DNA of 64,000 nucleotides from Gammaproteobacteria bacterium (GCA_024641475.1 JAHECZ010000006.1:1-64000); one strand, 5' to 3'. Positions 1-64,000 are shown, counted from the first letter of the stretch. The notes: generated from the letters alone by a model not told the origin. Program-made: numbers and translations.

Positions 1-82
1 ACAATATAAAACTGTATACTATTTCACGATGTTTATTTAAAGATGACATTGTTTTAAGTCAATGCAGCTCTGTTTGCCATGA

Positions 83-2059
83 CTAAAATTCAATCTTGTA
101 TGACACGTAGCCGCGTCGATCAATGATGTTATTTTGAAAAACATAATATTTGTCGTTAAATACATTCTGTATTACTAGCGCAATAGTATGTTTGTTTGAA
201 TCTAAGATTCTTGAATTCTCGAGACGCATATCGACTCGTGTTGTGGCTGGCATAGTAAGGGGATCTGAGTTTCTTCTTACTATAGGTTTCATGTTGCTTC
301 GATAATATATACCGCTACTGAAATTAGTGTTTGTGGATATTTTATGCATCAATAAAATATTATAGGAGTTAACGGGGGCTGCATCACTGTATTGGCTTGT
401 GTCACCAATATTTTCAGAATTAATCTTGATGCGAGAAATGCCGCCATGCAGTTTTGTTCTTGCCGTTACATTCCAGTCGCATTGGAATTCAACTCCACGA
501 AGTAGAATGTCGTCTAAATTAGCAAACGATTTGGCTTTCCCGTCCGCATCAGCATATGGCTCGACGCCAAGCTCTCCAATAAGACCGCTTATTTTTTCAT
601 AAAATATTCGCGCGTCGTAGCGCATTGAGTTATCCAATTTATTGCTGATTAGGCCAAGATCGTACGCAGTGATATGTTCATTCATGACCGGTACGCTTTC
701 AAAAAAATATTGGTTATAATAAACGCCGGGTACAAGTATCTTATTATCTGGATGCGCTTCAAATATAATAGGCGTTCGTGTGGCTTTCGATATTGAGGCG
801 CGCAGAGTGTCTTTGCTTGTTACATGGTAATTTATTGCAATCCGCGGGGAGTGAGATGTACCCGTAAGGTCATTATTTTCGATCATGCTGCCATAATTTA
901 AAATAATATTATTGTCGATCGGCTGCTCGATTTGTACAAAAAATCTTCGATAGTGACTTTTAAGGAAGTCATATGTATGGAAAAACTCAAAGCTCGACAC
1001 TTGATCTAAACGATAGCTTGCGCCAATTACGTAACGATAATTATTGTCTGCTTTACCGGTAAATTGTATTTCTGCGTCGTAGCGTTCGCCTAATTTTCCT
1101 GTGTCTGCATAATAATCACCAAGTGCTGAATGAATTGTGTATGCGTTATTCTCCTGTTCCCGGTTATGGTAAAATTGAAAATGTATTCCCTCGTCAACGT
1201 TATCTTTTGATTCCCATCGAATTAATTGGTATTGATTAAAATTATTCTTGTATAGATTGGGTGTTGATGCGTTGAACAAATCGTCCTTACCAAGTCTGTT
1301 CTCGTTATAACCAGCCTGAAAATTAATAGAATTATTTTTATTTAATTGGTAATCAATATTGGTGTTGATTAGTCGAATCATTTTACTGTCGAACCGAGAG
1401 TCGACCCCATTATCGCTTCGATATGCCAGGCTTAATCGATAATCAAGATTTTTTGCACTGTCGTTGAGACGAAGAAATCCTTCGTGTAATTCATGGCTGC
1501 CAATGTTCGTTTTTACTGAGCTGTCATGTTCTGCTGCAGGTGATTTAGTAATAATGTTGATTACACCCAAAAAGGAATTCGAACCATAGGTCACAGCATT
1601 GGGTCCACGTATGACTTCAATGCGTTCAATATCGTCTATAGTAATCGGCAGGTTTGCCCAATTTACGCCGCCGAGAGTTGGTGAATAAACCGACCGCCCA
1701 TCGATCAATACCTGCTGTTGTCGGACATACACATCAGGCAGAAAATGGTAACCAGCCACTTGTATATTACCGCTGTCATAATCGACGATGAATCCGGGTA
1801 CTAATCGCAACATATCCGGTATTTCAGTAAAACCAGAAGCATCGATCATTTGACGATCTATAATCGTTATAGCAGCTGGTGCATTGTCGGGAGTTTGTTT
1901 AAGCCGCGTAGCGGATAACACAATCGGGATATCGTTCGGGAAATACTCTGCCTCAGGAGCCATTGGCTCAGCCGCCCGTGCCATAGACATGTTTTCCAGC
2001 AAGGCAACAAAGAGGGCAAGGTGGTTTATCTTTTGTTTGAAAATCGACCTTAACTGCAT
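83..2059 (-). CDS. TonB-dependent outer-membrane receptor
   Basis: Outer-membrane ligand-gated transporter of 658 aa, driven by TonB/ExbBD. The N-terminus has a signal-peptide-like hydrophobic stretch ending near ARAAEP. A plug domain follows (PAAITIIDR, then IPDMLRLVPGF, then the conserved IERIEVIRGPNAVTYG). The long remainder is rich in alternating aromatic and polar residues and Asn, as in a beta-barrel, and ends in an aromatic residue (YKIEF). The length suits a barrel of the colicin-I/vitamin B12 receptor size class. An AGGTAG Shine-Dalgarno lies just before the ATG. It is divergent from the Atm1-type exporter. The substrate cannot be read from sequence; siderophore, heme or cobalamin are all possible. 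Base composition is more AT-rich than the neighbouring dsr genes. Confidence 0.9.
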   Translation of the reverse strand: MQLRSIFKQKINHLALFVALLENMSMARAAEPMAPEAEYFPNDIPIVLSATRLKQTPDNAPAAITIIDRQMIDASGFTEIPDMLRLVPGFIVDYDSGNIQVAGYHFLPDVYVRQQQVLIDGRSVYSPTLGGVNWANLPITIDDIERIEVIRGPNAVTYGSNSFLGVINIITKSPAAEHDSSVKTNIGSHELHEGFLRLNDSAKNLDYRLSLAYRSDNGVDSRFDSKMIRLINTNIDYQLNKNNSINFQAGYNENRLGKDDLFNASTPNLYKNNFNQYQLIRWESKDNVDEGIHFQFYHNREQENNAYTIHSALGDYYADTGKLGERYDAEIQFTGKADNNYRYVIGASYRLDQVSSFEFFHTYDFLKSHYRRFFVQIEQPIDNNIILNYGSMIENNDLTGTSHSPRIAINYHVTSKDTLRASISKATRTPIIFEAHPDNKILVPGVYYNQYFFESVPVMNEHITAYDLGLISNKLDNSMRYDARIFYEKISGLIGELGVEPYADADGKAKSFANLDDILLRGVEFQCDWNVTARTKLHGGISRIKINSENIGDTSQYSDAAPVNSYNILLMHKISTNTNFSSGIYYRSNMKPIVRRNSDPLTMPATTRVDMRLENSRILDSNKHTIALVIQNVFNDKYYVFQNNIIDRRGYVSYKIEF

Positions 2060-2231
2060 AGGTATCTACCTGTTTTTCATTTATAATAGCAGAGGACATA
2101 ACTAGGTTATTAGCCTATAGTTTAATCATTGAATCAGGTTTAGGAAAGGTATTTAAGGTGTCAAAAAGGACCAACAGGCTAGGCAACCTCTATAATGTCA
2201 TACGCTAGTATATCCAAACTGTTGGCCAGCA
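2060..2231. promoter_or_regulatory. Divergent promoter region between receptor and ABC exporter
   Basis: A 172-base AT-rich gap between divergent genes, so it must hold promoters for both. A TATAAT hexamer at 2191-2196 reads toward the ABC exporter and is a plausible -10 element, but no good -35 is visible at the usual distance. A loose dyad with arms near 2100 and 2115 was seen but is too imperfect to call a Fur or other operator. Confidence 0.4.
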
Positions 2232-4082
2232 ATGCATTTTAGTCATCATACCGAAACCCCTCAGGCGAGTCACAACAAACGCAACAATCTGTTGCGAATG
2301 TCCCCCTATATCTGGGAATACCGGGGCAGGGTCAGTTTTGCGTTGGCATGTCTCGTGTTGGCCAAGCTGGCGACCGTCGGCATCCCATTTATCCTTAAAC
2401 AGATTATTGATCACCTTAATCTGCCTAAATCGAATTTGTTAATTTTACCTTTGGCCCTGCTGCTGGCTTATGGAACTCTAAAACTCGCTGGTGGTTTATT
2501 TAATGAATTACGTGACGCGGTTTTTGCCCGGGTTCGTTATCGCGCCATGCGGCGGATTTCAGATTCAGTTTTGGCGCATTTGCATGTGTTATCTCTGCGC
2601 TATCATCTGGAAAAAAAGACGGGCGGAATCTCGCGTGATTTGGAACGCGGTGCAGGCAGCGTTAGCACCATACTGAATTATCTGGTGTTTAATATTTTGC
2701 CGACGATAGCGGAATTTATTCTGGTGGCGGTTCTATTGTTACGCAATTATGAGTTGCGCTTCATGCTGGTTGTATTTAGCACTGTCGTTTTGTACTTCAT
2801 ATTTACCTTCAAAGTAACCGAATGGCGTATGCATTTTCGTCATGAAATGAATACGCTCGATTCAAAAGCGAATAGCCAGGCTATCGACAGTTTGATCAAT
2901 TATGAAACCGTTAAATATTTCAATAATGAAAAACTGGAATTAAACCGTTATGACACGACGATGCGTAACTGGGAAAATGTGGCAGTCCAATCACAAACGT
3001 CGATGGCCATGCTCAACTTTGGTCAGGGTACGATTATTGCGGTTGGTGTTACATTGGTTATGATATTCGCTGGTCAAGGAGTCGTTGCTGGAACGATTAC
3101 GCTGGGTGATTTGGTGCTTATCAATGCCTTGATGCTGCAACTGTTTATCCCATTAGGATTTTTGGGAATCGTCTATCGGCAGTTAAAATATTCTTTGGCA
3201 GACATATCGATGTTATTTGATCTGCTGGATCGCGATCCTGAAATAATTGACACGCCAGATGCCAAGCCCCTCGTAATCAGTCAGGGACATGTGCGATTTG
3301 AATCGGTCAGTTTTGCATATGTGCCAGAGCGTCCAATTCTGCGCAACGTCAATATTGAAATTCGCCCGGGACAAAAAGTCGCGGTAGTTGGCCCATCGGG
3401 GGCGGGAAAATCCACATTGGCCAGATTGTTATTCCGTTTTTATGATATACAGGCGGGTCGTATATATATAGATAATCAGGATATCCATCAAGTTACCCAG
3501 GATAGCCTGCGTCGCTCCATCGGAATTGTACCGCAGGATACGGTGCTTTTTAATGAAAGTATTTATTACAACATTCAATATGCCCGACCAGAGGCCAGTC
3601 GTGATGAGGTAATACATGCAGCAAGAATGGCGCATATTCATGAATTTATTGAAAAACTACCTCAGGGTTATGACACTTTGGTTGGTGAGCGCGGTTTAAA
3701 ATTATCCGGTGGGGAGAAACAACGTGTGGCTATTGCCCGAGTTGTACTCAAGAAACCCAAGATATTGATTTTTGATGAGGCAACTTCCAATTTAGATTCA
3801 CACTCTGAACAGGCCATTCTGCATTCGCTGGAAGAAATAGCAATATCACATACGACCCTGGTAATTGCGCACCGACTTTCGACCATTGTTGATGCGGATC
3901 GAATTTACGTTCTGGAGAATGGTCAAATTAGTGAAGAAGGAAATCATGCACAACTACTGGTTAAGCGTGGTATCTATGCGCGGCTCTGGCAGCTGCAACA
4001 AGAAGAGCGCCAGCGTCAACAGCCCGTATCATTATCGGACATTACTATCACGGATACGACGGTAAAAACTAAAACTGTATGA
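2232..4082 (+). CDS. atmA: Atm1-type ABC half-transporter (permease plus ATPase)
   Basis: Fused half-transporter of 616 aa, expected to act as an inner-membrane homodimer. Residues about 30-310 hold about six membrane helices of an exporter fold. The nucleotide-binding domain is at about 340-580 with Walker A GPSGAGKS, signature LSGGEKQRVAIAR, Walker B ILIFDEATSNLD and the H-loop VIAHRLST. The stretch HEMNTLDSKANSQAIDSLIN is typical of the Atm1/HMT1 family, whose members export glutathione-linked sulfur or metal compounds. In a sulfur oxidiser, export of glutathione persulfide-like species is plausible but inferred. A small S24-fold gene follows with only a few bases between them, so the two are probably cotranscribed. 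Confidence 0.88.
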   Translation: MHFSHHTETPQASHNKRNNLLRMSPYIWEYRGRVSFALACLVLAKLATVGIPFILKQIIDHLNLPKSNLLILPLALLLAYGTLKLAGGLFNELRDAVFARVRYRAMRRISDSVLAHLHVLSLRYHLEKKTGGISRDLERGAGSVSTILNYLVFNILPTIAEFILVAVLLLRNYELRFMLVVFSTVVLYFIFTFKVTEWRMHFRHEMNTLDSKANSQAIDSLINYETVKYFNNEKLELNRYDTTMRNWENVAVQSQTSMAMLNFGQGTIIAVGVTLVMIFAGQGVVAGTITLGDLVLINALMLQLFIPLGFLGIVYRQLKYSLADISMLFDLLDRDPEIIDTPDAKPLVISQGHVRFESVSFAYVPERPILRNVNIEIRPGQKVAVVGPSGAGKSTLARLLFRFYDIQAGRIYIDNQDIHQVTQDSLRRSIGIVPQDTVLFNESIYYNIQYARPEASRDEVIHAARMAHIHEFIEKLPQGYDTLVGERGLKLSGGEKQRVAIARVVLKKPKILIFDEATSNLDSHSEQAILHSLEEIAISHTTLVIAHRLSTIVDADRIYVLENGQISEEGNHAQLLVKRGIYARLWQLQQEERQRQQPVSLSDITITDTTVKTKTV

Positions 4083-4091
4083 GAGGTGGCT

Positions 4092-4433
4092 ATGGATATG
4101 ACTGGTTGTGGTAGTAGCGAACCATTTGCATTACAAGTAATAGATGACAGCATGGAACCCGAGTTCAAGCGAGGTTGCATTATTGTTATTGACCCGGATG
4201 GTGTGGTGGCGCACCAGTCGTATGTGCTGGCGATGGTGGAAAACGGTTATATATTCCGGCAGCTCATGCTGGAATCTGATCGATACTACCTGCAGCCGCT
4301 AAATGCTGATTATATGCACGAGCGCCGCGAAATATCTCCGGATGCAATTAAAGGTATTGTTGTACAACAAGCTGGCGCAACTGGACGGCGCAAAGATCGC
4401 AAATCGTATCTGCCATCAAATGACTCGAATTAA
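4092..4433 (+). CDS. Small S24/LexA-fold protein lacking a DNA-binding domain
   Basis: A 113-aa protein that aligns with the C-terminal peptidase domain of LexA/phage repressors (family S24). It has the nucleophile motif DDSMEP (Ser20) near the start and the family strand NGYIFRQL. The family's catalytic Lys falls at Arg56, so autoproteolysis is doubtful. No helix-turn-helix is present. The ATG at 4092 is preferred over the in-frame GTG at 4086 because AGAGG sits at a proper distance before it. It follows the ABC exporter by 9 bases. Function unknown; it may be a non-catalytic regulatory or signal-peptidase-like domain. Confidence 0.72.
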   Translation: MDMTGCGSSEPFALQVIDDSMEPEFKRGCIIVIDPDGVVAHQSYVLAMVENGYIFRQLMLESDRYYLQPLNADYMHERREISPDAIKGIVVQQAGATGRRKDRKSYLPSNDSN

Positions 4434-4441
4434 TCGATTGG

Positions 4442-4915
4442 TTACCTGGGTTGGTTTTTTGGCTTGCGTTGTTCGGGGCGTAATTTCGCAGTGAAATATT
4501 CATCGGCCAAATCCAGATCAACCGGGACATTCGTTTTGTCTATCAACGCCTGTTCGCTGTCATTCCAGCCGCGCAATCCCATTTTTAATGACCAGACGTG
4601 CTGATATCCCATTTGTTGCATGACATCAGCAGCAAATACGCTTCGATAGCCAGAACGACAGACCACGACAATCGGTTTCATACGTGCTTCCGCCAGTTGT
4701 GGTACGGTTTCTTCATAATCATAATCGCAGGCAGATTCTAAAATGCCACGCGGCACGTTGATTGATCCCGGGATATGTAGCGCCTGAAATTCATATGGTT
4801 CGCGTACGTCGACAATCAACATGTCTTCATGTTGCATGCGCTCGGCCAGGTCCCAAGGTAAAATCTCGTTAACGCGGAGACTATATTCTTCGACTAGCTG
4901 TTTGAATGTCTTCAT
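4442..4915 (-). CDS. Single-domain rhodanese (sulfurtransferase)
   Basis: A 157-aa rhodanese domain that would carry a persulfide on its active-site cysteine. The core motifs are VDVREPYEFQALHIPGSINVP (residues about 35-55) and the active-site loop CRSGYRS (Cys86). There is no signal peptide, so it is cytoplasmic. Its ATG overlaps the stop of the NarL-like regulator by one base, placing it at the distal end of the dsr transcript. In other sulfur oxidisers a rhodanese with TusA hands sulfur to DsrE and DsrC. No tusA is in this window, so that role is inferred from position. The 3' end lies 8 bases from the convergent S24-fold gene. Confidence 0.9.
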   Translation of the reverse strand: MKTFKQLVEEYSLRVNEILPWDLAERMQHEDMLIVDVREPYEFQALHIPGSINVPRGILESACDYDYEETVPQLAEARMKPIVVVCRSGYRSVFAADVMQQMGYQHVWSLKMGLRGWNDSEQALIDKTNVPVDLDLADEYFTAKLRPEQRKPKNQPR

Positions 4916-5577
4916 CAGGAATTGGTGTGTTGTCTGGACAAGCCTTTTTCTACTGCCATGACGGCAGCTTCGACACGTGAATGGACATTCAGCTTGCGCA
5001 AAATAGCCTTGACATGTAATTTTACGGTGCCATCAGAAATTCCCAGATTACGCGCAATGGCCTTGTTACTTTGTCCCTCGGCAAGCAATCCGAGAATTTC
5101 AGTTTCGCGCGGTGTCAGCTCAGAAAACGGACTGTTATTGGACGCGGGTTCATCACTTTTGCCTTTTACTGCTTTGGCAAGAATAGGGGCCAGATCGGGC
5201 GCAACCACTGTTTTCCCGGCAACGATATCTCGCAACGCGATGACCAGCGCATCGGGTTCCATGTCTTTGAGTAAATATCCTTGCGCACCAGCCCGTAATG
5301 ATTCAACCAGATCGGTTTCTTCGGTGCTCGTGGTGAGCATGACGATAGGCATAGGCACATTCTGCGCGCGCAAGGTACGCAAGACGGTTAAACCATCCAG
5401 ATCCGGCATGCGCATATCCAGTAATACAACATCAGGTTTGATTTCATTAACCAGTGCTACGCAATCTGTTCCTCTATCGACTGATGCGGCAATCTCAATA
5501 CCACGACTGACTAATAACCCTTCCAGGCCGGCACGAAACAGGGTGTGATCATCGATCAGTACGACACGAAGACTCAT
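4915..5577 (-). CDS. NarL-type response regulator
   Basis: A 220-aa FixJ/NarL-family transcription factor. The receiver domain has DD at 9-10, phospho-acceptor Asp54 (VLLDMRMPD) and a conserved Thr/Lys switch (LTTS, LLKD). The C-terminal LuxR-type helix-turn-helix begins LTPRETEILGLLAEGQSNK. Its recognition helix TVKLHVKAIL closely resembles the NarL one, keeping the two DNA-contacting lysines; the valine between them is Leu here. It overlaps the histidine kinase by 4 bases (ATGA) and the rhodanese by 1. The kinase is its obvious partner. The NarL-type 7-2-7 palindrome upstream of dsrA (20101-20116) is the best candidate target in the window. Whether nitrate is the signal is not shown. Confidence 0.92.
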   Translation of the reverse strand: MSLRVVLIDDHTLFRAGLEGLLVSRGIEIAASVDRGTDCVALVNEIKPDVVLLDMRMPDLDGLTVLRTLRAQNVPMPIVMLTTSTEETDLVESLRAGAQGYLLKDMEPDALVIALRDIVAGKTVVAPDLAPILAKAVKGKSDEPASNNSPFSELTPRETEILGLLAEGQSNKAIARNLGISDGTVKLHVKAILRKLNVHSRVEAAVMAVEKGLSRQHTNS

Positions 5578-7238
5578 TGTTTTATCTGCCTTGTAGGAAA
5601 GTCAACCGGAATAGAGTTGAGTGATTGAGATGTATTTATCGGATTGGTTGCAGATGAGTAACGGAAAGACAAATTGATTCGTGTGCCTTCACCTGGTTCG
5701 CTTTCAATGCGTAAATCCGCATTAATACGTTTGGCGCGTTCAGCCATAATGTGTAAACCATAATGATCACGGTGTGTGTCAGGATTGGCCTGAGTATTCA
5801 TACCAACACCATCATCTTCCAGCAAGATGTCACATTCGCCTTGTGGTGTACTACGGACGATCACGCGGACATTGTGTGCCTGACTGTGCTTGCGAATATT
5901 ATTGAGTGATTCCTGGATAATTCGTAATGCTTCAACCTCAATAGAGGCGGGGAGTTGTACAATATTCCATTCCTGTTGCAGGAATATCGCAATGCCAGTC
6001 TGGTTGCGGAAACGATTAACCAGTTGTTGCACCGCAGGAACCAGGCCGCGCTTGTCAATGGGCGCACGAAAATGCGTGATTAATTCGCGCAACTCAGCAT
6101 AAGCTTCATCAAGATTGATTTCGATTTTTTCCAGTTCATGCCATACCGCCGGTTCTTCGCCTTTACGCAGATTTTCGTCCAATACGCGCGCCTGAAATCG
6201 TAAGCTGGCAAGGGTTTGCGCCAGCGAATCATGTAATTCATGAGCAATACGGGTACGTTCTTCCATTATCGATAAACGATTGGCTTCATCATCCAGACGG
6301 GATTTTTCAATTGCCATGCCTAAGTGGCGACCGATGCTGGTGAGCAGCTCATTAAGCTCATCAGATTCAACGAGTGATTCAGCCGCAACAAATAGATTGT
6401 ATACCCCGAGAGTTCGGTCGCGATATTGCAAGGGCACGGCGATCATGCCGAATGTTTCGGTGCTGTCAAAAAATGTATGGCCGATAATCTGGTCGCAGTG
6501 GCGTACATCATGTTCGTAGAGGACTTGCCCCTGATTATAGGCTGTGCCGCATAAACAGGTTGCTGCAGGGATAAACTGTTCGCGTTGAATGACTGCTTCA
6601 TCCAGGCCAGTGCTGGCAACCAGACGCATTTGATTATCTTCAGTGACCAGGCGAACGACGGCAGCACGTGCATTCACAACTTCTTTGAGCGTATGAAGAA
6701 ATCGGGTTAATAAATCGTCGAGATCGCGCGACACGTTGATGCTGGCGGCGACGTCATAAATAATTTCCAGTGAGCGGGTTTTTTGTGCAATGTGATGCGT
6801 TTGTTCATGCACCTGGCTTTGCATGTCTTCGCTTAGTGCCTGTAAAGTATCACTCAATCGATTGATATCTTGTTCTAGCGCAAAATATTCATTGGTGCCA
6901 CTGGTCAGCGACAGGCGACTATTCAGTTTGCCGGCGCGTATGCTTTGCGCCCATTCCCGTAACGCGGTTAATGGAGCCAGCAAGTTGCGTTGCAGCAGAA
7001 AAAATAAACTTAACAGGAGTAATAGCGCAATCCCAAGTAAAGTAAAAATAATCGGTTGAGCCAGTGTGGTACGCCCAGGTCCGTGTAATGCCCACAGGCT
7101 GATACCCCCTAAAGCAAGGATAACGAATGCGAGTGCAGCAAGCGGGATGCATAACCGGCTATGCCAAGGGCCGCCCATGGCAGCAGAAGTTACTGTAGTG
7201 GATTTGGCATTATGCAAAGTTGAGCTATTAGGCTGCAA
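5574..7238 (-). CDS. NarX-like sensor histidine kinase with GAF domain
   Basis: A 554-aa HisKA_3-type kinase. Two membrane helices (about 30-52 and 62-83) flank only about ten residues, so the periplasmic nitrate-sensing domain of true NarX is absent. A HAMP-like linker follows (about 85-140), then a GAF domain (about 165-310) with Cys228, Cys230 and Cys248. The kinase core has phospho-acceptor His333 in HELHDSLAQT and an ATPase domain (NNIRKHSQA, DDGVGM). The start is TTG at 7238, chosen because CAGGAG precedes it by 7 bases. It lies 77 bases after dsrR on the same strand. The signal is probably cytoplasmic and perhaps redox- or sulfur-linked through the cysteines, which is inference. Confidence 0.88.
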   Translation of the reverse strand: MQPNSSTLHNAKSTTVTSAAMGGPWHSRLCIPLAALAFVILALGGISLWALHGPGRTTLAQPIIFTLLGIALLLLLSLFFLLQRNLLAPLTALREWAQSIRAGKLNSRLSLTSGTNEYFALEQDINRLSDTLQALSEDMQSQVHEQTHHIAQKTRSLEIIYDVAASINVSRDLDDLLTRFLHTLKEVVNARAAVVRLVTEDNQMRLVASTGLDEAVIQREQFIPAATCLCGTAYNQGQVLYEHDVRHCDQIIGHTFFDSTETFGMIAVPLQYRDRTLGVYNLFVAAESLVESDELNELLTSIGRHLGMAIEKSRLDDEANRLSIMEERTRIAHELHDSLAQTLASLRFQARVLDENLRKGEEPAVWHELEKIEINLDEAYAELRELITHFRAPIDKRGLVPAVQQLVNRFRNQTGIAIFLQQEWNIVQLPASIEVEALRIIQESLNNIRKHSQAHNVRVIVRSTPQGECDILLEDDGVGMNTQANPDTHRDHYGLHIMAERAKRINADLRIESEPGEGTRINLSFRYSSATNPINTSQSLNSIPVDFPTRQIKQ

Positions 7239-7315
7239 TCAGGTCTCCTGTCAGCTGACTGCTACTGTAGTAGACTCGGCTGATGATTCCAAGACTTTGT
7301 TTTGCCAATCGTTGT

Positions 7316-7630
7316 TCAGGCATTGGCGGGCCTGTAGTTTGGGTCGCTGGGGTTACAAAAGATAAAATGAAACTCGCCATTATCCAATTGAACGTAATCC
7401 AAGGTGGTATCTTTCAACAGATCCGCGCTTAAAGGGGATACGACGATTTCCACCCCTTCGCTGCTATAGGTCATATCTCCGTCATGTTCCTCATCAGCAA
7501 AGCCCATCGCATAATTTAATGAACCATCTACGGTGCGTTTAGCGGCAAGTCGCAAGGGTAAACCTTCCATGTGGCTTTGTTTGGCGGATTGGCGGATTTG
7601 TTCAGCGGCTGCTTTGGTTAATGAAATCAT
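7316..7630 (-). CDS. dsrR: DsrR, A-type scaffold-like protein of the dsr operon
   Basis: A 104-aa HesB/IscA-fold protein (MISLTKAAAEQIRQ start). It lacks the three cluster-binding cysteines of IscA; the only cysteine is Cys92 in FIFCNPSDPNY, where IscA has the CGCG tail. This matches DsrR of Allochromatium vinosum, which has the A-type fold without the Fe-S ligands and affects dsr gene expression. The ATG overlaps the stop of dsrN by 4 bases, giving the standard dsrNR order. It is the last canonical dsr gene before the two-component system. Confidence 0.88.
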   Translation of the reverse strand: MISLTKAAAEQIRQSAKQSHMEGLPLRLAAKRTVDGSLNYAMGFADEEHDGDMTYSSEGVEIVVSPLSADLLKDTTLDYVQLDNGEFHFIFCNPSDPNYRPANA

Positions 7631-9027
7631 ACCTGGTTTACCTTTGGTTGAATCAGTTTTTGATGTTTTACAAAATTAACAAACTGGCTGGCCCATGGAC
7701 TTTGTCGGCAATGGCGCAAGTGGGTGTAACTGGCCAGTAGATTTTTATAAATTATACCATCGTTCTTGCCATCAACTCCCTGACCACGCAGCACTTCATA
7801 AGCGTATTGGGTGTCGGCTGGCAGATTTTCAATGCTCGAATAATGAAATTCATGTGCGGCAATGACTTGTGAATCGATTTCGTCACGAATTTCCCAATAT
7901 GCCTGGTGGGTAGATTTAAGTTGTACATAGCCACGGCCTTGTGGCCGTTCATGCATGATTATGTCACCTGGAATGATGCCGACCATGGCATGCTGCCGAT
8001 CACGCCATTGTAGGCTGCGCGATAAATACATTAGTCCACCACATTCGGCATAAGCAGGCATGCCTGCTTCAATGGCATGATGAATCGCATTCCGCATAGC
8101 GCTATTGTTTTCCAAGGCAGTCATGTGGGTTTCCGGAAAACCGCCGCCGATGATTAGACCATCGACAGCAGGTAGCGTAGTGTCATGCAAGGTGTCAAAG
8201 AAAACCAGTTCTGCCCCCGCATTTTGCAGAGCCTGCAAATCATCATTGTAATAAAATCCAAACGCGGCATCGCGCGCAACACCGATGCGAACCTGGTGTT
8301 GTTCAGCAGCAATATTCCGCTGTGTTGAGGTTGTTGGCAATGCCGGCACAGTATTGGCAATTTGCATTATTTTATCTAAATCGGTTTGAGCTGCAATGCG
8401 GGTCGCTAATGCCTGAATTCTTGCCTCGACCGTGGGTGCTTCATTGGCGGGAATCAGGCCTAAATGACGTTCTTTTATTGATAAGCTTTCATCGAACTGG
8501 ACTGCGCCTAATACGCGCACGTCTGTGTAGTGTTCTATTACGGCACGTAATTTTTGTTCGTGTCGATGCCCGCCAAGCTGGTTGAGAATAACGCCGGCAA
8601 TTTGAATATCGTGATCAAATTGCTGGTAACCCAGAATAAGCGGCGCGATACCACGAGTCATGCCACGGGCATCGATGACCAGGATAACGGGCGATTTTAA
8701 TTGTTTGGCGAGAGCGGCATTACTATTGGCACCTTCGAGGTCCAGGCCGTCGTAAAGGCCTTTATTGCCTTCAATAATGGCGATATCAGCAGCCGAGGCA
8801 TATCGTGAAAATACGCCGAGGATTTCATCTGGGTGCATCGTATTGAAATCCAGATTATGGCATGGCTGTTTTGCGGCACGCGTTAACCACATTGGATCGA
8901 TATAATCCGGTCCTTTCTTGAAAGGTGCAACCTTGATACCTCGCGTGGTGAGGGCGGCACACAGGCCAATGGTGAGAGTGGTTTTGCCGGAGGATTTATG
9001 CGCGGCAGAAATAAAAAGGCGCGCCAT
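7627..9027 (-). CDS. dsrN: DsrN, siroheme amidase / cobyrinate a,c-diamide synthase-like
   Basis: A 466-aa relative of cobyrinic acid a,c-diamide synthase (CbiA/CobB). The N-terminal P-loop domain has SSGKTTLTIGL and KKGPDYIDPMW; the C-terminal class-I glutamine amidotransferase-like domain has the AYAECGGLMYLS nucleophile Cys and the late EFHYSS histidine. In rDsr organisms DsrN is thought to amidate siroheme, the prosthetic group of DsrAB. Start at ATG 9027 follows AAGAGG. A strong hairpin separates it from dsrP upstream, and it overlaps dsrR downstream. Confidence 0.92.
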   Translation of the reverse strand: MARLFISAAHKSSGKTTLTIGLCAALTTRGIKVAPFKKGPDYIDPMWLTRAAKQPCHNLDFNTMHPDEILGVFSRYASAADIAIIEGNKGLYDGLDLEGANSNAALAKQLKSPVILVIDARGMTRGIAPLILGYQQFDHDIQIAGVILNQLGGHRHEQKLRAVIEHYTDVRVLGAVQFDESLSIKERHLGLIPANEAPTVEARIQALATRIAAQTDLDKIMQIANTVPALPTTSTQRNIAAEQHQVRIGVARDAAFGFYYNDDLQALQNAGAELVFFDTLHDTTLPAVDGLIIGGGFPETHMTALENNSAMRNAIHHAIEAGMPAYAECGGLMYLSRSLQWRDRQHAMVGIIPGDIIMHERPQGRGYVQLKSTHQAYWEIRDEIDSQVIAAHEFHYSSIENLPADTQYAYEVLRGQGVDGKNDGIIYKNLLASYTHLRHCRQSPWASQFVNFVKHQKLIQPKVNQV

Positions 9028-9050
9028 GCTGATTCCTCTTATGAAAAATG

Positions 9051-9080
9051 CTCATACCACTGTATGGACAGTGGCATGAG
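9051..9080 (-). terminator. Stem-loop between dsrP and dsrN (possible leaky terminator)
   Basis: Arms 9051-9063 and 9068-9080 pair over 13 bp around a 4-base loop. The single mismatch in DNA becomes a G-U pair in the minus-strand RNA, so the RNA stem is continuous. The minus strand continues CATTTTTCAT, a short U-run. It could partly terminate transcription or protect the 3' end of the dsrMKLJOP message. Confidence 0.6.
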
Positions 9081-9088
9081 CATTGATT

Positions 9089-10321
9089 TTATGCGGTTTG
9101 TTTCTCGGCAATGTAGTGGGGATCTACATCGCGATCTGCCAGGCTTTGCGGCAGGATGCGCAATACTTTAATGGCAAAGACAACCAGGAAGAAGGCGATA
9201 GCAACACCCGCGAGTCCCAGCATAACTTCGGGCAGACTGGGTGAATACGCATTAATGATCCCGTCACTGAAACTGCTGGTGACTGTTTTACCCGGGAAAA
9301 TTTCCAATGGATAGGCTTGGCCGCCAATAATCGTGACGTACATCTGGCTTAATCCACCGAGAATGACTAAAACTGACGCTAATACCAGACTTGCACGGCA
9401 TTGCAGACGCGGTGCATATACTAACAACAGCGGTATTACTCCACCCACCAGAATTTGCCCAATCCAGAACACTTTCATATAAATGTCTTCACCCGTTCCG
9501 AGCAGGATAAATGACTCAATACCGTGCCGCTGCGTGATATAAAGATTGGTCAGATGATATACCACGACGAAATACAGTGCGGCCGCAATGAAGATACCAA
9601 GTAAACGGCGTAGTTTCATTAACATGGCGGGGCCCAAATCACGTTGCGTCCAGCCGTAGGCGGCGACCACAATGATATTAAAGATTGCCAGACCGTATGC
9701 AAACGACATGACGATAAACATCGGCGCCAGGATCGCCGCATCATACGCTTCGCGTGCCACCAGGAAACCAAAGATAGAACCCGTACCGGTGGTTAGGGTC
9801 AGACGCCAGATAAAGGCAAAGAAGCCGGCGACTTTGCTGTATTTATTGAAGCGACGTTCCATCATCATCCATAAATATACGAGCACGATGGCGAAGAAGC
9901 CGTTATATAAAATCATGTTCCAGGCAAATATGGATTTAAAGTTATATTTCGTCATCGCAATGACGACGCGTTCGGGGCGGCCGAGATCCAATACTAAAAT
10001 TGCCAGGCCACCGGCAAGCAAGGCCATGGCCAGCAGGGCAGACAAGGGTGCCAGTGGTTTATAGATTGCGCGGCCAAATACCGAGGAGATTGAAGCAATA
10101 TTCAAAGCTCCGGAGGCGGCGACGATCAGGAATACGGCAAATACGTGCGGGGTACCCCACACAATCTGGTTATTCATCCGGGTAACCCAATGGCCTTCGT
10201 GTTCCATATAGATGAATGCAGCCAAACCGGCAGCAATGAAACAGCCAAGAATTACCAGCAGCAGATAATAACCTGCGCTGCGCCCTTCAAGTTCCAGATA
10301 ACGGGGTTTTTGCATTGTCAT
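9089..10321 (-). CDS. dsrP: DsrP, NrfD-like integral membrane subunit of DsrMKJOP
   Basis: A 410-aa polytopic protein (about ten hydrophobic helices) of the NrfD/PsrC/HybB family. It exchanges electrons between the quinone pool and the periplasmic DsrJ/DsrO. The start is set at ATG 10321 (MTMQKPRYLE), 5 bases after the dsrO stop. Extending the frame upstream would overlap dsrO by about 120 bases and adds a non-hydrophobic Arg-rich stretch not expected in the family. Early residues EGRSAGYYLLLVILGC begin the first helix. It is followed by a hairpin and dsrN. Confidence 0.93.
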   Translation of the reverse strand: MTMQKPRYLELEGRSAGYYLLLVILGCFIAAGLAAFIYMEHEGHWVTRMNNQIVWGTPHVFAVFLIVAASGALNIASISSVFGRAIYKPLAPLSALLAMALLAGGLAILVLDLGRPERVVIAMTKYNFKSIFAWNMILYNGFFAIVLVYLWMMMERRFNKYSKVAGFFAFIWRLTLTTGTGSIFGFLVAREAYDAAILAPMFIVMSFAYGLAIFNIIVVAAYGWTQRDLGPAMLMKLRRLLGIFIAAALYFVVVYHLTNLYITQRHGIESFILLGTGEDIYMKVFWIGQILVGGVIPLLLVYAPRLQCRASLVLASVLVILGGLSQMYVTIIGGQAYPLEIFPGKTVTSSFSDGIINAYSPSLPEVMLGLAGVAIAFFLVVFAIKVLRILPQSLADRDVDPHYIAEKQTA

Positions 10322-10326
10322 TAATC

Positions 10327-11097
10327 TCAGGTTATGCCTTGGTAGCGGACGCCGGTATTGAGCTGCAAGTCTGCACGTAGTTGCTGTCCACCATGTTTTT
10401 TCAATTCTGTTGCAATCTCGCTGTCGGGATCTTTCAGATCGCCGAACCACATGGCTTTGTGGCCAGAGGCATTACACGCTTCAACACAGGCGGGATCAAC
10501 ATGCTTGCTTTTATCTGCTTCACCGCGGTTTGCATCGACACGTTGTACACACATCGTACAACTTTCTACTGTGCCTTTACCGCGAGGTGCTACGGCTTTT
10601 TGTTCTTCGAGTACTTCATGAATGAACGAGCGAGCTTTGTATGGGCAGGCCATCATGCAATAACGGCAGCCAATGCAAATATGTTTGTCGACCAGGACGA
10701 TTCCGTCGGCACGTTTCATCGAAGCACCAGTAGGGCATACATCCACGCAAGGTGGGTTCGCACAATGCTGGCACATCAAGGGTAATGACTGAACATAACC
10801 GGTTTGTTTATCCGTCAGTGTGACCTTACGTATCCATTGGGCGTCAGTGGCGGGGCCGTGGGTTCCACTAATGCCATTTTCTTTGTTACACGCGGTAACA
10901 CACTCGTTACATCCGGTAGCACACTTGCTGGTATCAATCAGCATGCCCCAGCGGTTTTTATCTGTTGCTGCTTCTGTATCGCCCGCGTGAGCAACTTTGG
11001 TAAGAAACACACCTGGTGCAATGGCAAGTCCTGCCAGTGCAGACGACGTTCCGAGAAATTGACGGCGGGTTAAATTGAGGCTGGTATCGTCACTCAT
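10327..11097 (-). CDS. dsrO: DsrO, periplasmic ferredoxin-like iron-sulfur subunit
   Basis: A 256-aa Tat-exported iron-sulfur protein of DsrMKJOP. The twin-arginine motif RRQFLG (Arg11-Arg12) precedes a hydrophobic stretch and an AHA cleavage-like site. Four cysteine clusters follow: CATGCNECVTAC, CQHCANPPCVDVC, CIGCRYCMMAC and CTMC with a distal CVEAC. This arrangement matches DmsB/NrfC-type electron transfer subunits. It overlaps dsrJ upstream by 4 bases (ATGA) and sits 5 bases before dsrP. Confidence 0.95.
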   Translation of the reverse strand: MSDDTSLNLTRRQFLGTSSALAGLAIAPGVFLTKVAHAGDTEAATDKNRWGMLIDTSKCATGCNECVTACNKENGISGTHGPATDAQWIRKVTLTDKQTGYVQSLPLMCQHCANPPCVDVCPTGASMKRADGIVLVDKHICIGCRYCMMACPYKARSFIHEVLEEQKAVAPRGKGTVESCTMCVQRVDANRGEADKSKHVDPACVEACNASGHKAMWFGDLKDPDSEIATELKKHGGQQLRADLQLNTGVRYQGIT

Positions 11098-11618
11098 GGT
11101 TTCTTGTCCTCTTTCGCCGCGACCGGATCAAGCGTGGGTTGATTCAATAATTGTTTCGAGTCAAAACCTGTTTGCGAAGTTTTAATTGCGCCACCGAGCG
11201 GGTGACGATATTCCGTATTGGCTGGTTTGTCCGCATGACAATCAAAACAATCAATTTTAACTGCGGCGTAACTATGGCAAGCATTACAAAAATGTTCACG
11301 CTCAGAAACGCGTGCTACTTTGCCATCTTTGGCCGGTGCATTGTGACAACCGATGCATTCCTTGAGGCTTTCACCCTTGAATTTTTCTTCCCGAATACCT
11401 TCGCGCAGGGTTTCATCACGCTGATGCAACAGATAATGCATATGATTTTTACGCATATCTTCGACTGGTTTGATGCATTTGGTATCCGGGTTGGCCATCT
11501 CTTTTGCTTTCGGGATAGTCGGCCCGGTTACTTCAGCAACCGTAATGGACGCCCACAGTGCCAGCACTGCCATGGTAAGCAGTGATTGCAGTAATCGGGA
11601 ATTTTGCATCATTGACAC
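11094..11618 (-). CDS. dsrJ: DsrJ, triheme cytochrome c
   Basis: A 174-aa periplasmic cytochrome with an N-terminal hydrophobic signal or anchor (about 10-28). Three heme-binding CxxCH motifs are visible: CIGCH (88-92), CNACH (111-115) and CFDCH (124-128). Cys48 in TKCIKPVEDMRKNH lies where the unusual His/Cys-ligated heme of Allochromatium DsrJ takes its distal cysteine. The GTG at 11618 is preferred as the start because AAGGAG lies 6 bases before it; ATG at 11612 is the alternative. It overlaps dsrO by 4 bases. Confidence 0.95.
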   Translation of the reverse strand: MSMMQNSRLLQSLLTMAVLALWASITVAEVTGPTIPKAKEMANPDTKCIKPVEDMRKNHMHYLLHQRDETLREGIREEKFKGESLKECIGCHNAPAKDGKVARVSEREHFCNACHSYAAVKIDCFDCHADKPANTEYRHPLGGAIKTSQTGFDSKQLLNQPTLDPVAAKEDKKP

Positions 11619-11633
11619 CGCAGGCTCCTTTAC

Positions 11634-13583
11634 TTATTCACCCATCGCCATGTCGATGTAGCCGGTAGGGCACACATCTGCACATATATGGCAGCCGATG
11701 CACTTGGCATAATCGGTATCGACATAACGTCCCATTGTTGATTCAGATTTCTTCACGCGGAAGATAGCCGTCTGCGGACAATAAATAACGCAGTTGTCGC
11801 ATTCGAAACACATACCGCAGCTCATGCAACGATTGGCTTCTTCGGCTGCTTGTTCTTGTGACAATCCCTTCATACGTTCACGGAAGTGTCCCAATACTTC
11901 TTCCGAGTCAGGTACGCTTTCTTCACGACGCAGACGCGCTGTGTAGTTAAAGTGAGCCAGGAACAATTTGTCGGCAGGAATGATTTCATTCGCTGAACGA
12001 TCTTCGTAGTTATGAATTGCCCATTTGCCATTGGCAGTACCGCGCAGTTCTTCCGGATCGTCCGCCCTGAATTCAACAGGCTGTAAACCGGTTTCACGCA
12101 GCTTGGCGAGCAGGTTGAAGTGATGCTTGTCAACCTTGGGCCGTTTGGATAATTCCTTGTGTTGCAGATAGTATTCAATACTCTCGACTGCAACTGAAGC
12201 CTGACCGATTGCGGTTGTCAGCAGGTGAGGGCGAATCACGTCACCCGCCACGAAATGACCGGGCTTACCAGGAACCTGGTAATGTTGATCAGCGCTCATG
12301 AAACCACGATCATTGGTAAAACCATCGATACCTTTCATGTCGGCGCCTTGACCAATGGCAGAGACAATCAGATCGGCTTCGATGTCAAATTCAGAACCCG
12401 GAACCGGTGTTTTGCCATCTTCCGATAATTCCTGGACACGCAGCGCGGTAGCACGGCCTTCTTTATTCAGTACAACTTCAACCGGGGTAACACGTCCGCG
12501 AATCTGCACACCTTCACGTAATGCATCTTGCACTTCGTGTTGTGCGGCGTTCATCTTTTCGATGGCAGCACGACTCAACAGGGTGACTTTGGCACCCTGG
12601 CGAGTTGCTGAGGAAGCCACGTCATGGGCGGTATGACCCAATATGATATTTTCCGGACGATCTTTTTCGTTGATCGTGGTGATATGACCGAGACGACGTG
12701 CAACGGAGGCAACGTCGATCGAGGTGTCACCACCGCCAACCACAACAACGCGTTCAGAAACTAATTTCAGACGACCTTCGTTAAAGGCAGACAGGAAATC
12801 CACACCGGTTAAGCAATTAGGTGCATCTGCACCCGGCACCGGCAGCTTACGGCCTTTTTGTGCACCCAAAGCCCATAATACGGCGTCAAATTCTTTCTCA
12901 ACCTGTGCTAAAGGAATGTCCACACCCACTTTGGTTTTCATTTTGGTGGTGACACCCATGTCGATGATGCGTTTGATTTCGCCATCGAGTACATCACGCG
13001 GGGTACGATAGCCAGGGATGCCGTAGCGCATCATACCGCCGAGTTGTTCGCGTTCATCAAAAATCGTCACAGCATGACCACGCCGACGCAATTGATAGGC
13101 AGCAGCCAAGCCAGCCGGGCCACCACCGATGACGGCGATCTTTTTGCCGGTATCGGTACCTGAAGCGAAGGTATATTTATTCGCGAGCGCACTGTCACCG
13201 ATGAATTGTTCAACCGCATTGATGCCGACGTGGTCTTCAACTTCATTACGATTACAACCATCTTCACACGGTGCGGGACAGACCCGGCCCATGATCGAAG
13301 GGAAGGGATTGGCATCGGTGGAACGACGGAAGGCATATTCCTGCATCGTCATGCCTTTAGGCGCCTTTTCAATTCCGCGCACGATGTCTAACCAACCGCG
13401 GATATCTTCACCTGATGGGCAGCTGCCCTGGCATGGTGGTGTGCGATGCACATAAGTGGGACACTTGTGTGTGGCATCACCTTTGAAGATTTGCTCTACA
13501 TTGGATTCCCACTCATGCTCACCATCCTTGAATTTACGGAAGGTAAGTTTGCTATCCTTCATATCTTGACTAGACGTTGCCAT
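11634..13583 (-). CDS. dsrL: DsrL, iron-sulfur flavoprotein oxidoreductase
   Basis: A 649-aa protein related to the small subunit of glutamate synthase. The N-terminal cysteine set is C..TPPCQGSCPSGED. The FAD-binding GGGPAGLAAAYQLRRRGH and the NAD(P)-binding VVVGGGDTSID motifs follow. The C-terminus adds a ferredoxin domain with CMSCGMCFECDNC and CIGCHICADVCPTGYI. In rDsr organisms DsrL works with DsrAB and takes electrons from sulfide oxidation to NAD(P)+. Its presence is a marker of sulfur oxidation rather than sulfate reduction. The ATG follows GGAGAACAGGC. Confidence 0.95.
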   Translation of the reverse strand: MATSSQDMKDSKLTFRKFKDGEHEWESNVEQIFKGDATHKCPTYVHRTPPCQGSCPSGEDIRGWLDIVRGIEKAPKGMTMQEYAFRRSTDANPFPSIMGRVCPAPCEDGCNRNEVEDHVGINAVEQFIGDSALANKYTFASGTDTGKKIAVIGGGPAGLAAAYQLRRRGHAVTIFDEREQLGGMMRYGIPGYRTPRDVLDGEIKRIIDMGVTTKMKTKVGVDIPLAQVEKEFDAVLWALGAQKGRKLPVPGADAPNCLTGVDFLSAFNEGRLKLVSERVVVVGGGDTSIDVASVARRLGHITTINEKDRPENIILGHTAHDVASSATRQGAKVTLLSRAAIEKMNAAQHEVQDALREGVQIRGRVTPVEVVLNKEGRATALRVQELSEDGKTPVPGSEFDIEADLIVSAIGQGADMKGIDGFTNDRGFMSADQHYQVPGKPGHFVAGDVIRPHLLTTAIGQASVAVESIEYYLQHKELSKRPKVDKHHFNLLAKLRETGLQPVEFRADDPEELRGTANGKWAIHNYEDRSANEIIPADKLFLAHFNYTARLRREESVPDSEEVLGHFRERMKGLSQEQAAEEANRCMSCGMCFECDNCVIYCPQTAIFRVKKSESTMGRYVDTDYAKCIGCHICADVCPTGYIDMAMGE

Positions 13584-13635
13584 GCCTGTTCTCCTGTCTT
13601 GTCGTCGGTTGAACCGAATTCAATTTATAAAATAA

Positions 13636-15138
13636 TTATTGCTTCGTTAATACGATTGCGTCGCTGACCAATTGGTGCACGCTGACAATCTGATCCATTT
13701 TAAATCCGTAATAAGGAATAACTTTGGTAAATTGGCTTTTGCAAATAGCACAAATGGCTGCCATATGTGTGACGCCATTGTTTTCCACGACGTGTTTGAG
13801 TGCTTCCATGCGTGGCAGGGCACCTTTTACACGTAGTTCCATGAGGTCATCTGTTAATAAACCGCCACCACCACCGCAACAGTAGGTGGCTTCACCAATA
13901 GTATCGGGTGGCATGTCGTAGAAATTATTGCACACTGCCTTGATGATTTCGCGTGGAATGGTGAATTGACCACCTGGTTTGTCACCCATGCGTGAGGCGC
14001 GGGCAACATTACAGGAATCATGATAGGTCATAACGCGACGATCATTCGCAGACTTGTCGAATTTCAATTTGCCTTTTTGAATCAGGTCATGAGTGAATTC
14101 ACAAATATGTTGCGGTACCGGATAATTGGGGTCGAGGAAATCAAACGGACCTGCCAATGTATTTAAGAAACTATACGCGACACGCCAGGCATGACCGCAT
14201 TCGCCAAACACGATGCGTTTAACGCCAAGTTCCAATGCGGCTTCGCGAATACGTAATGCAACCTTGCGCATATTTTCGTAACTGCCGATAAACATGCCAA
14301 AGTTGGCAGCTTCACTGGCATAGGAACTGACTGTCCAGCTGACACCGGCTTCATGAAACACTTTGGCATATCCCATCAAGCCATCAACGTGCGGTTCAGC
14401 AAAGAAATCCGCGGAGGGGGTGACTAATAATATTTCCGCGCCTTTCACATCCAGCGGGAATTTGACATCAACGCCGGTGGCATCTTTGACATCTTCTTCA
14501 AGTCCGAGCAGGGTGTCTTCTAATGCTGGCTGGGGCAGCCCCAGGTTATTACCAATCTTGAATACCTTGGCAATAATTTCATTACAGTATTTTTGGCCAA
14601 CACCAATTGAGTCCATGATCTCGCGTGCGGCCATGGAGATTTCAGCGGTATCGATACCATAAGGGCAATAGACGGAACAGCGACGGCACTGTGAACACTG
14701 ATGGTAATAGCTGTACCAGTCGTCAAGTACTTCGCGGGTCATTTCTTTTGCGCCGACGAAGCCCGGTATGCCTAACTTGCCAAACAGTTTACCGGCAAAC
14801 GTGTAATAACGCCGATAGACCTGACGTAACAGATCCTGACGTGCCACCGGCATATTCTTTGGATCAGAAGTGCCGAGGTAATAGTGACACTTGTCTGTAC
14901 AGGCACCACATTTGACGCAAGAGTCGAGAAACACCTGCAGTGAACGATACTTGCCTTTGAGCTCACCGATTTTATCGATGGCTTTTTGTTCCCAGTTCTC
15001 AACCAACTCGCCCGGGAAATTCAGTGCGGTCTGAAAATCCGCTTTGGCAACGTACGGTTTGAGATGCGCAGACACTCCCGGCTGCAGCACAGGAATAACC
15101 GGATATTCTTTTAATTTCGGTATTTCGTAATCCGCCAC
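13636..15138 (-). CDS. dsrK: DsrK, HdrD-like catalytic subunit of DsrMKJOP
   Basis: A 500-aa cytoplasmic-face subunit resembling heterodisulfide reductase HdrD. Two [4Fe-4S] motifs are at Cys74/77/80/84 and Cys148/151/154/158. The CCG domains end in YCCGGGGGLL, the cubane cluster site proposed to act on DsrC thiol/disulfide or trisulfide. The start is GTG at 15138, with GAGG 8 bases upstream. It follows dsrM by 26 bases and precedes dsrL. Confidence 0.95.
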   Translation of the reverse strand: MADYEIPKLKEYPVIPVLQPGVSAHLKPYVAKADFQTALNFPGELVENWEQKAIDKIGELKGKYRSLQVFLDSCVKCGACTDKCHYYLGTSDPKNMPVARQDLLRQVYRRYYTFAGKLFGKLGIPGFVGAKEMTREVLDDWYSYYHQCSQCRRCSVYCPYGIDTAEISMAAREIMDSIGVGQKYCNEIIAKVFKIGNNLGLPQPALEDTLLGLEEDVKDATGVDVKFPLDVKGAEILLVTPSADFFAEPHVDGLMGYAKVFHEAGVSWTVSSYASEAANFGMFIGSYENMRKVALRIREAALELGVKRIVFGECGHAWRVAYSFLNTLAGPFDFLDPNYPVPQHICEFTHDLIQKGKLKFDKSANDRRVMTYHDSCNVARASRMGDKPGGQFTIPREIIKAVCNNFYDMPPDTIGEATYCCGGGGGLLTDDLMELRVKGALPRMEALKHVVENNGVTHMAAICAICKSQFTKVIPYYGFKMDQIVSVHQLVSDAIVLTKQ

Positions 15139-15164
15139 GGTATGTTCCTCAATGCAAGCCTGAA

Positions 15165-15914
15165 TTAATTACCAGTTTCCAGTTCACGTGCCCATGGTGC
15201 GATATGGCGCTGTTCACGTGGATTATCCACCTGGTTGCGAGTCGGACTAAAGAAAACACCAGGTGCATGCAATAATTTACTGATGGGGAAAATCACCATC
15301 AATATCAATACGAGAGTGAGATGAGTGAGTAACACGCCATCAGTGGGTAATGCTTGTGGCGAGAAGGTCAGTAGACCTAAAACGAATTCTTTGAGTTGAA
15401 TAATGTCAACATGATTGATAAATGACATCCAGGTTCCAGAACCTGCGATACCCATGATGAGAATCAACATTAAATAATCTGACGGGCTGGAAATATAACG
15501 CACACGATCGACCAGAAAACGGCGTGCCAACAAACCTGCCAGGCCAAACAGCATGGCGTACGCGCCATATTTGCCGGCGTTGAGCACTAACCAGTTATTG
15601 ATTAGCGGCCAGATCAAGCAGTCAGGGGTAAACACATAACGCAAATGCCGCAGGAAAGCCAGGAGCAAGGCAAAATGAAACATCCAGCCAAAGATCCAAA
15701 TCCAGCGATTGGATTTAAAAAGACTGTTAAATAATACGACTTCCGTTGCCATACGCCAGACAACACCTGCCTTGGTTACCGGAGCAGGGGTGGTTGGTAT
15801 CTTGAGTGGTGCAGGTGTACGTGCATATTGAATAATCTTGCGAGTTACCCCGACAACCAGGATAAGCATGGCAAGATAAAACATAAAAACGTACGACCAT
15901 GATAACGCATTCAT
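15165..15914 (-). CDS. dsrM: DsrM, NarI-like heme b membrane subunit
   Basis: A 249-aa integral membrane protein of the NarI type with about five hydrophobic helices and histidines inside or beside helices (FHFALLLAFLRHLRY and FINHVD), as needed for b-heme ligation. It anchors DsrK to the membrane and to the quinone pool. It lies downstream of dsrC, separated by a strong hairpin, so its expression may be lower than that of dsrC. Family length is about 250 aa. Confidence 0.93.
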   Translation of the reverse strand: MNALSWSYVFMFYLAMLILVVGVTRKIIQYARTPAPLKIPTTPAPVTKAGVVWRMATEVVLFNSLFKSNRWIWIFGWMFHFALLLAFLRHLRYVFTPDCLIWPLINNWLVLNAGKYGAYAMLFGLAGLLARRFLVDRVRYISSPSDYLMLILIMGIAGSGTWMSFINHVDIIQLKEFVLGLLTFSPQALPTDGVLLTHLTLVLILMVIFPISKLLHAPGVFFSPTRNQVDNPREQRHIAPWARELETGN

Positions 15915-15951
15915 GCGTTAGCTCCCTCGCGCTAGTTAGTAAAAATTAAAT

Positions 15952-15978
15952 ATGGAAGGGGTGGTGTACCCCTTCCAT
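15952..15978 (-). terminator. Hairpin after dsrC (leaky terminator or 3' stabiliser)
   Basis: A perfect 11-bp stem, arms 15952-15962 and 15968-15978 (ATGGAAGGGGT and its complement), with a 5-base loop. It lies 14 bases after the dsrC stop. The minus strand continues with an AT-rich ATTTAATTTTTA tract. This is a good intrinsic-terminator shape but dsrMKLJOPNR lie beyond it on the same strand, so partial read-through or a downstream promoter is needed. Confidence 0.72.
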
Positions 15979-15991
15979 CTAAGTTACGTAA

Positions 15992-16324
15992 TTAGACGCA
16001 ACCAGTCGGTTTTGGCAGACCAGCGTATTTACACGCTTGTTTACCAGGACCATAGGGGAACAGTTCATATAAATATTTGCTGTTACCTTTATCTGGTCCA
16101 AGCTTCTTGCCGATAGCTTTGGTCAGAACGCGAACGGCTGGAGCAATTTGATACTCTTCGTAATATTCGCGCAGGAAGTTGATTACTTCCCAATGGCTGT
16201 CAGTCAATTGGCAGTCGTCCAGCTTTGCCATAACATCGGCAACGGCAGGTTCCCATTGGTTGAGATCAGCCAGGTAACCTTCTTCGTCGGTTTCCATTGT
16301 TTTACCATTTACTTCGATTGGCAT
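15992..16324 (-). CDS. dsrC: DsrC, sulfur-carrier protein
   Basis: A 110-aa DsrC/TusE-family protein that carries sulfur as a persulfide or trisulfide to DsrAB. The flexible C-terminal arm KQACKYAGLPKPTGCV keeps both conserved cysteines, Cys98 and the penultimate Cys109, which defines true DsrC. The family core REYYEEYQIAPAVRVLTKAIGKKLG is present. ATG 16324 is chosen over an in-frame TTG at 16330 because AGGAG lies 8 bases before the ATG and only 2 before the TTG. It sits between dsrH and dsrM. A second, cysteine-less family member is at 22255. Confidence 0.96.
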   Translation of the reverse strand: MPIEVNGKTMETDEEGYLADLNQWEPAVADVMAKLDDCQLTDSHWEVINFLREYYEEYQIAPAVRVLTKAIGKKLGPDKGNSKYLYELFPYGPGKQACKYAGLPKPTGCV

Positions 16325-16369
16325 AGTCAATTCTCCTCGTGCTGGTGAACAATTAAGTTCCCTGTAGTG

Positions 16370-16678
16370 TTAAAGCCAAGCTTGGACTTTATCGTTTTCA
16401 ACAGACAATTTTACGAAATCGCTGTAGTCAACAACCTTGATACCGTCGAGCAATTTAGCAGCATCAATTCCGCGCGCTTTCAGATCCGGGCCCATGACAC
16501 AAACCTGCATAGTTTTCAGCGCGGTTTTGACCGTATCAGCTACGGCTGTGCCTTTCATTGCCCCATAGACACCATCTTCATACATCAGAACGGTGCTACC
16601 TTTCGCTGCAAGACGTACACATGTCTCTAGCGAATTCTTTTCAAATGGTGATTTATTTACAGTATGTAATGTCGACAT
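16370..16678 (-). CDS. dsrH: DsrH, subunit of DsrEFH sulfurtransferase
   Basis: A 102-aa TusB/DsrH-family protein starting MSTLHTVNKSPFEKNSLETC. Cys20 falls at the position conserved in Allochromatium DsrH. The mid-region VLMYEDGVYGA is typical. It forms a hexamer with DsrE and DsrF that passes sulfur to DsrC. Absence of this trio in sulfate reducers makes it a marker of the oxidative pathway. It is 12 bases after dsrF. Confidence 0.94.
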   Translation of the reverse strand: MSTLHTVNKSPFEKNSLETCVRLAAKGSTVLMYEDGVYGAMKGTAVADTVKTALKTMQVCVMGPDLKARGIDAAKLLDGIKVVDYSDFVKLSVENDKVQAWL

Positions 16679-16690
16679 CTCACAACTCCA

Positions 16691-17098
16691 TTAGAAGTCC
16701 AGCAATACTTCTTGTTCTTCAAGAATTTTGGCAAGCTCACTGGCGGTAACAACTTTGATTGAATCTTTTTCAGCATAGTTGTCGTTTTCATCTTCATACT
16801 TCAGTGGAATCAAATCATCGAGCGTTAAACCGCGTTCTTCCAACGATTCTTTTTCCACGTAGATATTAGTGATGCCGTAATCGCCAAGCGCACCGTAGGT
16901 AGGCGAAAAATTCTTGATACCGAGTTGCGAAGTATCCTGTCCTTTCATGATCTGATAGATACCATCATCAATGAAAGCCAGGCTGACAAGTTGATCAAAA
17001 GCAGCGCCAATGAGCACTACTTCCAGCGATTCCCACGCATACACCGTACCGTATGGAGCGCGCCGATTGATGTACATAAATTTTTTAATATCTGACAT
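16691..17098 (-). CDS. dsrF: DsrF, subunit of DsrEFH sulfurtransferase
   Basis: A 135-aa TusC/DsrF-family protein. The N-terminus MSDIKKFMYINRRAPYGT and the segment FIDDGIYQIMKGQDTS are diagnostic. No cysteine is present, and in DsrEFH the F subunit is not the sulfur-binding one. AAGGGGAG precedes the ATG. It lies between dsrE and dsrH with spacers of 9 and 12 bases. Confidence 0.94.
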   Translation of the reverse strand: MSDIKKFMYINRRAPYGTVYAWESLEVVLIGAAFDQLVSLAFIDDGIYQIMKGQDTSQLGIKNFSPTYGALGDYGITNIYVEKESLEERGLTLDDLIPLKYEDENDNYAEKDSIKVVTASELAKILEEQEVLLDF

Positions 17099-17107
17099 GG
17101 GCTCCCC

Positions 17108-17500
17108 TTAATCACCAAACGTAATGAGACGGTCAGATTGGATAGCGGCTTCGATCAATTGACCGAGACCAGAAATACGAAAACCATCCGCAATGTTATT
17201 CCCATCTTTGCCGTTACGTTTTTGTTCGCCTTCATCGACAATGCCACGACGTTGGGCAGCAGCAACACATACCACCAGATCAATTTTGTGATCCTTGGCA
17301 AGCTGTGACCAGCTGTTCGCAATATTGACATCATCTTGCGGTGGCGTGGTGAAGCGCGTGCCGTTATTGACGCCATCGTGATAGAAGAACACACGAAAGA
17401 TTTCATGGCCCGCCGCCACGGCGGCCTTGACGTAATTCAAGGCCGACACGGAAGCTTCGTGGGTATAAGGACCCTCGTTAATTTGAATGGCTAGTTTCAT
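17108..17500 (-). CDS. dsrE: DsrE, sulfur-binding subunit of DsrEFH
   Basis: A 130-aa TusD/DsrE-family protein. The active cysteine is Cys78 in DLVVCVAAAQRRGI, the same position as in Allochromatium DsrE, where it binds persulfide sulfur. The N-terminal strand KLAIQINEGPYTHEAS and FRVFFYHDGVNNG are typical. It follows dsrB closely (18 bases) and starts the dsrEFH block. Confidence 0.95.
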   Translation of the reverse strand: MKLAIQINEGPYTHEASVSALNYVKAAVAAGHEIFRVFFYHDGVNNGTRFTTPPQDDVNIANSWSQLAKDHKIDLVVCVAAAQRRGIVDEGEQKRNGKDGNNIADGFRISGLGQLIEAAIQSDRLITFGD

Positions 17501-17518
17501 GTTCCGTTTTCCTGTTAA

Positions 17519-18601
17519 TTAGAAGCGGATATGAGTAGACGCATTCAAGCTGTTACGCGCGCCTTTCCAGTTATCAATATGATACTTGGTGAAGGGCAGG
17601 CCGGTCTTTTCAAAGAAGCGTGGCCAGCCGATACGTTCGATCCAGTCATTGATACGTTCCCAATCACGTGCGTCTTCTTTATAAGCCTTCAGGATCTGTT
17701 TTACGATCGCAGTGGCTTCAGGCCAACGTGGTGGATTGTTGGGGATGCCAGCGGCAACCAGTTTCTGGAAGGTCGGCTTACCACGGGCATTGGAGTGATT
17801 ACCACCAACCCAGATGGCCAGCTTGGTGTGTTCCGGATCATTGATTTGCATCGGAGGACACGGAGGATAACAAGCACCGCAGCAGATGCATTTCTTTTCA
17901 TCAACTTCCAATGACGGTTTGCCATTGACCTGAGCAGGGCGAATTGCCGCTACCGGGCAACGTGCCACAACCGTTGGACGTTCGCATACATTGGCCACCA
18001 GATTATGATTAATCTTGGGCGGTTTGGTATGTTGTACGTTGATCGCGATATCACCCTGGCCACCGCAGTTGATCTGGCAGCAAGAGGTCGTCAAATGCAC
18101 GCGGTTTGGCATGTTGTGATTTTTGAACTCGTCGATCAGTTCATCCATCAATGCTTTAACCACACCGGATGCATCCGTACCAGGAATATCACAATGCAAC
18201 CAACCCTGGGTATGTGAAATCATCGATACCGAGTTAGCGGTACCGCCGACCACGAAGCCTGCATCTTCCAGTGCCTTGATTAAAGGTTCTACTTTCTTGG
18301 CATCAGACAGCATGTATTCGATGTTGGAACGAATGGTGAAACGCACATAACCATCAGCATATTTTTCACCGATGTCGCACAGGGTGCGCAGGGTAAACAC
18401 ATCCAGAATACGCTGGGTACCGGCTTTGACTGTCCAGATCACATCACCGTTTAGGGCAACATGTTTGAGCACGCCAGGGCGGGGATGTTCATGATAAGCC
18501 CATTGGCCGAAATTCTTGCGCATGACAGGATGCATGTATTGAAAGCCATCCGGGCAGCCCGATTCAATGGGTGGACGTAACTTTTGTTTTTCCGACGACA
18601 T
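17519..18601 (-). CDS. dsrB: DsrB, beta subunit of reverse dissimilatory sulfite reductase
   Basis: A 360-aa siroheme-containing beta subunit. The ferredoxin-like insert CICCGACYPPCPPMQI and the cluster/siroheme motif TTSCCQINCGGQGD are visible. The segment YVRFTIRSNIEYML is typical of the family. ACGGAG precedes the ATG. It is separated from dsrA by 70 bases containing a hairpin. With DsrA it forms the catalytic alpha2-beta2 enzyme in the cytoplasm, here expected to run in the oxidative direction. Confidence 0.96.
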   Translation of the reverse strand: MSSEKQKLRPPIESGCPDGFQYMHPVMRKNFGQWAYHEHPRPGVLKHVALNGDVIWTVKAGTQRILDVFTLRTLCDIGEKYADGYVRFTIRSNIEYMLSDAKKVEPLIKALEDAGFVVGGTANSVSMISHTQGWLHCDIPGTDASGVVKALMDELIDEFKNHNMPNRVHLTTSCCQINCGGQGDIAINVQHTKPPKINHNLVANVCERPTVVARCPVAAIRPAQVNGKPSLEVDEKKCICCGACYPPCPPMQINDPEHTKLAIWVGGNHSNARGKPTFQKLVAAGIPNNPPRWPEATAIVKQILKAYKEDARDWERINDWIERIGWPRFFEKTGLPFTKYHIDNWKGARNSLNASTHIRF

Positions 18602-18645
18602 TTAATGTTCTCCGTAAACTTCGTTAAGCAATGGCAGAAAAATAC

Positions 18646-18667
18646 CGCAGGGACCAGTCCCCTTGCG
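18646..18667 (-). other. Hairpin between dsrA and dsrB
   Basis: The minus strand reads CGCAAGGGGAC, TG, GTCCCTGCG, an imperfect stem with a small bulge, followed by GGTATTTTTC. It resembles a weak attenuator or RNA-processing hairpin. The arms are partly unpaired, so significance is uncertain. Confidence 0.4.
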
Positions 18668-18671
18668 AGGA

Positions 18672-19940
18672 TTAACCCGCTGCGGCCGCTTTTTCTTCAG
18701 CCTTACGTTGGAACCACTTCTCGGCTTCTTCATCCCAACCGTCGGTACGCACATAAGAACATTGACGTGGGCTGCTGACCATATTCGGGTCAACATCGAT
18801 GCCGATACCTTCGAGGAAGTTAACCAGGCCGATACGTTCGATCATTTCACCGGTACGCTCATGTTCCAGGGCGTTTTCAGCGAAGAAGTCGATGGTGTTT
18901 TGCGCCATTTCGACAATCTTTTCGTAGTCTTCAACGGTATCCAGTCTCATGAAAGGCACAATGACGGTACCCATCAGATCACCGATTTTCAGAGTACGCT
19001 TACCACCGATCAAAATGGTTACACCTTTGTCATCGCCAGGAGAGAGTGCTTTGGGCATCACGTTCAGGCAGTGCATGCAACGTACGCAATTTTTATTGTC
19101 GACCGCCAGGGTATCATCATCTTTCAGAGTCAGCGCCTGGGTCGGGCAACGTGTGGTGATGTTATCAATGACGTATTGACGACCTTTCTTTTTAACGAAA
19201 GCCTTCACTTCGTTTTGATCAACTTTCATTTCGTCGCGCCAGGTACCGATGACAGCAAAGTCGGAACGTTCAATTGAGTTCACACAATCATTCGGGCAAC
19301 CGGAAACTTTGAACTTGAATTTATAAGGCAGCGCAGGGCGATGCACGTCATCTGTAAAGGTGTTAACCAGGTGACGTTGAATCGCATGTTCGTTACAGCA
19401 AGACTGTTCGCAACGTGCCGAACCGACGCAGCACATGGCAGTACGTACGCATGGGCCCGCACCACCCAAGTCCCAACCGTATTCATTGATTTCATCAAAG
19501 AAGTGTTGAGTATTTTCGGTGGTGGTACCGATGAACATGATGTTACCGGTCTGACCATGGAAGGTAACCATGCCGGAACCGTATTTTTCCCAGCTGTCAG
19601 CCATTTGCTTCAGCATGGCGGTGGTGTAGAAATTACCTGCGGGCGGTTGCACGCGCAGGGTATGGAATTCTCTGGATTCTGGGAACGCAGCACCGACTTC
19701 GGAGAAGCGTGGAATAATACCGCCGCCGTAACCGAATACGGAAACCGTACCGCCTTTCCAATAGCCCTTGCGGGTTTCATAGGAATGTTCCAACTGACCC
19801 AGCAGGGAGTTGGCCATTTCGTTAATACGTTTTTCAGGATGTTTATCGCGCAGACGCTTGAAACCGGAAATGAAGCTGGGCCAAGGGCCTTCTTCGAGGA
19901 TATCAAGCATTGGTGTAGGGTAGATTTTCTTCTGGTCCAT
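18672..19940 (-). CDS. dsrA: DsrA, alpha subunit of reverse dissimilatory sulfite reductase
   Basis: A 422-aa catalytic subunit. The start is ATG 19940 (MDQKKIYPTPMLDILEEGPWPS), chosen because AGAGGAGAACGCC precedes it and because the family is about 415-420 aa; the frame stays open upstream but that part is not family-like. Cluster and siroheme motifs include CVRTAMCCVG, CEQSCC and SGCPNDC, and the ferredoxin-type CVRCMHC follows. As part of rDsr it oxidises sulfur carried by DsrC to sulfite. It is the first gene of the operon, with a 384-base divergent regulatory region upstream. Confidence 0.97.
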   Translation of the reverse strand: MDQKKIYPTPMLDILEEGPWPSFISGFKRLRDKHPEKRINEMANSLLGQLEHSYETRKGYWKGGTVSVFGYGGGIIPRFSEVGAAFPESREFHTLRVQPPAGNFYTTAMLKQMADSWEKYGSGMVTFHGQTGNIMFIGTTTENTQHFFDEINEYGWDLGGAGPCVRTAMCCVGSARCEQSCCNEHAIQRHLVNTFTDDVHRPALPYKFKFKVSGCPNDCVNSIERSDFAVIGTWRDEMKVDQNEVKAFVKKKGRQYVIDNITTRCPTQALTLKDDDTLAVDNKNCVRCMHCLNVMPKALSPGDDKGVTILIGGKRTLKIGDLMGTVIVPFMRLDTVEDYEKIVEMAQNTIDFFAENALEHERTGEMIERIGLVNFLEGIGIDVDPNMVSSPRQCSYVRTDGWDEEAEKWFQRKAEEKAAAAG

Positions 19941-20324
19941 GGCGTTCTCCTCTGAGAAATTAACCAAGTAATGTGCCGGCAATACGGTTAAATCATGTTC
20001 TGGGGCCATAATGGTCCCCGGAATAATTAACTTGCGCAGTCTAGGGGGCACTTCCTATCCGGGAGAACCCCACTAATGGGAGTGACACCATCATTGAGCT
20101 TACCTCTTAAGAGGTAGACACATTTGTGTGCATCTATGGTGCGTCCCACGATAAAACTACTCAAGCATTACTAAACCAAACAAAAACAGTATGTTATAGA
20201 CCATAGCTGTTTATGAAGGCGCGCATTATATATCCCTTTGTTGTGCAGGAGAATAGAGGAGTAGGTTTTTATACCCGAACTGGAGATAGGCAATTTTGCT
20301 GGCTACATTAAAATAGGCACCAGC
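19941..20324. promoter_or_regulatory. dsrA upstream region, divergent with the TauD-like gene
   Basis: A 384-base intergenic region without a credible ORF. It holds a perfect 16-bp palindrome at 20101-20116, a second near-palindrome GGGGCCATAATGGTCCCC starting at 20002 that would lie in the dsrA leader, and a short ACACA-TT-TGTGT dyad at 20118-20129. No strong consensus -10/-35 pair for dsrA is evident, consistent with activator dependence. It must also carry the promoter for the divergent dioxygenase cluster. Confidence 0.6.
20101..20116. promoter_or_regulatory. Candidate NarL-type 7-2-7 operator
   Basis: TACCTCTTAAGAGGTA is a perfect palindrome. It splits as TACCTCT, TA, AGAGGTA, both halves matching the NarL heptamer TACYYMT, with the two-base spacing used by NarL/NarP dimers. 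It lies 161 bases upstream of the dsrA start and 209 bases upstream of the divergent gene. A NarL-like regulator with a near-identical recognition helix is encoded at 4915-5577. Confidence 0.7.
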
Positions 20325-21245
20325 ATGTCCAGCCTGACTAACAACAACCCGGCAGCCAGTCCGTTCTTAACTGCAAATCAGCAGAGCTATGTGCAATGGC
20401 GGGATGAAAAATTGCAAAACTATCCGCTGGTAGCTGAATCGTTACGCGTAGATATTGGCAATCCGTTAGCGTTAACACCAGCCGAACATGCCAGCGTACT
20501 GGCTAATATCCGCAAGACGAACCTGTCTTTATATCGCATCAATCAGCCTCAATCAGCAGACAAACACGCCATCCGGATATTAGGAAGGCAGTTTGGACTG
20601 GAAAGCCTTGATAGCAATATTTGTGCGGATGAAGACAGTATTACCTCGCTGCGCGTGGTGTCGGCTGGTCGGCATAAAGGCTATATTCCGTATTCAAACC
20701 GGCGCTTAAGCTGGCACACGGATGGTTATTACAATCCAGCTGACAAGCAAATACGCGCAATTGTCATGCATTGTGTGGTGCCCGCACAGGAAGGGGGCAT
20801 CAATATGTATCTGGACCATGAAATATTATATCTATACTTGCGTGAGCGGGATCCCGCCTATATCTCCGCTTTGATGCACCCGCAAGCGATGACGATTCCG
20901 CCCAATGTCGAAGATGGCGATGAAATACGCGGTACCCAAACTGGCCCGGTCTTTTCAGTAGATACAGCAGGGAATCTGCATATGCGTTATTCGGCACGTA
21001 CCCGCAATATTGTCTGGCGTGATGATGGCATCACACAAAATGCGATCGAATACATTACTGAATTACTCAACAGTAACATGCCTTACCTGTTACGGTATCG
21101 GCTACAGGCAAACGAAGGTGTGATCAGCAACAATGTGCTGCACAACCGGACTGCATTTACGGACAGCGATGAACCAGCCAGAAAACGCCTGTTATATCGG
21201 GCGCGATATTTTGATCGCACACACGGTGCGGATGTCAGTGGTTAA
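20325..21245 (+). CDS. TauD/TfdA-like Fe(II)/2-oxoglutarate dioxygenase
   Basis: A 306-aa cytoplasmic non-heme iron oxygenase of the clavaminate synthase-like superfamily. The iron ligands appear as His131 and Asp133 in SWHTDGYYNP, with distal His273 in NNVLHNRTAF, followed by the co-substrate-binding Arg region RLLYRARYF. It opens a cluster divergent from dsrA and is followed after 21 bases by a 62-aa gene. TauD itself releases sulfite from taurine; a role on a sulfur compound here is suggested only by context. The substrate is unknown. Confidence 0.82.
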   Translation: MSSLTNNNPAASPFLTANQQSYVQWRDEKLQNYPLVAESLRVDIGNPLALTPAEHASVLANIRKTNLSLYRINQPQSADKHAIRILGRQFGLESLDSNICADEDSITSLRVVSAGRHKGYIPYSNRRLSWHTDGYYNPADKQIRAIVMHCVVPAQEGGINMYLDHEILYLYLRERDPAYISALMHPQAMTIPPNVEDGDEIRGTQTGPVFSVDTAGNLHMRYSARTRNIVWRDDGITQNAIEYITELLNSNMPYLLRYRLQANEGVISNNVLHNRTAFTDSDEPARKRLLYRARYFDRTHGADVSG

Positions 21246-21266
21246 TTTAAGCGTGGAAGGTATCCT

Positions 21267-21455
21267 ATGTTGTGGTTAAGCGAAGTACTGATCAAGGAAC
21301 ACCAACTTGACTCATTTGAACAGCTCAAACAGGTGTTACGCACACGTGCGGCCACAGGCGAGCGGTTTTTTAGTATGGATGTGAAACCTACGTTTGCTGA
21401 TACGCCGGACAACTGGGAAGATCAGCTCGAATCTGTATTTACCAGTGGGCAGTAG
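21267..21455 (+). CDS. Small protein of unknown function (62 aa)
   Basis: A 62-aa acidic, soluble protein starting MLWLSEVLIKEHQLDSFEQLKQVL. GGAAGG precedes the ATG. There is no cysteine, membrane segment or known motif. It is tightly spaced between the dioxygenase (21 bases) and the Cas6-like gene (15 bases), which supports a real gene cotranscribed with both. I do not recognise its family. Confidence 0.65.
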   Translation: MLWLSEVLIKEHQLDSFEQLKQVLRTRAATGERFFSMDVKPTFADTPDNWEDQLESVFTSGQ

Positions 21456-21470
21456 CCAAGAGAAATAATT

Positions 21471-22160
21471 ATGTTTTGGACTGACGATAACTCGGCAAAA
21501 AATGAATTCATCATTCCAGATGACATTGTGGATATTTCATTCAAGCTGGATTGCAAATCGTTACCGTTAGATCACGCCTGGAATCTGTCAATTGCATTGC
21601 AGGGTGCGCTTCCCTGGTTACCACATGATATTCATACCGGTGTGCACCTTATCCATATGGCAGAATCCGGTAATGGCTGGCAACGACCTGATGATCCGGC
21701 GAATGACGTCTTATATCTGTCTAAACGTGCTCGTCTGACCTTGCGTATTCCAAAACACAGAATTGATGATGCCCATGCTCTTACAGGGAAAACATTAGCG
21801 ATCGATGGCAACGTTTTAACTGTGCGAGAAGGGACAGTTAAATTACTAAGTCAATTACCGACGCTATTCGCACGCTACGTAGTGTGTGATCGCACAATGA
21901 GTGAACATCAGTTTTTAACTGTTTCCGCTCAACAACTCAAAGCAATGGATATACCGGTATTGAAATTGATGGCTGGTAAAGAAACAATATTTCGCCTGGC
22001 AAAAGGTCCTGTCACAACCCGCAGTTTGATGGTGGCCGATCTGACGCCAGCAAATTCGGTTCGCCTGCAGCAGCATGGCTTGGGTGACGGACGTCTGTAT
22101 GGCTGTGGCTTGTTCCTTCCCCAAAAAGGGATAAATGCGGTAAAAAGCGACGCTGAGTAG
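21471..22160 (+). CDS. Orphan Cas6/Cmx6-like protein
   Basis: A 229-aa protein resembling the Cas6 family of the type I-MYXAN kind. The N-terminal strand VDISFKLDCKSLPLDHAW (His35) is followed by ALPWLPHDIHTGVHLIHM, then RARLTLRIPKHRI. The C-terminal glycine-rich loop GLGDGRLYGCGLFLPQKGI (about 203-221) is the RNA-binding hallmark of Cas6-type ferredoxin folds. Cas6 proteins cut CRISPR precursor RNA, but there is no CRISPR array or other cas gene in this window. It sits between a 62-aa gene and a DsrC paralogue, so a function on another RNA, linked to sulfur metabolism, is plausible. The catalytic residue cannot be assigned with certainty. Confidence 0.75.
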   Translation: MFWTDDNSAKNEFIIPDDIVDISFKLDCKSLPLDHAWNLSIALQGALPWLPHDIHTGVHLIHMAESGNGWQRPDDPANDVLYLSKRARLTLRIPKHRIDDAHALTGKTLAIDGNVLTVREGTVKLLSQLPTLFARYVVCDRTMSEHQFLTVSAQQLKAMDIPVLKLMAGKETIFRLAKGPVTTRSLMVADLTPANSVRLQQHGLGDGRLYGCGLFLPQKGINAVKSDAE

Positions 22161-22254
22161 TTGATCGGCGCGCAAAATTCCCGATAATAAGCACCCTTCG
22201 AATTTAGGTAATAGTGAACACATTTATTAACAACTATTAAGAGGACTCACGACG

Positions 22255-22593
22255 ATGGCCATTGAAATTAACGGCAAAACCATCGAAACCACGGCAACGG
22301 GTTATTTGGTCAATACCGAAGACTGGACGAAGGAATTGGCGCAGGAACTGGCAAAAATTGAGGGGATTGATGCGCTCACTCAAAAACACTGGGACATTAT
22401 TGATTATCTGCGCGAGGAATATTTTAACAATGCCCAAAATCAGCCAAACGAACGTACCATCCTGAAAGCCATGTCGGATAAATGGGGCAAGGCTACGTCG
22501 AAAGACACGTATGATCTGTTCCCACAAATGCCGTCCAAGCAAGGTGGTAAAATTGCCGGATTACCCGAGAGCCGTCGTAAAGGCGGGTATTAA
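22255..22593 (+). CDS. rspA: DsrC-family protein without cysteines (RspA type)
   Basis: A 112-aa DsrC/TusE homologue: MAIEINGKTIETTATGYL start, then KHWDIIDYLREEYF as in DsrC. The C-terminal arm is KQGGKIAGLPESRRKGGY; Gly98 replaces the first redox cysteine, the penultimate cysteine is also missing, and the whole protein has no cysteine. Such members have been named RspA (regulatory sulfur-related protein) and cannot carry persulfide. It lies 94 bases after the Cas6-like gene. A regulatory or competitor role with respect to true DsrC (15992-16324) is inferred. Confidence 0.85.
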   Translation: MAIEINGKTIETTATGYLVNTEDWTKELAQELAKIEGIDALTQKHWDIIDYLREEYFNNAQNQPNERTILKAMSDKWGKATSKDTYDLFPQMPSKQGGKIAGLPESRRKGGY

Positions 22594-22594
22594 A

Positions 22595-22625
22595 ACAACT
22601 GCTATCCAAATGGGATAGTGGTTGT
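22595..22625 (+). other. Stem-loop immediately after the cysteine-less DsrC gene
   Basis: Arms 22595-22607 and 22613-22625 form 13 pairs, two of them G-U in the plus-strand RNA, around a 5-base loop. It begins one base after the stop codon. No U-run follows, so it looks like a 3' stability element or processing hairpin rather than a classic terminator. Confidence 0.55.
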
Positions 22626-22724
22626 CAGTAAGCTGGCAGTGTATATTTCCGGTTCTATAGCAGTCTTTGAGATAGCTAAAGATTGAAAACGGATTCAAAT
22701 TCAAAGCGTTAATGCGAGGTAGCT

Positions 22725-22931
22725 ATGAGTGACAAGCAGGCCAAAATCAAGAAAATGCTTGAAATGCAAAAAGCATTTATGCAATTCGAACACGAAAATG
22801 GCGTAGACGCCGAAACTTATTATGCAGCTGCAGCTGGTCATCCGTTGCATAACTATCGTCAGGAATACCATGCACTGGCCAATGATGTATGTAACATGGC
22901 CCATGCTGAGAAAGGCTCCAAACGCGATTAA
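22725..22931 (+). CDS. Small protein of unknown function (68 aa)
   Basis: A 68-aa soluble protein beginning MSDKQAKIKKMLEMQKAFMQFE, with a lysine-rich amphipathic N-terminal helix and a conserved-looking YYAAAAGHPLHNYRQEY segment. GCGAGGTAGCT precedes the ATG. It stands 131 bases after the DsrC-like gene and ends 24 bases before a strong intrinsic terminator, which argues for a real gene closing this cluster. Family not recognised. Confidence 0.7.
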   Translation: MSDKQAKIKKMLEMQKAFMQFEHENGVDAETYYAAAAGHPLHNYRQEYHALANDVCNMAHAEKGSKRD

Positions 22932-22954
22932 TCTTCAAGCGTATATACGAATAA

Positions 22955-22984
22955 CAAAAAAGCCGCTTAAAAGCGGCTTTTTTG
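22955..22984 (+). terminator. Intrinsic terminator closing the dioxygenase/Cas6-like/RspA cluster
   Basis: AGCCGCTT (22961-22968) and AAGCGGCT (22971-22978) form a GC-rich stem flanked by an A-run before and six Ts after, a textbook Rho-independent terminator. It can work on either strand. Confidence 0.9.
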
Positions 22985-23070
22985 TTTGTAAACAGCGTGT
23001 TACAAACTATAGTTAATGTAAATATGATTTACCTTAACTTTAATTCTTATCTAGCTGTTTTAAATTGCTT

Positions 23071-23745
23071 TTATACTTCTGACCACATACGCACCAGATT
23101 AACGTAAGTTCGATCGATTTTTTTGGTACTTTCAGCGTCGGGAGTGGATTGTAGCAGTGGCTCACGCACGCTATTAAGCTCATAGAGCAGTTCACGCTGA
23201 GCCGGGTCGCGGACCAGGCTTTGTATCCAGGTGACCGCAACCAGGCGCTGCCCACGTGTAACGGCGTCAACCCGATGTAAAGTGGAAGAGGGATAGACGA
23301 CTGCGGAACCGGCAGGCAATTTGATATTTTTATCACCGAAACTGGTGCGAATGATTAATTCGCCGCCAGCGTATTCTGTTGGGTCATTGAGAAACAAGGT
23401 TGTCGACACGTCGGAACGATAGCGTTGACCGGCAGGGCCCATCACCGGATCATCGATGTGATCGCCGTACGCATGACCATGGCTATACCGGGCATAAATA
23501 GGCATGGCGATGCGGTGGGGTAAGGCCGCACTCTGGAATTGCGGATGAGACACCAGATTGCTCATAACCAAATTATTCAGGCGGTGTAATTGTGCCGCGT
23601 CGTGCTGTATTTCTTCATTGTGCTTGACACGTTGGGCGGCATCACCGGCGGAGAGCTTGCCATCCACAAATGGCGCACCCGCCAATAATTTTTGCGCTTC
23701 GCGAAGTTGCTCGCTACTGAGAATGTCGGGTATGACCACAAGCAT
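23071..23745 (-). CDS. PiuC/PKHX-type Fe(II)/2OG dioxygenase
   Basis: A 224-aa Fe2+-dependent dioxygenase of the PiuC family (usual length about 225). The iron ligands are in HGHAYGDHIDDP (His and Asp), with the distal His in YPSSTLHRVDAV and the co-substrate Arg in RGQRLVAVTWIQS. The family often accompanies TonB-dependent iron uptake, but its neighbour here is a small unknown gene on the other strand. Physiological substrate not known. Confidence 0.88.
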   Translation of the reverse strand: MLVVIPDILSSEQLREAQKLLAGAPFVDGKLSAGDAAQRVKHNEEIQHDAAQLHRLNNLVMSNLVSHPQFQSAALPHRIAMPIYARYSHGHAYGDHIDDPVMGPAGQRYRSDVSTTLFLNDPTEYAGGELIIRTSFGDKNIKLPAGSAVVYPSSTLHRVDAVTRGQRLVAVTWIQSLVRDPAQRELLYELNSVREPLLQSTPDAESTKKIDRTYVNLVRMWSEV

Positions 23746-23809
23746 AGGGTGTGTTTGTCGTTGCGTATAATCGATACAATGTCGTGTCGTGAGTGTATAG
23801 GAATCTGCT

Positions 23810-24133
23810 ATGAAACTGAATGTGAATATCGACGGTCAGGACTATCCCATCGAAGTACCAACCGACCTGTTGTTTGGGGCACAAGAATTCTTCCAAAAAA
23901 TGGATCGCGATCTGGATGCCGGTTGGCAAATGAGCCGGGAATGGGTCAGAGAACTCAATACATTGCAACGTTGTCAGGTAGTGGCGAATCGATTGCTGAC
24001 GGCGCTTGAAACCGAAAATCAGGCGAGTGCCGTCATGATGGCCGGTTATATCGTCAATAAATTACCGACAGTGCAAACTATCTATATCGATACCGAAGGC
24101 GATATGTCAGCGACGGAGATTATTACGGCCTGA
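23810..24133 (+). CDS. Conserved hypothetical protein (107 aa)
   Basis: A 107-aa soluble protein beginning MKLNVNIDGQDYPIEVPTDLLFGAQEFFQKMD. The first 20 residues look like a beta-hairpin, followed by helices (DRDLDAGWQMSREWVREL, VVANRLLTALETENQA). It has one cysteine and no membrane segment. It is divergent from the PiuC-like gene and convergent with the propeller gene. I do not recognise the family; the coherent, non-repetitive composition supports a real gene. Confidence 0.65.
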   Translation: MKLNVNIDGQDYPIEVPTDLLFGAQEFFQKMDRDLDAGWQMSREWVRELNTLQRCQVVANRLLTALETENQASAVMMAGYIVNKLPTVQTIYIDTEGDMSATEIITA

Positions 24134-24155
24134 AGGTAATGCTGCCTTGAATATT

Positions 24156-25376
24156 TTAGTTAATCGCAGGCTTATATATGCCCGTTGCATAAAATAATTT
24201 TGTTGGGCCAGACTCTTCCAGTTGTTCAATCCAGATTAAATGCAGATTGCGGTTTTTGTCGACGGCAAGCGATGGACCGAATTGCTGACCTTTACCTGAA
24301 GCGGGATTCACTTGTAAATCATCACTCCAGCCGGTGGCTGTTTTCCAGGACACCCAGATATCGGATGTGTCTTCACGATCATCATCCCAGGCAACAATAA
24401 TATCACCCGCAGCGGAACCTGCGATGGATGGATTCCATTGTGACTTATCATTACCAAACGTGTCTTGCACCATTTGATTAGCAGCAAATTTCACAGTTGA
24501 TTCTGCTGATAGAGCGGCATAAATATCGTAACCAGTGCTGTAGTTACGTTTATCCATCCAGGCAGCAGCAAGTTTTTCGTTGTTCGCATAGCCGGTGATG
24601 GTGGCACGGGTGACACCACTGCCGCGGCCATAATCGTCGGATTTTACTACCACCTCGTTGAGCAGGTTGAAACTGGAAAATGCGCGGCCATTTTTCGAAT
24701 GGCTATAGAGTAGTATGGTATGTCCGCGTCGGCGATCCTCCCATACAATGGTCACGCCTTGTGGTGTTCTTGCCATCGTAGGAGAGAGTTGACTATCTTT
24801 AGGCGGTTCCGGATCAACGGGTGTCGCGGGCGAAGTCGACAGCAAATCTGCCTGATCATTTATTTTAATGGCTGCGGTAACGATTTGAGAAAAGCGTCCA
24901 TTTTTTTTACTCCATGCGGCAACGGCCATGGTTTGGTCGAATTTAACCAGCGATAACTGTGAACCTGCCTCTGCGCTTAATTGCAGCGGTTTGTGAAATT
25001 GTTTGGCAGAGATAATCGATGCCCAGAGCTTGCCATCCTGTTCCCAGCCAATCAGAAAGCTATCGTCGCTATAGAGTGATATGACCGGTGAAAAGGCTGC
25101 TGTACCATTGCTGACACGCAGTGGTACTGTAAAAGATTTGCCTGTCAGCGGTTTAAATGCAACATAAATTTGCGAGCTGCCATTGCTGTTATCTTCCCAG
25201 ATTGCACCGACCGTATTGTTGGATACCGCTATGTTATTACGCCCGGTTGAATCCAGATGGTGGAAGATATGCTGGCCAGAGTTGGGGGTTAGCTGAATTT
25301 TATCAGAGAACTGATATTGCTCTGCCTGGAGTGATGATGTAAAGACAAATGTTAAAAGTAAACATAGAAAGCGCAT
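24156..25376 (-). CDS. Secreted beta-propeller protein (sialidase-like repeats)
   Basis: A 406-aa exported protein with an N-terminal signal peptide (RFLCLLLTFVFTSSLQAEQ). A repeating Trp-centred motif occurs at least four times: IWEDNSNGSSQIYV, VWEDRRRGHTILLY, AWMDKRNYSTGYDIY and AWDDDREDTSDIWVSW, each followed by a beta-strand. This is the pattern of BNR/sialidase-like six- or seven-bladed propellers. No catalytic sialidase residues were identified. It is upstream-linked to the SoxW-like thioredoxin gene on the same strand (21 bases), so a periplasmic or surface partner role is likely. Confidence 0.75.
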   Translation of the reverse strand: MRFLCLLLTFVFTSSLQAEQYQFSDKIQLTPNSGQHIFHHLDSTGRNNIAVSNNTVGAIWEDNSNGSSQIYVAFKPLTGKSFTVPLRVSNGTAAFSPVISLYSDDSFLIGWEQDGKLWASIISAKQFHKPLQLSAEAGSQLSLVKFDQTMAVAAWSKKNGRFSQIVTAAIKINDQADLLSTSPATPVDPEPPKDSQLSPTMARTPQGVTIVWEDRRRGHTILLYSHSKNGRAFSSFNLLNEVVVKSDDYGRGSGVTRATITGYANNEKLAAAWMDKRNYSTGYDIYAALSAESTVKFAANQMVQDTFGNDKSQWNPSIAGSAAGDIIVAWDDDREDTSDIWVSWKTATGWSDDLQVNPASGKGQQFGPSLAVDKNRNLHLIWIEQLEESGPTKLFYATGIYKPAIN

Positions 25377-25397
25377 TTAAAATTTCTACCTTTTTCC

Positions 25398-25883
25398 TTA
25401 TTGCATATAGCTGGCAAATGGCATTTTTTTATACGCTTCTTTGGTTATGTATTCATCAAACATCAGCAATTGTTTTTTGGTTTTAAATCCCGGTATTTTT
25501 TCCAAAGGCACGCCGTTTTTATCCAGCATCATGAAATAAGGCGTGACCAGTGATTTGAGTCGCGCACCAAACTGTTGTTCGGTAATCGTCTCGCCGCTGG
25601 GCAAGGTCAGGCGTTGCGTCCCTTCGGCATCGACATATATCAACACATAATTATTTTTATATTTTTCTGCCACAGTGGCATCGCTGAAAGATTCCTTGTT
25701 GGTTTTATCGCAAAATCCGCAACCATATCGCCCATAATAAAGGAATATATTTTTATTGGAGGCCTTGGCCATTCGTATACCTTCATCGTAACCAACAAAA
25801 TTGTAGCCTGCGGGAGGATCGCAGTAAGCTTTTGTCATTGATAATAATAATATGACGGGAATCAGGAGTAATCTAATTTTCAT
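25398..25883 (-). CDS. Periplasmic thioredoxin-fold protein (SoxW-like)
   Basis: A 161-aa exported thioredoxin-like protein. A signal peptide (about 1-20, IRLLLIPVILLLSMTKAYC) precedes the thioredoxin domain, with active-site motif CGFC at Cys55-Cys58 after FLYYGRYG and a cis-proline region VTPYFMMLD. It resembles the SoxW/DUF255-like periplasmic reductases seen near sulfur oxidation genes. It lies between a TSUP permease and the propeller gene on one strand. The target disulfide is unknown. Confidence 0.82.
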   Translation of the reverse strand: MKIRLLLIPVILLLSMTKAYCDPPAGYNFVGYDEGIRMAKASNKNIFLYYGRYGCGFCDKTNKESFSDATVAEKYKNNYVLIYVDAEGTQRLTLPSGETITEQQFGARLKSLVTPYFMMLDKNGVPLEKIPGFKTKKQLLMFDEYITKEAYKKMPFASYMQ

Positions 25884-25920
25884 AACAGAAATCTCAATGA
25901 ATTGGTTGTTTGGTCATGGG

Positions 25921-26706
25921 TTATAGATGGTTAGCCAACAGTTCATACCATATTTTAATCGCTGAAATCGAGATCAATACGGCTAACACCCGGCGCAAAA
26001 ACAGACGTGGCGTACGCTGACTGACAATACTTCCCAGTTGTGCGCCGATGATAACGCCGATGGTAAGAATGATCGACAGCAGATATGGAATCTGATTCGT
26101 GCCAATCCTGCCGACCAGTACCGCGATAGACGATAATATGCCGATTGCCAGCGCACTGCCAATCGCAACGCGGGTCGGGATGTGCAAAATATAAATCATG
26201 ACCGGGATAAATAAAAACGCCCCGCCTTGACCGATGATACCCGACAGGGTGCCAAGTACAACGCCACATATCATTGTCAGTGAACGATTAAAGCTGATTT
26301 CGTGGCCAAGCGGATCGCCATTACCTTCTGCTTTTGGAATCAGCATCATAAACGCCGCCACCAGCGCCATCGCCGCAAATACAAACAGTATCACTTCTGC
26401 ACTGATGTATAACGAAGCAATCGAGCCACCCAGGGCACCGAGCGCCATGCTGCCCCCGAGTGAATAGACAAGTGGTTTACTGATGCGTTGATAGCGATGA
26501 TGGCCAAATGCACCGGACACCGCGCCAACAAAACTTTGTACTGCGGTAATGCCGGCGATGGTTTTCATGCCCAAGGCAATTTCACCCAATGCTGGCGGCA
26601 CGTACAACAGCAGGGGAACCATAATAATTCCCCCGCCGATACCCAATAAGCCTGACACGAATCCACCGAACAACCCGAGCACGAATAACGTGACATACAG
26701 TGTCAT
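25921..26706 (-). CDS. TSUP-family permease (TauE/SafE)
   Basis: A 261-aa membrane protein with about eight hydrophobic helices in two repeats, each opening with the family glycine motif: GGFVSGLLGIGGGIIMVPLLL and GTLSGIIGQGGAFLFIPVMI. TSUP proteins move sulfite, sulfoacetate, thiosulfate or similar anions. Next to an rDsr operon, export of the sulfite produced in the cytoplasm is plausible but inferred. It is 25 bases downstream of selD and 37 bases upstream of the thioredoxin gene. Confidence 0.88.
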   Translation of the reverse strand: MTLYVTLFVLGLFGGFVSGLLGIGGGIIMVPLLLYVPPALGEIALGMKTIAGITAVQSFVGAVSGAFGHHRYQRISKPLVYSLGGSMALGALGGSIASLYISAEVILFVFAAMALVAAFMMLIPKAEGNGDPLGHEISFNRSLTMICGVVLGTLSGIIGQGGAFLFIPVMIYILHIPTRVAIGSALAIGILSSIAVLVGRIGTNQIPYLLSIILTIGVIIGAQLGSIVSQRTPRLFLRRVLAVLISISAIKIWYELLANHL

Positions 26707-26731
26707 ATAGAAGTCTTAAACTAAAGATTCG

Positions 26732-27883
26732 TTATAAAAATGCAACGGCGATATTATCTTTTCGACGTTCTATAACTTCTCCAATGACACACACATCGGG
26801 ATAACCCTGCTCAGTCATTGCAGTAATGACATGCTGAATATCGAGCGGGTCAACCGCTGCCAACAATCCACCATTGGTCTGTGGATCGGCAAATACCAAC
26901 TGTTGATCGATATTGCAACCTGCGGCAAATGTCAGCGAGCTGGCGAAGCTGTTTAAATTGCGATAGGCGCCCGTTGGCACCATGCCTTCGATTGCATATT
27001 CCCAGGTTCCATCAATCACAGGGACGGCTTGCATATTCACTTCGAAGCTGGCGTTGGCACCATTGGCCATTTCAATTAAATGTCCTGCCAGACCAAAGCC
27101 GGTGACATCGGTCAAGGCGTGCACACCATCCTGTTGACCCAGCCAGGCACCGGGTTTGTTAAGCAGGGTGATATTTTTAATGTATTCCTCGTAGGCTTTA
27201 TCGCTGATCATTTTCAGTTTAAATGCAGTGGCCATGATGCCGATTCCCAGCGGTTTGGTGAGGATCAGAATATCACCCACCTTGGCACCGGAATTGGTTT
27301 TAATTTTATTTGGGTGAATTTTGCCGACTGCGCACAGACCAAAAATGGGCTGAGGATTGTCGATACTGTGGCCACCGGACAAGGGAATACCGGCTTCTGT
27401 ACAGATATCAATTCCGCCTTGCATGATGCTCTGCATGGTGGGCATGGACAATTCATTGACCGGGAAACCGACAATGGCATTTGCGAGTAATGGTTCGCCA
27501 CCCATGGCATAAATGTCGCTGAGGGCATTCGCGGCAGCAATTCGTCCGTAAATATACGGATCATCGACCATCGCGGTAAAAAAGTCATTGGTGAAGACCA
27601 GCGCCATGTCGTCGCTGATTTTGTAGACAGCGGCATCATCACTGTGTTCGATGCCGACCAGCAGATTTTCGATGTGGGAGTGTTTAGGAACATTCGCGAC
27701 AATTTCATGCAAGGCAGCCGGGTCGATCTTACAGCCACAACCGCCGCCACGTGACAAATCGGTGAGTCGGCATTCCGTTTTGCTGGATGCGTCGGGTAAA
27801 TTGATTTTTAGTTCATCGCGGTTAGTTTGCCGGCGATCTTTTTGGCGACGTTCCACGACATTATGTAAAGTATCTGAACTCAT
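26732..27883 (-). CDS. selD: Selenide, water dikinase with N-terminal extension
   Basis: A 383-aa enzyme that makes selenophosphate from selenide and ATP. The active-site loop GGGCGCKIDP has Cys49, Cys51 and Lys52, corresponding to Cys17 and Lys20 of E. coli SelD, so it is the cysteine (not selenocysteine) form. It carries about 32 extra N-terminal residues, highly charged (VERRQKDRRQTNRDE). The rest is family-like (FTNDFFTAMVDDPY, LPLSGGHSIDNPQP, DVTGFGLAGHL). GGAGCAAACACA precedes the ATG. No selA, selB or selC is in the window; selenouridine in tRNA or selenoproteins could be the sink. Confidence 0.92.
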   Translation of the reverse strand: MSSDTLHNVVERRQKDRRQTNRDELKINLPDASSKTECRLTDLSRGGGCGCKIDPAALHEIVANVPKHSHIENLLVGIEHSDDAAVYKISDDMALVFTNDFFTAMVDDPYIYGRIAAANALSDIYAMGGEPLLANAIVGFPVNELSMPTMQSIMQGGIDICTEAGIPLSGGHSIDNPQPIFGLCAVGKIHPNKIKTNSGAKVGDILILTKPLGIGIMATAFKLKMISDKAYEEYIKNITLLNKPGAWLGQQDGVHALTDVTGFGLAGHLIEMANGANASFEVNMQAVPVIDGTWEYAIEGMVPTGAYRNLNSFASSLTFAAGCNIDQQLVFADPQTNGGLLAAVDPLDIQHVITAMTEQGYPDVCVIGEVIERRKDNIAVAFL

Positions 27884-28326
27884 TGTGTTTGCTCCAGTTG
27901 CACGCGTTAAAATCTTTTATGTTGACTTGAGTGAAATGCTGCATCACATCCATTAAAAAATTTGAACTGTACGTGTTCAACTGCAAGCATTAAGTCCTAC
28001 CACCTAAGTGAAATGTCTATATAACACTATAACAATAAGGGTTACCCCGATATTGTCACAAATATTTAATAAATATTTCATATAAGTGCAATACAAATTC
28101 TATATGTATGATATTTAGTCAGATATAGGGTAAACCCTGTATTGTTTATCAGCGGGAAACTACCTAGACAGGCTACAAAATATTCGTACTCACTAGAACA
28201 ACTTCAGCAGGTTACGACTTAAGCACCCAAGTGAGGGGTATAACAGTATTATAAATATTGGTATGTGGTAGATGAAAATCGGATACATCGAGGCTGTGTT
28301 TGGAGGGGCTTGCGTTACCTTATGGG
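27884..28326. promoter_or_regulatory. AT-rich gap upstream of selD with several dyads
   Basis: 443 bases without a credible gene. It holds an A+T palindrome at 28060-28078 (9-base arms), a GGGTTACCC dyad at 28039-28047 and a related TATAGGGT-AA-ACCCTGTA dyad at 28124-28141. A loosely repeated CACC(T/C)AAGTGA sequence occurs at about 28010 and 28225. No tRNA-like cloverleaf (including tRNA-Sec) was recognised. Likely the promoter and operator region of the selD-TSUP-thioredoxin genes. Confidence 0.5.
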
Positions 28327-28944
28327 TTAAGCAAAGACCACCCACGTAGTCGCAATGTATTTCACACCCTGTTGTAGCGTCACACCGCGATGTTCGTGGG
28401 TCCAGAAGGGTGGGAACAGGATTAATTTACCTTCTTCGGGTTTTATTTTTACCTGCTGATAAAAAAATTCAGTTTCGCCGCCAGGTCCTGCAACCTCATT
28501 GAGGTACCACACTGCCACCAATTGACGTTGGCTGAATTCGTGACTGCCACCATCGATATGCCAGTGATAATGTTCGCCTGGTTGAGTACGTTGTATTGCA
28601 TAGCCCATGTCCTTGAAGGGACCTTGGAAGAACGGGAAGGTTTCGCGAAATTCGATTATCGCCTGGCCTAGTGATTGAAACAAAGCGCGGTCGATATCTT
28701 TCCAGTGGGGTTTACCGCTGACGACCAAATCCGTGGACTTCTTAATGCTGTGATCTTTGGTAATTGTTTGGCCGATACGTCCTTCGTATTGCTCATCTTG
28801 ATGAGATTCAAACCGTTCGATCATGTTGCGACACAATTCCGCAGTCAGTGCCTGATGCTTTTCGTAGATAAAAGTGTTTGGTTTGACTTCAATAATCTGT
28901 TTGAGAGGAACGAGAGATTTTTCGATGGAATTATTGTGGCTCAT
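28327..28944 (-). CDS. 2OG-Fe(II) oxygenase
   Basis: A 205-aa prolyl-4-hydroxylase-like oxygenase. Iron ligands are in HYHWHIDGGSHEF (His, Asp) and THEHRG (distal His), with the co-substrate region GVKYIATTWVVF. It lies 13 bases downstream of the 347-aa unknown gene on the same strand, so the two are probably cotranscribed. Substrate unknown. It is one of three Fe/2OG oxygenases within about 9 kb. Confidence 0.82.
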   Translation of the reverse strand: MSHNNSIEKSLVPLKQIIEVKPNTFIYEKHQALTAELCRNMIERFESHQDEQYEGRIGQTITKDHSIKKSTDLVVSGKPHWKDIDRALFQSLGQAIIEFRETFPFFQGPFKDMGYAIQRTQPGEHYHWHIDGGSHEFSQRQLVAVWYLNEVAGPGGETEFFYQQVKIKPEEGKLILFPPFWTHEHRGVTLQQGVKYIATTWVVFA

Positions 28945-28957
28945 GGGCGTTCTTATT

Positions 28958-30001
28958 TTATAATTTATGTTGTTCGATCATGCTTACCAGGGGGTGCATA
29001 AATTTATCCGGATGCTGGTGGGTATAGCTAACGATGTCGTCGCACAGTTTACCCCAATGGATCGCACCTTGCGCGGCAATTTCCCGCAGTGCAGTCAGAT
29101 CGCCACTGCGATTCCAGTTTTCGTACGCACCAAGTACACCAGGGAATAAATGTTTACGCATGTGGGTCAGATTGGCTGAGAAAAAATGCAGCGCAGCAGG
29201 ATTCGCTTGTTCACACAAATTCGGCAGCGTGGAGATGCAATCTGCATATAAATCACGAATAGCACGTAGCATAATTTCCAGCTTGGAATGGGGGATTTGC
29301 AGCAATAACTTTTCCCAGTCATCGCCCAGGCGATGATGTGCTTTCACTTCGCCCAGCTCATGCCACAGGGCAGACTGCAACTCTGTTGACGTCATCTGGT
29401 CCAGCGCTGTATCGATGTCACCGGCGAAATCATAAAAGGACAGGGCGCGCCCAAGTGCATTATCCGGCTTGTTCCACAGCCATTGTTCGTATTTTTCCCA
29501 GAGCAATCGGCGCAGGGCATCGCGTCGTATATAAATAGTTTTACCCTGGCTCATTGCCGGTGGTGAGGTTAAATCACAGGCGTATTCATCGCCGGCGACG
29601 TAGATATCAAAGTCAGCGTGTTGTTCGTGTTTTTCCAAAACGCCGAGAAAAAAATGTGGCTTGACGTTATAACCAAACCCCCCACTGTAAATCAAATGGT
29701 GTGGCTGTAATGCGGCATTAATGTCGGTGGAATTAAATGGATCCAGCAATGCATCATCAATACGAATGGGTGAGAAATTTTCTTCTTCGAGGGTTTCCCA
29801 AAGGCGTTCGCGGTCACGTAACCATTCGCCAACGATAGAATTTGCTAGTGTGTCGCCATAATTATGGCCATGCTCCCAGCGATAGTACTCACGCATTTTC
29901 ATCAAATAAATGCACAAGGTGTAGTCGCTGGCAGCGTTGGCATCGGCAATGTGACAGTTTTTCTGCACTGTCTGTTTGATGTTATGCAAATCCAGGTTCA
30001 T
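28958..30001 (-). CDS. Conserved hypothetical protein (347 aa)
   Basis: A 347-aa soluble protein beginning MNLDLHNIKQTVQKNCHIADAN, with CIYLMKMREYYRWEHGH near residue 30, a central beta-rich part (HFFLGVLEKHEQHADFDIYVAGDEYACDL) and a helical C-terminal half containing ALWHELGEVKAHHRLG. The His-rich ELGEVKAHH segment could bind a metal. There is no signal peptide or membrane helix. It precedes a 2OG oxygenase. I cannot place it in a family with confidence; its location suggests an accessory role in sulfur metabolism. Confidence 0.75.
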   Translation of the reverse strand: MNLDLHNIKQTVQKNCHIADANAASDYTLCIYLMKMREYYRWEHGHNYGDTLANSIVGEWLRDRERLWETLEEENFSPIRIDDALLDPFNSTDINAALQPHHLIYSGGFGYNVKPHFFLGVLEKHEQHADFDIYVAGDEYACDLTSPPAMSQGKTIYIRRDALRRLLWEKYEQWLWNKPDNALGRALSFYDFAGDIDTALDQMTSTELQSALWHELGEVKAHHRLGDDWEKLLLQIPHSKLEIMLRAIRDLYADCISTLPNLCEQANPAALHFFSANLTHMRKHLFPGVLGAYENWNRSGDLTALREIAAQGAIHWGKLCDDIVSYTHQHPDKFMHPLVSMIEQHKL

Positions 30002-30173
30002 GGCATAAGTTTAGGCTGAAATTCAGATATTGTATGTGGCTTGTGAGCGTGGCTGGAAACCAAGTAAACTAGTCGAATTCTAGGCCAGAATGCCCAAACC
30101 TGCATGCCAAATATTTTCCAGGGTGTGAGTAGGCCTGGCAATTACGGGTGAATTGCACTCAGGAGTTGCTGTG

Positions 30174-30722
30174 ATGCGCGTCAGAAGCAAGTGGAACGTT
30201 AAAGATAAAACCCATACTGTAGAAGAAGTCGGCGGAGCGTTGGCTTTTATCGCCTGGCGAATTGCCCAGAATGGGGTGTTGAATCTCGAGAATCATGAAT
30301 TCCAGACCGATACCCAGCAACAGCGCATGGCCATCATGACGGAATTTTTATGTTTTACGATTCATTTGATCGATCGCATGACGATTGAGCGTTTTGAGAC
30401 GGAGGAACGGCAGCGTTTCATGACTGAATTGGCGGCCAAATCTGCTAAAAATATTTATGACAATAAAAAAGATTTGCTTGGCCCGGGTGAGTACCGTCAG
30501 GAATTTATCGATTTGCTAAACAGCCGCCTGGCGGAATACGCCGAATTTCAATACGACAGCAAAGAAGGTCCGAGTTTTCCGATGCGCCGTTACTTCGGTA
30601 ATTTCGTGACTGAGATGGTGGGTGACAAAAATCGTCGCTGGGTGGGTGATCAAATCATTGATGTGGAAGCGCCAGATCTCTTCGCCACGCTACAACGTTC
30701 CGTGCCAAATTTGTTTATGTAA
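30174..30722 (+). CDS. Conserved hypothetical protein (182 aa)
   Basis: A helical soluble protein beginning MRVRSKWNVKDKTHTVEEVGGALAFIAWRIAQ. The ATG at 30174 is chosen because CAGGAG lies 8 bases before it; a TTG 21 bases upstream is in frame but lacks a Shine-Dalgarno. The sequence has FLCFTIHLIDRMTIERF in the middle and RRYFGNFVTEMVGDKNRRWVGDQI near the end. It is a single-gene unit closed by a strong terminator. Family not recognised. Confidence 0.75.
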   Translation: MRVRSKWNVKDKTHTVEEVGGALAFIAWRIAQNGVLNLENHEFQTDTQQQRMAIMTEFLCFTIHLIDRMTIERFETEERQRFMTELAAKSAKNIYDNKKDLLGPGEYRQEFIDLLNSRLAEYAEFQYDSKEGPSFPMRRYFGNFVTEMVGDKNRRWVGDQIIDVEAPDLFATLQRSVPNLFM

Positions 30723-30739
30723 CACTGATATTTGCCAAT

Positions 30740-30768
30740 AAAAAAGCCGGGATATCCCGGCTTTTTTA
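30740..30768. terminator. Bidirectional intrinsic terminator
   Basis: The palindrome GCCGGGATATCCCGGC (30746-30761) is flanked by six As and six Ts. It lies between convergent genes and serves both. Confidence 0.92.
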
Positions 30769-30786
30769 TGGCGCGATGACTGCTAC

Positions 30787-30996
30787 TTATTTTTTCGCAA
30801 ATTTCTTAAAGCCATCGGTATTATGTGCGGCACCATCATCATAACCGGCATCATAGGCATCATTCACGCGTTGTTCTTCGCGTTTCGGGTTAACCAGAAA
30901 CCCGCCTTGCCAGCCGTGGATATATTCCGGATCAACGCCGGCCTTTTCCATGGAAGTGATGTGTGCATTGTATGTTTTCAGATCCGCTGCTCTCAT
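30787..30996 (-). CDS. Small conserved hypothetical protein (69 aa)
   Basis: A 69-aa soluble protein beginning MRAADLKTYNAHITSMEKAGVDPEYIHGWQGGF and containing NDAYDAGYDDGAAHNTDGFKKF. GAGGAGATAAAAC before the ATG is a strong ribosome site. It has no cysteine. It lies downstream of the TrpD-like gene on the same strand and ends in the bidirectional terminator. Family not recognised. Confidence 0.75.
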   Translation of the reverse strand: MRAADLKTYNAHITSMEKAGVDPEYIHGWQGGFLVNPKREEQRVNDAYDAGYDDGAAHNTDGFKKFAKK

Positions 30997-31044
30997 GTTT
31001 TATCTCCTCGTGCTATCTAGCTTGAACAAAAATTACGATTAACG

Positions 31045-32175
31045 TTATCCGGCAATGAAATGCGCTAGAGCCTTGCCGGAATCCAAAATCTGCCGGGCCA
31101 TATTGGCGCCGGTCGGTAAATCCTTGGCATGGCCAAGCTGGCGCAAACAAAGGGCCGCAGAATATACCAGAGAATCTCGCGCGGGTCCCGCTTCTCCACG
31201 CAATGCAGCCAGCCCAATTTCGGCGGTACGCTGTGCTACAGCATCAATATCGTAGGGATTGACGATGGCATCCGTCGCGCTGTCCGTCTTAACCAGATCT
31301 TTGGGTAATGGGATAGCACGGCTTTCCTGAGTAATTCCCAGTGCCTTGGGATCCAGTTCTTCTTCCTGTTCCTGGCCTTTATCATGGTAGCTATACAGCT
31401 TGGCAGACTGTTGCAGGGAAGGGATGACGCCACCTTCCACGCCACGCACCACCATCGCGCTATCAAATCCGGCAAAGCGTGCCAGTTCAGAATAGATGGG
31501 TGGATAGGCTTTATGTACATAGCCGGTCAACAAATGAGTGTGTTTATGCCCACGAATAGGCCCTACCAGAACTTCCACCGTGGTTAACACCTGGCGCTTA
31601 ATCATGCGTGCCCGTAAATTGGTGAGGCTATGTAATTGTGGTGCGAACTGGCTTTGATCGACATAAGCCCAACCAACGTCAGCTTGTGCTAATCGGGCGG
31701 CAGCCTGGGCTGGTGTAAAATCTACGTTTTTACCGGCAGCGCGTAATACTTTGCGTTGGGTGACCCCGTATTTCGGCCCCATTATTTCCACACCGTGCGA
31801 TGTTGTCGGTATACCTAACGCGGCCATCACTGCAGGCAGAAAGGCGACAACAGGCAAGCCACGCGAATGTCCATCATAGGGATCACCGATGTCCAAAACC
31901 TCATCGACTGCGGCAGTGGTTATCGTAGCGGTGTCAATAATGGCACGTAACACGCCTTTGTTTTCTTCATCGGTTTCACGCTTCATGCGCAGCGCGATGA
32001 AAAAGACCGCGGTTTGCACCGGATCTGCCGATTCTGACAGCACTTGCGCCATAGCGGCACGTGCCTCGTCGAGCGAGAGATTCTTACTGTATTCTGGCCC
32101 GGTGGCGACTTTCTGGATGCTGGTACGCATAGCCAGTTGGCCGGGGGTCAATGCAGTGACCGACGCTACAGACAT
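31045..32175 (-). CDS. Anthranilate phosphoribosyltransferase-like protein (TrpD family)
   Basis: A 376-aa TrpD/nucleoside phosphorylase-fold protein. N-terminal helices (NLSLDEARAAMAQVLSESAD, QTAVFFIALRMKRETDEEN) are typical of the family. The PRPP-binding GTGGD loop is replaced by DIGDPYDGHSRG, so activity in tryptophan synthesis is unlikely. It is not near other trp genes. Likely a divergent glycosyltransferase-3 paralogue of unknown substrate. It is divergent from the Sel1-repeat gene and followed by a 69-aa gene. Confidence 0.78.
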   Translation of the reverse strand: MSVASVTALTPGQLAMRTSIQKVATGPEYSKNLSLDEARAAMAQVLSESADPVQTAVFFIALRMKRETDEENKGVLRAIIDTATITTAAVDEVLDIGDPYDGHSRGLPVVAFLPAVMAALGIPTTSHGVEIMGPKYGVTQRKVLRAAGKNVDFTPAQAAARLAQADVGWAYVDQSQFAPQLHSLTNLRARMIKRQVLTTVEVLVGPIRGHKHTHLLTGYVHKAYPPIYSELARFAGFDSAMVVRGVEGGVIPSLQQSAKLYSYHDKGQEQEEELDPKALGITQESRAIPLPKDLVKTDSATDAIVNPYDIDAVAQRTAEIGLAALRGEAGPARDSLVYSAALCLRQLGHAKDLPTGANMARQILDSGKALAHFIAG

Positions 32176-32231
32176 GATGTCTCCTGTGCCTATTAGGCAG
32201 CGGGCAGTATAGTGTTCCCCTGGATCGGCCT

Positions 32232-32313
32232 ATATATCCCGATGGGTAGAGAGGTCCTTTACCAATGGGGAAGAGGCTGGCCGTAATACCTGAGTTTCCC
32301 AATCGGGATATAT
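32232..32313. repeat. Inverted repeat in the divergent promoter of trpD-like and Sel1 genes
   Basis: ATATATCCCGATGGG at 32232-32246 and CCCAATCGGGATATAT at 32298-32313 are inverted copies, differing by one extra base. The arms are 51 bases apart, so they look like paired operator sites rather than a terminator. TATATATCCC also occurs upstream of the TauD-like gene near 20228. Confidence 0.6.
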
Positions 32314-32383
32314 CCCCGACACACTGGCCGCGTTAAGGTTAGAAATTATTTACAGATGAACAAGTTACGTAAGAAGGTGACCG

Positions 32384-32809
32384 ATGACAATGTCTGATGA
32401 TGTTAATTTTTCCAGCGCGATGGCGGCATTTGAGGCCAAGCATTTCTCACGCGCGATGCAATTGTTTTCACCTATCGCTGAGACAGGCAATGCCGATGCG
32501 CAACACCGCCTGGCCATCATGTTCCAAAATGGTTTAGGCATGGCCCGTAATTGTGATCAAGCCGTGCGGTGGATGAAAGCAGCAGCAGAACAAGGTCATC
32601 CTCTGGCGCAGCACGGCATGGGGTTTATGTATCTCGAAGGAGAATGCACCGAACAAAACAGTCTTGAAGCGGCAAAATGGTTTCGTCTGGCTGCCGAACA
32701 GGGGCTAGCCGGATCACAGACTACTTTAGCGATGATGTATGAACAAGGTAATGGTGTGCAACAAGACGCGGAAGAAGCCAGGAAGTGGTATGCCAAAGCT
32801 GGATTCTGA
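32384..32809 (+). CDS. Sel1-repeat (SLR/TPR-like) protein
   Basis: A 141-aa helical-repeat protein with about three Sel1 units: GNADAQHRLAIMFQNGLGMARNCDQAVRWMKAAAEQG, then HPLAQHGMGFMYLEGECTEQ, then LAGSQTTLAMMYEQGNGVQQDAEEARKWYAKAGF by position. No signal peptide. Such repeats mediate protein-protein contacts. AAGGTGACCG precedes the ATG. It comes 88 bases before the MoxR ATPase and may belong to the same unit. Confidence 0.88.
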   Translation: MTMSDDVNFSSAMAAFEAKHFSRAMQLFSPIAETGNADAQHRLAIMFQNGLGMARNCDQAVRWMKAAAEQGHPLAQHGMGFMYLEGECTEQNSLEAAKWFRLAAEQGLAGSQTTLAMMYEQGNGVQQDAEEARKWYAKAGF

Positions 32810-32897
32810 TAAATAATATCCAGAGTTGATTACCGATACAGCAATCAGCGTTATGGATTATTCAGTTTTTTCCTACAACGGTTAAATGAGGATGTAG

Positions 32898-33944
32898 ATG
32901 CGCCCCGCGTTATTAGCACAAGTATTGGAACGTGAATTCAAAAGTACCGAACACGGTCATCATACGCCGGTGATGTTATGGGGACCTCCCGGTGTGGGCA
33001 AATCGCAGATGATTGCGCAGGTCGCACAAAAGAATCAGGTTCCGTTGATTGATGTGCGCTTATCACAGATGGAACCATCCGATCTGCGCGGCATTCCTTT
33101 CCGCCAAGGTGAGTTGGTCGAATGGGCGATACCGGCGATGTTGCCTGACTCGGCGCGTCATGGATCGAGCGGAATTCTATTTCTTGACGAAATCACCTCG
33201 GCGCCACCCAGTGTGTCTGCCGCTGCATATCAATTAATTCTGGATCGTCGTTTGGGTGCGTATGAAATTCCGGATGGCTGGGCAATTTTTGCCGCCGGTA
33301 ATCGCCAGGGTGATCGGGGCGTAACGTATTCGATGCCCGCGCCGTTGGCCAATCGCTTTTCACATTTTGAAGTGGATATCAATGTGGATGACTGGGTTTC
33401 CTGGGCCTATGCCAATAATATCGACGATCGCATCATCGCGTTTGTGCGGTTTCGTCCCGAGCTTATTTTTGATTTTGATCCGGCACATAACCCGGCCGCA
33501 TTCCCTTCGCCACGGTCATGGGAATTTGCCCATCGTGCCGTGCAAAAATTTGAACATCATCCGGAATTATTACTGGGCAGCTTACAGGCCTGCGTTGGTC
33601 AGGCTGCGGGTATTGAATTGAAAGCTTTCATGGATAATCTGGAACAAATGCCGGATCTGGATGCGATCACGCGCGGCGAAGCCGTGGCCGCGCCAACAGA
33701 AATCGATTTGCAATATGCGGTGGCAACCGCATTAGTCGGGCGTGCCATCCGTGTGAAAGGCAAGTCGGATGCATCAACCGTACAGGGCCATATCCTGAAT
33801 TACGCCGGCATGTTTCCGCAACGGGAGATGGGTGTAATGATGGTAACCGACATGCATCGTGCGATTGGCGAGTCACTGTTCGCGATTCCGCAATTCGCCA
33901 AATGGGCCAATGATGTCGCCGAGCTGATGCTCTACGACCGCTAA
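32898..33944 (+). CDS. MoxR-family AAA+ ATPase
   Basis: A 348-aa ATPase with Walker A GPPGVGKS (29-36), Walker B ILFLDEITSAP and a sensor region FAAGNRQGDRG. MoxR ATPases work with VWA-domain proteins as chaperones that insert cofactors or remodel enzyme complexes. The partner VWA gene follows after 17 bases and dsrS comes next, so a role in maturing part of the sulfur oxidation machinery is a reasonable inference. GAGGATGTAG precedes the ATG. Confidence 0.9.
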   Translation: MRPALLAQVLEREFKSTEHGHHTPVMLWGPPGVGKSQMIAQVAQKNQVPLIDVRLSQMEPSDLRGIPFRQGELVEWAIPAMLPDSARHGSSGILFLDEITSAPPSVSAAAYQLILDRRLGAYEIPDGWAIFAAGNRQGDRGVTYSMPAPLANRFSHFEVDINVDDWVSWAYANNIDDRIIAFVRFRPELIFDFDPAHNPAAFPSPRSWEFAHRAVQKFEHHPELLLGSLQACVGQAAGIELKAFMDNLEQMPDLDAITRGEAVAAPTEIDLQYAVATALVGRAIRVKGKSDASTVQGHILNYAGMFPQREMGVMMVTDMHRAIGESLFAIPQFAKWANDVAELMLYDR

Positions 33945-33961
33945 GGCAGCAACCCGTTCCG

Positions 33962-35197
33962 ATGGAACAACTCGATATCGAAACCAAACTAGCCGCTGCG
34001 CGCACGCGGTTAATAATCGATAAGCCTTTTTTAGGTGCGTTAGTGTTGCGGTTGCCGTTGGTGATGGCGAATCCGGAATGGTGCAAGACCACGGCCACAG
34101 ATGCCCGCAAGTTTTATTACAATCCGGAATTCATTGAGCAGCTCACGCTGGCCGAAACCCAATTTATTCTGGCTCACGAAGCCTTGCACTGCGCGCTCTC
34201 GCATTTTGCCCGGCGCGAACATCGCATCAAACACCGTTGGGATCTGGCCTGTGATTTCGCCATCAACCCCTTGTTGGTCAACGATGGTCTGCAGCCACCA
34301 CCTGGCACCTTGTATGAAAAATCCTATGATGGCATGACGGCTGAAGAAATTTATCCCTTCATGGAAGACAATGAAAACGATCAGACCCTGGATATGCATG
34401 TCTACGATCGGCCTGAAGAACAACAGACCAAACCCAATGATCGAACTCCGCCACCGCCTCCACCATCTGATCGGCAAGATGAAAAAAATTCTGGAGAACA
34501 GCCTCAGCCACAACCCGCTGAAAATACCGGAGGGTCTCCGCAGCCACCGCCGTTGTCGCATGATGAGCGTGAAAATCTGAGCGTACAATGGCAACAACGT
34601 TTGGCTGGTGCCGCGCAACAAGCCCAACAGGCCGGCAAGCTCAGTGGTGATATGGCGCGGCTGGTGGATTTTTTGTTGCAACCCAAATTACCGTGGCGGA
34701 TGTTGCTGGCGCGCTACATGAGCGTACTGGCGCGGGATGATTACAGTTATACGCGTCCGTCATCACGGCGCGGGGATCCGGCCGTGTTTCCCAGTTTGCG
34801 CAGCAGTCAAATTGAAGTCGTGGTGGTAATTGATACCAGCGGATCGATTGCCGAAACGGAAATGAAAGAATTTGTAACGGAAATCGATGCAATTAAAGGT
34901 CAATTACGCGCACGGATTATTCTGCATGCGTGCGATGCGGCATTGGCTGCAGATGGTCCATGGCAATATGAACCTTGGGAAGAATTTTCACTGCCACGTG
35001 ATTTTAAAGGTGGTGGTGGTACGGATTTTCGTCCGGTGTTTACCTGGGCGGATCAATTGGATCGCTCGCCGGATTTGTTGATGTATTTTACTGATGCACA
35101 AGGCAGCTTTCCAACATCCACGCCATTTTTTCCTGTGTTATGGCTAGTCAAAGGCAAAACACCGGTGCCTTGGGGTCAAAGAGTGCAATTAAACTAA
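33962..35197 (+). CDS. VWA-domain protein with N-terminal metallopeptidase-like domain
   Basis: A 411-aa protein in two parts. The N-terminal domain has a zinc-type HExxH motif, HEALH at 72-76, as in the DUF2201 family. A Pro/Gln/Glu-rich linker (about 158-200) leads to a VWA-like C-terminal domain with the metal-site motif DTSGSI and KGGGGTDFRPVF. It is the expected partner of the preceding MoxR ATPase. Whether the HExxH is catalytic is not known. dsrS follows after 48 bases. Confidence 0.88.
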   Translation: MEQLDIETKLAAARTRLIIDKPFLGALVLRLPLVMANPEWCKTTATDARKFYYNPEFIEQLTLAETQFILAHEALHCALSHFARREHRIKHRWDLACDFAINPLLVNDGLQPPPGTLYEKSYDGMTAEEIYPFMEDNENDQTLDMHVYDRPEEQQTKPNDRTPPPPPPSDRQDEKNSGEQPQPQPAENTGGSPQPPPLSHDERENLSVQWQQRLAGAAQQAQQAGKLSGDMARLVDFLLQPKLPWRMLLARYMSVLARDDYSYTRPSSRRGDPAVFPSLRSSQIEVVVVIDTSGSIAETEMKEFVTEIDAIKGQLRARIILHACDAALAADGPWQYEPWEEFSLPRDFKGGGGTDFRPVFTWADQLDRSPDLLMYFTDAQGSFPTSTPFFPVLWLVKGKTPVPWGQRVQLN

Positions 35198-35245
35198 AAT
35201 CCAATTCGGTTATACTGTACGGCAAATCAACCGTAGTCGTGACTC

Positions 35246-36373
35246 ATGCAACTTTCCCAGGAAGACAGCCTTCGCCTTAACGTTTTATTGAACCAGCCCT
35301 TGCACGCGATACGCATCGATGAAGGCAAGATGATCGTGTATGGACTCACTGAACGTGGCGAAGCCAGGATTCAACTCAATCCTAACTGCCGTGATGAGAA
35401 TTATGTTCGACGCGTCAAAGAAGTTATCTCCAGTCATGTGCTTGGTTCACCAGGCGGCTATCCGGTGTTTCTCAAACGCTGGACACGTATGGGACAGGCG
35501 CGCGCAGAAAATTTAGGCAGTCTGCTTAAACTCGGTGAGCCAGAAGCGGTCGTTGCCGTTGTGGGTGCCGCAGGTCTGACAGATGAATTGGCACGCCGTG
35601 CCTGGTGGGCCATGCCCGATGCGGATAATGCCCGGCGTATGCTGGCACGCACCGACGTGGCAAATGGCGCAATGGGAAAAGTGCTGGCCGAATTTTTACT
35701 GGAATTTCTACCATTTGAAGAAGAACCAAAAAATATTATTGAATCAGTTCGTTTGGTGTTACAACCTGGACTAATCGATGAAAATGCGCGGGAGCAATTA
35801 TGGTCACGTGGACAACGTAAAAATGCTTTCCTGGTAGGCTTTATGAAAACCCTGCCGGATGCATTACCCAATTCTGCAGCAGCTCATCCCGAAGTGGTGA
35901 ACTGGCAGCCATCACTACAAGATTTAGCTAAAAATAATAATTCTTTTGCCATGCTTTTATTAAAAATACTCGAACCAACCGGGCAAGCCTATTTAAAAAC
36001 GGCTGCCCTGGTATTGGATAAACCATCTAACCAGGATGTTGTGGTGGCGTTGTTTGAGTCCATTGAGCATTATTTTCAAACTGTGCGTCAACATCAGCAA
36101 AAGCGCCGTGACATTGCACTGATTTTAACTGAGGCTCAACAATTAAGTGTGGCAATGCAGGATGAGCTTGCTGACGCTGCATTACAGCAATTGCGGCAAC
36201 GGATGCCGCAAGCGCAACCGTATATTGAAAGTATGCTGGTGTTATCCTGTGTGGGCGAGCAACTCATAGCGCCGATTTTTGCTACCACTGACGCCATCGG
36301 CACCGTCATGCGGCGCAAAATCGAGCCCATTGTTACACCCGTATTACAACATCTGCAACGATTGCAAGGCTGA
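35246..36373 (+). CDS. dsrS: DsrS-like sulfur oxidation accessory protein
   Basis: A 375-aa cytoplasmic protein beginning MQLSQEDSLRLNVLLNQPLHAIRIDE. I recognise it as DsrS from the N-terminal region and HVLGSPGGYPVFLKRWTRMGQAR and LTDELARRAWWAMPDADNARRML. In Allochromatium vinosum dsrS is the last gene of the dsr cluster, after dsrR, and its function is not known. Here it is about 15 kb from the operon, on the opposite strand, behind a MoxR/VWA pair. No catalytic motif was seen. Confidence 0.78.
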   Translation: MQLSQEDSLRLNVLLNQPLHAIRIDEGKMIVYGLTERGEARIQLNPNCRDENYVRRVKEVISSHVLGSPGGYPVFLKRWTRMGQARAENLGSLLKLGEPEAVVAVVGAAGLTDELARRAWWAMPDADNARRMLARTDVANGAMGKVLAEFLLEFLPFEEEPKNIIESVRLVLQPGLIDENAREQLWSRGQRKNAFLVGFMKTLPDALPNSAAAHPEVVNWQPSLQDLAKNNNSFAMLLLKILEPTGQAYLKTAALVLDKPSNQDVVVALFESIEHYFQTVRQHQQKRRDIALILTEAQQLSVAMQDELADAALQQLRQRMPQAQPYIESMLVLSCVGEQLIAPIFATTDAIGTVMRRKIEPIVTPVLQHLQRLQG

Positions 36374-36383
36374 GCCCCCGGTT

Positions 36384-36923
36384 ATGGTATTGCAATTATC
36401 CAAATTGGCCATGGCATTACGACTCCAGGTTCCACTGGAGGCATTGCAAAGGCATGTAGCGGCATCGCCTGTGGTCATCGGTGAAGAAATCGCGAATTAC
36501 GTGTACGCCTATGCTCGCGATATGCATTTAAATTATTATCCGGCTTTGGATTATTTTTCGAATGAGACATCGATTGATCCGCAACTGATAGAAGCCCTCG
36601 GGAATATATCCTGGGTCGTGACCGGGATGGTACGTAATGAAATACGTACGCGTATGCGGCCGGTTTTTTCAGCGATCCAGTACGAATCAATTCAGACTTT
36701 GGTCTTTACCATGCCTTCAATACGACCTGGACATGCGGATTCGCTGCCCCGGTTAGTTCAGCATTTTACTGCGGACGTGGTTAAAGTGAATTTGAATGCG
36801 ACATTGATCCAGCACTTTCAGGATGCGCGATTTGCGGAAAAAATGGCTGAGAGCATGGCGAATCGTTGGCTTAAACCCCATTTTGTTGATGTGAGTGTTG
36901 GGGGTGTAAAATTTCTCGGTTGA
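36384..36923 (+). CDS. Conserved hypothetical protein downstream of dsrS (179 aa)
   Basis: A 179-aa protein beginning MVLQLSKLAMALRLQVPLEALQRHVAAS. The ATG at 36384, 10 bases after the dsrS stop, is chosen; the open frame extends upstream but would overlap dsrS by about 95 bases. Predicted mainly helical, with HFVDVSVGGVKFLG at the C-terminus. The close spacing suggests cotranscription with dsrS. Its stop abuts the stop of the convergent M61 gene with no spacer. Family not recognised. Confidence 0.72.
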   Translation: MVLQLSKLAMALRLQVPLEALQRHVAASPVVIGEEIANYVYAYARDMHLNYYPALDYFSNETSIDPQLIEALGNISWVVTGMVRNEIRTRMRPVFSAIQYESIQTLVFTMPSIRPGHADSLPRLVQHFTADVVKVNLNATLIQHFQDARFAEKMAESMANRWLKPHFVDVSVGGVKFLG

Positions 36924-38729
36924 TTAATGATGTAACCAGAGTCGGCGTTTTTCCGCCGCCGCGTCCTGCCACTTAAGAAAACAGGTATCGTTAATCGAAG
37001 GTTCCAGGGTGAGATTGAATTCCATCAATTCGTCACGGCGAAATGCATGTAACAGGAGTGTGTCGTTGACACGATAGGGAGCGAGCAAGGTTTTAATATT
37101 GTCTTTATTGACCTTTAAGCCATTGATTGCGATTAATACATCACCTGCTGCCAGTCCGGCCCGCTGTAATGCACCGTTATCGTAAGTGGTAATGATACGT
37201 GCGCCAGCTGTATCCGCCGCAAACCGTCCGGCTAGCGTAAACGGCAAGTAATCTTTTTTATCACCTTCCTTGCCGCCCATGTCGTCATCACTGCAGGCGG
37301 GGCGTAAAATAAAATCTACGCCAACTTCTGCCAATAGAGACCATAATGGCAGATCTGTTGTGCCATAGAGATAAGTTGTAAAAAAATCTGTAGCCACATT
37401 ACCGATTAAGTTGGCGATGATAATTTGTATCGTATCGGCTGTGACGCCATGACCGGATTTGCCATGGTCGCGCCATAACTGTTGCAATACAGTGTCGAGT
37501 GAGTGCTGGTGTTGTGATTCTTTGCGTATCAATAAATCGAGCGATAATGCAAACAATGCTCCCTTGACGTAATAGCTGACTATCGCATTCGGGGAATTTT
37601 CATCTTGTTTATAATATTTTGTCCAGGCATCAAAGCTGGACTCGGGTAGTGTTTGTTTAAACCGGCCTGGTTCGCGAATAACGCGGGTAATACTTTTTGC
37701 CAGTAGTTCTAGATATTTATCTGGTGAAATGATGCCACTACGTACCAATGCCAGATCATCGTAATACGAGGTAATGCCTTCAAATGCCCAAAGTTGTGGT
37801 GTGGGGACTTCCCGTGTCAAATCATAGGGAATGAACTCGATCGGTTTTATTTGTTTGACATTCCAGGTATGAAAGTATTCATGACTGAATAGTCCAAGCA
37901 GGGTGGTGTAATCATCCGTAGGGGAAGTCATGTTTGCCAGAGGCAGACTTTTGCGGCTGCAGAGCAAGCTGGTGGAGCAACGGTGTTCCAGACCACCGTA
38001 ACCAGAGTCTGTCACCATCAACATAAAAAGATACTGCTGCATTGCCGGTAATTCACCGAACAACTGTACATGACAGTCGCAAATCGTTTTAACATCCTGA
38101 GTGAGGCGCGTTAAGTCCGCGTGCTGTCGACCGGTAATGACAATGGCATGTGGTATACCATTAACTGCAAATTCGCTTGAAGCAAAATCACCGATCTCCA
38201 CCGGGTGGTCGATCAGTTCATCGTAATTCGCTGCGGTATATAATCCAAATGCATAAGGTTGAGCACTTTTACGTGACAAGGTTGTTGCCACACGCCATTG
38301 TTGATAGCGTTCGCCGGCAGGGCGACAAATTTCCACATCGACGGGAAGATGCTCCTGGCCACTGACGGCTAAAAACACGCTGGTACCATTGTAATAGGCG
38401 TGGGTGGTATCCAGGTGTGCAGCGCGCACTGATAAATCCCATGCGTAGACTTCATAATCCAGTTGCAATGGCCCAACGCAAGGAACGCACTGCCAGGTCT
38501 GTTTATCAATTTTATGGCAACTAATTGACTGCCCATTGCAGCTCGCGGTGAGCGTGATGAGGTGACGTGAAAAATCACGAATCATGTAACTGCCGGGAAT
38601 CCAGGCGGGTAACCAAATACGTTGGCCATTCGCATCGGGCGCAGCAATGATGCAACGAATGTTGTACAAGTGGGCTTCAGGTCTGGCCGGCGTAATCCGG
38701 TAATGGATCGGAACTTCTGAGTGCGTCAT
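36924..38729 (-). CDS. M61-family glycyl aminopeptidase-like protease with PDZ domain
   Basis: A 601-aa protein. The N-terminal beta-rich domain has YRITPARPEAHLYNIRCII; the zinc motif HEYFHTWNVKQIKP lies mid-protein; a C-terminal PDZ domain contains ITTYDNGALQRAGLAAGDVLIAINGL. This is the standard M61 layout and length. No obvious signal peptide. It overlaps the secretin-like gene by 4 bases (ATGA), so the two are translationally coupled. Confidence 0.92.
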   Translation of the reverse strand: MTHSEVPIHYRITPARPEAHLYNIRCIIAAPDANGQRIWLPAWIPGSYMIRDFSRHLITLTASCNGQSISCHKIDKQTWQCVPCVGPLQLDYEVYAWDLSVRAAHLDTTHAYYNGTSVFLAVSGQEHLPVDVEICRPAGERYQQWRVATTLSRKSAQPYAFGLYTAANYDELIDHPVEIGDFASSEFAVNGIPHAIVITGRQHADLTRLTQDVKTICDCHVQLFGELPAMQQYLFMLMVTDSGYGGLEHRCSTSLLCSRKSLPLANMTSPTDDYTTLLGLFSHEYFHTWNVKQIKPIEFIPYDLTREVPTPQLWAFEGITSYYDDLALVRSGIISPDKYLELLAKSITRVIREPGRFKQTLPESSFDAWTKYYKQDENSPNAIVSYYVKGALFALSLDLLIRKESQHQHSLDTVLQQLWRDHGKSGHGVTADTIQIIIANLIGNVATDFFTTYLYGTTDLPLWSLLAEVGVDFILRPACSDDDMGGKEGDKKDYLPFTLAGRFAADTAGARIITTYDNGALQRAGLAAGDVLIAINGLKVNKDNIKTLLAPYRVNDTLLLHAFRRDELMEFNLTLEPSINDTCFLKWQDAAAEKRRLWLHH

Positions 38730-39589
38730 TGTCCGAGTACTTCCACCTTCACCCAGAGTTGATCCTGCTGTGTATTGCGTTGTTGGGTCGAATAACCAAT
38801 GCCACTGCTATCAGATGCCGTCGTGCTGGTGCTGCCCCCCAATGAAATCCATTCGCCTATTTTACCGCGAATGGTGGTTTCCATGGATTGCACATCGATA
38901 ACACCACCACCCTGAGCACTGATATTTTCCCGGTTCGGTCGTATTTGCATGGTCACTTGATCCTGATTCACGCGTGGCAATACCTGAAATCCGCTGGTGA
39001 CGTTACGATAGGTGATAGTGACGGATACGGTGCCATCCGGATTGCGCTGACGTGATCGTATTGGAATTGCCTGACCCATCTGGATTGATCCCCAGGTGCC
39101 TTCGACGACGCGCATTTGCTGTGTTACCGGTGAATCATGATGTTGCTGTGTATGCAGAATATTCGCATCCAGATTTATTTTATCCGAATCGATGTGAACG
39201 TTAGCGCCAGACGATGCACCTTGACCTGCCGTGCCAATTGCAGCAGTGCCGTTACCACTTTCTGCAATAACTTCTGCGCGTGCGCTATTGAGCATATTGT
39301 CGACTTGCGCTGACGTGGCTACCGTAATCAGTAACTGTTTCAGTGCTCCATCGAGATCGGCAACCAACTGGCGGAGTTCAGCAATGTTGTCCGGTGTACT
39401 TTTAATGATGAGCTTGTAACCGGTACCGGTAATCGATCCGCCGGTTTTAACCATGGGTTGTAATACCGGAATGATGTCATCACTGCTGCGATTATGTAAC
39501 TGGATGACCTCGATGGATTCTTCGGCCAATGCATCGCCTGCGATCAGGCTGCCAAACAGAAGTAAAGTGATGTAGATAGGGTGCTTCAT
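38726..39589 (-). CDS. Secretin N-domain-like exported protein
   Basis: A 287-aa exported protein; the ATG at 39589 begins a clear signal peptide (KHPIYITLLLFGSLIAGDALAEE). The frame continues upstream but that part overlaps the next gene and is not needed. The mature region resembles NolW/secretin short domains (IEVIQLHNRSSDDIIPVLQPMVKTGGSITGTGYKLIIKSTPDNIAELRQLV by position) and ends with beta-strands typical of secretin-related proteins. It lacks a full pore domain. Coupled to the M61 protease gene. Confidence 0.78.
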   Translation of the reverse strand: MKHPIYITLLLFGSLIAGDALAEESIEVIQLHNRSSDDIIPVLQPMVKTGGSITGTGYKLIIKSTPDNIAELRQLVADLDGALKQLLITVATSAQVDNMLNSARAEVIAESGNGTAAIGTAGQGASSGANVHIDSDKINLDANILHTQQHHDSPVTQQMRVVEGTWGSIQMGQAIPIRSRQRNPDGTVSVTITYRNVTSGFQVLPRVNQDQVTMQIRPNRENISAQGGGVIDVQSMETTIRGKIGEWISLGGSTSTTASDSSGIGYSTQQRNTQQDQLWVKVEVLGQ

Positions 39590-39611
39590 AGTTAGGTTAT
39601 CATCCTGTGCC

Positions 39612-40124
39612 TTATATATAGAGTCGCCGGAATTCAGTATATTGTCGACTTTGGTTCCAGGCTTCATTGAAGAAACGCAGAAGCTCGCCAACCTGACTGG
39701 GATTATTAAAATTGGCAACACCTTCATAATGGGTTGCCAAGGTACGGTAAAGCAGACCACGCTGATCGACCAACAGAAATGCCGCCGGGTTCATCGCATA
39801 ATCTTCGTGGGTTTTGCGAATCTCGATATAGCTGGATAAATGCCGTGCCGTATATATCAAGCGATGATCATGCTTGATGGCATAATCAGGTTCGTTTACC
39901 AGAATTCGTACGCGAGTATGTTGGCTACGTAATACCATTTCCCGCACCGCGCTGGTGAAGTCACTGTTGTCATACAAGCGGGCTTCCAGATCACGGCTGA
40001 AAATTTCCAGCGTGCGTTCAGCTTGTGCGATCAGCGCCTGCCCGGCAACACGGTTATCCTCCATGCTGCTCAGGGTGATATCTTCCGTGGTTGTGCCCAG
40101 TTTGAAATTGCTCAAATCCAACAT
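39612..40124 (-). CDS. Conserved hypothetical, phospholipase D-like fold
   Basis: A 170-aa soluble protein beginning MLDLSNFKLGTTTEDITLSSMEDNR. The middle (ALIAQAERTLEIFSRDLEARLYD, RVRILVNEPDYAIKHDHRLIYTARHLSS, AAFLLVDQRGLLYRT) recalls one PLD-like module, but no intact HKD motif is present. It sits downstream of the GNAT gene and before the secretin-like gene on the same strand, a common small-gene neighbourhood of purB in gammaproteobacteria. Function unknown. Confidence 0.68.
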   Translation of the reverse strand: MLDLSNFKLGTTTEDITLSSMEDNRVAGQALIAQAERTLEIFSRDLEARLYDNSDFTSAVREMVLRSQHTRVRILVNEPDYAIKHDHRLIYTARHLSSYIEIRKTHEDYAMNPAAFLLVDQRGLLYRTLATHYEGVANFNNPSQVGELLRFFNEAWNQSRQYTEFRRLYI

Positions 40125-40169
40125 CCGTAAGTCCCTTACTGTTTCATTGGGTTCAGTATAGTGAATAAT

Positions 40170-41974
<1,805 letters not shown>

Positions 41975-42083
41975 TTATGAAGGTGGATATCCTACACGAT
42001 TTAAACGTGCCTTTGGATGCTGGCGTGGTACGCGATAACTCCGGTGGGCAGGTCGCCCATACGGAGGTTCAGCCGGATTGCGC

Positions 42084-42275
42084 TCAGGCGGCGCGGTATA
42101 TCAGCCCTGGCTGGAAAAGGACTTCGTTTTTTTGCAATTGTTGCAGTGGACAGCCGTCGCGATCGCATTCAGCTAGCCGGTCGAAAACGTATTTATGGCC
42201 TTCGGCCTCAATTGTGGAATAGATAGGTTTGCCCAAATGCGAACCGATTTTTGGACCGTATTGACGTTGAATCAC
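42084..42275 (-). CDS. Small conserved hypothetical protein (63 aa), GTG start
   Basis: A 63-aa soluble protein beginning MIQRQYGPKIGSHLGKPIYSTIEAEG and containing CDRDGC, a two-cysteine motif. The GTG start is preceded by GAGG 8 bases upstream, which makes translation credible. It stands alone between purB and the secreted protein gene. Function unknown. Confidence 0.62.
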   Translation of the reverse strand: MIQRQYGPKIGSHLGKPIYSTIEAEGHKYVFDRLAECDRDGCPLQQLQKNEVLFQPGLIYRAA

Positions 42276-42404
42276 AGTAGTTACCTCGTCGTATTAGTAG
42301 AAATATTACAGTGTGGTTTGACAGGGTATCGGCACAGCGGTTCGCGGCTTTACCATAGAAATGTGATGGGTGTAACAAGAACGCAGATTCGGCGGTGTTC
42401 AAGG

Positions 42405-42857
42405 TTAATTATTCCTGCGAGCCACCTGCAGTGCGGCCAAAACCGCCTCCTTGCTGTGATCATGGCCTTTGATACGCGTGACTTTGTGGATCATGCCTGA
42501 AATGTCAAAACCATTGTGTAATGGGTGTTCGATCTCATCAAGAATGGCCCGGCGAGTGCCACTGGGAATGGTTTCCAGATGTTGCACAAACAGCTTGGGC
42601 TTTAGCTGTAGCACACGAAATAACAGCTCATTACCCCAATCATGAAAATCGTCATGGTGTGTGCAGTTGCTGTCGAAGGTCATGAACAAGCGTTGGACAT
42701 CGGCAGCTTTGAGATGCTTTAGCTGATGTTCGGTTTTAACCAGAACTTTGCGATCACATACGGTTGTTGGGTGCGCCCGTTGCGCTGCAATTGCAGGCGG
42801 CAGGGTAATGGCTAAAACAATCAGTGGTAAAATGCTCATCCTTGAGATTCGTAACAT
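42405..42857 (-). CDS. Secreted hypothetical protein (150 aa)
   Basis: A 150-aa protein with a signal peptide (SILPLIVLAITLPPAIAAQR) and two cysteines in the mature part (TTVCDRK, DSNCTHHDDF). The His-rich CTHHDDFHDWG and IKGHDHSKE segments could bind a metal. GAGGATGGATT precedes the ATG. A 12-bp hairpin lies between it and acnA. Family not recognised. Confidence 0.72.
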   Translation of the reverse strand: MLRISRMSILPLIVLAITLPPAIAAQRAHPTTVCDRKVLVKTEHQLKHLKAADVQRLFMTFDSNCTHHDDFHDWGNELLFRVLQLKPKLFVQHLETIPSGTRRAILDEIEHPLHNGFDISGMIHKVTRIKGHDHSKEAVLAALQVARRNN

Positions 42858-42888
42858 AATCCATCCTCATCCCTGGTGGTTACCCATC

Positions 42889-42923
42889 ATCCCGTGTAGC
42901 TGCAACCGGTTGCTACACGGGAT
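42889..42923 (-). other. Strong hairpin downstream of acnA
   Basis: ATCCCGTGTAGC (42889-42900) pairs perfectly with GCTACACGGGAT (42912-42923) around an 11-base loop. It begins 17 bases after the acnA stop on the minus strand. No U-run follows, so it may be a Rho-independent-like stop or a 3' stability structure. Confidence 0.6.
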
Positions 42924-42940
42924 TTATGGCAGTGTGATAC

Positions 42941-45604
42941 TTATGCTGCCAGCGAACGCAGCACATATTGCAGAATACCACCATGGCGGTAGTATTCGAT
43001 TTCTTGCGGAGTATCGATGCGCACGGCGACATCAAACGATTTTTTATTGCCTTTGTCGTCCGTGGCGGTGATGGTGAGATTTTTGGCAGTGCCGTTCTGC
43101 AAATCACCAACATCGAATATTTCCTTGCCAGTTAATCCAAGCGATTGTGCATTTTCACCGGCTTTGAACTGTAATGGTAATACGCCCATGCAAACCAGAT
43201 TGGTACGGTGAATGCGCTCATAGCTTTCGGCGATCACCGCGCGCACACCCAATAGCCGTGGTCCTTTGGCAGCCCAGTCACGCGACGATCCTGAACCGTA
43301 CTCTTTGCCGGCGAGAATGATTAATGCAACCTGATCTTTTTTATATTGCATCGCCGCATCATAAATCGACATCGGGGTGCCTTGCGGTAAATGCACCGTC
43401 ACACCACCTTCGGTACCGGGCGCAAGTAAATTACGCAGGCGAATATTGGCAAACGTGCCACGCATCATGACTTCATGATTGCCGCGACGCGAACCGTACG
43501 AATTAAAATCCGTCGGATCGACACCTTGATTGATCAGATATTTACCGGCAGGGCTGTCTTTTTTAATCGAACCTGCCGGAGAAATATGATCCGTGGTTAC
43601 CGAGTCACCCAGTACGGCCAGTACGCGAGCCTGGGTAATTTGTTCGATAGCACTCGGTGTCTTGCTGATCCCGTCAAAGTAGGGCGGGTTCTGTACGTAA
43701 GTCGAATCATTTTGCCAATGATATTGCTGGCCACTGTCGGATTTGAGTTGTTGCCAGCGCGGCGGTCCAGTAAAAACATCTTTGTAGGTAGCAGTGAACT
43801 GTTCACGGATTACATTTTTGCTCACGACATCCTGCAATTCTTTTTGTGTCGGCCAAATGTCTTTCAGAAAAACTGCCTTGCCATTCTTGTCGGTACCAAC
43901 AGGTTCGTTGTACAGATCGATATCCATGCGCCCGGCAATCGCATACGCAACAACCAAAGGCGGCGAGGCAAGATAATTCATGCGCACTTCAGCATGTACG
44001 CGGCCTTCAAAATTGCGATTGCCGGATAACACAGAACAAACGGTCAGTTTCCCGTCAGCAATGGCTTTGCTCACTTCAACGGGTAGGGGGCCGGAATTGC
44101 CGATACACGTTGTGCAACCATAGCCAACGGTGTGAAAACCCAATTGCTCCAACGCTTGGGTTAAGCCGGCGGCATTTAAATATTCAGTGACAACACGCGA
44201 ACCGGGGCCAAGAGAGGTTTTGACCCAGGGTTTGACTTTCAAACCACGCTCAGCGGCTTTCTTGGCAACCAACCCGGCGCCAATCATCACGGAAGGATTC
44301 GAGGTGTTGGTGCAGGAAGTAATGGCAGCGATAACAACAGCGCCATCTTTGATCACCACTTGTTCGCCATTTATTGATGTTGTCATACCGGCAGAGGTGG
44401 CCAAACCACGTTCTTTTTGCATCGTCGCTAAAGCAGTGTTGAACATGTCTTTTGATTGACGTAGTGGCACGCGATCCTGTGGGCGTTTGGGGCCAGCCAG
44501 ACTCGGTTCGATCTTGCTCAAGTCTAATTCCAATTGGCTGCTGTATTTTGCGATCGGTTGGCCGGGTTCACGGAACATTCCCTGCGCGCGCGCATACGCT
44601 TCAACAAGTGCAATCTGTTCATTGTCACGACCAGAGAGTCGCAGGTAATCCAGCGTTTCATTATCGATGGGGAAGATACCGCAGGTGGCGCCGTATTCAG
44701 GCGCCATGTTGGCCAAGGTCGCACGATCGGCCAGTGGTAAATGATCCAGTCCATCGCCAAAGAATTCAACAAACTTACCAACCACGCCATGTTTGCGGAG
44801 CATTTCAACGGCCGTTAAAACCAAATCAGTTGCCGTCGCGCCTTCAGGCAGCGTACCGGATAACTTGAATCCCACTACTTGGGGAATCAACATCGAGATG
44901 GCTTGGCCGAGCATGGCGGCTTCAGCTTCGATGCCACCCACGCCCCAACCAAGTACGCCAAGGCCATTGATCATCGTGGTATGTGAATCGGTCCCGACCA
45001 GGGTATCGGGATAGGCTATCCATTCACCATTCTGTTCTTTTGCAAAAATCGTACGTGCCAGGTACTCAAGGTTCACTTGATGCACGATGCCGGTTTCCGG
45101 TGGTACAACTTTAAAATTGGAAAAGGCATTTTGGCCCCATTTTAAAAAGCTGTAGCGCTCCTGGTTGCGTTGATATTCGAGTTCTTCATTGAGCGTAAAC
45201 GCATTGGCGCTGCCGAATTTATCAACCTGTACAGAATGATCGATGACTAATTCTGCCGGTTGCAGTGGATTAATCTTTTGCGGATCGCCGCCCAGTTTGG
45301 TCATGGCATCACGCATCGCGGCCAAATCGACCACGGCAGGAACACCGGTAAAATCCTGCATTAATACGCGTGCCGGTGTGAAAGCGATTTCCTTATCAGG
45401 TGTGGCTTTGGGATCCCAATTTGCCAAAGCCTGGATGTCCGCTTTGGTCACATTTTTACCGTCTTCATGGCGTAACAGATTTTCCAACAGAATTTTCAAC
45501 GAGAAGGGGAGTTTGTCGCTGCCAGGTACTTTGGCTAACTGGAAGTACACATAGTTCTTATTGCCTGCCTTGAGGGTATTACGTGCTTGATAACTATCGG
45601 CCAT
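42941..45604 (-). CDS. acnA: Aconitate hydratase A
   Basis: An 887-aa [4Fe-4S] enzyme of the AcnA/IRP1 type that interconverts citrate and isocitrate. Cluster ligands appear in [12 protein letters not shown] and [14 protein letters not shown]; other signatures are [32 protein letters not shown] and [16 protein letters not shown] by position. Length is typical. Isocitrate dehydrogenase is encoded nearby at 48520. Confidence 0.97.
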
Positions 45605-45670
45605 GAGGATTCCTTCGTTGTTAATTACTATCCAGAAGACGTTGTTATGGATGATTTATTCTAGACGATT

Positions 45671-46294
45671 CTATGATTCATTATCGAGTAAACGTTGCGC
45701 CTCTCCCACAAATACCTTGCGCTGCCAGAGGATTTGCCAGCGACTGCCACCCACCTGCGTCCATAATACCGCGGCACGAATACCCGCAAGTAAAATTGCG
45801 CGAATTCGGGCGGTATGTTTGGGATTGGTTAAATGCGCTTCATCACCTAACACCATTATCTTGGGATTGAGCAGGCTGATGGTATCCGTATAGATACCGG
45901 CCAAATTGGCTAGAACATTGTCATGTGTATAGCCATAAATATCTGACTGCTGTTTGGCGCGGCCAAGTCGTGCACGTAATTCGTCAAGCATTGCCTTGTC
46001 TTTGTTTAATTTTCGTTCCAGATGCATCAGGCCGATTGCATAACGTGCAATTTGAATTTCACGTTGTGGCGACTGATCACCAAGTTGGTGCACTAACGTC
46101 TGCAAGCCTAACTGTAGATCAGAAAATGCACCATATACGGCAAGCGTGCTTGGAGGATCCATCTCCAGGGTGCTACGTACACAGGTAAGCAGCTCGGATT
46201 CGTTATAACTGCCACGGCTGGCAATTTGATGCACCAAGGCGGCACTTTGGAAGATGCCTGCCAAAGCAAGGGTTTTGTCGGTCAGTTTTTGCAT
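45671..46294 (-). CDS. hflD: HflD, high-frequency lysogenisation protein homologue
   Basis: A 207-aa protein beginning MQKLTDKTLALAGIFQSAALVHQIA, the diagnostic start of HflD, with YAIGLMHLERKLNKDKAML in the middle. It associates with the inner-membrane face; in E. coli hflD directly follows mnmA, as here (14 bases). The cellular role outside phage lambda CII binding is unclear. Confidence 0.92.
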   Translation of the reverse strand: MQKLTDKTLALAGIFQSAALVHQIASRGSYNESELLTCVRSTLEMDPPSTLAVYGAFSDLQLGLQTLVHQLGDQSPQREIQIARYAIGLMHLERKLNKDKAMLDELRARLGRAKQQSDIYGYTHDNVLANLAGIYTDTISLLNPKIMVLGDEAHLTNPKHTARIRAILLAGIRAAVLWTQVGGSRWQILWQRKVFVGEAQRLLDNES

Positions 46295-46308
46295 GCTATC
46301 CAGGGCGA

Positions 46309-47424
46309 TCAGGCGTGAATGTTTTCAGCGTGACTAATGATACCACCGCCCAGGCAGACATCCTGTTGATAGAACACCACAGATTGTCCAGGAGTTACTG
46401 CCCATTGAGGTTCCGCAAAGGATACCTTAATGTGTGCCGCATCGAGCGCTTCGATGCGGCACACGGCATCGTGCTGTCGATAGCGGGTTTTCGCGGTGCA
46501 ACGTAATGGCAATGCTGGCGAACTTCCTGCCACCCATTCCAATTGTTCTGCCTGTAACCACTCGCTATATAACAGTGCATGGTTATGTCCTTGCACGGCT
46601 ATCAGAGTGTTGTCTTCGAGCAATTTATCCGCGGCATACCAGGGGGCATCGTTATAGCCTGCCTGACCACCAATACGCAAACCTTGTCGTTGCCCGCGTG
46701 TGTAATACATTAACCCATCATGTTCGCCGATAATGTTGCCGTCGGTGGTTCGGATATGACCGGGGCGGGCCGGTATATACCGTTGCAAAAATGCCTTGAA
46801 ATCACGCTCACCGATAAAACAGATGCCTGTGCTGTCTTTCTTATTGAAAGTGACCAGTTGGTGTTGCTCGGCGAGAACGCGTACCTGGGATTTGGGTAAA
46901 TCGCCAATGGGGAAGATCGTCCTGGCAAGCTGTGCTTGTTTCAAAGTGTATAAAAAATAACTTTGATCTTTGCTGCTATCGGCTCCGCGTACCAGTTGGT
47001 ATTGTCCATCGCGTTGTTGCACGCGCGCGTAATGGCCGGTAGCGATATATTCAGCGCCCTGTGCTACGGCATAATCCAGAAAAGCCCGAAATTTAATTTC
47101 CTTGTTGCACAGAACATCAGGATTGGGTGTGCGACCAAGACTGTATTCCGACAAGAAATATTGAAACACGCGATCCCAGTACTGATCGGAAAAATTGACG
47201 CCATGCAGATCGATTCCAAGCGTGTTACACACTGCACGGGCATCTTTTAAATCTGCTTCGGCCGCGCAATGCTCATCGGTATCATCACCTTCCCAGTTTT
47301 TCATGAAGATACCGCGCACGCGATAACCTTGTTGCTTGAGCAGCAGTGCGCTAACAGATGAATCAACGCCACCGGACATGCCAACGCTGATGTTGGCATC
47401 GGCAGGAATATTGGGATAGTTCAT
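46309..47424 (-). CDS. mnmA: tRNA-specific 2-thiouridylase MnmA
   Basis: A 371-aa enzyme that thiolates U34 of tRNAs, using sulfur relayed in many bacteria by Tus proteins including TusE, a DsrC relative. Motifs: the PP-loop [13 protein letters not shown], catalytic cysteines in [11 protein letters not shown] and [12 protein letters not shown]. Length and order (nudJ-mnmA-hflD) are standard. It overlaps nudJ by 4 bases. Confidence 0.97.
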
Positions 47425-47867
47425 ATGACTTCAGTGATCATGTTCAAGTCAAAGCGTTGCCCGGCAAGATAATCGTCGATGCAACGCATCACCAACGGAC
47501 TGCGCAGAGGCAGTAGATTATTTTTAACTTGATCAAGGTTGAGCCAATGTGTGGCAATAATGCCTTTATCGAGTGAACGGGTTGCATCATGTTGTAGTAA
47601 CACGCCGGCAAAACAAAAACGTACATAAGTGACTTTGGCCTGTGCATTACTCCACCTGTAAATGCCGGTAAGAAAAGTCGGGCGCATGAGCCAGCCGGTT
47701 TCTTCCAGGGTTTCACGCACCACCGCATCGACAAGAGTTTCGTTTTGTTCCAGATGTCCGGCTGGTTGATTCAATACATGGCCATGGCCGATGGTTTCTT
47801 CCACCAGTAAGAATTTTCCGTCGCGCTCCAGTACTGATGCGACCGTGACATGCGGTAATGATCTCAT
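47421..47867 (-). CDS. nudJ: NUDIX hydrolase NudJ
   Basis: A 148-aa NUDIX phosphatase. The start is ATG 47867 ([24 protein letters not shown]), which overlaps rluE by 4 bases; the longer open frame upstream overlaps rluE widely and is not family-like. The NUDIX box reads [23 protein letters not shown]. NudJ acts on nucleoside di/triphosphates and HMP-PP. Confidence 0.92.
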
Positions 47868-48454
47868 GAAGGTGATTTTGCCATACCCGTGCGTGCAAGG
47901 CGTGAGTTGATATCTGCAGGAATTGATAATATCTGCCATTGACCCGGACTGAGATCGCCTAAAGCCCATGGACCGATCGCAACCCGGACCAGTCGCAGGG
48001 TCGGCAACCCGACGGCAGCGGTCATACGCCGCACCTGACGATTGCGTCCTTCCTGAATCGTTATCTCTAACCAGGAAGTAGGGATAGTTTGTCGAAAGCG
48101 TACCGGGGGATAGCGTTCCCATAAATCCGGTGGTTGAATCGCCTCGACCTGTGCCGGTCGGGTAAGACCATCTTTGAGCTGCACTCCATCTTGCAATACC
48201 CGCAAGGCAGTATCGCTGGGTTCACCTTCAACTTGAACCCAGTAGGTTTTGGACATTTTCTGCTCCGGTTCGGTGATTGCATGCTGTAGCGCGCCATTAT
48301 CGGTCAGCAACAGCAGGCCTTCACTGTCTTTATCCAGGCGGCCAGCTGGATACACTTCTGGCAATGTAATGAAATCCTTGAGTGTGCGATCATCGCCATG
48401 CGGCCGGAACTGGCAGACCACGCCGAAGGGTTTATTAAAAGCGAGCAGTTGCAT
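47864..48454 (-). CDS. rluE: 23S rRNA pseudouridine synthase RluE
   Basis: A 196-aa RsuA/RluE-family enzyme. The start is ATG 48454 (MQLLAFNKPFGVVCQF). The catalytic Asp lies in AGRLDKDSEGLLLLT; EGRNRQVRRMTAAVGLPTLRLVRV is the second family signature. RluE modifies U2457 of 23S rRNA. It is first of the rluE-nudJ-mnmA-hflD run, divergent from icd. Confidence 0.92.
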   Translation of the reverse strand: MQLLAFNKPFGVVCQFRPHGDDRTLKDFITLPEVYPAGRLDKDSEGLLLLTDNGALQHAITEPEQKMSKTYWVQVEGEPSDTALRVLQDGVQLKDGLTRPAQVEAIQPPDLWERYPPVRFRQTIPTSWLEITIQEGRNRQVRRMTAAVGLPTLRLVRVAIGPWALGDLSPGQWQILSIPADINSRLARTGMAKSPS

Positions 48455-48519
48455 GCCGATATGGTAACGTGTTTTGCTACAATCACGCTTCCCGCTAACC
48501 AACGAATCGAACGGAAATT

Positions 48520-49776
48520 ATGAAATATCAAAAAATTGTGGTACCTGCTGATGGCAAAGCCATCTCCGTCAATAAAGATCAGTCACTGAATATACCGGAA
48601 AACCCGATTATTCCTTTTATTGAGGGCGACGGGACCGGCATCGATATTACACCGGTAATGCGCAAAGTCACCGATGCTGCCGTGCAGAAAGCCTACGGCG
48701 CAACGCGCAAGATTGCCTGGATGGAAGTGTATGCGGGAGAGAAAGCTACGAAGGTTTACGGCGAGAATGTCTGGCTACCTGAAGAAACCATGGATGCGGT
48801 AAAACGCTTTGTGGTTTCCATCAAAGGCCCACTGACGACGCCGGTGGGTGGTGGTATACGTTCCCTGAACGTGACATTGCGGCAAGAACTCGATTTATAT
48901 GTCTGCTTACGTCCGGTTCGATATTACACGGGAACACCCAGCCCGGTGAAACAACCGGAAAAAACCAACATGGTAATTTTCAGAGAAAACTCTGAAGATA
49001 TTTACGCGGGTATCGAATGGGCAGCAGGTACCGATCAGGTTAAAAAAGTCATTGCCTTTTTACAAAAGGAAATGGGCGTCAAAAAAATCCGTTTTCCTGA
49101 CACCTCCAGCATCGGTATTAAACCAGTGTCTGCCGAAGGTACCCAACGACTGGTACGTCGCGCGATTCAATATGCCATCGATAATAATCGCGATTCCGTC
49201 ACGTTGGTGCATAAAGGCAACATCATGAAATTTACCGAAGGGGGGTTTAAGGATTGGGGCTATCAGTTGGCCAAGGAAGAATTTGGTGCCAAGGAAATTG
49301 ACAAAGGCCCCTGGTGTCAATTCAATCATCCTAAAACCGGCAAGCCCATTGTGATCAAAGATGTCATTGCTGATGCCTTTCTGCAACAGATTTTATTGCG
49401 GCCCGAAGATTATTCGGTCATCGCCACCTTAAACCTCAATGGTGATTATATTTCAGATGCACTAGCCGCGCAGGTTGGTGGCATCGGCATAGCGCCGGGC
49501 GCGAATTTATCCGACACCATCGCCATGTTTGAAGCAACCCACGGAACTGCCCCGAAATATGCCGGCAAGAATCAAGTCAATCCGGGCTCGATCATTTTGT
49601 CAGCCGAAATGATGTTACGCCATCTGGGTTGGGTGGAAGCTGCCGACTTGATTATCAAAGGTATGTCGGGAGCGATTGCGGCCAAAACGGTTACATATGA
49701 TTTGGAACGTCTGATGGACGGTGCCAAATTATTGAGTTGTTCTGAATTTGGCGATGCCATGATTAACAATATGTAA
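48520..49776 (+). CDS. icd: NADP-dependent isocitrate dehydrogenase
   Basis: A 418-aa TCA-cycle enzyme, the same size class as E. coli Icd. The substrate loop [27 protein letters not shown] contains the serine phosphorylated by AceK in E. coli. Also [14 protein letters not shown] and the C-terminal NAD(P)-site [13 protein letters not shown], whose residues favour NADP. Single-gene unit convergent with the cold-shock gene. Confidence 0.97.
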
Positions 49777-49804
49777 TTAATTTATCGCGATCGGTATCAC
49801 GTAG

Positions 49805-49836
49805 AAAAAAGCGGGTACACCGTTTGATGCACCCGC
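49805..49836 (-). terminator. Intrinsic terminator of the cold-shock gene
   Basis: The minus strand reads GCGGGTGCA, an 8-base loop, TGTACCCGC, then six Ts. The stem is 9 bp with one G-U. It lies 22 bases after the cold-shock gene stop. Confidence 0.85.
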
Positions 49837-49858
49837 CTGGTAATGGCAACAAGTTGAC

Positions 49859-50092
49859 TCAGTGTGTCGTACTATTGCCTTCAAAAATGTGCGCTGGCTT
49901 GATTTCCGTCGCGTGCAACCCTTTTGGTCCATGGGTAAATTCAAATTCCACTTTTTGACCTTTCTTGAGAGTTTTATAGCCATCCATCGTTATGGCTGAA
50001 AAATGGGCAAATATATCATCGCCGCCTTGTTCTGGAGAGATAAACCCATAACCCTTGGCATTGCTAAACCACTTAACGATTCCTGTAGCCAT
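49859..50092 (-). CDS. Cold-shock domain protein (CspA family)
   Basis: A 77-aa single cold-shock domain that binds single-stranded RNA and DNA. Start at ATG 50092 (MATGIVKWFSNAKGYGFI), with AGGAGG upstream. RNP1 is KGYGFI and RNP2 is DIFAHFSAI. It ends with a short extension (HIFEGNSTTH). A long intergenic stretch upstream separates it from divergent clpS, which fits the long leaders typical of csp genes. Confidence 0.93.
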   Translation of the reverse strand: MATGIVKWFSNAKGYGFISPEQGGDDIFAHFSAITMDGYKTLKKGQKVEFEFTHGPKGLHATEIKPAHIFEGNSTTH

Positions 50093-50311
50093 CCTTCCAT
50101 GCCTCCTAACGTGATTTTGAGAGCAAACTGCCGTTCCACCTTTGCCCACGCGGATATCAGGCGAATATCACTGCATAGCTGTTAAAGAGTGACGACACGG
50201 GAAACGGACCCTTTTAACTATAGACAAAAATCCCTATGATGCATGTTACTAGTTACTGAAATACCGATGTAGAATAGCTCTAACCCCTTAATTTGACATG
50301 GTTTATACACG

Positions 50312-50638
50312 ATGAGTGAACCAATGATTCCCGGACGCAGTGATGATGGCTTGGCATTACAGGAAGCCAAACCACAATTAAAACGTCCGCGTATGTATAA
50401 AGTAATTCTGTTAAATGACGATTACACACCTATGGAGTTTGTTGTGCACGTGCTGGAGAAATATTTTGGCATGAATCGTGAAAAGGCTACACATATCATG
50501 ATTAATGTGCACACCAAAGGAAGCGGGGTTTGTGGTGTTTATACTCGGGAAATCGCCGAGACCAAAGTAGTGCAAGTGAATGATTATTCACGCAAACATG
50601 AACATCCGCTACTGTGTACGATGGAAGCTGATAGCTGA
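50312..50638 (+). CDS. clpS: ClpS adaptor protein
   Basis: A 108-aa adaptor that delivers N-degron substrates to ClpAP. Motifs: [24 protein letters not shown] (binding pocket with [10 protein letters not shown]) and [15 protein letters not shown]. It precedes clpA by 14 bases. The N-degron-generating enzymes Bpt and Aat are encoded a few kb away. Confidence 0.96.
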
Positions 50639-50652
50639 AGAGGTTTAGCGTT

Positions 50653-52914
50653 ATGTTAAGCAAAGAGTTGGAAAATTCACTCAACAACGCCTTTAAAATG
50701 GCGCGGGATCATAAACATGAGTTTATGACCGTCGAACATTTGTTACTGGCGTTGTTGGACAATCCTTCTGCCGCCGATGTGCTCCGCGCCTGCGGTGCCA
50801 ATCTGGAACGCTTACGTAAAGAATTGAACGAATTCCTGGAAGAAACCACTCCGTTACTGCCTACGAATGATGATCGTGATACGCAACCGACACTAGGCTT
50901 TCAGCGTGTGTTGCAACGTGCGGTCTTTCATGTGCAATCTTCCGGTAAAAATGAAGTGACTGGCGCTAACGTGCTCGTCGCGATTTTCAGCGAACAAGAA
51001 TCGCAAGCCGTGTATTTCCTGAAGAAACAAAGCATCACCCGTCTGGAAGTGGTGAATTTCATTTCACACGGCATTTCCAAAATTAGTGATGATGAACGTG
51101 CCAATCCTGAAAGCACCTCCGAAGAGGATAGTGAAGACAAATCACAGGATCCATTAACTCAGTTTGCTACCAACCTGAATAAACTGGCCAAAGCCGGCAA
51201 GATCGATCCGCTGATTGGCCGTAAACATGAACTGGAACGCACGATTCAGGTACTGTGTCGTCGCCGTAAAAATAATCCGTTGTTTGTCGGTGAGGCTGGC
51301 GTTGGTAAAACCGCGTTAGCCGAAGGCCTGGCGAAAAAAATTGTTGATGGTGAAGTTCCAGAGATTTTGGCAAATAGTACAATTTATTCGCTCGATCTGG
51401 GCGCTTTACTCGCGGGTACAAAATACCGTGGTGATTTTGAAAAACGCCTTAAAGCCGTTATCACCCAGATCAAGCGTGAACCGGGTGCGATCATGTTCAT
51501 CGACGAGATTCATACCATCATCGGTGCGGGTGCGGCTTCCGGCGGTGCAATGGATGCGTCCAACCTTATCAAACCAGTATTAGCTTCCGGCGACCTCAAG
51601 TGTATCGGTTCGACAACCTATCAGGAATACCGCGGCATCTTTGAAAAAGATCGCGCACTAAGTCGCCGTTTCCAGAAAATTGATGTCACCGAACCTACCG
51701 TGGAAGAAAGCGTGCAAATCCTGGACGGCTTGAAAAGCCGCTTTGAAGATCACCATAGTGTTCGTTATACCCGTCAGGCAATTCGCTCTGCCGTAGAATT
51801 GGCGGATCGGTATATCAATGATCGCCATTTACCGGACAAAGCCATCGATGTGATCGATGAAGCGGGTGCCAATCAACGTATGCAAGTGCCCTCGAAGCGC
51901 AAACGCACCATCGGTGTGCGTGAAATCGAAGAAATTGTGGCCAAAATTGCACGAATTCCACCCAAGTCCGTTTCTACCAGTGACAAAGAAGCGCTACGAA
52001 ATCTCGAGCGCGATTTAAAACTGGTTATTTTTGGCCAGGATCAGGCAGTCGAAGGTCTTGCCTCAGCAATCAAATTAGCTCGGGCAGGTTTACGCAACGA
52101 CGAGAAACCGATCGGTTCTTTCCTGTTTGCAGGTCCTACCGGTGTTGGTAAAACCGAAGTAACGCGTCAGCTTGCCAAGATTATGGGCATTGAATTAATT
52201 CGTTTTGATATGTCCGAATACATGGAGCGGCACACGGTATCGCGTTTAATTGGCGCGCCACCAGGCTATGTTGGATTTGATCAAGGTGGCTTGTTGACTG
52301 AAGCAATTAACAAACACCCGCATGCGGTCTTGTTATTGGATGAAATTGAGAAGGCTCACCCGGATGTATTTAACCTGTTATTGCAAGTGATGGATCATGG
52401 CACATTGACGGACAACAACGGCCGTAAAGCCGATTTCCGCAATGTCATTCTCGTCATGACGACAAATGCGGGGGCGGAATTGCAACAACGCGCCTCCATC
52501 GGTTTTGCGCAGCAGGATCATGCCACGGATGCGATGGAAGCCATTAAAAAGATGTTTAGCCCGGAATTCCGCAATCGTCTGGATGCAATAATCCAGTTCA
52601 AGGCACTGACGACAGAAGTGATCACCCGTGTGGTCGATAAATTCCTGTTTGAATTCGAAGCGCAACTCGAAGAGAAGGGTGTCACACTCGATGTTGACCA
52701 TGAGGCACGCACCTGGTTAGGCATGCACGGCTACGACCCGCAGATGGGGGCACGGCCGATGGCGCGCGTCATCCAGGAAAGAGTCAAGAAGCCACTGGCA
52801 GAAGAATTGTTGTTCGGTAAACTTGCCCATGGCGGTCATGTGCGACTTACTTTACGTAACGATGCGCTGCATCTGGAAATGGAAGCCAAAGACGAGTTGG
52901 CTACCGCCAAGTAA
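50653..52914 (+). CDS. clpA: ATP-dependent Clp protease ATP-binding subunit ClpA
   Basis: A 753-aa double AAA+ unfoldase. Clp-N repeats open the protein ([29 protein letters not shown] by position). The first AAA has Walker A GEAGVGKT and the second GPTGVGKT, with Walker [16 protein letters not shown]. It acts with ClpP, which is not in this window. A strong terminator follows. Confidence 0.97.
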
Positions 52915-52935
52915 TTATTTTGAAAGCTTGAAAGT

Positions 52936-52966
52936 AAAACGCCCTCATCCGAGGGCGTTTTGTTTT
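52936..52966. terminator. Bidirectional terminator between clpA and infA
   Basis: AAAACGCCCTC (52936-52946) and GAGGGCGTTTT (52951-52961) form an 11-bp stem with an ATCC loop, with T-rich sequence on each strand's 3' side. It serves convergent clpA and infA. Confidence 0.92.
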
Positions 52967-52990
52967 AAGTGTCTGAAAATGGGATGGGTT

Positions 52991-53209
52991 TTATTTCCCG
53001 CGGAAAACTATACGGCCTTTGGTTAAATCATAGGGCGTCAATTGGACCATGACTTTGTCCCCGGTCAGGATTCGAATGTAATTCTTGCGCATTTTGCCTG
53101 AAATATGAGCAGTAACGACATGCCCATTGGCTAATTCGACACGAAACATCGTATTCGGCAGGGTATCAACCACCGTGCCTTCCATCTCTATACCTTCTTC
53201 TTTAGCCAT
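52991..53209 (-). CDS. infA: Translation initiation factor IF-1
   Basis: A 72-aa S1-like domain protein, nearly identical in layout to E. coli IF-1 ([20 protein letters not shown] and the [19 protein letters not shown] core). The clpA-infA-bpt/aat neighbourhood is typical of gammaproteobacteria. Confidence 0.98.
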
Positions 53210-53338
53210 TTCTCCCCGCAGCTGTGATCCGGCAAAAAGCAGCGCGAATAATGCCTGAAATCGGCAGAATATTCAAAATCCATAAGGGGTAATAATGCCA
53301 GCCAGAGAACCCGGGCGGCTAATAGGACGCGAAACAGC

Positions 53339-53575
53339 CTAGCCCGCGATGGCTGATATCCCTTCAGTTCCGCTCCACATCACTTGTGGGTGCACAATTT
53401 CAGCATCGACAATGATTTCCATACCCAGAAAACGGACCAGTTCGCCCAAACCATGGATTGAGGCAAGATCACATTGTAATGCCTCCATGTGTGCCGGATG
53501 GAGAAAAATCAGATTGGGACGGTGACCATTTTCTCGTTCGAACTGCGAGACGATACGATACAGAAAGCTGATCAT
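53339..53575 (-). CDS. Small conserved hypothetical protein (78 aa)
   Basis: A 78-aa protein beginning MISFLYRIVSQFERENGHRPNLIFL, with GELVRFLGMEIIVDAEIVHPQV. A strong GGAGGGAAAC site precedes the ATG. No signal peptide or membrane helix. It stands between infA and bpt. Function unknown. Confidence 0.72.
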   Translation of the reverse strand: MISFLYRIVSQFERENGHRPNLIFLHPAHMEALQCDLASIHGLGELVRFLGMEIIVDAEIVHPQVMWSGTEGISAIAG

Positions 53576-53814
53576 GTTTCCCTCCAGCGAGAGTTTTGAG
53601 TTTGACTCTAACTACCCTATGACATCGATCTATCCGCAAAGTTACAGACCGATGACACTTTGATGACAATACTATCGACAGAAAATCAACTGGACTTGAG
53701 CCAGATCATGTACAAGTAAATAAAGTGGATAGCTGCAATATTACTCACAGGGATATCCAAACTAATCAAGTTTCTTCACTCTTTGGTTTAACTGATTGTT
53801 TTAGGGAAAATTTA

Positions 53815-54552
53815 TTATTTATAGTTGGATATGGGAGACCAGGACTGGCCGTCGAAATATTGCAGGGCGGAAAAATTACGTTTGTACGACATGTTGTCAC
53901 AGGCGGCAATCCAGTAACCTAAATACAAATAGGGGTGACCAAGCTGACGGGTTGTTTCGATTTGTTGCAGTATGGAGTAGATGCCCAAGCCACGTTGGAA
54001 TTCTTGTGAGTCAAAATACGTGTAGACAGCAGATAGACCATCGTCCAGCCAATCCGTCATCGCCACAGCCAGAAGTTGTCCCTGATGACGCAATTCCAGC
54101 AAGCGTGCACTGCCCCAGGTCGTCAGCATCATGCGTTGATATTGTTCCGGGTCATCCGTCGCCATGCTACTTCCCGGATGACGCGTTACGACGTACTGTT
54201 TATATAAATCAAAATGTTCTTGAGTAAAGTGGGCATCCTGCCAATGTGTGGTGACGTCACGGTTGTTTTGCAAGTTGCGTCGCTGCGAACGATTCGGCAC
54301 AAAGTCATTCACCGCTATTCTGACAGGCACACACTGACGACAGTTGGGGCAGTGGGGACGATAAATGTGCTCGCCGCTACGGCGAAATCCCAGTGTGACC
54401 AGGGTGCTGTACATGCGCTCATTCATCACTGCGGCGGGATCGGCGAATAGTGTGACGGCATCATTGCGCGGCAGATAGCTACACACGTGTTGTGGTGTAA
54501 CATAAAATCGCAGTCGCTGTAACAAGCCTAATAATTCATTATGTGCTGTCAT
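53815..54552 (-). CDS. bpt: Aspartate/glutamate leucyltransferase (Bpt)
   Basis: A 245-aa bacterial protein transferase that adds Leu to N-terminal Asp/Glu, making degrons for ClpS-ClpAP. The N-terminal cysteine-containing region CSYLPRNDAVTLF and the HCPNCRQCVPVRI cluster are typical; also YTYFDSQEFQRGLGIYSILQ. It overlaps aat by 4 bases (ATGA). Confidence 0.95.
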   Translation of the reverse strand: MTAHNELLGLLQRLRFYVTPQHVCSYLPRNDAVTLFADPAAVMNERMYSTLVTLGFRRSGEHIYRPHCPNCRQCVPVRIAVNDFVPNRSQRRNLQNNRDVTTHWQDAHFTQEHFDLYKQYVVTRHPGSSMATDDPEQYQRMMLTTWGSARLLELRHQGQLLAVAMTDWLDDGLSAVYTYFDSQEFQRGLGIYSILQQIETTRQLGHPYLYLGYWIAACDNMSYKRNFSALQYFDGQSWSPISNYK

Positions 54553-55286
54553 AATATTTGAATTGGTTGTGCCAAATCGTTATCCAATTGCCATTTGCCG
54601 ATACGCGATGGTTGCCCGACATACATTGTCAACTGTGCAATAAATTCATCGCGACTGATTGCTTTTGCTCCCAGCGTGGCCAGATGAGAAGATTGTACCT
54701 GGCAATCAATTAGTTTGAATCCCCAATGCTGCAATTGGCTTGCCAGATATATCAGTGCAACTTTTGACGCATCGCTGGCCAATGAGAACATGGATTCACC
54801 AAAAAATACGCTGCCCAGACTAATCCCATATAAGCCGCCCACAAGAATATCATCCTGCCATACTTCAACGGAATGGGCATAACCTTCTATATGCAGCCTT
54901 ATATAAGCTGATTGCATTTCCGGGGTGATCCAGGTACCGCGGCCATCTTTACGAGAGGTGGCGCAATTGGCAATAACTGTTTCAAAACAAGTATCGAATG
55001 TAATCCTGAATTTACCCTGCCTGAGCGTCTTGCCCATGCTGCGGGATATTTTTATCTGCCCAGGTATTAATACGGCACGAGGATTCGGCGACCACCATAA
55101 TATAGGTTGGCCTGTGCTGTACCAGGGGAAAATTCCCTGGCGATAAGCCGCCAGCAGTTGCGCCGAAGATAAGTCTCCACCGATTGCGAGTAAACCATCT
55201 GGCTCAGTCAGCGCAAGCGCTACATCCGGAAATTCACAGGGTTGAAGTCGGTCAAGAAAAAAAGGCGGACCATGATGAGGCTTCAT
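54549..55286 (-). CDS. aat: Leucyl/phenylalanyl-tRNA-protein transferase
   Basis: A 245-aa N-degron enzyme that adds Leu or Phe to N-terminal Lys/Arg. Motifs: FPDVALALTEPDGLLAIGGDLS, YRQGIFPWYSTGQPILWWSPNPR by position, and LIDCQVQSSHLATLGAK. Translationally coupled to bpt; both feed ClpS. Confidence 0.97.
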   Translation of the reverse strand: MKPHHGPPFFLDRLQPCEFPDVALALTEPDGLLAIGGDLSSAQLLAAYRQGIFPWYSTGQPILWWSPNPRAVLIPGQIKISRSMGKTLRQGKFRITFDTCFETVIANCATSRKDGRGTWITPEMQSAYIRLHIEGYAHSVEVWQDDILVGGLYGISLGSVFFGESMFSLASDASKVALIYLASQLQHWGFKLIDCQVQSSHLATLGAKAISRDEFIAQLTMYVGQPSRIGKWQLDNDLAQPIQIL

Positions 55287-55302
55287 GATCAGGTATGCGG
55301 CA

Positions 55303-55923
55303 TTATGTGGCGAGATGAGGATCTTTGATAAATAACCATAACAGTCGGCGCACTATCAGAATTAAACTCACACCAATGATTGCACCGTACACCACATCAG
55401 CTGGAAAGTGAATACCCAGATTAATGCGGGAAACACCCACCCACATTACAAATAGAACCAGGAATATTCTGAACCGTGGCCTTGTCACCGGCCAAAGACT
55501 GGCAACCAGAGTGGCGGCAAAAATAGCATGACCACTCGGCAAGCTGTGGTGCATATCGGATTTATGCGTCAGTAAATGCATTGTTTCTGGTGCAAGTGCC
55601 AGCGGGGGACGAGGAAAGTTAAACATCTGTTTCAATGCACCAACTAACCAGGCTTCAATAAAATAGGTCAGGATTAAAGTGGCAATGACAACCAGCCAGG
55701 CAGAGGATTGCTGCTCGGTAAACTGAATTCGTTGTGAATCGCGCAACTCGGACTGCCGTAATCTGGCCAGAATGATTAACGTGACATACAACCAGAATAA
55801 CTGATGGCTACCTAGCTGGGTGCCGAGTTGCATCAGCGGATCGATTAACGATCCGCGAATATTATTAATACGGTGAAACAACCAGACGTTAAACCCGCCC
55901 CAGTCGTAGAGAATTGATTTCAT
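55303..55923 (-). CDS. PAP2-family membrane phosphatase
   Basis: A 206-aa membrane protein with about six helices. The three PAP2 motifs are present: KQMFNFPRPP, LPSGHAIFA and SRINLGIHFPADV. Such enzymes dephosphorylate lipid phosphates such as undecaprenyl pyrophosphate. It lies 16 bases upstream of aat on the same strand. Substrate not fixed by sequence. Confidence 0.9.
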   Translation of the reverse strand: MKSILYDWGGFNVWLFHRINNIRGSLIDPLMQLGTQLGSHQLFWLYVTLIILARLRQSELRDSQRIQFTEQQSSAWLVVIATLILTYFIEAWLVGALKQMFNFPRPPLALAPETMHLLTHKSDMHHSLPSGHAIFAATLVASLWPVTRPRFRIFLVLFVMWVGVSRINLGIHFPADVVYGAIIGVSLILIVRRLLWLFIKDPHLAT

Positions 55924-55931
55924 TCTTTCAG

Positions 55932-56501
55932 TTACACCATAAATGAAATTGCGGTGAGAACGAACGCGCCACCAGCTGAAATACCTGCGACAATAAACAG
56001 CCAGCGTTTACGCGTTAGCGCCGTGATCGAAGCCAGCGATATGGCAATTTGAATCAGCGTCATCGCCTGTTCAGACAGATGCAAAGGATGTAACAACTCC
56101 GCGCTATGTTCATTGGCTTTTTCTGAGGCAGCCTCAAGTTCTTCGGCTTTTAGTTTGATGGCTTTTTTCTCTTCATCATAACGGGCAGCCTGCTCAATAT
56201 ACTTTTTAGATGCAGCACCTTTATTGAGATCGGCGGCAATCGTCATCAAATGCTGTTTGCTGGATTTAGCCTGATAAAAATTCCATTGATTCGAGGCTTC
56301 GGTTTTTTTTAGCACAGCTTCATTTTTATATAACATGGCCTCGTTGAGTGTGGTTGCAACCTGATAACCGATAACAGCGCCCAGCGTTGCCATGATGGCG
56401 GTGAAGATTGCAATATATTGAGCTAAGCCCGGCCCTTTATGGGCTTGGTGTTCAATCTCATGATCATGTGCAGCATGCACATGGATACCATGGCCAGACA
56501 T
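55932..56501 (-). CDS. DUF4337-like membrane protein
   Basis: A 189-aa protein with one membrane helix near residues 27-50 (LAQYIAIFTAIMATLGAVIGY), a long charged helical middle (KKTEASNQWNFYQAKSSKQ, YDEEKKAIKLKAEELEAASEK) and two C-terminal helices. This layout fits the DUF4337 family. The N-terminus is His-rich. GAGGAGAACCGC precedes the ATG. Function unknown. Confidence 0.8.
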   Translation of the reverse strand: MSGHGIHVHAAHDHEIEHQAHKGPGLAQYIAIFTAIMATLGAVIGYQVATTLNEAMLYKNEAVLKKTEASNQWNFYQAKSSKQHLMTIAADLNKGAASKKYIEQAARYDEEKKAIKLKAEELEAASEKANEHSAELLHPLHLSEQAMTLIQIAISLASITALTRKRWLFIVAGISAGGAFVLTAISFMV

Positions 56502-56608
56502 ATTTGCGGTTCTCCTCTAGAGAATAATGGTGGCTAATTATGCGTAAAATTACTGTCTATAACCGGATACCCGGATAAAAATATTTTCCTGTTGGGGCTT
56601 GAATATTT

Positions 56609-57739
56609 TCAGGTTTGCCTGAACGGGGAATGTTCCAGTAATGCCATCTGTTCGTGTTCCATGGCGACACGCTCACGTTGCACATGCCGTGCAATAACAT
56701 CACGAAATTGCGGCTGGGCGATCCAGTGCGCCGACCATACAGGTGTTGGCAAAAAACCGCGACTGAGTTTGTGCTCGCCCTGGGCGCCGGGTTCAAAACG
56801 CTGCAATTGCTGCGCGATGCAATAATCCAGGCCCTGATAATAACAGGCTTCGAAATGCAAGCTGTGATAATCCTCAGCGCAACCCCAATGACGTCCATAT
56901 AACGTGGTGGTGCCGCGTAAATTAAAAGCGCTGGCCACATGTTTGCCATTATGTGACGCAAATACGACCACTACCTGACGAGGCATCGTTGCGCCAATAC
57001 TTTTAAAAAATTCCAGGCTCAAAGTAGGCATGCCACTTTTGCGTTCGAAGGTGTTGCAATAAAAGCGATGGTAGATATCCCAGAGTTCCTCTGTCATTTC
57101 ATCGCCGTGGCGAATTTCAAGTTGAATATCTTGCTCACTAACACGGCGCCGTTCACGCTTGATTTTTTTACGTTTGTCGGCACTTAAGTGTTCAAGATAG
57201 TGATCAAACGAGGTGTATTGCTGATTTTCCCACTGGAACTGCAATCCCATGCGCAAGATCAAATCATGAGAATTGAAAAAATCTCTGTCACGTGACTGGG
57301 GAAACAGCCAATGAATACTTGATAACCCATGATGTGATGCATGTGTGATTGCCGCCTGGACCAGTTCATTGGCAATCTGTTCAAAATGGTAATCATCTGC
57401 TATCAGCAAACGCGGCCCGGTTGCCGGTGTATAGGGTATCGCAGTGACCAGTTTTGGATAATAGCGTAAACCCGCGCGCTGATAGGCATCGGCCCAACCC
57501 CAATCAAACACCATTTCACCGTAGGAATTATCTTTGATGTACATTGGCATGGCGCCGACAATGGTGCCATTTGATTCGATTAAAATATGCTGTGGATACC
57601 AGCCATATTCCTGTAAACAGCGATGCTGCTCTAGTGCAGCAAGAAACTCATACTGTACAAACGGATTGTCAGCACCGGCTAATCGATTCCAGTCGGCAGG
57701 GGATATCTCTGCGAGTGACCCGATGATTTTAGCGTGCAT
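56609..57739 (-). CDS. FemAB/GNAT-like acyltransferase (DUF482 type)
   Basis: A 376-aa protein from ATG 57739 (MHAKIIGSLAEISPADWNRLAG). In-frame starts at 57757 and 57766 lie inside a perfect 19-bp inverted repeat and are less likely; no clear Shine-Dalgarno marks any of them. Family features: NPFVQYEFLAALEQ, YTPATGPRLLIADDY, LSADKRKKIKRERRRV and GRHWGCAEDYHSLHFEACYYQGLDYCI by position. The related family is annotated as peptidoglycan-type or GNAT acyltransferases, but its substrate is unknown. Confidence 0.85.
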   Translation of the reverse strand: MHAKIIGSLAEISPADWNRLAGADNPFVQYEFLAALEQHRCLQEYGWYPQHILIESNGTIVGAMPMYIKDNSYGEMVFDWGWADAYQRAGLRYYPKLVTAIPYTPATGPRLLIADDYHFEQIANELVQAAITHASHHGLSSIHWLFPQSRDRDFFNSHDLILRMGLQFQWENQQYTSFDHYLEHLSADKRKKIKRERRRVSEQDIQLEIRHGDEMTEELWDIYHRFYCNTFERKSGMPTLSLEFFKSIGATMPRQVVVVFASHNGKHVASAFNLRGTTTLYGRHWGCAEDYHSLHFEACYYQGLDYCIAQQLQRFEPGAQGEHKLSRGFLPTPVWSAHWIAQPQFRDVIARHVQRERVAMEHEQMALLEHSPFRQT

Positions 57740-57752
57740 ACATGTCACGGCA

Positions 57753-57798
57753 ACCATGTGTCGCACGATCCGTTATGCTGGATCGTGCGACACATGGT
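57753..57798. repeat. Perfect 19-bp inverted repeat downstream of trxB
   Basis: Arms 57753-57771 and 57780-57798 are exact complements around an 8-base loop. It lies between the trxB stop and the start of the next gene. No U-run is adjacent on the minus strand, so it may be a 3' stabiliser, a processing site or a weak terminator. Confidence 0.8.
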
Positions 57799-57808
57799 CA
57801 GGCAGGTA

Positions 57809-58783
<975 letters not shown>

Positions 58784-58882
58784 TTAAGATTATTTAAAGC
58801 GGATGCGCACAGTGTGCAAATCATACTCGGTTTTGACATAGACTATGGTACGTAATGGTCGGCAGAGGGTAAAGTTATTCTT

Positions 58883-59944
58883 ATGCATATAGGTGTGCCC
58901 AGGGAAATCAAACCCATGGAAGGCCGCGTGGCGCTCATACCGGCGGCCTGTGCGGAATTGATCAGGCATGGGCACATTGTGAGTATGCAGCATGGCGCAG
59001 GACAGCTGAGTGGATATTCGGATGCCGATTATCGCGCCAGCGGCGTTAACATCGCATCTGACGCAAAGTCCCTATTTACTGACGCAGAATTGATTGTCAA
59101 AGTGAAGGAACCGCAACCCGGCGAAATTGAGTTGTTACGTTCGGACCAGCTACTGTTTTCCTTTTTGCATCTCGCGGCAGAGCCGACACTACTCAAGGCC
59201 CTGGTTGATATCGGCATCACCGCAGTGGCATTTGAGACTGTGCAAGAGGCTGGTCAGCTTCCTCTATTGGCTCCCATGAGTGATATCGCTGGTCAACTGG
59301 CCACACAAATTGGGGCAACATTATTGCATCAGCCACAAGGTGGTCGTGGCGTCCTGTTAGGTGGATTGCCAGCAGCAGAGCGCGGTAATGTGGTGATTCT
59401 CGGTGGCGGCGTGGCGGGTGGCAGTGCTGCCGCTGTCGCACAGGCCTTGGGTGCCAACGTTATTGTGTTTGATACGCAACGAACAAAATTGACCGCCATG
59501 CGTGCGCTTGGTCCAAATGTCACCGCCTTACACCCATACACACAAGCGGTGGAAGCGGCGGTCAAACAGGCCGATTTGTTAATCGGTGCAGTACTGATTC
59601 CGGGTGCCAGGGCCCCAAAATTGGTCTCACAGGAATTGGTGAAACAAATGCTGCCCGGGAGCGTGATAATCGATATTGCGGTCGATCAAGGCGGTTGTAT
59701 TGAAACTATTCATCCAACGAATTATTTGGCGCCAACCTATCTGTATGAAGGCGTGGTTCATTTTGGTGTGACTAATATGCCAGGGGCAGTCCCACGGACG
59801 GCATCGCAAGCATTGTCGGCTGCACTGGTTCCCTATATTCTGCGGCTAGCTCAGCCAGGCTGGCAGGACCAGCCGGAATTGAAATCAGGTATCAACGTGG
59901 CGGCCGGAAAGATAGTGCATCCGGCATTAATTGCGCTCGGCTGA
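58883..59944 (+). CDS. ald: Alanine dehydrogenase
   Basis: A 353-aa NAD-dependent enzyme interconverting alanine and pyruvate plus ammonia. Start MHIGVPREIKPMEGRVALIP is diagnostic, followed by VKVKEPQPGEIELL and the Rossmann motif VVILGGGVAGGSAAAVA. C-terminal NMPGAVPRTASQAL is also conserved. Slightly shorter than the usual 370 aa. It stands 60 bases before ftsK. Confidence 0.94.
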   Translation: MHIGVPREIKPMEGRVALIPAACAELIRHGHIVSMQHGAGQLSGYSDADYRASGVNIASDAKSLFTDAELIVKVKEPQPGEIELLRSDQLLFSFLHLAAEPTLLKALVDIGITAVAFETVQEAGQLPLLAPMSDIAGQLATQIGATLLHQPQGGRGVLLGGLPAAERGNVVILGGGVAGGSAAAVAQALGANVIVFDTQRTKLTAMRALGPNVTALHPYTQAVEAAVKQADLLIGAVLIPGARAPKLVSQELVKQMLPGSVIIDIAVDQGGCIETIHPTNYLAPTYLYEGVVHFGVTNMPGAVPRTASQALSAALVPYILRLAQPGWQDQPELKSGINVAAGKIVHPALIALG

Positions 59945-60004
59945 TTCGTATTTATCATATATAATCAGCACTTATATAACTTTCTTAAAGAAGTGAATTA
60001 GACA

Positions 60005-62356
60005 TTGGCGCAAGCAAAACAAACGGTTGTTAAGGCTCCTTTATCCGCTCAGATGCAACGTGGTATCCGGGAAGCGGTGCTATTTGTACTGACCTCTATT
60101 GCTGTCTATTTTTTACTGACCCTGTTGAGCTATAACCCGGCCGATCCGGGCTGGACCCATAGCAGCACGGGCTCCACCATCCATAACCTGGGTGGCCATC
60201 TGGGCGCCTGGCTGGCCGACATCGTCCTGTTGGCTTTTGGCTGGATGGCTTATCTTTTTCCGTTGATGTTGGGCTATAGCGGTTGGTTAATATATCGTCA
60301 ATTTTCCCTTGATCTCAATGATCTGCGTGCCTTCGCCATTCGCAGCTGTGGATTTTTAATGACCATCTTCGCTGGCTGCGCACTGGCCAGTCTTTACGAT
60401 AAGGGTGGGCATATTCTGCCGCTGGATGCGGGTGGAATTCTCGGCAAAATTGTCAGTGCGTTTATGGCTCAAATCTTTGGAAGATTGGGCGCCACGATTT
60501 TGCTGTTAGCCTTTTTTTTCAGTGGCATCACCTTGTTCACGCATCTGTCCTGGTTCCGGGTCATGGATGTGATTGGTGATTGGTCTCTCAACCTGGCCGA
60601 ACTAACCAAAGAATACTTCCAGGCCTGGCGTATCAAATTTCGCCGCGTTGTCTCCGAACCGCCGGTACTGACCGATAAGGTCATGCCGGAAATGCAAACA
60701 GCCAAACGCAAAATAGTCCTGGCAGACGAGACAAATGAAGACGAACCGGTAATACGTACACCGCCACGTATTGAACCCGTCATCAAAGCGCCACAAGTCA
60801 GTGCCCGTGAACAAAAAGAAAAACAGGTGCCGTTATTTGCCGCAGATGAAGATGCCAGTTTGCCTCCGCTAGCGATCCTCGATGCGCCAAATAAATCCAC
60901 ACGGCAGATGTCCAAAGAATCGCTTGAGGCGATTTCGCGTCAGGTGGAATTGAAGCTGGCCGATTTTGGCATTGAGGCACGCGTTGTCGAAGTGCATCCC
61001 GGCCCGGTCATCACCCGGTATGAATTGCAACCGGCTGCTGGCGTCAAGGTCAGTCAAATTACCAATCTCGCGAAAGATTTGGCGCGCGCCTTATCCGCGA
61101 TCAGTGTACGCATCGTTGAGGTGATCCCCGGCAAACCGACCGTGGGTTTGGAAATCCCCAATGAAGAACGCGAAGTGGTGCAGCTGATCGATACACTTAA
61201 GTCAGCCGAATTCGAACATGCCAAATCACCATTAACCTTGGCCTTGGGTAAAGACATCAGTGGTACACCGGTGGTGGCGGATTTAGCCAAGATGCCGCAC
61301 TTACTGGTTGCCGGTACGACCGGCGCAGGTAAATCTGTTGCGCTCAATGCCATGCTGTTGAGTATTTTATATAACGCCAAGCCAACCGATGTGCGCATGA
61401 TTCTGATCGATCCAAAGATGCTGGAACTCTCGATCTATGAAGGTATTCCACATTTGCTTGCACCGGTGGTCACCGATATGAAGCAGGCGGCCAGTGCCTT
61501 GCGCTGGTGCGTGGTGGAAATGGATCGGCGTTATCAATTGATGTCAGCGCTGAAGGTACGCAATATCGCCGGTTATAACAAAAAGGTTCAGGATGCAATT
61601 GATAGCAAACAACCCATCTTGAATCCCTTATGGCCCGCTGATGCAGCCCAGCCCGCACCTGAGTTGACACCATTACCGTATATCGTGGTGATCGTCGATG
61701 AGCTGGCTGATATGATGATGCTGGTCGGTAAAAAAGTCGAACAGCTCATTGCGCGTCTGGCACAAAAGGCACGTGCCGCAGGTGTGCACTTGATTTTGGC
61801 AACACAACGACCGTCAGTCGATGTGTTGACCGGGTTGATCAAAGCGAATATTCCAACGCGTGTTGCCTTCCAGGTGTCGTCGCGTATCGATTCACGTACG
61901 ATTCTGGATCAGCAGGGTGCCGAGCAATTGCTCGGTCATGGTGATATGTTATATCTGCCACCTGGTGTCGGCGTCCCCATTCGTATCCACGGCGCCTATG
62001 TGTCTGATCAGGAAGTACAACGTGTGGTGGAATACCTGAAACAACAAGGCAAGCCGCAATACGAGGAAGATATTCTCATCAGTAATCTGGCTGAATCCGG
62101 TAGCACCGTCAGTCTGGCCGGTATTGAACCGACGGAGTATGACAGTGAACAAGACCCGCTGTATGACGAGGCCGTCCGCATTGTCACCGAATCACGCCGC
62201 GCCTCGATCTCCGGTATTCAACGACGCTTGAAAATTGGTTACAACCGCGCGGCACGCATGGTCGAGTCCATGGAAGCCGCTGGTGTTGTGGGCCCGCAGG
62301 AAAGCAATGGCAATCGCGAAGTGTTGGCGCCACCACCGCCGAAGGAAAGATTGTGA
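60005..62356 (+). CDS. ftsK: DNA translocase FtsK
   Basis: A 783-aa septal DNA pump for chromosome-dimer resolution. About four membrane helices lie in residues 25-180; a charged linker follows to about 300; the motor domain has Walker [16 protein letters not shown], Walker [13 protein letters not shown] and [27 protein letters not shown] by position. The C-terminal winged-helix gamma domain ([25 protein letters not shown]) recognises KOPS sites. The start is TTG at 60005. lolA overlaps its stop by 4 bases. Confidence 0.96.
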
Positions 62357-62973
62357 AAACTGTTTTATCAGGATTAGTAATTGGTGTCTCACTGGCCAGT
62401 ACCGTTCACGCCAGTGATTTACAGAGTTACCTCGGCAAGGTGAAATCCTTACGTGCTGATTTTGCCCAAACTGCCCAGGGCGATGCGAATGCAAAACGGC
62501 AAACCAGCTATGGCACACTGAGTGTGCAAAGCCCCAATAAATTCCATCTCGAGTACAACAAGCCTTACAAGCAGATCTATGTTGCCGATGGGCAACGTCT
62601 ATGGAGTTACGATGCCGATCTGGAACAGGTCACCGTCAAATTACAGCAAGGGTTGTTAGCGAATTCACCTGCCACGGTGTTGAGCAACCCGGCCGATCTG
62701 GATAAAGCCTATAAGGTAGAAGCGCTGGGAATGAGTAATTCAACCGATTGGTTTGTATTAACACCCAAAGGTAACGACAGTGGTTTCGAATCGGTGAAAC
62801 TGGGGTTTAACAAACAAAAACTAACTGTATTTGAGATGCGTGATTCATTTGGGCAGACCACCCGACTGACCTTTACCACCATGCAGTATAATTCAACAAT
62901 CAATACCAATTCTTTTCGTTTCACACCACCTGCGGGAGTGGATGTCATCGACGACACGCAGACCAATCCCTGA
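62353..62973 (+). CDS. lolA: Outer-membrane lipoprotein carrier LolA
   Basis: A 206-aa periplasmic chaperone that carries lipoproteins to LolB. The start is GTG at 62353, overlapping the ftsK stop (GTGA). A signal peptide ends at STVHA. Family features: [18 protein letters not shown] and [19 protein letters not shown]. The ftsK-lolA-rarA order is common in gammaproteobacteria. Confidence 0.95.
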
Positions 62974-62977
62974 AAGT

Positions 62978-64000
62978 ATGATGGCGGATTTGTTCACAAC
63001 AATAACGACTGACAACTATCGTCCCCTGGCGGATCGTCTCCGTCCGCGAAATATTTGCGAGGTAGCAGGGCAGCGCCATTTGCTTGCGCAAGGCAAACCT
63101 TTGTATCAAGCGATCATAACCGGGAAATTACATTCCATGATCTTGTGGGGGCCGCCCGGCACCGGCAAAACCACGCTGGCACGAATCATCGCAACTCAAT
63201 GCAATGCGGAATTCCTGAGTATTTCAGCTGTGCTGTCAGGTGTGAAAGAAATTCGCGCAGCAATTGAACAGGCTCAATTATTCAAGCAACGTGAGCAACG
63301 CCGCAGCGTCTTGTTCGTTGACGAAGTCCATCGATTTAATAAATCGCAGCAGGATGCATTTTTACCCCATGTGGAAGATGGCACCGTGACCTTCATTGGC
63401 GCCACCACGGAAAATCCATCCTTCGAATTAAATAATGCCTTGTTGTCACGCGCTCGTGTCTATGTACTCAAACCGCTGGAATGCAGTGATATTCGGGCCG
63501 TCATTGACCGTGCCTTGGCCGATACCCAGTATGGGCTGGGTGCTGCCAATATCACCATGGCAGACGAATTGCGCGATCAGTTAGCTCAAAGTGCAGATGG
63601 TGATGCACGCCGGGCTTTGAATCTACTCGAGATCGCCTCTGACCTGGCAGACGAACAGCAGACAATCGATACACAGGTACTCAAAGATGTCATGGCCCAA
63701 TCGGCACGACGTTTCGACAAGCAGGGTGAGTATTTTTATGATCAAATTTCCGCCTTGCATAAGAGCGTGCGCGGTTCGGCACCCGACGCGGCGCTGTACT
63801 GGTTAGTGAGGATGCTCGATGGCGGCTGTGATCCCATTTATTTGGCAAGGCGTATCGTGCGCATGGCCACTGAGGACATTGGTAACGCCGATCTCAATGC
63901 ACTCAATGTAGCCATGAATGCCTGGGATGTGCAGGAGCGCCTCGGATCACCCGAAGGGGAGCTGGCATTGGCGCAAGCGGTTATTTATCTCGCCTGCGTG
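62978..64000 (+). CDS. rarA: Replication-associated recombination protein RarA (partial)
   Basis: The first 341 codons of a clamp-loader-like AAA+ ATPase; the gene runs off the right edge. It starts at tandem ATGs (62978, 62981), 4 bases after the lolA stop. Walker [15 protein letters not shown], Walker [19 protein letters not shown] and sensor [12 protein letters not shown] are present. RarA acts at stalled replication forks. Confidence 0.96.

Follow-up and report, generated by a model that had tools for sequence, protein, structure and literature searches.

The described systems closest to the locus analysed here are the Cas6 proteins of CRISPR loci, on the one hand, and the rDsr sulfur-oxidation cluster, on the other. 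Type I Cas6/Cmx6 proteins (TIGR02807, PF09559), such as those of the cyanobacterial plasmid cas6-cas3-cmx8 loci, belong to the same profile family as the dsr-linked Cas6 protein described below, and share with it a histidine before helix 1, the equivalents of Arg92 and Arg135, and a GxGxxxxxGxG loop. However, identity between the two amounts to 24-29%, and the dsr-linked protein has no cas neighbours. Among solved structures, the best relative (sequence 2.4e-6, fold 4e-16) comes from the type I-B CAST Cascade (PDB 8fcj/8fcu); that Cas6, in contrast, is a subunit of a CRISPR-transposon, carries Asn at the position of H35, and lacks the SGNGW insert. Cas6-3 from Sulfolobus solfataricus cuts ncRNA60, a non-CRISPR cellular RNA, and therefore provides a precedent for a cellular RNA substrate (PMC4041471), even though it is still a CRISPR enzyme, whereas the dsr-linked protein has no remaining CRISPR link. 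The rDsr cluster, with its DsrC and RspA proteins, is the setting inside which this Cas6 sits and along with which it is inherited, but the accessible text of its descriptions (e.g. PMC10504309, PMC5944118) does not list a Cas6-like component, and no record of a Cas6-dsr link was found in the searchable literature.

The operon and its Cas6-family protein

The features considered here are listed below by their positions in the window, i.e. the whole 64-kb stretch of DNA that was analysed:

15952-15978, minus strand: hairpin in the dsrC-dsrM gap (fold, locus comparison), tested and unsupported as an obligate substrate
18672-20051, minus strand: dsrA, the divergent neighbour (TIGR02064 match at 18696-19907)
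20273-20314, plus strand: putative promoter of the TauD-p62-Cas6-RspA operon, with a NarL-like palindrome at 20273-20289 (9.3 bits) and a -10-like TAAAAT at 20309-20314
20325-21245, plus strand: TauD-like 2-oxoglutarate/Fe(II) dioxygenase, whose gene opens the operon (PF02668, 1.5e-18)
21267-21455, plus strand: p62, a conserved 62-aa protein with a DVKPPFxDTPxNWE core
21471-22160, plus strand: dsr-linked Cas6/Cmx6 homologue of 229 aa (PF09559, TIGR02807, AlphaFold2 model, Foldseek, conservation)
22255-22593, plus strand: RspA-type DsrC paralogue (PF04358, 5.7e-31; TIGR03342)
22603-22647, plus strand: putative p68 promoter, with the palindrome TATCCAAATGGGATA at 22603-22617 and a -10-like TATATT at 22642-22647
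22725-22931, plus strand: p68, a conserved 68-aa protein found in 112 of 180 loci, whose gene is the last in the set
22956-22983, no strand assigned: terminator-like hairpin AAGCCGCTTAAAAGCGGCTT followed by a T-run, closing the gene set (sequence, fold)

The genes for TauD, p62, Cas6, RspA, and p68 all lie on the plus strand, span 2.6 kb, and diverge from dsrA, with gaps of 21, 15, and 94 nt between TauD and p62, p62 and Cas6, and Cas6 and RspA, respectively. For the first four genes, this is the layout described in the initial annotation, which placed Cas6 in tight spacing among the TauD-like, 62-aa, and RspA-type DsrC genes. The TauD-like protein looks like a working 2-oxoglutarate oxygenase, since its metal site H131-x-D133...H273 and R288 are kept across 119 homologues. 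The RspA-type DsrC has no cysteines at all, the two C-terminal ones of DsrC being absent; in place of the cysteine arm it ends in RKGGY, nearly invariant in the window and 130 homologues, a sequence feature hinting that the arm has taken on a new, fixed binding function. Profile searches matched p62 to no Pfam or NCBIfam family and p68 to no Pfam family. Two further genes often stand downstream of the set: one for a PKHD-type 2-oxoglutarate oxygenase (23071-23745 in the window; 105 of 180 loci) and one for a 107-aa protein, p107 (23810-24133; 72 of 180 loci).

Both sequence profiles and the predicted structure identify the product of 21471-22160 unambiguously as a true member of the Cas6 family, as the initial annotation had claimed. 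It matches PF09559 with E=4.3e-58 (196.9 bits against a cut-off of 26.7), the NCBIfam model cas6_cmx6 (TIGR02807) with 117.8 bits (cut-off 98.85), and the Cas6 models of PADLOC with up to 194.9 bits. Structure prediction, which had been recommended as a check, returned a Cas6-type fold: the AlphaFold2 model, with an input alignment of 52 relatives (mean pLDDT 88.7, pTM 0.84), is a predicted RAMP double ferredoxin-like fold, the top Foldseek match of which is 8fcu_B (E 4e-16, TM 0.77), and every one of the 44 PDB hits with E<=0.001 is a Cas6/Cse3 or Cascade chain. The C-terminal glycine-rich loop that had also been claimed for this protein, GLGDGRLYGCGLF, is present and spans G203-F215, with a conserved GLGDGRLYGCG that fits the GxGxxxxxGxG pattern.

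Conservation among 165 homologues is high at several positions: H35 is found in 163 (Asn in the other two), R86 and R92 in 165 each, G213 in all 165, and Lys or Arg at position 219 likewise in all 165. H35, R92, R135, Q200, and the glycine-rich loop are common to CRISPR Cmx6 and nearly invariant in the dsr-linked group, while W3, N68-G69-W70, S84, R86, E145, K165, and K219 are confined to the latter. The family-specific motifs are S66-G-N-G-W70 and S84-x-R86 (SRR), the first of which is the mark of the gammaproteobacterial branch. In the AlphaFold2 model, H35 lies directly N-terminal of the first helix, and the catalytic histidine of well-studied Cas6 enzymes is located near this helix. By analogy, we infer that H35 would be catalytic, acting as a general base; this role is drawn from knowledge of the family, in which an equivalent of H35 is also present in CRISPR Cmx6 and is replaced by Asn in 8fcj. 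Given the Asn at this position, catalysis may in places be lost or proceed through other residues. The SGNGW loop is modelled with a confidence below 50, yet N68, G69, and W70 are invariant in A2, and this combination suggests that the loop becomes ordered upon binding to RNA or to a partner.

Linkage to dsr and relation to CRISPR

In a sample of 369 genomes of the class, where dsrA was assigned by strong TIGR02064 matches only, a PF09559 Cas6 was found in 118. Cas6 and dsrA occurred together in 111 genomes, Cas6 without dsrA in 7, dsrA without Cas6 in 8, and neither in 243 (Fisher p=7e-75). Inspection of three dsrA-only genomes (G245, G109, and G162) placed dsrA at or close to a contig end in each, which means that they do not count as exceptions to the linkage, as each assembly stops before the Cas6 side; the contig likewise stops near the operon in several of the Cas6-only genomes. 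At the level of the order, PF09559 is single-copy in 30 of 40 genomes, with 18 of 18 genera represented, and both Cas6 and dsrA are missing in 7 genomes.

Gene order is conserved as well. On 20 long contigs of the order, the arrangement around Cas6 is retained to the contig limits, with dsrA divergent. A survey of 180 Cas6 loci, which includes some genomes fetched twice, found RspA in 148, TauD in 143, dsrA in 141, p62 in 131, and p68 in 112, the recurring set being dsrA divergent from TauD, p62, sometimes a helical protein, Cas6, RspA, and p68. At least one of dsrA, B, E, or F falls inside the fetched stretch in 125 of 163 distinct loci, and many of the others stop nearby. Chance is excluded as the origin of this arrangement because it recurs on the 20 long contigs and in most of the 180 loci. 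Absence of sulfur genes around homologues, named in the initial annotation as evidence that would speak against its reading, was thus not seen; instead, the linkage to dsr and rspA is tight. In a named scan, the count of relatives was at least 555, and the matches listed include Thioalkalivibrio denitrificans, Thiothrix fructosivorans, T. lacustris, Thiohalobacter thiocyanaticus, a Solemya gill symbiont, Ca. Marithrix, and Ca. Thiosymbion. Reduced genomes of 1.0-1.1 Mb retain the gene set with Cas6. A phylum-wide sample added three more matches (L249-L251; genomes G632, G605, and G656), adjoining dsrA and RspA; these basal-branch homologues keep H35, lack the SGNGW motif, and have TauD further downstream.

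Some variants of the locus were also observed. A conserved protein of about 235 aa is encoded between p62 and Cas6 in 42 of the 180 loci (e.g. L088, L114, L122, and L201); it is a predicted all-helical, TPR-like solenoid (AlphaFold2 pLDDT 89.3), matches no Pfam family, and is not present in the window. In a few genomes (L112, L144, L145, and L148), the Cas6 gene is located away from dsr, and therefore its function does not depend on adjacency. There it adjoins housekeeping genes; the genomes of L145 and L148 measure 1.4-1.5 Mb, and in L145 the direct divergent neighbour of Cas6 is a ribonuclease III-like gene, behind which lies an era-like gene.

The array scan and the gene calls of the window agree with the earlier claim that the 64 kb contain neither a CRISPR array nor a cas gene: there is no direct-repeat array, and no cas gene adjoins Cas6, dsr-linked genes being found instead around the 180 loci. 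The whole genome contains no Cas1, no RAMP protein, no PF10040-type Cas6, and no Cas3 above the cut-off, all helicase matches being below it; type I cas genes elsewhere in the genome, which had been put forward as a finding that would overturn the reading, were looked for and none was found. Across the 369 genomes of the class, Cas6 is not associated with cas1 (OR 1.4, p=0.13). When tested, therefore, the dsr-linked Cas6 did not prove to be a member of a CRISPR system, and the existence of a CRISPR-independent, dsr-linked Cas6 family is close to certain.

Regarding its descent, eight cyanobacterial plasmid Cmx6 genes, most of them beside cas3 or cas8, were taken as reference, seven of them full-length and included in the tree. 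This unrooted tree splits the dsr-linked proteins from the cyanobacterial CRISPR Cmx6 with a support of 100/98. We infer a direction of descent from CRISPR to dsr, which rests on Cas6 being a CRISPR family elsewhere, the tree itself being unrooted. Distances between Cas6 proteins correlate with those between DsrA proteins (Spearman 0.51, permutation p=0.001), which is consistent with the two having been inherited together. A viral origin was discarded, with zero relatives in viral contigs or phages, and the plasmid relatives were the cyanobacterial Cmx6 only, which served as outgroup.

Candidate RNA substrates and promoters

The hairpins that follow dsrC, dsrP, and the RspA gene had been proposed in the initial annotation as candidate, if speculative, substrates of Cas6, and none of them held up. 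The motif between rspA and p68 first resembled a conserved RNA. It is most simply read, however, as a putative operator upstream of p68, because it keeps a mostly fixed distance to the -10-like hexamer and its palindrome is found again in the dsrA-TauD gap; the supposed rspA hairpin is the palindrome of this NarL-like operator. Of 99 loci, 63 carry a palindrome of the type TAYCCCNNNNGGGRTA upstream of p68 (0.4 expected, with a matrix trained on 37 of these 99 regions), and 70 of 130 carry one in the dsrA-TauD gap (2.2 expected); before Cas6 there is no enrichment (1 of 180 loci). In the window, the p68 palindrome is the single match of its form in 64 kb, and the palindrome of the operon promoter is a weak match, the enrichment there being strong family-wide. 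The distance to the -10-like hexamer of p68 promoters is mostly 20 nt (23 of 37 seeds), a fixed spacing that was looked for in the dsrA-TauD gap and not seen.

The dsrC-dsrM hairpin is strong, lies about 16 nt past the dsrC stop, and is found in 73 of 82 loci, with a T-rich tail in about 21%, i.e. mostly without a T-run. Its stem sequence shows no conservation across loci, and the hairpin is missing in the Cas6-bearing L084, L101, L128, and L132, both of which argue against it as a Cas6 substrate. Its 5' arms are purine-rich in many loci, and it may stabilise the dsrC mRNA. With a T-run behind it, the hairpin after dsrP looks like a terminator. Rfam families gave only sub-threshold matches in the region.

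At its far end, the dsr cluster encodes a NarL-like regulator (4915-5577) and a NarQ/X-like kinase, together spanning 4915-7238. Genes of this kind lie directly 3' of the Cas6-RspA set in several other loci. Judging from these sequences, a single regulator may control dsr and the TauD-p62-Cas6-RspA operon jointly. The NarL-type palindrome shared across many families marks a candidate common regulon of sulfur oxidation. In Allochromatium, DsrC binds DNA upstream of dsr, according to PMC5944118.

Proposed role and alternatives

The reading we lean towards is that a Cas6 was exapted in the distant past and now takes part, probably as an endonuclease that binds RNA, in the control of dsr. According to this proposal, a Cas6-family protein would have departed from CRISPR immunity long ago and become a permanent part of a dsr-linked operon in sulfur-oxidising Gammaproteobacteria in the wide sense. 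It would still bind, and probably cut, one specific cellular RNA, with H35 acting as the general base and the glycine-rich loop seating the RNA, while the SGNGW loop would close over either the RNA or the product of a neighbouring gene, be it RspA, p62, p68, or the helical solenoid protein. Cleavage would most likely serve the post-transcriptional control of the dsr region. That the protein remains RNA-binding, and probably RNA-cutting, is likely; the role in dsr control is the leading, though unproven, one. The domesticated RNA-processing factor tied to sulfur oxidation that was initially postulated is thus strongly supported in its sulfur linkage and CRISPR independence. Conservation of the fold, of the glycine-rich loop, and of the histidine predicted to be catalytic makes an RNA-related role plausible. 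A more elaborate version, which we regard as speculative and improbable, would make the exapted CRISPR enzyme a dedicated regulator that cuts RNA to steer energy metabolism: a ribonucleoprotein of the Cas6-like protein, RspA, and the 2-oxoglutarate oxygenase would set dsr expression according to sulfur supply, the cysteine-free RspA being the sensor of the sulfur state.

Alternatively, the protein could be a catalytically dead Cas6 that cuts nothing and serves as an RNA- or protein-binding scaffold, joining RspA, TauD, and the small proteins in a complex that handles protein-bound sulfur. The confinement of the SGNGW..SRR motif and K219 to the dsr-linked group, the invariance of a loop of low model confidence, as a partner-binding loop would show, and the helical solenoid protein inserted beside Cas6 in 42 loci all fit this idea; nevertheless, the near-invariance of H35, R92, R135, and the glycine-rich loop, all shared with CRISPR Cmx6, is difficult to account for unless RNA is bound, and we consider such a scaffold doubtful. 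Less probable still is the processing of the dsr messenger at the dsrC-dsrM hairpin, which would leave a protected dsrC end and raise DsrC over the membrane complex. Many Cas6 enzymes cut at the 3' base of a hairpin, and by analogy the widespread hairpin, mostly without a T-run, would offer such a site, but its stems are not conserved, four Cas6-bearing loci lack it, and hairpins of this kind are common stabilisers of mRNAs without any Cas6.

The remaining explanation, an ordinary CRISPR Cas6 that merely lies by dsr and serves arrays in trans, finds some backing in the NCBI equivalog model, which names the protein cas6_cmx6, and in the cas1 gene also present in 50 of the 118 class genomes with Cas6. 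It is, however, very hard to reconcile with a genome devoid of cas1, RAMP, and above-cut-off cas3, with the lack of association with cas1 against a near-complete one with dsrA, and with a separate clade retained at the dsr locus of reduced genomes, and we give it hardly any credence.

Among gammaproteobacterial sulfur oxidisers, the accessory set of TauD, p62, Cas6, RspA, and p68 is almost as universal as dsrA. If the preferred reading of an exapted, RNA-binding Cas6 is true, one of the core pathways of the sulfur cycle includes a hitherto undescribed component that is probably based on RNA, and this family would represent a clear case of a Cas6 that has left immunity and become fixed in the metabolism of many families. 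Since the equivalog model fires on the protein and the named scan found so many relatives, annotation pipelines appear to mislabel dsr-linked genes of sulfur bacteria as CRISPR cas6.
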